NCBI GenBank assembly: GCA_900552775.1 | Contig: USAP01000021.1 | Coordinates: forward strand, 1 to 15,177 | DNA from: an uncultured Eubacteriales bacterium | Lineage (GTDB): Bacteria; Bacillota; Clostridia; UMGS1883; UMGS1540 | DNA length: 15,177 bases | Direction: 5' to 3' | Part shown: positions 1 through 15,177 of the stretch, in pieces | How the letters are laid out: every line of letters begins with the position of its first letter | How positions within the stretch are numbered: the first letter of the stretch is position 1 | Translations under genes and position numbers: made by a program | Notes under the pieces: generated by a model | Database searches by the model: none | What the model was told of the DNA's origin: nothing | The model's input: only the letters and a program-made list of their open reading frames with translations

Positions 1-747
1 ATTTACGTCAAACTTAATAAAGATTCGCCCCTTGCGGCTTTTGCCTGAAACCTCTTTCAAAAAGGCTCTCCCTTTGCCTCGCAGACGGATTTTGTCGCCC
101 TCGCAAACCGCTTTGTCGCACTTTGTCACTATTTCATCGTTTAAAGCAACTTTCATGGCGCCTATTGCCTCCGCCGCCGTACTCCTGGAAATTGAAAAAG
201 CCGCGGAAACCGCATTGTCAAGCCGAAGAGACGCCACCGTATCGCAAACTTCTTTTACGCTCAGCTTCGGCACATTTACCTCACCGAGCGACAGCACGCG
301 CGCGGAAAGTTTGTGTCTGCCAGCCTTTTCAAAGCTTTGCAGCAAAAAAGTTTCCACATCGCGGAATATAAAAATCTGTGCCGAATTTTCCAAGACAAGT
401 ATGTCGCCGATATTTGCACGCGTTATTCCGAGTCCCATCAGAGCTCCGAGATAATCTCTGTGTGAAACCGTCTCCCTCGGACTGTGCGAAACCTCAAGTA
501 TTTCCATGTAATCCGCAAAGCAGTCTTCCGCATAATCGGGCAAAAAGAACAAAGCCTTTCTCTCCGCATCTTCAAATCCGCCGAAAAGCTCCGCACGCAC
601 CGAAAATCCGCGCATCATGGCGCGCACTGCCGTCTGCTCCTTTAAATCCAGAAAGCCGCTGTGCGTTACAATGTTTCTTTCAAAGCATCTGTTATGTAAA
701 TCCGCAATGTGCGCCTCAAAATAATTACCGTCCGTATTTTTCTTCAA
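1..747 (-). CDS. ylmH: YlmH-family S4 domain RNA-binding protein (partial, C-terminus off window)
   Basis: The frame is open for 249 codons from a TTG start at 747 to the window edge. TTG is chosen because an AAAGGTG ribosome binding site sits 7 nt upstream and no ATG follows for over 40 codons. Residues 29-38 (HSGFLDLKEQ) match the FLDPxEQ-like motif near the N-terminus of YlmH proteins. Residues ~174-230 (RLDNAVSAAFSISRS onward) form a C-terminal S4 RNA-binding domain, and a basic tail (GKSRKGRIFIKF) follows, as in the family. Family members are about 255-260 residues, so only a few residues are probably missing. YlmH (also called RqcP2) has been linked to ribosome-associated quality control and, by gene neighbourhood, to cell division. 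It is cytosolic and ribosome-associated. It has its own sigma-A promoter and looks independent of the spoVM unit upstream. Confidence 0.85.
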   Translation of the reverse strand, partial: MKKNTDGNYFEAHIADLHNRCFERNIVTHSGFLDLKEQTAVRAMMRGFSVRAELFGGFEDAERKALFFLPDYAEDCFADYMEILEVSHSPRETVSHRDYLGALMGLGITRANIGDILVLENSAQIFIFRDVETFLLQSFEKAGRHKLSARVLSLGEVNVPKLSVKEVCDTVASLRLDNAVSAAFSISRSTAAEAIGAMKVALNDEIVTKCDKAVCEGDKIRLRGKGRAFLKEVSGKSRKGRIFIKFDVN

Positions 748-779
748 AATGTATCACCTTTTAAATTTATCTTATTTAC

Positions 780-808
780 ATTATAAAGCAGTAAGAGCAA
801 AGCGTCAA
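780..808 (-). promoter_or_regulatory. Sigma-A promoter of ylmH
   Basis: On the minus strand TTGACG (803-808) and TATAAT (780-785) are separated by exactly 17 bp. The -10 ends 33 bp before the TTG start of the S4-domain gene. This is a near-consensus housekeeping promoter and separates ylmH transcription from the upstream spoVM unit. Confidence 0.8.
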
Positions 809-828
809 CACTTTATTTTTACACACCG

Positions 829-862
829 GGGGATGTTAAAAAAGTTGCTTTTTAACATCCCC
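829..862 (-). terminator. Hairpin downstream of spoVM, probable terminator
   Basis: A perfect 14-bp stem (829-842 pairs with 849-862) closes a 6-nt loop, 10 bp past the spoVM stop codon. The arms are GGGGATGTTAAAAA and its complement. The minus-strand U-run after the stem is weak (GUGUGUAAAAAU), so termination may be imperfect. Its position between spoVM and the ylmH promoter fits an end-of-unit signal. Confidence 0.65.
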
Positions 863-872
863 TTTCCCCGTC

Positions 873-947
873 TTATTTTTCCATTCCGAACATAGTTTTA
901 AGTATATTTCTTAAAAATTTGGGCGCTTTAATAACTTTAATTTTCAT
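873..947 (-). CDS. spoVM: Stage V sporulation protein M (SpoVM), 24 residues
   Basis: ATG at 947 follows an AAAGGAAG ribosome binding site by 6 nt and reads 24 codons to TAA. The peptide begins MKIKVIKAPKFL and continues as an amphipathic helix (RNILKTMFGMEK). Bacillus subtilis SpoVM is 26 residues and begins MKFYTIKLPKFL. Length, the conserved Pro9, the KxPKFL core and the basic-hydrophobic helix all match. SpoVM is made in the mother cell, binds the convex outer forespore membrane and anchors the coat morphogenetic ATPase SpoIVA. The gene lies 15 bp after a 49-residue hydrophobic protein gene and probably shares its transcript. It is small enough for automatic gene callers to miss. Its presence argues that the organism forms endospores. 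Confidence 0.9.
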   Translation of the reverse strand: MKIKVIKAPKFLRNILKTMFGMEK

Positions 948-962
948 AAATATCTTCCTTTC

Positions 963-1112
963 TTAATTTCCGCTGAAAAAGCACCAGCCCACGCCAATCA
1001 GAATAAGTGCTTCCAGTATTGCCAGAATCCAAAGCGGCAGCACGGCGGCAGTGAGCGCTCCGAGCGCAAATGATAAAATAATCACACCTATTGCTCTCCT
1101 TTTTCCGCACAT
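963..1112 (-). CDS. Small hydrophobic membrane protein upstream of spoVM (49 residues)
   Basis: The ATG at 1112 is preferred over a longer frame starting at 1196 because an AAGGGGG ribosome binding site lies 8 nt before it. The protein starts MCGKRR, a short positively charged end. Two hydrophobic stretches follow (roughly residues 7-24 and 27-46), separated by a proline (VLPLW), so it is probably a membrane hairpin. The family is not recognised. It ends 15 bp before spoVM, so the two are likely co-transcribed, which makes a sporulation role plausible by association only. A SigE-like promoter and a strong inverted repeat lie directly upstream. The good ribosome binding site and the two-TM pattern support a real gene, but the function is unknown. 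Confidence 0.65.
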   Translation of the reverse strand: MCGKRRAIGVIILSFALGALTAAVLPLWILAILEALILIGVGWCFFSGN

Positions 1113-1120
1113 ACAAAAAG

Positions 1121-1172
1121 CCCCCTTCGAATACAATATTTTTAAGCTTAATATATTGTATTCAAAAGGGGG
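1121..1172 (-). promoter_or_regulatory. Inverted repeat covering the ribosome binding site of the 49-residue gene
   Basis: In minus-strand RNA the arm at 1153-1172 (CCCCCTTTTGAATACAATAT) pairs with 1121-1139 (ATATTGTATTCGAAGGGGG). This gives about 18 base pairs with a small internal asymmetry. The AAGGGGG ribosome binding site is inside the stem, and CTTTTTG follows it. In a transcript arriving from upstream the site would be hidden, and the hairpin could also act as a weak terminator. Confidence 0.6.
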
Positions 1173-1184
1173 ATAAAAAGTGAC
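1155..1184 (-). promoter_or_regulatory. Candidate SigE-type promoter for the small protein-spoVM unit
   Basis: On the minus strand GTCACTTT (1177-1184) and AATACAAT (1155-1162) are 14 bp apart. The Bacillus SigE pattern is about GTCATATT, 14 bp, CATACAAT, so the matches are 6 of 8 and 7 of 8. spoVM is SigE-controlled in B. subtilis. A start would fall near 1148, which excludes the 5' arm of the inverted repeat. This is a pattern match only. Confidence 0.5.
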
Positions 1185-1261
1185 AGTGCCGCTCACGCCT
1201 GTTCACTTTCAAACGCAAACAAGCATTGCGTTTGGTTGCATTTCTACCCTCATATAGGAAT

Positions 1262-1290
1262 AAAAAGCCACGTACACGCCGCGGCTTTTT
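1262..1290 (-). terminator. Rho-independent terminator after the barstar gene
   Basis: An 11-bp stem with one mismatch (1262-1272 with 1280-1290, loop 1273-1279) has a GC-rich core and AAAAA/TTTTT ends, followed on the minus strand by TTTTTATT. The plus strand also carries a T-run, so it may work both ways. It ends the unit containing the barstar gene. Confidence 0.75.
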
Positions 1291-1337
1291 ATAATTTTAT
1301 CCGCTTTCAATAATGTGTCGTAGAGGATGTACGCGTT

Positions 1338-1389
1338 CCGCTCGTTTTGTTTCCCCAACACCACACGGCAATTCATGCCGTCCGAGCGG
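1338..1389. repeat. Palindromic intergenic repeat, copy A
   Basis: The outer arms CCGCTCG (1338-1344) and CGAGCGG (1383-1389) pair perfectly, and an inner hairpin pairs ACGGCA (1365-1370) with TGCCGT (1376-1381). Positions 1343-1368 (CGTTTTGTTTCC then CAACACCACACGG) are almost identical to 3312-3336. On the minus strand the end reads AGTGAGCCGCTCGG, which recurs on the plus strand at about 3147-3160. This is one member of a repeat family found only in spacers here. Confidence 0.7.
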
Positions 1390-1397
1390 CTCACTCC

Positions 1398-1727
1398 TCA
1401 TGAAATCAGCTCAAAAGTCACATTTGGAGTATCCTTATGAACATCGTCAAAAATTTCGAGCATATCTTTGCAATATTCTCTCAAATCGTCGGGCAGGGAC
1501 GTAAAGCCGTATATTTCTACTTTGATTTTTTCTCCGTCTGACCATAAATATCTCAGGCAGTCCCAAAGCGCGTCCCGGTTTTCGCCGTAATACTCCGGCA
1601 AGCCGAATTTTGTTTTTAATATCCGGTGTATTTCGCCCAAGTATTTACACCCCGTAAAATCAAGGATTACGGGGTTTTCTTTTATCGGTTTGAATGAGTT
1701 TCTTTTATAGTTTTCTTCGTAATTCAT
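1398..1727 (-). CDS. Barstar-family protein (ribonuclease inhibitor)
   Basis: The ATG at 1727 is chosen because AGAGGAG lies 7 nt before it; a longer frame to 1793 has no such site. The product is 109 residues. Residues 43-58 (LPEYYGENRDALWDCL) are nearly identical to the barnase-binding segment of Bacillus amyloliquefaciens barstar (LPEYYGENLDALWDCL). They include the equivalents of barstar Tyr29, Asp35, Trp38 and Asp39. The acidic position near barstar Glu76 appears as Asp95, and the end (VTFELIS) resembles the barstar C-terminal strand. Barstar plugs the active site of a secreted barnase-type RNase in the cytoplasm. No such RNase is visible in the window. The gene lies 89 bp after the trehalase gene and is followed by a terminator, so it may be transcribed with trehalase. 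A 19-residue N-terminal extension precedes the barstar fold. Confidence 0.85.
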   Translation of the reverse strand: MNYEENYKRNSFKPIKENPVILDFTGCKYLGEIHRILKTKFGLPEYYGENRDALWDCLRYLWSDGEKIKVEIYGFTSLPDDLREYCKDMLEIFDDVHKDTPNVTFELIS

Positions 1728-1816
1728 GCGGTTACTCCTCTGTTGCACAGCCTGTGATTTGGCGCTTTTAAAACCGCCCTGCAATTTTTGCATAGCTTCC
1801 GATAATTTTTAAGTTA

Positions 1817-3022
1817 TTATTTATTCAGGTAATCACAGGCAGACAAAAATGTTCCGGCGCTCCAGCCCATCATGGGAGGCATAGTGCTTTGGCGGACAAC
1901 ATTCAGGCTGCCCTCAAGCACATTATATTTTTCCCAAAGCCTTCCTGTCTCGGCAAAGGTTTTTTCAACAAGAGAAATGTATTTCGAGGCAATCAGGCGG
2001 GCGATATCTTTAAATCCGTACTTATCCAAGGCCGTAAATGCAATATGGTGCATACATGCCCAGCCTATGGGATAATTCCATTGGTGAGTGCCGGGAAAAT
2101 CATTTTTCTCGCAGGTAAAAAGGCCAAAAGGAGCTATCAGACGGTCAAGCTTTTCCACTGCCGCTTTAGCCTGAGCCTCACTTGCCATGCCGCAGAACAT
2201 GGGGTACAGAGAGGCAACGGAGAATATTGTGCTTTTAGCGCCCGTCTTAAAATTCAGGTCCATAAAAATTCCGCTTTCATCAAGCATATATTTTTCCATG
2301 AGCTTCTGACGTTTTTCGGCACGCTTAATCCATTCGGCTTCTTCTCCTCTGTCAAGCTCTTTTGAAAAAAAGGACATATTTGTCTCAAAAGCATACATAA
2401 GTGAGTTCAAATCAACGGGCGCGTAATTATATCCCTCAAAGCCCCAGCGCGGATTCGAGTCCCAGCCGCTTTCGCACACAACGAGGTAATGATGCGCAAT
2501 ATCAAAAGCAGAGCCTTCCGGCATCACGGACACACGGCTTGCATAATCCTCTGCCAGCTCCTCCGCTTCCTCGGGCTGCGGCACGGGGTTATAAAAATTA
2601 AGACCTGTCGGCAAAATGCGTTTTGTATTCCAGAAGTCATACTCTTTTTTCAGCGTTTCATATGCGCTCGAAAGCCACACTTTATCGTTATAATATTTAT
2701 AAATGTCGCGTACCATGACGGATAAAAACGGCGGCTGAGAACGGTCGAGAAAAAAAGTTCTGTTGCCGTTGGGATAATAACCGTATTTATTTACCATGTA
2801 AAGCATGTTGTCTGTGTTGTTTTTTGCCAGCATTGCTTTTCCGTCCAGAATAAGACCTATATTTGTAAAATATGTATCCCAATAATAAAGCTCGTCAAAA
2901 TGACCTGCCGCAGGTACGCAGTAGGGATAAGGCAGCCCGATAAGAGTGCCGTCATCATGCATATTTTCCCTTGTGCATTCGCTCCAGTGAGAGCTTATAT
3001 ATTCTTTTATTTTCCGTATCAT
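1817..3022 (-). CDS. Cytosolic trehalase, glycoside hydrolase family 37
   Basis: The product is 401 residues, starts with ATG at 3022 after AAAGGTG, and has no signal peptide. It probably hydrolyses trehalose to two glucose molecules. GH37 landmarks are present in order: PAAGHFDELYYWDTYF (37-52, cf. trehalase signature PGGRFxExYxWDxY), RSQPP (94-98), SGWD (185-188) and QWNYPIGW (314-321, cf. QWDxPxGW). WEKYN (363-367) follows. By comparison with E. coli Tre37A, Asp188 would be the catalytic acid and Glu364 the base. E. coli TreA and TreF are about 550-565 residues, so this is a compact form. No trehalose PTS, TreR or phosphotrehalase gene is nearby, so a different alpha-glucoside as substrate cannot be excluded. 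The gene has its own likely promoter, and a barstar gene lies downstream. Confidence 0.85.
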   Translation of the reverse strand: MIRKIKEYISSHWSECTRENMHDDGTLIGLPYPYCVPAAGHFDELYYWDTYFTNIGLILDGKAMLAKNNTDNMLYMVNKYGYYPNGNRTFFLDRSQPPFLSVMVRDIYKYYNDKVWLSSAYETLKKEYDFWNTKRILPTGLNFYNPVPQPEEAEELAEDYASRVSVMPEGSAFDIAHHYLVVCESGWDSNPRWGFEGYNYAPVDLNSLMYAFETNMSFFSKELDRGEEAEWIKRAEKRQKLMEKYMLDESGIFMDLNFKTGAKSTIFSVASLYPMFCGMASEAQAKAAVEKLDRLIAPFGLFTCEKNDFPGTHQWNYPIGWACMHHIAFTALDKYGFKDIARLIASKYISLVEKTFAETGRLWEKYNVLEGSLNVVRQSTMPPMMGWSAGTFLSACDYLNK

Positions 3023-3052
3023 TCTATCACCTTTTTTGAAGTATTTGATTAT

Positions 3053-3080
3053 ATTATAACATGAAAAGCCGATTAGTCAG
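3053..3080 (-). promoter_or_regulatory. Likely sigma-A promoter of the trehalase gene
   Basis: On the minus strand CTGACT (3075-3080) and TATAAT (3053-3058) are 16 bp apart. The -10 ends 30 bp before the ATG. The -10 is perfect and the -35 matches 4 of 6 positions. No obvious operator palindrome overlaps it. Confidence 0.6.
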
Positions 3081-3163
3081 GTTTAAATGCTTTTAAATTT
3101 AAATTTGAGGACCGCAGAGATGAATACGGTTTTTCGCCCTTTAAAGAGTGAGCCGCTCGGGCG

Positions 3164-3202
3164 GCATGTAGGGGCAATTCACGAATTGCCCGCGTGGTAT
3201 GC
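3164..3202. repeat. Palindromic intergenic repeat, copy B1
   Basis: GGGCAATT (3172-3179) pairs with AATTGCCC (3184-3191) around a 4-nt loop. Outer GCAT (3164-3167) and ATGC (3199-3202) can pair too. The layout resembles the element at 7793-7812, which has GGGCGATT arms. Confidence 0.65.
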
Positions 3203-3285
3203 GAAATTTTTAGTGCATAGAAAAATATTTGATATATGTAAAATAATCGTATGTGCGCAAAGATTTTATCTGTGCGAACAACGTA

Positions 3286-3336
3286 CGGGAGACAAGTGAT
3301 GTGTTGTCGCCCGTTTTGTTTCCTCACACCACACGG
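3286..3336. repeat. Palindromic intergenic repeat, copy B2
   Basis: CGGGAGACAA (3286-3295) pairs with TTGTCGCCCG (3304-3313) with one mismatch and an 8-nt loop. It is followed by the shared module CGTTTTGTTTCC...ACACCACACGG (3312-3336) also found in copy A and, diverged, in copy C. Confidence 0.7.
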
Positions 3337-3363
3337 ACAAAACTGCAATTAAGCGGAAAACTT

Positions 3364-4719
3364 TTAATTAACTTTTTCCGTAGGATTTGCAATAAATTTT
3401 TCGGCAGCGGCAAAAAGTTCCGTAAGTTTTGTTTTCTTCATAAAGAAGACTCCTTCACCATCACGCTCCGCCAAAACATTTATACCGTCATACGGATAAT
3501 ACCTAAGTGTGCTTTGGCTGCCGTCCGTCATGGTATATGTCACAGACGCAAGTTCTTCGTCCGATGTTCTGCCGTGAGACGCAACCCCGTCCGCCGTAAG
3601 TGAAAGTACTTTCTGATACATCGATTTAAAGCCGGCTTCGGAAGCGTATTTCCCGTTCACGGTGTAGCTTTCAGTGTCGCCGTGCGTTACTTCAAGCAAA
3701 ACATCCGCACTCGGTGACGCAATGCGAACGGACGCGACATTTCCGATATTCTGTAAAATTACAAAGCTTTCAAGAATATCCATGGGATCCGTATCCATAA
3801 ACGCCAGCGACGTCTGTGCCACCGCAAAAACTGTGTTTTCGCCATCCTGCATCATATATGAGACGCCGTTTACTGTGCCGATTCTGTATAAAAGCACACT
3901 GCCGTCATCAAGTGTGAGTTTTAAGCTTTGCGTAAATCCGTATTTTGTTAAATCCTTCGGGGAATCCTCTGCAATGCTCTCTGCAGTAACCGCACACGCA
4001 GACGTTGCGACCTTCTCCATAAACTTCTTGTTTTCAACGTTGTGATTTACGGGCGAAGTCATTCTCCATACGGAAACCGTGTTATATTCGTTCTGGTTTT
4101 CCGGGGTCTGATACTCAACCGCAATTTTTCCCTTTGAGCCGTTTATCTCCACTGCACGCAGCTTTGTAACGTCAACATTTATAACCGTTTTGTCGCGGTA
4201 ATCGTTCTGCGTTTTCAAAAACGCGTCCGAAACGGCGTCGGACACCGTGTAAATTTTTCCCGTGCCCGAAACGGAAAAATAGCTGTAATTGTTTGTGGGA
4301 GTGGCGCTCCCCAAAAGAAGCGTATGCTCCTGCCCGTTTTCCGTAACCGTAATCTGCGCTCTCGGATTATCAAGTCCGTATTTATAGAAGTTTTCGGCGG
4401 AATCCGCAATCTCGCTCACAGCGGAAATATACGAAACCGTATATGAAAGAGAGGAAACCGTACTCTGCACGGGTTCAACATAATTCGCCCCCTCTAAAAC
4501 CCATTTGCCGTCCGATTTTACGAAAGCGTACTTTCCGCTTTCGTTTGAAACCTCCATGCGCGTGATGTCCGCACTCTTAATCTCAAAAACCTTTATCTGC
4601 TCCGCAGATTCGCTCTGTGCGGCAGGCTCTTTTTTCGGCTCGTATTTCACGGCGAAAACATATGCCAATGCCAAAAGCGCGATAACCGCGGCAACAAATA
4701 TAATATTACGCCACCTCAT
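3364..4719 (-). CDS. DUF4340 domain protein of the Gld-type ABC module
   Basis: The ATG at 4719 is chosen because it forms an ATGA overlap with the stop of the GldG-like gene and has AGGAGG 8 nt upstream. A longer frame to 4794 would run far into that gene. The product is 451 residues. Residues ~4-24 (RNIIFVAAVIALLALAYVFA) are a single N-terminal membrane anchor, and the rest is probably outside the membrane. The repeated beta-rich pattern, for example TRMEVSNESGKYAFVKSDGK followed by WVL and then a helix of the form VQSTVSSLSYTVSYIS, is typical of DUF4340. The molecular function of DUF4340 is unknown. It is commonly encoded next to GldG-like proteins, as here, so it is probably an extracytoplasmic part of the same transport complex. 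It is the last gene of the unit. Confidence 0.85.
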   Translation of the reverse strand: MRWRNIIFVAAVIALLALAYVFAVKYEPKKEPAAQSESAEQIKVFEIKSADITRMEVSNESGKYAFVKSDGKWVLEGANYVEPVQSTVSSLSYTVSYISAVSEIADSAENFYKYGLDNPRAQITVTENGQEHTLLLGSATPTNNYSYFSVSGTGKIYTVSDAVSDAFLKTQNDYRDKTVINVDVTKLRAVEINGSKGKIAVEYQTPENQNEYNTVSVWRMTSPVNHNVENKKFMEKVATSACAVTAESIAEDSPKDLTKYGFTQSLKLTLDDGSVLLYRIGTVNGVSYMMQDGENTVFAVAQTSLAFMDTDPMDILESFVILQNIGNVASVRIASPSADVLLEVTHGDTESYTVNGKYASEAGFKSMYQKVLSLTADGVASHGRTSDEELASVTYTMTDGSQSTLRYYPYDGINVLAERDGEGVFFMKKTKLTELFAAAEKFIANPTEKVN

Positions 4720-6098
4720 AAATGACGCCTCCTGAGCCATACCGCAAGTCCGGCGCCCAAAACGATAACGCCCGGAAGAATTCCGAAAATCCATGTGTAA
4801 GCCGTTTTCTGCGCATTTGTCAGTGTCAGATACTGAACCGCAACGTTTTTGGGCGTTACGGAGATTTTCGAAATCTCATCGCCTGTTAAAAAGCTCTGCG
4901 CACTTCTTACATAGTCGGAATTTGCAATAGACGCTTCCGAAAGGAACATCTGCGCCGCATAAAGCGTTGTGCCCGATGCCACAATTTTTGTGCGGGTGCT
5001 TTTCTCGTAATCCACGTATTCAAGCGTTACGGCAAGTCTCTGCGAACCGCGAATGTCACCCTCTTCCGCCGTATACGAAAGATTGCCGCTGCCGGCAGCC
5101 TTTACGGCGGATTTGTCAGACGATCTCAAAACATCAGTATATGTCACACCCGGCTTTTCATCAAGCGTTATGCTGCGTGCATTCGGCCATATAACGTTTA
5201 AATTTTTCGCCTTCATGTCGCTTACTATATCGCTGTCGCCGTAAGAAGGAATTATATAGTACGGGTTTTGGAAAATCTTTGACTCGTCACATTCCAAAAC
5301 GATGTCATTGTCAAATATAACTCCCCAATACTCTTTGAAATACTGAGTTAAAACCGGAAGTTCGTTTCCGTAATCCACAGAGATGTTAAGGGAGCCGCCG
5401 CGCTTTAAAAACAGGTCAAGCTTCTCTGTTTCCGCAGAGGAGAAATCCCTCTGGGGTCCGGCTATATAAAGCACGGAAACATTTTCGGGAATGTCCGCCG
5501 TTGAAAGGTTTATTTCACTTACATTGGCATTTTCGTCCTCCAGCGGAGTTTTCAGAATATTATAGCCTATTTCCTCATGTCCGCTTGTAAACATAACGTT
5601 CACGTCCGCGTCTCCGAGAACGTAGTCTATGGCTCTTGTAAGCCTTTGCTCCAGCATGAACGAAACTATATTCTGCTGCTGAAACGTTGTGTCGTAAAAC
5701 GTGGAACTGTCAATGGTTCTCGAGCGGTCTCCGCATTTTACTATAATTGAATTGTCTGTTAAATTATTGCCGAAAGTCTTTGTAAATTCTGGATCCTCGG
5801 CAGGATCTTTCTGAGTGAAAGAAATCTTGTTGCTGTAGCCTTTGTACATGTCAACCGTCTGGCTTATGTAAAGGTTTTCCTTACCTTTTGTGACAAAATA
5901 ATATATGTCCACATTGCGGTCAACCTTTTTTAAAACTTCTTTTGTTTCTTCGCTCAGTTCAAAAACCTTGTTTTTTGTGAAATCGGCACTTAAAGGAAGC
6001 TTATCCGAAATTGTCGAAACAGCAAGGTTTAAAAGCACAACCGCGACAGTAACGCCGAGGACGAGAAGTGTGTGATAAAGCTTTATTCTTTTTTTCAT
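4716..6098 (-). CDS. GldG-like ABC transporter auxiliary protein
   Basis: The ATG at 6098 is preferred because GGAGG lies 8 nt upstream and the start overlaps the permease stop by one base (TAATG). A GTG three codons earlier is the alternative. The product is 460 residues. It has an N-terminal membrane segment (residues ~9-30, LLVLGVTVAVVLLNLAVSTI), then a large extracytoplasmic domain beginning with DFTKNKVFELSEETKEVLKK. That opening is characteristic of GldG/ABC_transp_aux proteins, and GPQRDFSSAETEKLDLFLKR further in matches the family. A C-terminal membrane segment (TWIFGILPGVIVLGAGLAVW) is followed by the basic end RRRHL. In Flavobacterium the Gld ABC proteins are associated with gliding motility. 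In Firmicutes the family is widespread and the substrate is unknown. Confidence 0.85.
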   Translation of the reverse strand: MKKRIKLYHTLLVLGVTVAVVLLNLAVSTISDKLPLSADFTKNKVFELSEETKEVLKKVDRNVDIYYFVTKGKENLYISQTVDMYKGYSNKISFTQKDPAEDPEFTKTFGNNLTDNSIIVKCGDRSRTIDSSTFYDTTFQQQNIVSFMLEQRLTRAIDYVLGDADVNVMFTSGHEEIGYNILKTPLEDENANVSEINLSTADIPENVSVLYIAGPQRDFSSAETEKLDLFLKRGGSLNISVDYGNELPVLTQYFKEYWGVIFDNDIVLECDESKIFQNPYYIIPSYGDSDIVSDMKAKNLNVIWPNARSITLDEKPGVTYTDVLRSSDKSAVKAAGSGNLSYTAEEGDIRGSQRLAVTLEYVDYEKSTRTKIVASGTTLYAAQMFLSEASIANSDYVRSAQSFLTGDEISKISVTPKNVAVQYLTLTNAQKTAYTWIFGILPGVIVLGAGLAVWLRRRHL

Positions 6099-6802
6099 TA
6101 CTTCCACCTCCTGCTTTCTACAACCTGCTCGGTGAAAAACAGAAGCAGCGCCGTAACGCTTATGTAATACACCGTCGGCGCAAGCGCCAGAATACCTACG
6201 TTAAATGTCGAAAACGGCTCGGTTAAAGCCAGCGCACTCAGTATTGCGGATAAAAACGGCGATGAAACCGAGTCTTTAAGGCTGCCGATAACATAAAACA
6301 TAAGAAGCAGCGCAAACGTAACAATTGCCGCAACTATCTGATTTTCCGTGCACGATGAAACAAAAAGTCCTATGGATATAAACGTAAGTCCCAAAAGCGC
6401 AAATCCTATGTAGCTGCAAAGCGTCTGAAGATACGCGGGTTCACCGTGTCTTGCAATAACAATAAGATACAAAAGTGTTAAAAGCAGCGTTATTATATAA
6501 ACCGCCGCAGCCGCAAAAAACTTGCCCAGAACAATCTCACGCACCGATGCCGGAGACGTCAAAAGAAGCTGATCTGTTTTCTTGTTTCTTTCTTCGCTGA
6601 ATGAGCGCATCGTAAGTATGGGCACAAGAAAAATGAAAACCGTCAGAAGATTGTAAAGCACGGAATCCAGCGTCGGATATCCGCTCTGCACCGTGTAGAG
6701 AATAAAGAATATACCCGAAAGCACCAGAAACATGCCTATAAATATGTAGCCTATCGGTGTTTGAAAATATGCGCGCAGTTCGCGCTTTAATATAGCCTTC
6801 AT
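6098..6802 (-). CDS. ABC transporter permease, GldF/ABC-2 type
   Basis: The product is 234 residues with six likely membrane segments. It begins MKAILKRELRAYFQTPIGYI, the cytoplasmic entry helix typical of ABC-2 permeases that ends in a short PIGYIF motif. The sequence MRSFSEERNKKTDQLLLTSP between segments 2 and 3 is the conserved cytoplasmic coupling region of the GldF-like group. The gene starts 4 bp after the ATPase gene stop and overlaps the GldG-like gene by one base, so the subunits are probably made in stoichiometric amounts. It would form the membrane channel of the exporter or membrane-remodelling complex powered by the adjacent ATPase. Substrate unknown. Confidence 0.88.
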   Translation of the reverse strand: MKAILKRELRAYFQTPIGYIFIGMFLVLSGIFFILYTVQSGYPTLDSVLYNLLTVFIFLVPILTMRSFSEERNKKTDQLLLTSPASVREIVLGKFFAAAAVYIITLLLTLLYLIVIARHGEPAYLQTLCSYIGFALLGLTFISIGLFVSSCTENQIVAAIVTFALLLMFYVIGSLKDSVSSPFLSAILSALALTEPFSTFNVGILALAPTVYYISVTALLLFFTEQVVESRRWK

Positions 6803-6806
6803 GGCT

Positions 6807-7739
6807 TTACTGCACCTCCCCTGCCGTAATTCTCATAAACGTTTCTTCAAGGCTCATCTCACGCGGACGCAGCCCCAGAATAGGCATGCCGCAAGATGCC
6901 AAAACCCCGAACATGTATTCTCTTATGTCGCGGTCGGCTTCAATGCCGTAGTCGTATGCCCCTTCATCGGGAGACTGCTTTGAGTTTACACGCAGAATTC
7001 CGGAAACGCCGCGCAAAGCTTCTATAACAGCCGTTTTGTCACCCTTTATGCGCACAATATAGCGGTTTTCCTTGCCGCGGGTTTTTGAGAGGTTCTCGGT
7101 TTTGTCGGAAGCCACGATTTTTCCGCCGTTTATTATAATAATATCGTCACACACGGCGCTTATTTCGCTGAGTATATGTGAGCTTAAAATAACCGTGTGG
7201 TTTTTTCCGAGTTCTTTTATAAGATTTCGTATTTCGATAATCTGCCCGGGGTCAAGCCCCACAGTCGGCTCGTCAAGAATAAGAATTTTCGGGTTGCCTA
7301 TCAAAGCCTCCGCAAGACCTACTCTCTGTTTGTAGCCTTTTGAAAGGTTTTTTATAAGTCTTCCCGAAACGTCTTTTATCCTGACTTTTTCGCACACGGA
7401 GTCTATATGAAGCGCCTTATCGCCCTCCGCACGCTTTAAATCAAATACAAAATCCAGATATTCGCGCACCGTCATATCCGCGTAAAGAGGCGGCTGCTCA
7501 GGCAAATAACCTATATTTTTTCTTGCCTCGCGCGAATTTTCCATAGTATTTTTTCCGTCTATTATAACCTCGCCCGAGGTCGGAGATATGTATCCCGTGA
7601 TGATATTCATTGTAGTGGTTTTTCCCGCACCGTTAGGCCCCAGAAAACCGACTATTTCGCCGTCTTTCACGGTGAAGCTTATATCATCCACGGCTTTTTT
7701 TGCACCGTAGTGCTTTGAAAGGTTTTTAACCTCTATCAT
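6807..7739 (-). CDS. ABC transporter ATP-binding protein, GldA type
   Basis: The product is 310 residues, with ATG at 7739 after AAAGGAG (7 nt spacing). All ABC ATPase motifs are intact: Walker A GPNGAGKT (34-41), Q-loop Gln82, signature LSKGYKQ (132-138), Walker B ILILDEP (152-158) and H-loop His188. LSKGYKQRVGLAEALIGNPK is characteristic of the GldA/CcmA-like branch. The C-terminal ~80 residues form an additional regulatory-type domain common in this branch. It supplies energy for the permease and the two single-anchor proteins encoded downstream. The gene lies 102 bp after aspS with a palindromic repeat between and no clear promoter, so it may be read through from hisS-aspS. Confidence 0.9.
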   Translation of the reverse strand: MIEVKNLSKHYGAKKAVDDISFTVKDGEIVGFLGPNGAGKTTTMNIITGYISPTSGEVIIDGKNTMENSREARKNIGYLPEQPPLYADMTVREYLDFVFDLKRAEGDKALHIDSVCEKVRIKDVSGRLIKNLSKGYKQRVGLAEALIGNPKILILDEPTVGLDPGQIIEIRNLIKELGKNHTVILSSHILSEISAVCDDIIIINGGKIVASDKTENLSKTRGKENRYIVRIKGDKTAVIEALRGVSGILRVNSKQSPDEGAYDYGIEADRDIREYMFGVLASCGMPILGLRPREMSLEETFMRITAGEVQ

Positions 7740-7782
7740 AAAGTCACTCCTTTATTGCTCACGCTTATCCGTTCCCGATAAT

Positions 7783-7834
7783 GCGTGCGCGGGGGCGATT
7801 CGTAAATCGCCCGTTTGGTTTGCACACGCCGCGG
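7783..7834. repeat. Palindromic intergenic repeat, copy C (aspS-ABC spacer)
   Basis: GGGCGATT (7793-7800) pairs with AATCGCCC (7805-7812) around a CGTA loop. Outer arms GCGTGCGC (7783-7790) and GCACACGC (7822-7829) extend the stem with one mismatch. The right flank (CGTTTGGTTTGC then ACACGCCGCGG, 7812-7834) is a diverged copy of the module at 1343-1368 and 3312-3336. Confidence 0.7.
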
Positions 7835-7841
7835 CGAAGTT

Positions 7842-9629
7842 TTACTCTTCTTCGGTTCTTATAACCGCAATGCCAAGTTCATTAAGCTGTTTTGCCTCAA
7901 CATCAGAGGGAGCCTGCGTCATAAGCTCGGATGCGTTCTGAACCTTCGGGAACGCTATAACGTCACGGATTGACGGGCAGCCGCAAAGGAGCATAACCAT
8001 TCTGTCAAGTCCGTAAGCCATGCCGCCGTGCGGAGGTGTGCCGTATTTGAACGCTTCAAGCAGATGTCCGAAACGAAGTTGAGCTTCCTCATCGCCTATG
8101 CCGATAGCCTTGAACATTTTCTGCTGAACGTCGCGGCTGTGAATCCTGATACTTCCGCCGCCGAGCTCCGTTCCGTTTAATATAATATCATATGCTTTTG
8201 CAAGCGCCTTTTCGGGAGCCTTGTCAAGAAGCTCCGAATCTTCATCGCGCGGTGCGGTGAAGGGATGGTGCATTGCAACAAAACGTTTTTCGTCTTCGTT
8301 GTATTCAAAGAGCGGGAAGTCTGTAACCCAAAGAAGATTGTATTTGTTTTCGTCTATAAGACCGAGTTTTTCCGCAATGTGCAGACGCAGATTTCCGAGA
8401 GCGTCAAACACAACCTTGTCGCGGTCGGCAACCATGAGAACAATGTCGCCCACTTCCGCTTCGGCAGCCTTTAAGAGCGCCTTGCACTCGTCAGCCGTGA
8501 GGAATTTCACAATCGGGCTCTTAAGCTCGTCCTGAAGCACAGTAATCCACGCAAGACCCTTTGCGCGGTACGTTTTGACGTAATCTACAAGCGCATCAAG
8601 TTCGCGTCTTGCAAATTTGTCCGCGCCGCCTTTAACAGTTATGCAGCGAACACTGCCGCCATTTTTGCAAGCGTCCGAAAATACTTTAAAGCCGCAGTCT
8701 TTAACAACGTCCGAAAGATCGTGAAGTTCCATTTCAAAACGTGTATCCGGCTTGTCGGAGCCGTAGCGGCTCATAGCCTCCGAATACGGCATTCTCGGAA
8801 GCGGCAGTTTTATGTCTATTCCCTTGATTTCCTTGAATACGCGGGCTATAAACTTTTCGTTTAACGACATAACGTCGTCCGCGTCAACAAAGCTCATCTC
8901 AAGGTCGATCTGCGTAAACTCGGGCTGTCTGTCCGCTCTCAAATCCTCATCGCGGAAGCACTTTGCAATCTGCATATATCTGTCAAAGCCCGAAACCATA
9001 AGAATCTGCTTGTAAACCTGAGGAGACTGGGGAAGCGCATAAAACGCTCCGTTGTGAATACGGCTCGGTACAAGATAGTCTCTTGCACCCTCGGGCGTGC
9101 TCTTTGTAAGAATCGGTGTTTCGATTTCAAGAAAACCGTTTTTGTCGAAAAAGTCATGCGCAATCTGTGTGATGCGGTGACGCGTTATCATGTTCTGCTG
9201 AACCGAGGGACGGCGCAAATCGATGTATCTGTATTTAAGTCTTACTTCCTCGCGGACCGCAATATCGTCCGACACCATAAAGGGAGGTGTCTCTGCTTTT
9301 GAAAGTATGCGCAGATCCGAAACGTGTACCTCAACGGTACCGGTGGCAATCTTGTCGTTTACGGTCTCCGGGTCTCTTTTAACAAGAGTTCCGCGTGCAG
9401 CAATAACGTATTCGCCCCTGATTTTTTCGGCAATCTCGTAAATATCGCTGTCTTTCTCGTTCATAACAAGCTGCAGAATACCGCTTCTGTCGCGCATATC
9501 AACGAATATGAGACCGCCTAAGTCTCTCACTCTCTGCACCCAGCCCATTACGACTACTTCTTTTGAAATATCAGCTTCCGAAAGCTGACCGCACATATGC
9601 GTTCTTTTCATACCTTTGATTGAATCCAT
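7842..9629 (-). CDS. aspS: Aspartyl-tRNA synthetase, bacterial type
   Basis: The product is 595 residues from the second of two adjacent ATGs (9629). AAGGAGG lies 6 nt from this ATG but only 3 nt from the first (9632). It charges tRNA-Asp in the cytosol. The N-terminal OB-fold anticodon domain is followed by the class II catalytic core. Motif 2 is FRDEDLRADRQPEFTQ (225-240), the GAD insertion domain comes next, and motif 3 is GGMAYGLDRM (535-544). Length is normal for bacterial AspRS. Residue Leu37 in QRVRDLGG aligns with E. coli Leu30, a position that is His in known non-discriminating AspRS. This suggests an enzyme specific for tRNA-Asp rather than one also charging tRNA-Asn. It starts 11 bp after hisS, the same gene order as in B. 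subtilis. Confidence 0.97.
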   Translation of the reverse strand: MDSIKGMKRTHMCGQLSEADISKEVVVMGWVQRVRDLGGLIFVDMRDRSGILQLVMNEKDSDIYEIAEKIRGEYVIAARGTLVKRDPETVNDKIATGTVEVHVSDLRILSKAETPPFMVSDDIAVREEVRLKYRYIDLRRPSVQQNMITRHRITQIAHDFFDKNGFLEIETPILTKSTPEGARDYLVPSRIHNGAFYALPQSPQVYKQILMVSGFDRYMQIAKCFRDEDLRADRQPEFTQIDLEMSFVDADDVMSLNEKFIARVFKEIKGIDIKLPLPRMPYSEAMSRYGSDKPDTRFEMELHDLSDVVKDCGFKVFSDACKNGGSVRCITVKGGADKFARRELDALVDYVKTYRAKGLAWITVLQDELKSPIVKFLTADECKALLKAAEAEVGDIVLMVADRDKVVFDALGNLRLHIAEKLGLIDENKYNLLWVTDFPLFEYNEDEKRFVAMHHPFTAPRDEDSELLDKAPEKALAKAYDIILNGTELGGGSIRIHSRDVQQKMFKAIGIGDEEAQLRFGHLLEAFKYGTPPHGGMAYGLDRMVMLLCGCPSIRDVIAFPKVQNASELMTQAPSDVEAKQLNELGIAVIRTEEE

Positions 9630-9640
9630 CATTATCCTCC

Positions 9641-10894
9641 TTATGACCTTATAACGGCCTTTATATCATTTGCTTTTAAATTAACTTCTGTTTTTTCGCC
9701 CGTTTCCATATTTTTAAGCTGAGCCTTACCTTTTTCCGCCTCATCATCGCCTATAACAACGCTGTATTTTGCGCCGCACCTGTCGGCGTTTTTCATCTGA
9801 ACCTTAAGGCTGCGCTCCGCAAGGTCGCACAAAGCGGCAACCCCATCGCTTCTCAGCTCCTCACAAAGCCTCTGAACCTTCATAAACTGCCCCATGGAAA
9901 CCAGATAAATGTCCGGTGTTTCGGGTTTAGGAAACTCTGTTCCCATGCTTTCCATAACAAGAAGTATTCTTTCAAGCCCCATTGCAAAGCCTATTGCAGG
10001 CGTCGGGTTTCCTCCGATGGACTCTATAAGTCCGTCATACCTGCCGCCGCCGCACACAGTACCCTGAGCGCCTATGGTGTTTGAGACAAACTCAAATACG
10101 GTTTTTGTGTAATAGTCAAGACCGCGCACAATCGAAGGGTCAACTTCAAAATCTATGCCCATGTTATTAAGATACTCCTGCACCTTTTCAAAATGCGCGC
10201 GGCATTCGTCGCAGATGTAGTCAAGTATAGATGGTGCACCCTCCGCAATTTCCTTGCACACAGGGCTTTTGCAGTCCAGCACGCGCATAGGGTTTTTCTG
10301 CATTCTTTCATGACATGTTGCGCAAAGCTCGCTTTCGTTTGCGTGAAGATACGCTTTTAAAGCCTCGTTGTATTTTTTGCGGCACTCCGGGCAGCCGATG
10401 CTGTTTATGTTAAGCTTTAAACCCGTGATGCCGAGGTTTTGGAAAATCGCGTTTACAAACGCTATCATCTCCGCGTCCGCCGAAGGTTCGGCGCTGCCGT
10501 ACATTTCCGCGCCGAACTGGTGAAATTCCCTCATTCTGCCTGCCTGCGGTTTTTCGTAGCGGTAACAGGTTATGTTATAAAAAAGCTTTTGCGGAGCAGG
10601 CTGTGCGTAAATCGAATGTTCAAGATACGCGCGCGCCGCGGAAGCCGTTCCCTCGGGGCGAAGCGTTATGCTTCTTTCCGCCTTGTCAAGAAAAGTATAC
10701 ATTTCTTTCTGCACAACGTCCGTCGTATCTCCAACGCCGCGGCAAAAAAGTTCCGTATGCTCGAAAACAGGTGTTTTTATCTCTGAAAAACCGAACAGAT
10801 GAGCGGTTTTTTTGGCTGTTTCTTCAATATAATTCCATTTACCGATATTTTCGGGGAGTATATCCGCCGTTCCTCTCGGAGCTTTTGTCAGCAT
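9641..10894 (-). CDS. hisS: Histidyl-tRNA synthetase
   Basis: The product is 417 residues, with ATG at 10894 after GGAGG (7 nt spacing). It charges tRNA-His in the cytosol. The N-terminus KAPRGTADILP is the HisRS opening. Class II core motifs are LRPEGTA (78-84), motif 2 YRYEKPQAGRMREFHQFG (111-128), the histidine-binding RGLDYYTK (257-264), GGGRYDGL (282-289) and motif 3 GFAMGLERI (302-310). The C-terminal anticodon domain follows. An insertion between the core motifs carries four cysteine pairs (CPEC 168-171, CATC 191-194, CKSPVC 208-213, CDEC 228-231), which could bind zinc. A cysteine-containing insertion here is usual in Clostridia. It is the first gene of the hisS-aspS unit and has a short leader without room for a T-box. 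Confidence 0.97.
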   Translation of the reverse strand: MLTKAPRGTADILPENIGKWNYIEETAKKTAHLFGFSEIKTPVFEHTELFCRGVGDTTDVVQKEMYTFLDKAERSITLRPEGTASAARAYLEHSIYAQPAPQKLFYNITCYRYEKPQAGRMREFHQFGAEMYGSAEPSADAEMIAFVNAIFQNLGITGLKLNINSIGCPECRKKYNEALKAYLHANESELCATCHERMQKNPMRVLDCKSPVCKEIAEGAPSILDYICDECRAHFEKVQEYLNNMGIDFEVDPSIVRGLDYYTKTVFEFVSNTIGAQGTVCGGGRYDGLIESIGGNPTPAIGFAMGLERILLVMESMGTEFPKPETPDIYLVSMGQFMKVQRLCEELRSDGVAALCDLAERSLKVQMKNADRCGAKYSVVIGDDEAEKGKAQLKNMETGEKTEVNLKANDIKAVIRS

Positions 10895-10929
10895 GGAACC
10901 ACCTCCGGATTTTTAAAATATATCAGTTT

Positions 10930-10959
10930 ATTTTACCCCATTTTTAGCCTTCCTGTCAA
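10930..10959 (-). promoter_or_regulatory. Sigma-A promoter of the hisS-aspS unit
   Basis: On the minus strand a perfect TTGACA (10954-10959) and TAAAAT (10930-10935) are 18 bp apart. The leader to the hisS ATG is only about 30 nt. The -10 end lies about 50 bp from the -35 of the divergent CLC promoter, so the two back-to-back promoters are close neighbours. Confidence 0.85.
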
Positions 10960-11007
10960 TAGTTTTCTGGAAAATAATCAATTACACATTATTTTTTTCC
11001 GAGAAGA

Positions 11008-11036
11008 TTGACAAACCGTCCTTTTTTTCCTATAAT
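11008..11036 (+). promoter_or_regulatory. Consensus-perfect sigma-A promoter of the CLC gene
   Basis: TTGACA (11008-11013) and TATAAT (11031-11036) are separated by exactly 17 bp, matching the sigma-A consensus at all 12 positions. Transcription would start near 11043, leaving about 25 nt before the ATG. That leaves no space for a riboswitch. Confidence 0.9.
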
Positions 11037-11068
11037 AATATAGGTGTTTAAATAAAGGAGCATACGAA

Positions 11069-12355
11069 ATGAAAAACAAAGGAATTTCCGCTGCGGCGGA
11101 AACTATTAAAAACAGCATGGTAAAATCGGAGCATTATCTGGTTTCGGTTATAAAATGGATACTGGTGTCGACCGCCTGCGGCACAGTGTGCGGCATAGCC
11201 GGCACAGCGTTTCACAAATGCGTTGAAATTGCGACAAATCTGCGCATCAGAAACCCGTGGCTTATATTTTTTCTGCCGCTCGGCGGACTTTTGATAGCTT
11301 TTATATACAGAAAAACGGAAATGACAAAAAACAGCGGCACAAATAACGTCATCTCCTCCGTGCGCACAAGCGAGTATGTCCCGATGCGTCTGGGACCGGT
11401 TATTTTCATATCCACCGTTTTAACACACCTTTTCGGCGGCTCTGCCGGAAGAGAAGGCGCTGCGCTGCAGCTCGGCGGCTCGATAGGATTTCAGATAGGA
11501 CGCCTTTTTAAAATAAGCGAAAAAGACAGGCATCTTCTTGTAATATGCGGCATGAGCGGCGTTTTCTCCGCGCTTTTCGGCACACCGGTTACGGCGGCTG
11601 TTTTCTCAATTGAGGTTATAAGCGTGGGCGTTATATACTATTCAGGCTTCCTGCCGGGTCTCTGTTCGGCAACGGTGGCATATTTTATTTCGCTTTTGTG
11701 CGGCGCCGCTCCGACGCGCTTTGTCCTGCCCGTAATTCCCAATCTTTCTGTTTTGAACTTTCTGCGCGTTGCGGTAATAGGTGCTGCGGCTGCTCTCTCG
11801 GGAATACTTTTCTGCATATCTTTAAAACGAAGCGCAAATTTTTTCAGCGGCAAAATCAAAAACTATTATCTCCGCCCCGTTTTGGGCGGCCTTATAATCC
11901 TTGCTATGACTTTGATTTTGAGAACCACGGACTATAACGGCTCCGGCATGGACGTGATAATCCGTGCGACGGAAGGCGGCACTGTCGTTCCGTACGCATT
12001 TCTGCTTAAAATTATTTTCACCGCCGTAACAATAGGCTCGGGTTTTCGCGGCGGCGAAATCGTGCCCACCATGTTTATCGGCGCAACATTGGGCTGCACC
12101 GCAGCGGCGCTTTTGGGTCTTCCCCCGTCTTTCGGCGCGGCTTTGGGAATAGCCGCCATGTTCTGCGCGGTTGTAAACTGTCCTATGGCGTCTATCTGCC
12201 TGGCATCAGAGCTTTTCGGCGGCATCGGATTTTTCTACTTCGCCGCGGCAATAGGCATAAGCTATGTTCTGTCGGGCTATTACGGTCTTTATTCAAGCCA
12301 AAAAATCATGTATTCGAAGCTTCATGCGGAATATATAAACAGAAATGTAAACTGA
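11069..12355 (+). CDS. CLC-family anion transporter (possibly the CLC-F fluoride subgroup)
   Basis: The product is 428 residues, with ATG at 11069 after AAAGGAG. It is a multi-pass membrane protein of the CLC chloride channel/antiporter fold. GSAGREGAALQ (124-134) carries the gating glutamate (Glu129), and GSGFRGGEIVP (323-333) corresponds to the GxFxP anion-site loop. The first anion-site loop, GSGIP in chloride CLCs, reads SGTNNV (89-94). Together with THLFGGSAGREGAA this resembles the CLC-F fluoride/proton antiporter branch, in which an Asn replaces the serine and Pro after GREG is replaced. The assignment to CLC-F is an inference, because the usual fluoride riboswitch is absent. It starts a plus-strand run with the HAD phosphatase gene 21 bp downstream, and is transcribed from a very strong promoter. 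Confidence 0.88.
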   Translation: MKNKGISAAAETIKNSMVKSEHYLVSVIKWILVSTACGTVCGIAGTAFHKCVEIATNLRIRNPWLIFFLPLGGLLIAFIYRKTEMTKNSGTNNVISSVRTSEYVPMRLGPVIFISTVLTHLFGGSAGREGAALQLGGSIGFQIGRLFKISEKDRHLLVICGMSGVFSALFGTPVTAAVFSIEVISVGVIYYSGFLPGLCSATVAYFISLLCGAAPTRFVLPVIPNLSVLNFLRVAVIGAAAALSGILFCISLKRSANFFSGKIKNYYLRPVLGGLIILAMTLILRTTDYNGSGMDVIIRATEGGTVVPYAFLLKIIFTAVTIGSGFRGGEIVPTMFIGATLGCTAAALLGLPPSFGAALGIAAMFCAVVNCPMASICLASELFGGIGFFYFAAAIGISYVLSGYYGLYSSQKIMYSKLHAEYINRNVN

Positions 12356-12376
12356 TTAACGAAAGGGAAAACATTT

Positions 12377-13183
12377 ATGAACAAATTCAAGGGAAAAATA
12401 ATTTGCTGCGATGTGGACGGCACTTTGATTGACAGCCGCCTGAAGCTGCCGCCAAAAAATACGGAAGCCGTAAACTATTTCCGCAACGAAGGAGGCCTTT
12501 TCACTCTTGCCACCGGCCGCACGGTTGACGGTCTGCGGCTTTATCTTGACAAAATTTCTCCCGACCTTCCCATGGTTATACAAAACGGCGCCGCCATATA
12601 CGACCTTCAAAAAAACAAATATATATGGTATACCGAGCTTTCGCGCGACTCCGCGGAGATAATAGACCACATTGTGTCGCTCTACCCCGAAACGGGCGTG
12701 GAAATTATGACAACGGGCCCCATATACTCCTGCCGCGACAGCGATGCTGTTAAAGGGCATGAAGCGGATGAGCATTTCACAATGATACGCAGACCGTATT
12801 CCGAGATACCCGAGCCGTGGCTTAAAGCCGTTTTTGCCGCAGAACCGCCGCTTACGGACGAAATTCAAAACTATCTTGAAAAGCACAAATTCAGCAAAAA
12901 ATATCACATGGCGCGCTCTTATCCGACATATTATGAATTTTTTGACAACAAAGTGAGCAAAGCTTTTGCCGTGCGCGAGCTTGCAAAAATCATAAACTGC
13001 GATTTAAGCGATATAATAGTCATAGGCGACAACGATAACGATGCCGAAATGCTTGCACTGCCGGAGTGCCAAAGCTTTTGCCCGTCTTCGGCTTCCGAAA
13101 AGGCAAAAGCATCGGCAAAAACCGTGCTTTCGTCATCAAATGACGACGGAGTTTTGGCGGAGGTCATAAGCTTATTGGGATAA
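12377..13183 (+). CDS. HAD-IIB (Cof-type) phosphatase
   Basis: The product is 268 residues, with ATG at 12377 after AAAGGG. All four HAD motifs are present: DVDGT (12-16, nucleophile Asp12 and acid Asp14), TGR (46-48), Lys195 in DNKVSKAFAV, and GDNDND (217-222) for magnesium binding. The Cof-type C2 cap lies between motifs II and III (~85-190). The length is typical of the family. Members dephosphorylate sugar phosphates, nucleotides such as FMN, or pyridoxal phosphate; the specific substrate cannot be read from the sequence. The gene is 21 bp behind the CLC gene and probably co-transcribed. Confidence 0.9.
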   Translation: MNKFKGKIICCDVDGTLIDSRLKLPPKNTEAVNYFRNEGGLFTLATGRTVDGLRLYLDKISPDLPMVIQNGAAIYDLQKNKYIWYTELSRDSAEIIDHIVSLYPETGVEIMTTGPIYSCRDSDAVKGHEADEHFTMIRRPYSEIPEPWLKAVFAAEPPLTDEIQNYLEKHKFSKKYHMARSYPTYYEFFDNKVSKAFAVRELAKIINCDLSDIIVIGDNDNDAEMLALPECQSFCPSSASEKAKASAKTVLSSSNDDGVLAEVISLLG

Positions 13184-13246
13184 TAGCACCAATATTCGCG
13201 GATTTTGATTTCAGCACACATTTTATATTCATGAAAGGACAAAAAG

Positions 13247-14143
13247 ATGAGAATATTTGACGCGCACTGTGACACGCTTGATTTACTCGGCGATAACACA
13301 TCCTTAAAAAACATAAAGGCACATTATAATTTCGAAAAAGCCGCAAAATACGAAACGCACATTCAGCTCACCGCAATATGGCTTGACAATGCGGAACACG
13401 ATGTGCCGCGCCGCGTCCGCACGCTTATAAAAAGATTTAACACCGAAACACAAAATGTACACGTTATAAAATCCGCCGCAGACCTTAAAAATGCAGAAGG
13501 CGTATCGGTTATCCTCGGAATAGAAGGCGGAGAAGGCGCGGAAGGCAGCCTTCAGCGTCTCGAAGAGCTTTTCGGCGAGGGCGTGCGTCTTATGACATTG
13601 ACATGGAACCACAAAAATGAAATAAGCGGTACGGCATTTGAAAAAAGCGGTGGACTTACGGATTTCGGCAAAAAAGCTGTTTTAAAAATGCAGGAACTTC
13701 ATATGATGATTGACGTGTCGCACCTGTCCGACGAAGGATTTTGTGATGTTGCCGAAATCACTTCGAAACCATTTATCGCGTCACATTCAAATTCGCGCAC
13801 TGTCTGCCCTCATTTTCGCAACCTCACGGACGATCAGTTTAAAGTTCTCATAAAACGCGGCGGTGTTGCCGGAATAAACCTTTGCCCCGATTTTCTCGGT
13901 ACAGACCCGTCTGTGGATTCTATCGTGCGCCACATAGAGCATTTCGCGGCTTTGGGCGGTGAAAACAATATCGGCATAGGCGCGGACTTTGACGGAATAG
14001 GCTCACTTCCGCGCGGGATACGCGGCACGGAGGATTTGTATAAAATTTTTGACAGACTTCTTTCTCTCAACTATTCTCAGGAGCAGGCTGATAAAATCGC
14101 CTTTTCGAATATGTACCGCGTTTTTTCGGAAGTTCTGGAATAA
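13247..14143 (+). CDS. Membrane dipeptidase-like metallopeptidase, family M19
   Basis: The product is 298 residues, with ATG at 13247 preceded by AAAGGAC. It begins MRIFDAHCDT, the HxD metal ligand pair (His7, Asp9) of the renal dipeptidase family. The bridging glutamate is Glu93 in GIEGG. The other expected ligands are His159 in DVSHLSD and His180 in ASHSNSR, with the catalytic aspartate Asp247 in GADFDG. All active-site residues are present. There is no signal peptide, so it is probably cytosolic. M19 enzymes cleave dipeptides, including those with D-residues at the C-terminal side. It lies 63 bp after the HAD gene with no clear promoter between, so it may be the third gene of the CLC unit. 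It is slightly short for the family. Confidence 0.92.
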   Translation: MRIFDAHCDTLDLLGDNTSLKNIKAHYNFEKAAKYETHIQLTAIWLDNAEHDVPRRVRTLIKRFNTETQNVHVIKSAADLKNAEGVSVILGIEGGEGAEGSLQRLEELFGEGVRLMTLTWNHKNEISGTAFEKSGGLTDFGKKAVLKMQELHMMIDVSHLSDEGFCDVAEITSKPFIASHSNSRTVCPHFRNLTDDQFKVLIKRGGVAGINLCPDFLGTDPSVDSIVRHIEHFAALGGENNIGIGADFDGIGSLPRGIRGTEDLYKIFDRLLSLNYSQEQADKIAFSNMYRVFSEVLE

Positions 14144-14160
14144 AGCATCAAATCCGCGGA

Positions 14161-14190
14161 AAAATAAAAAATCACGCACAAAATGCGTGA
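14161..14190 (-). terminator. Intrinsic terminator read on the minus strand, downstream of the dipeptidase gene
   Basis: TCACGCA (14172-14178) and TGCGTGA (14184-14190) form a perfect 7-bp stem with a 5-nt loop. On the minus strand it is followed by TTTTTTATTTT, a canonical terminator tail. On the plus strand the tail is AAAACAAG, which is poor. It may stop leftward antisense transcription, or act weakly for the dipeptidase transcript. Confidence 0.6.
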
Positions 14191-14214
14191 AAACAAGCTT
14201 TTCGTCTAAATATC

Positions 14215-14243
14215 TTGAATTTTGCGGATAAACGGTGTATAAT
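14215..14243 (+). promoter_or_regulatory. Sigma-A promoter of the structured RNA
   Basis: TTGAAT (14215-14220) and a perfect TATAAT (14238-14243) are exactly 17 bp apart. The predicted start is G14250, which is the first base of a 5' hairpin (GTCGG/CCGAC). The agreement between promoter and RNA structure supports both. Confidence 0.85.
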
Positions 14244-14249
14244 AAATTT

Positions 14250-14490
14250 GTCGGAGTAAGCCGACAGGCAGTTCGGGAATGAACATTCCGTGGCCGCCTC
14301 GCCCTCTCCCCATTACATAATGGGGAGAGGGTGTTGCTTATGAAGGAAACTATATTCAGAGTATTGTTTTTTTACAATTATCTTTATGATAGTTTTTACT
14401 GTAAAAGCAAGTTAGTTGCCCACACTCCCAATGTTTGCGACTAACTTTCTCGTATAACTTTGGCGAGCCGTTCAAACGGACTGCCTTTTT
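14250..14490 (+). ncRNA. Stand-alone structured noncoding RNA, about 240 nt, family not settled
   Basis: The transcript would start near 14250 and end in the U-run at 14486-14490. Hairpins visible by eye are: 14250-14254 with 14261-14265; 14276-14280 with 14285-14289 (GAAC loop); a perfect 14-bp stem 14302-14315 with 14318-14331; 14363-14367 with 14374-14378; an 11-bp stem 14409-14419 with 14437-14447 (one G-U pair); and CCGT/ACGG at 14468-14480. Two long-range helices close the structure: AGGCAGT (14266-14272) with ACTGCCT (14480-14486), and CTCGCC (14298-14303) with GGCGAG (14462-14467). The second competes with the first bases of the 14-bp stem. The outer helix doubles as the terminator stem. 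About 160 bp and another promoter separate it from the next gene, so it is not a leader. My best family guess is raiA RNA, with 6S RNA less likely; neither is verified. Confidence 0.75.
14302..14331. repeat. Perfect palindrome inside the structured RNA
   Basis: CCCTCTCCCCATTA and its exact reverse complement TAATGGGGAGAGGG are separated by two bases. GGGGAGAGGG-type palindromes are often dispersed repeats in clostridial genomes, so this arm may be a repeat captured by the RNA, or simply one of its helices. Confidence 0.6.
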
Positions 14491-14648
14491 CTATTATCAT
14501 TATACATCTGAAAAGTGTTTTTATCAACCGTTTACCGGAAAATTAATTTCCTTCCTGCATTTTTCAGACAAAACATCCTTTTTATTATCCCGGAACGAAA
14601 GAAAAACTTAAAAACAGGTAATTCATGCATTGCCCTAATATGTCGCTA
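14491..14648. other. AT-rich spacer between the structured RNA and the next promoter
   Basis: No gene, strong hairpin or repeat was found in this part of the gap. The AT-rich sequence begins directly after the RNA terminator and leads to the promoter at 14649. Confidence 0.5.
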
Positions 14649-14677
14649 TTGACTTTTTTGCAATCTTCTGCTAAAAT
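14649..14677 (+). promoter_or_regulatory. Sigma-A promoter of the membrane glycosyltransferase gene
   Basis: TTGACT (14649-14654) and TAAAAT (14672-14677) are 17 bp apart, 43 bp before the ATG at 14721. It shows that the downstream gene does not depend on the structured RNA transcript. Confidence 0.8.
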
Positions 14678-14720
14678 AAATTTACATTATTATACTATTA
14701 CACTGCGAGGCTAAAAACAA

Positions 14721-15177
14721 ATGAAAACACTAAAAAACTTTTTCGGTTATTTTTTCGCAATACTTTTCGGCATCATAGGCATTTTTGGGGTATATCTTGC
14801 AATAAGGCGCACGGCGTACAGTCCCGCGGCATACCTCTCGGGAGCCACGGCGGCGCTCCTTTTGAGCGCTTTTATATTTTTTGTGATCAAAGCGCTTGAC
14901 AAAGACAAAATTTCCGCGCGCGGAGTGCTCTTTTTGTCGCTCGGAGCGGCTTTTTTTGTGCGTCTGCTGTTCCTTTTAAACGTGCACACCGCGCCCGTGA
15001 GCGACTTTAAAACCATGTTTGAAGCCGCCGCGCTTGCCGGCAAAGGAGACTTTTCAAACTTCACAATCGGGACTTATTTTCACCGTTTTTCGCACCTGAC
15101 ATGCTTTCCTCTGCTGTGCTCACTTGTCTTCCGCTTTGGAGGAAATCTTTTCACGGTGAAAGTCATAAACACGCTGC
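14721..15177 (+). CDS. Multi-pass membrane protein, probable GT-C glycosyltransferase (partial)
   Basis: ATG at 14721 follows GCGAGG by about 10 nt, and the frame stays open for 152 codons to the window edge. The N-terminus contains hydrophobic segments at about residues 8-27, 37-56 and 67-86. A loop then reads NVHTAPVSDFKTMFEAAALA. An acidic residue in the first large extracytoplasmic loop (here Asp94 in APVSDF), followed by a helix of the form YxxAxxLAxG, is the layout of GT39/PMT-like glycosyltransferases, which use polyprenyl-phosphate sugars at the membrane. The following FHRFSHLTCFPLLCSLVFRF fits a further membrane segment. The assignment rests on this layout and on hydrophobicity, since most of the protein lies beyond the edge. 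Alternatives are a polysaccharide-related membrane protein of another GT-C family. Confidence 0.6.
   Translation, partial: MKTLKNFFGYFFAILFGIIGIFGVYLAIRRTAYSPAAYLSGATAALLLSAFIFFVIKALDKDKISARGVLFLSLGAAFFVRLLFLLNVHTAPVSDFKTMFEAAALAGKGDFSNFTIGTYFHRFSHLTCFPLLCSLVFRFGGNLFTVKVINTL

Follow-up and report, generated by a model that had tools for sequence, protein, structure and literature searches.

A 577-bp intergenic gap in an uncultured Eubacteriales bacterium very likely carries a copy of a type I toxin-antitoxin family that appears to be uncatalogued and that, judging from the sequence searches reported here, looks widespread in Clostridia. The window (i.e., the whole 15,177-nucleotide stretch of DNA analysed) would encode the toxin mRNA on its plus strand and the antitoxin on its minus strand. 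This particular copy is probably dead or mis-sequenced, as its peptide frame is broken; intact copies are present in relatives.

The gap lies between an M19 dipeptidase gene (13247 to 14143; Pfam) and an open frame that begins at 14721 and continues beyond the window end. An earlier note on this DNA had proposed a TTGAAT-17-TATAAT promoter followed by a 5' hairpin, and both were present: the plus-strand promoter at 14215 to 14243 (10/12 in the promoter scan), and the hairpin (GTCGG...CCGAC) at 14250 to 14265 in the MFE structure. The hairpin was also seen by eye in four relatives (L032, L033, L036, and L046), and many relatives have TTGAAA, TTGAAT, TTGCAA, or TTGACA at 17 to 18 nt from TATAAT, upstream of the leader. 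Folding of the RNA from 14249 to 14494 gave −99 kcal/mol (z = −8.85); 200 shuffled sequences averaged −58.1, and none of them was as good. The two long-range helices that the note had drawn between the RNA ends both occur in this MFE structure, in which 14266 to 14275 pairs with 14477 to 14486, and 14292 to 14298 pairs with 14462 to 14465 and 14467 to 14469. The 5' module (14266 to 14298, plus strand), which pairs with the 3' end in the MFE structure, is thereby made up of the outer helix strand, a small hairpin (14276 to 14289), and the inner helix strand. Downstream of it, a 15-bp hairpin in the fold (14300 to 14333, plus strand) hides the Shine-Dalgarno (SD) site GGAGAGGG (14324 to 14331), whose mean unpaired probability was 0.10 in the window mRNA.

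The outer helix had also been taken for the terminator. The helix and a U-run (14486 to 14490) are indeed there, but the 3' module (14462 to 14490, plus strand) formed a short, terminator-like hairpin with the U-run when the last 40 nt were folded alone, and this hairpin could terminate by itself; in the full-length RNA, the same stretch is used for pairing with the 5' module. No plus-strand terminator at 14462 to 14490 was present in the output of a simple terminator scan. The next gene has a promoter-like site of its own ahead of the 14721 frame (14649 to 14677; 10/12), as the note had stated. With its own promoter and its strong fold, the RNA is a self-contained, heavily structured transcription unit and not a riboswitch leader of that gene, again in agreement with the first reading. 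Two features had been overlooked, namely a minus-strand promoter scoring 11/12 and an open reading frame (ORF) starting at ATG 14340 behind the sequestered SD site.

The minus-strand promoter (TTGATA-17-TATAAT, 14499 to 14527; 11/12 in the scan) reads into the 3' end of the mRNA. It precedes a predicted antitoxin RNA of about 90 nt (14403 to 14492, minus strand), which is complementary to the mRNA 3' end and to the end of the ORF. The fold of this RNA reached −27.3 kcal/mol (z = −2.65), with 4 of 200 shuffles as good. It contains a 5' hairpin (14462 to 14485, minus strand) and a terminator-like hairpin with a U-run that overlaps the ORF end (14403 to 14451, minus strand). Both hairpins are supported by the fold, by covariation in relatives, and by the match to R1, a covariance model of the antisense part that was built from 28 relatives with the window excluded. 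These 28 were taken into alignment A2 from 35 antisense references, leaving out L035:1472, L038, L043, two of L052, L063, and L064. An unfiltered search of the window with R1 placed the best match on the minus strand at 14536 to 14385 (75.2 bits; E = 5.2e-10), and the next best reached 22.1 bits. Judged from sequence, a putative antisense gene with a promoter and a terminator therefore overlaps the toxin mRNA.

The peptide frame of the window copy is interrupted. The ORF from the SD-proximal ATG (14340 to 14444, plus strand; 34 aa as it stands) resembles the N terminus of the toxin family in its first part and then departs from the hydrophobic frame, and the hydrophobic C-terminal part is found in a second frame (14344 to 14412, plus strand; stop at 14413 to 14415). 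The window's 723 stop-to-stop segments were searched with a profile built from 17 type-A-like peptides. The best was 14344 to 14412 (E = 2e-4), and the second was 14283 to 14441, which contains the SD-proximal ORF and is weak alone (E = 0.56, with the next at 0.66). As the sequence stands, the peptide is split over the two frames near a run of seven T (14367 to 14373, plus strand), which sequence and profile place close to the change-over. Because of this split, the window copy probably makes no working toxin. It has no ORF under the family rule given below, and with no unbroken small hydrophobic peptide gene it is called a damaged copy and not a working member. The split may stem from decay, from a sequencing error, or from a frameshift used in the cell. 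The R1 match and the profile matches in two frames together lead us to regard the window as a diverged family member with a split peptide.

Relatives were reached by several routes. A scan with the dipeptidase led to L001 in genome G001 (69% identity), and a DNA search across the order of that genome yielded matches, all of them weak, in 4 of 28 genomes. The complete arrangement, including a short in-frame ORF, was seen in three copies from genome G007. With one of them (L029) as the DNA query, 40 of 391 class-level genomes were matched at an E value of 1e-3 (two candidates scored per genome), the weakest of which may be chance. The recurrent parts of a unit were an SD site (GGAGGTG or GGGGGTG), an ATG approximately 110 to 130 nt ahead of the 3' core GGCATAACCGTTTGAGGTCTTGCC, a peptide mostly of 22 to 24 residues, and, in most units, a perfect TTGACA-17-TATAAT directed back into the unit. 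The antisense covariance model matched 54 of the 391 sampled class-level genomes (about one in seven) at an E value of 1e-4, with stricter filters and at most seven candidates scored per genome. At an E value of 1e-3, it matched 14 of the 28 genomes in the order of G001, including one with 16 copies (G015), as well as 5 of the 15 genomes behind the named loci. These five, the genomes of L003, L005, L007, L008, and L009, are all MAGs with the name Lapin, and only that of L005 exceeded 53 bits. G001, the nearest genome by the neighbouring dipeptidase, had no match to the antisense model. In the phylum of G411, the single match among 199 genomes (L167; promoter 7/12) is doubtful.

Units occur in different genomic settings. 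The window's unit sits amid ordinary chromosomal genes, and genome G056 has three units in tandem at a spacing of approximately 350 bp. A search with the exact 25-nt core alone found five IMG/VR contigs, which form two near-identical groups and all carry TTGACA-17-TATAAT. In L060:12915-14361 and L062:622-3446 (both IMG/VR), the unit is flanked by a tape-measure gene and by the tail- or endolysin-like gene that follows, in a phage-like tail module. Downstream of the dipeptidase gene in L001 (11163 to 11355) there is a cobalamin riboswitch, and no unit of the toxin-antitoxin family was found there. The best DNA match to the 5' half of the window RNA (L024:1471-1574; 76% over 107 columns) consists of a promoter and the 5' half only, with no ORF, antisense half, or R1 match, and looks like a remnant. 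DNA searches with the window RNA gave no match in phages and two records in plasmids (41 bp; E = 0.9), and the relative L032 gave none in plasmids. The only phage match of L032, 47 bp of the AT-rich promoter end in phage G (two records; E = 6e-4), was judged to be chance. Six further candidates (L026, L027, L019, L022, L016, and L017) appeared on reading to be chance or coding matches.

A small hydrophobic peptide ORF recurs across the family. We assembled 86 units from 92 antisense-model matches by removing the six that scored lowest (42.4 bits or less). To these, 16 of 22 further matches were added; four repeats of counted loci, L099 (which repeats L141), and one sense-end match were left out. 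Under a rule that required a hydrophobic ORF of 18 to 45 aa with its stop within a narrow place, 92 of the 102 distinct units had an ORF (median, 23 aa; range, 19 to 38). The exceptions were the window, L035:1471, L111, L038, L043, L105, L119, L116, L131:1035, and L150. The same rule found an ORF in 77 of the 86 units, compared with a mean of 3.25 and a maximum of 8 over 20 rounds of shuffling. An SD-like site precedes the peptide gene in most of the units listed. The peptides, which include the types MGKYILRIIFLTIVFLITLTKKVR, MDNEYIISFMIILLLLVISIKK, MTEREFLLLFLIIVLFIIIIIKK, and MAKKLLIAFFVVIILMILLPIKAQ, are hydrophobic with mostly basic ends. Six of the peptides had no match over the cutoff in Pfam (best E = 1.4; 10.5 bits against 40) and none in NCBIfam, and these searches gave no peptide match to Fst/Ldr, Hok, TxpA, or other curated toxin families. 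Eight had no convincing match in PHROGs, the best (E = 0.031) being of unknown function. The antisense promoter scored 12/12 in 86 of the 102 units, 11 in 13, 10 in 1, and 7 in 2; this count leans upward because the search model with which most of the units were collected contains the promoter.

The ORFs also vary as coding sequences do. Differences at codon positions 1, 2, and 3 numbered 1,055, 669, and 1,456 among type-A ORFs (n = 17; 136 pairs, not independent) and 2,702, 1,354, and 3,130 among type-B ORFs (n = 25; 300 pairs, likewise not independent), so that in both types variation is highest at third and lowest at second positions. In one branch, the SD-proximal frame is a leader ORF, which starts mostly with MKSKH, also with MKSRH or MKNKH, and runs into the toxin ORF in a different reading frame. 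The start codon of the toxin follows 22 to 25 nt later and has no evident SD site of its own, an arrangement like that of mok/hok. Members of this branch are L049:1495-1645, L127:401-550, L065:1501-1654, L152:1501-1650, L098:1501-1651, L145:1501-1652, L141:401-550, L070:1501-1649, L118:401-543, and L117:401-552.

Base pairing in the antisense RNA is conserved by compensatory change. The covariation alignment (A4) comprised 91 rows from 83 chosen sources. Over the 5' hairpin and the terminator stem of these 91 units, 97.5% of cells were paired, in an alignment that was fitted to the model structure and leans towards structure; in slid versions of the stems, pairing fell to 22 to 45%. Changes on both sides were found for 11 of 15 pairs, compared with a shuffled mean of 4.9, and none of 500 shuffles was as high. 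Both hairpins covary, the terminator hairpin with 6 of its 7 modelled pairs changed on both sides. Wobble pairing agrees with the antisense strand, on which 133 cells are G-U and 9 are A-C; the latter would be wobbles only if read from the opposite strand. One nearly fixed pair supplies 69 of the 133, and without it the counts are 64 and 7. The anatomy, conservation, covariation, and coding pattern of the family were all observed by computation. Conservation through a protein frame in place of paired positions, the outcome that the earlier note had named as contrary to its RNA reading, was found in part, and much of the rest is antisense pairing.

The 25-nt 3' core GGCATAACCGTTTGAGGTCTTGCCT has nearly fixed letters across many units despite widely differing peptides. 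A cis antisense pair would require complementarity only, and diverged branches, including the window, keep the pairing with other letters. Candidate reasons for the near-fixed core are protein binding, cross-talk, and recent spread.

The mRNAs were folded for 62 of the 86 units (i.e., those with an ORF and a sense promoter score of at least 9) and then for 21 representatives; the frames behind both the promoter survey and the folds were those of the leader instead of the toxin in L049, L127, L065, and L117, of which L049 and L127 are among the 62. End-to-end pairing was predicted for most of the 62, with a mean probability of 0.62 per base of the last 36. Pairing between the ends is almost absent from three units (L028, L135, and L136; values near zero) and weak in two (L066 and L067; 0.28). 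In 16 of the 21 representatives, including the window, a unit's own 5' module paired with its own 3' end better than did all 20 swapped modules. The own pairing also beat all 100 shuffles in 20 of the 21, the window narrowly (−33.0 against a best of −32.0) and L135 being the exception. Since own modules pair better than both swaps and shuffles, the two mRNA ends show compensatory change. The mean unpaired probability of the SD site over the 62 mRNAs was 0.19, and the models are consistent with a toxin mRNA silenced by structure. Release of the SD site by 3' trimming, as in hok, found no support in the folds, where removal of the last 34 nt lowered this probability from 0.19 to 0.14 over the 62 mRNAs. 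Because trimming leaves SD accessibility unraised, we prefer a role for end closure in mRNA stability, by analogy with the 5' helix of Fst RNA I as described in excerpts of PMC7472228.

The antisense model also matches sense 5' ends (L050, 42.4 bits; L051, 36.3 bits; L144, 47.4 bits). The mRNA 5' end resembles the antisense 5' end because both pair with the same 3' stretch, and the internal copy in the mRNA would compete with the antitoxin for that stretch. A YUNR motif occurs in the 3' loop of 39 of the 62 mRNAs and in 4 of the 62 antisense loops, with none in the window's 3' loop; in the modelled folds it only suggests a loop-to-loop contact between antitoxin and mRNA.

From these patterns we infer transcription, toxicity, mRNA stability, and cleavage in the following scheme. 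The plus-strand RNA would encode the predicted toxin, a tiny membrane peptide, and as an mRNA would conceal its ribosome site in a hairpin and close its own two ends. From the strong promoter just beyond the mRNA 3' end, the minus strand would yield the short predicted antitoxin. The 5' hairpin of this RNA may contact the 3' hairpin of the mRNA loop to loop, after which the duplex would extend into the coding end and double-strand cleavage would remove the toxin mRNA. The 5' module of the mRNA could serve as a built-in stand-in for the antitoxin, in which case the closed, full-length mRNA would be stable and beyond the antitoxin's reach. If the antitoxin supply ended, the longer-lived mRNA would give the peptide and the cell would be harmed. 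About equally likely to be right or wrong, in our view, is the fuller proposal: that the family mRNA 5' end copies the 5' end of its own antitoxin, that mimic and antitoxin contest the 3' stretch in a switch between closed, stored mRNA and destroyed mRNA, and that all this belongs to a large uncatalogued family of Clostridia with one branch using a mok-like leader frame.

Other explanations of the locus were weighed against the type I reading. The earlier note had favoured a stand-alone regulatory non-coding RNA (raiA-like, with 6S-like or a new large class as further options), and the strong fold, the own promoter, and the terminator-like end would suit one. The window had no covariance-model match at gathering to the raiA motif (RF03072), to 6S, or to any other Rfam class. 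Down to an E value of 10 there were 13 matches, all well under the cutoffs and none of them raiA or 6S; the best was to a snoRNA model (27.6 bits against 53), and the type I antitoxin RatA matched the antisense stretch (14502 to 14390, minus strand) no better than expected by chance (20.3 bits against 49; E = 5.7). Nor was there an Rfam match at the family units of 16 relatives, where three matches (lysine riboswitch, tRNA, and S10 leader) fell outside the units. The conserved, coding-like ORF with its SD site in the middle also speaks against this reading, as do the conservation of the antisense promoter and the strand bias of the pairing opposite. The large non-coding RNA class was rejected for the window, and a stand-alone regulatory non-coding RNA is highly improbable; at most, the broken window copy may have a secondary RNA role. 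We give just as little credence to a mobile, MITE-like repeat with terminal inverted repeats in which the promoters and the ORF are incidental. Such an element would account for inverted-repeat-like ends with inward promoters, for the antisense-model matches at sense 5' ends, and for the 16 copies in one genome, but the ends of diverged units are compensatory rather than identical, the ORFs show codon-position bias, and they occur far above the shuffled level.

That the locus makes a non-toxic membrane peptide of small size and physiological function, under antisense RNA control, is unlikely, though less so than either of these. Hydrophobic, mostly basic-ended peptides suit any small membrane regulator, and the chromosomal surroundings of the window's unit fit such a role. 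It is disfavoured by the many divergent copies with tandem arrays in some genomes, by the patchy presence among the class-level genomes together with copies in phage-like contigs, and by the layered silencing (hidden SD site, closed ends, and strong antisense promoter), which resembles that of type I toxins.

Under the type I reading, the family combines traits of several known systems. According to excerpts of PMC7472228, the toxin and antitoxin RNAs of par(pAD1) in Enterococcus (Fst; RNA I and RNA II) are convergent and their contact starts at complementary stem-loops, and RNA I has its SD site in a local stem-loop and its 5' end in a stabilising helix. As far as those excerpts go, the family shares the convergent RNAs, the complementary stem-loops, the locally hidden SD site, and the 5' end held in a helix. 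Unlike in par(pAD1), the mRNA ends are joined by inverted and not direct repeats, and there is no shared bidirectional terminator; the family antitoxin starts at the mRNA 3' end and has a terminator overlapping the ORF end. The toxins, mostly of 22 to 24 aa, also differ from Fst/Ldr in size (Fst has 33 aa), and those searched gave no family match. In hok/sok and aapA/IsoA, the full-length toxin mRNA is closed by 5'-3' pairing (PMC6733600, in excerpt), as is predicted here. In contrast to both, the SD site of the family lies in a local hairpin, the fold predicts no release by 3' trimming, and the antisense RNA covers the mRNA 3' end. The mok frame overlaps hok as a leader frame, and one branch of the family likewise has an SD-proximal leader ORF that overlaps the toxin in another frame. 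Ibs of Escherichia coli, at 18 to 19 aa, is smaller than the family toxins, which from their predicted sequences would nevertheless be among the smallest.

In excerpts of the 2019 review PMC6563280, txpA/RatA and bsrG/SR4 of Bacillus and the CD2517.1/RCd8-type modules of Clostridioides difficile combine a hydrophobic peptide with a charged end and an overlapping antisense RNA, often in a prophage. The family shares the peptide character, the charged end, and the overlapping antisense RNA with these systems. The toxins given there are longer (28 to 60 aa in B. subtilis and 34 to 59 aa in C. difficile) than the 22 to 24 aa typical of the family, six of whose peptides gave no match above a cutoff in Pfam or NCBIfam. 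The same excerpts name C. difficile alone for validated type I modules in Clostridia. No description of such units was found in the excerpts of PMC6563280, PMC6733600, PMC7699646, PMC7472228, and PMC11109978, a coverage that lies outside the type I catalogues.

The family also bears on how intergenic RNAs are read, since a strongly structured intergenic "noncoding RNA" can be a toxin mRNA together with its antisense partner. The units are shorter than the usual gene callers accept. A short covariance model detects them, and this would make their toxicity, the cross-talk between copies, and their role in phages and chromosomes testable.
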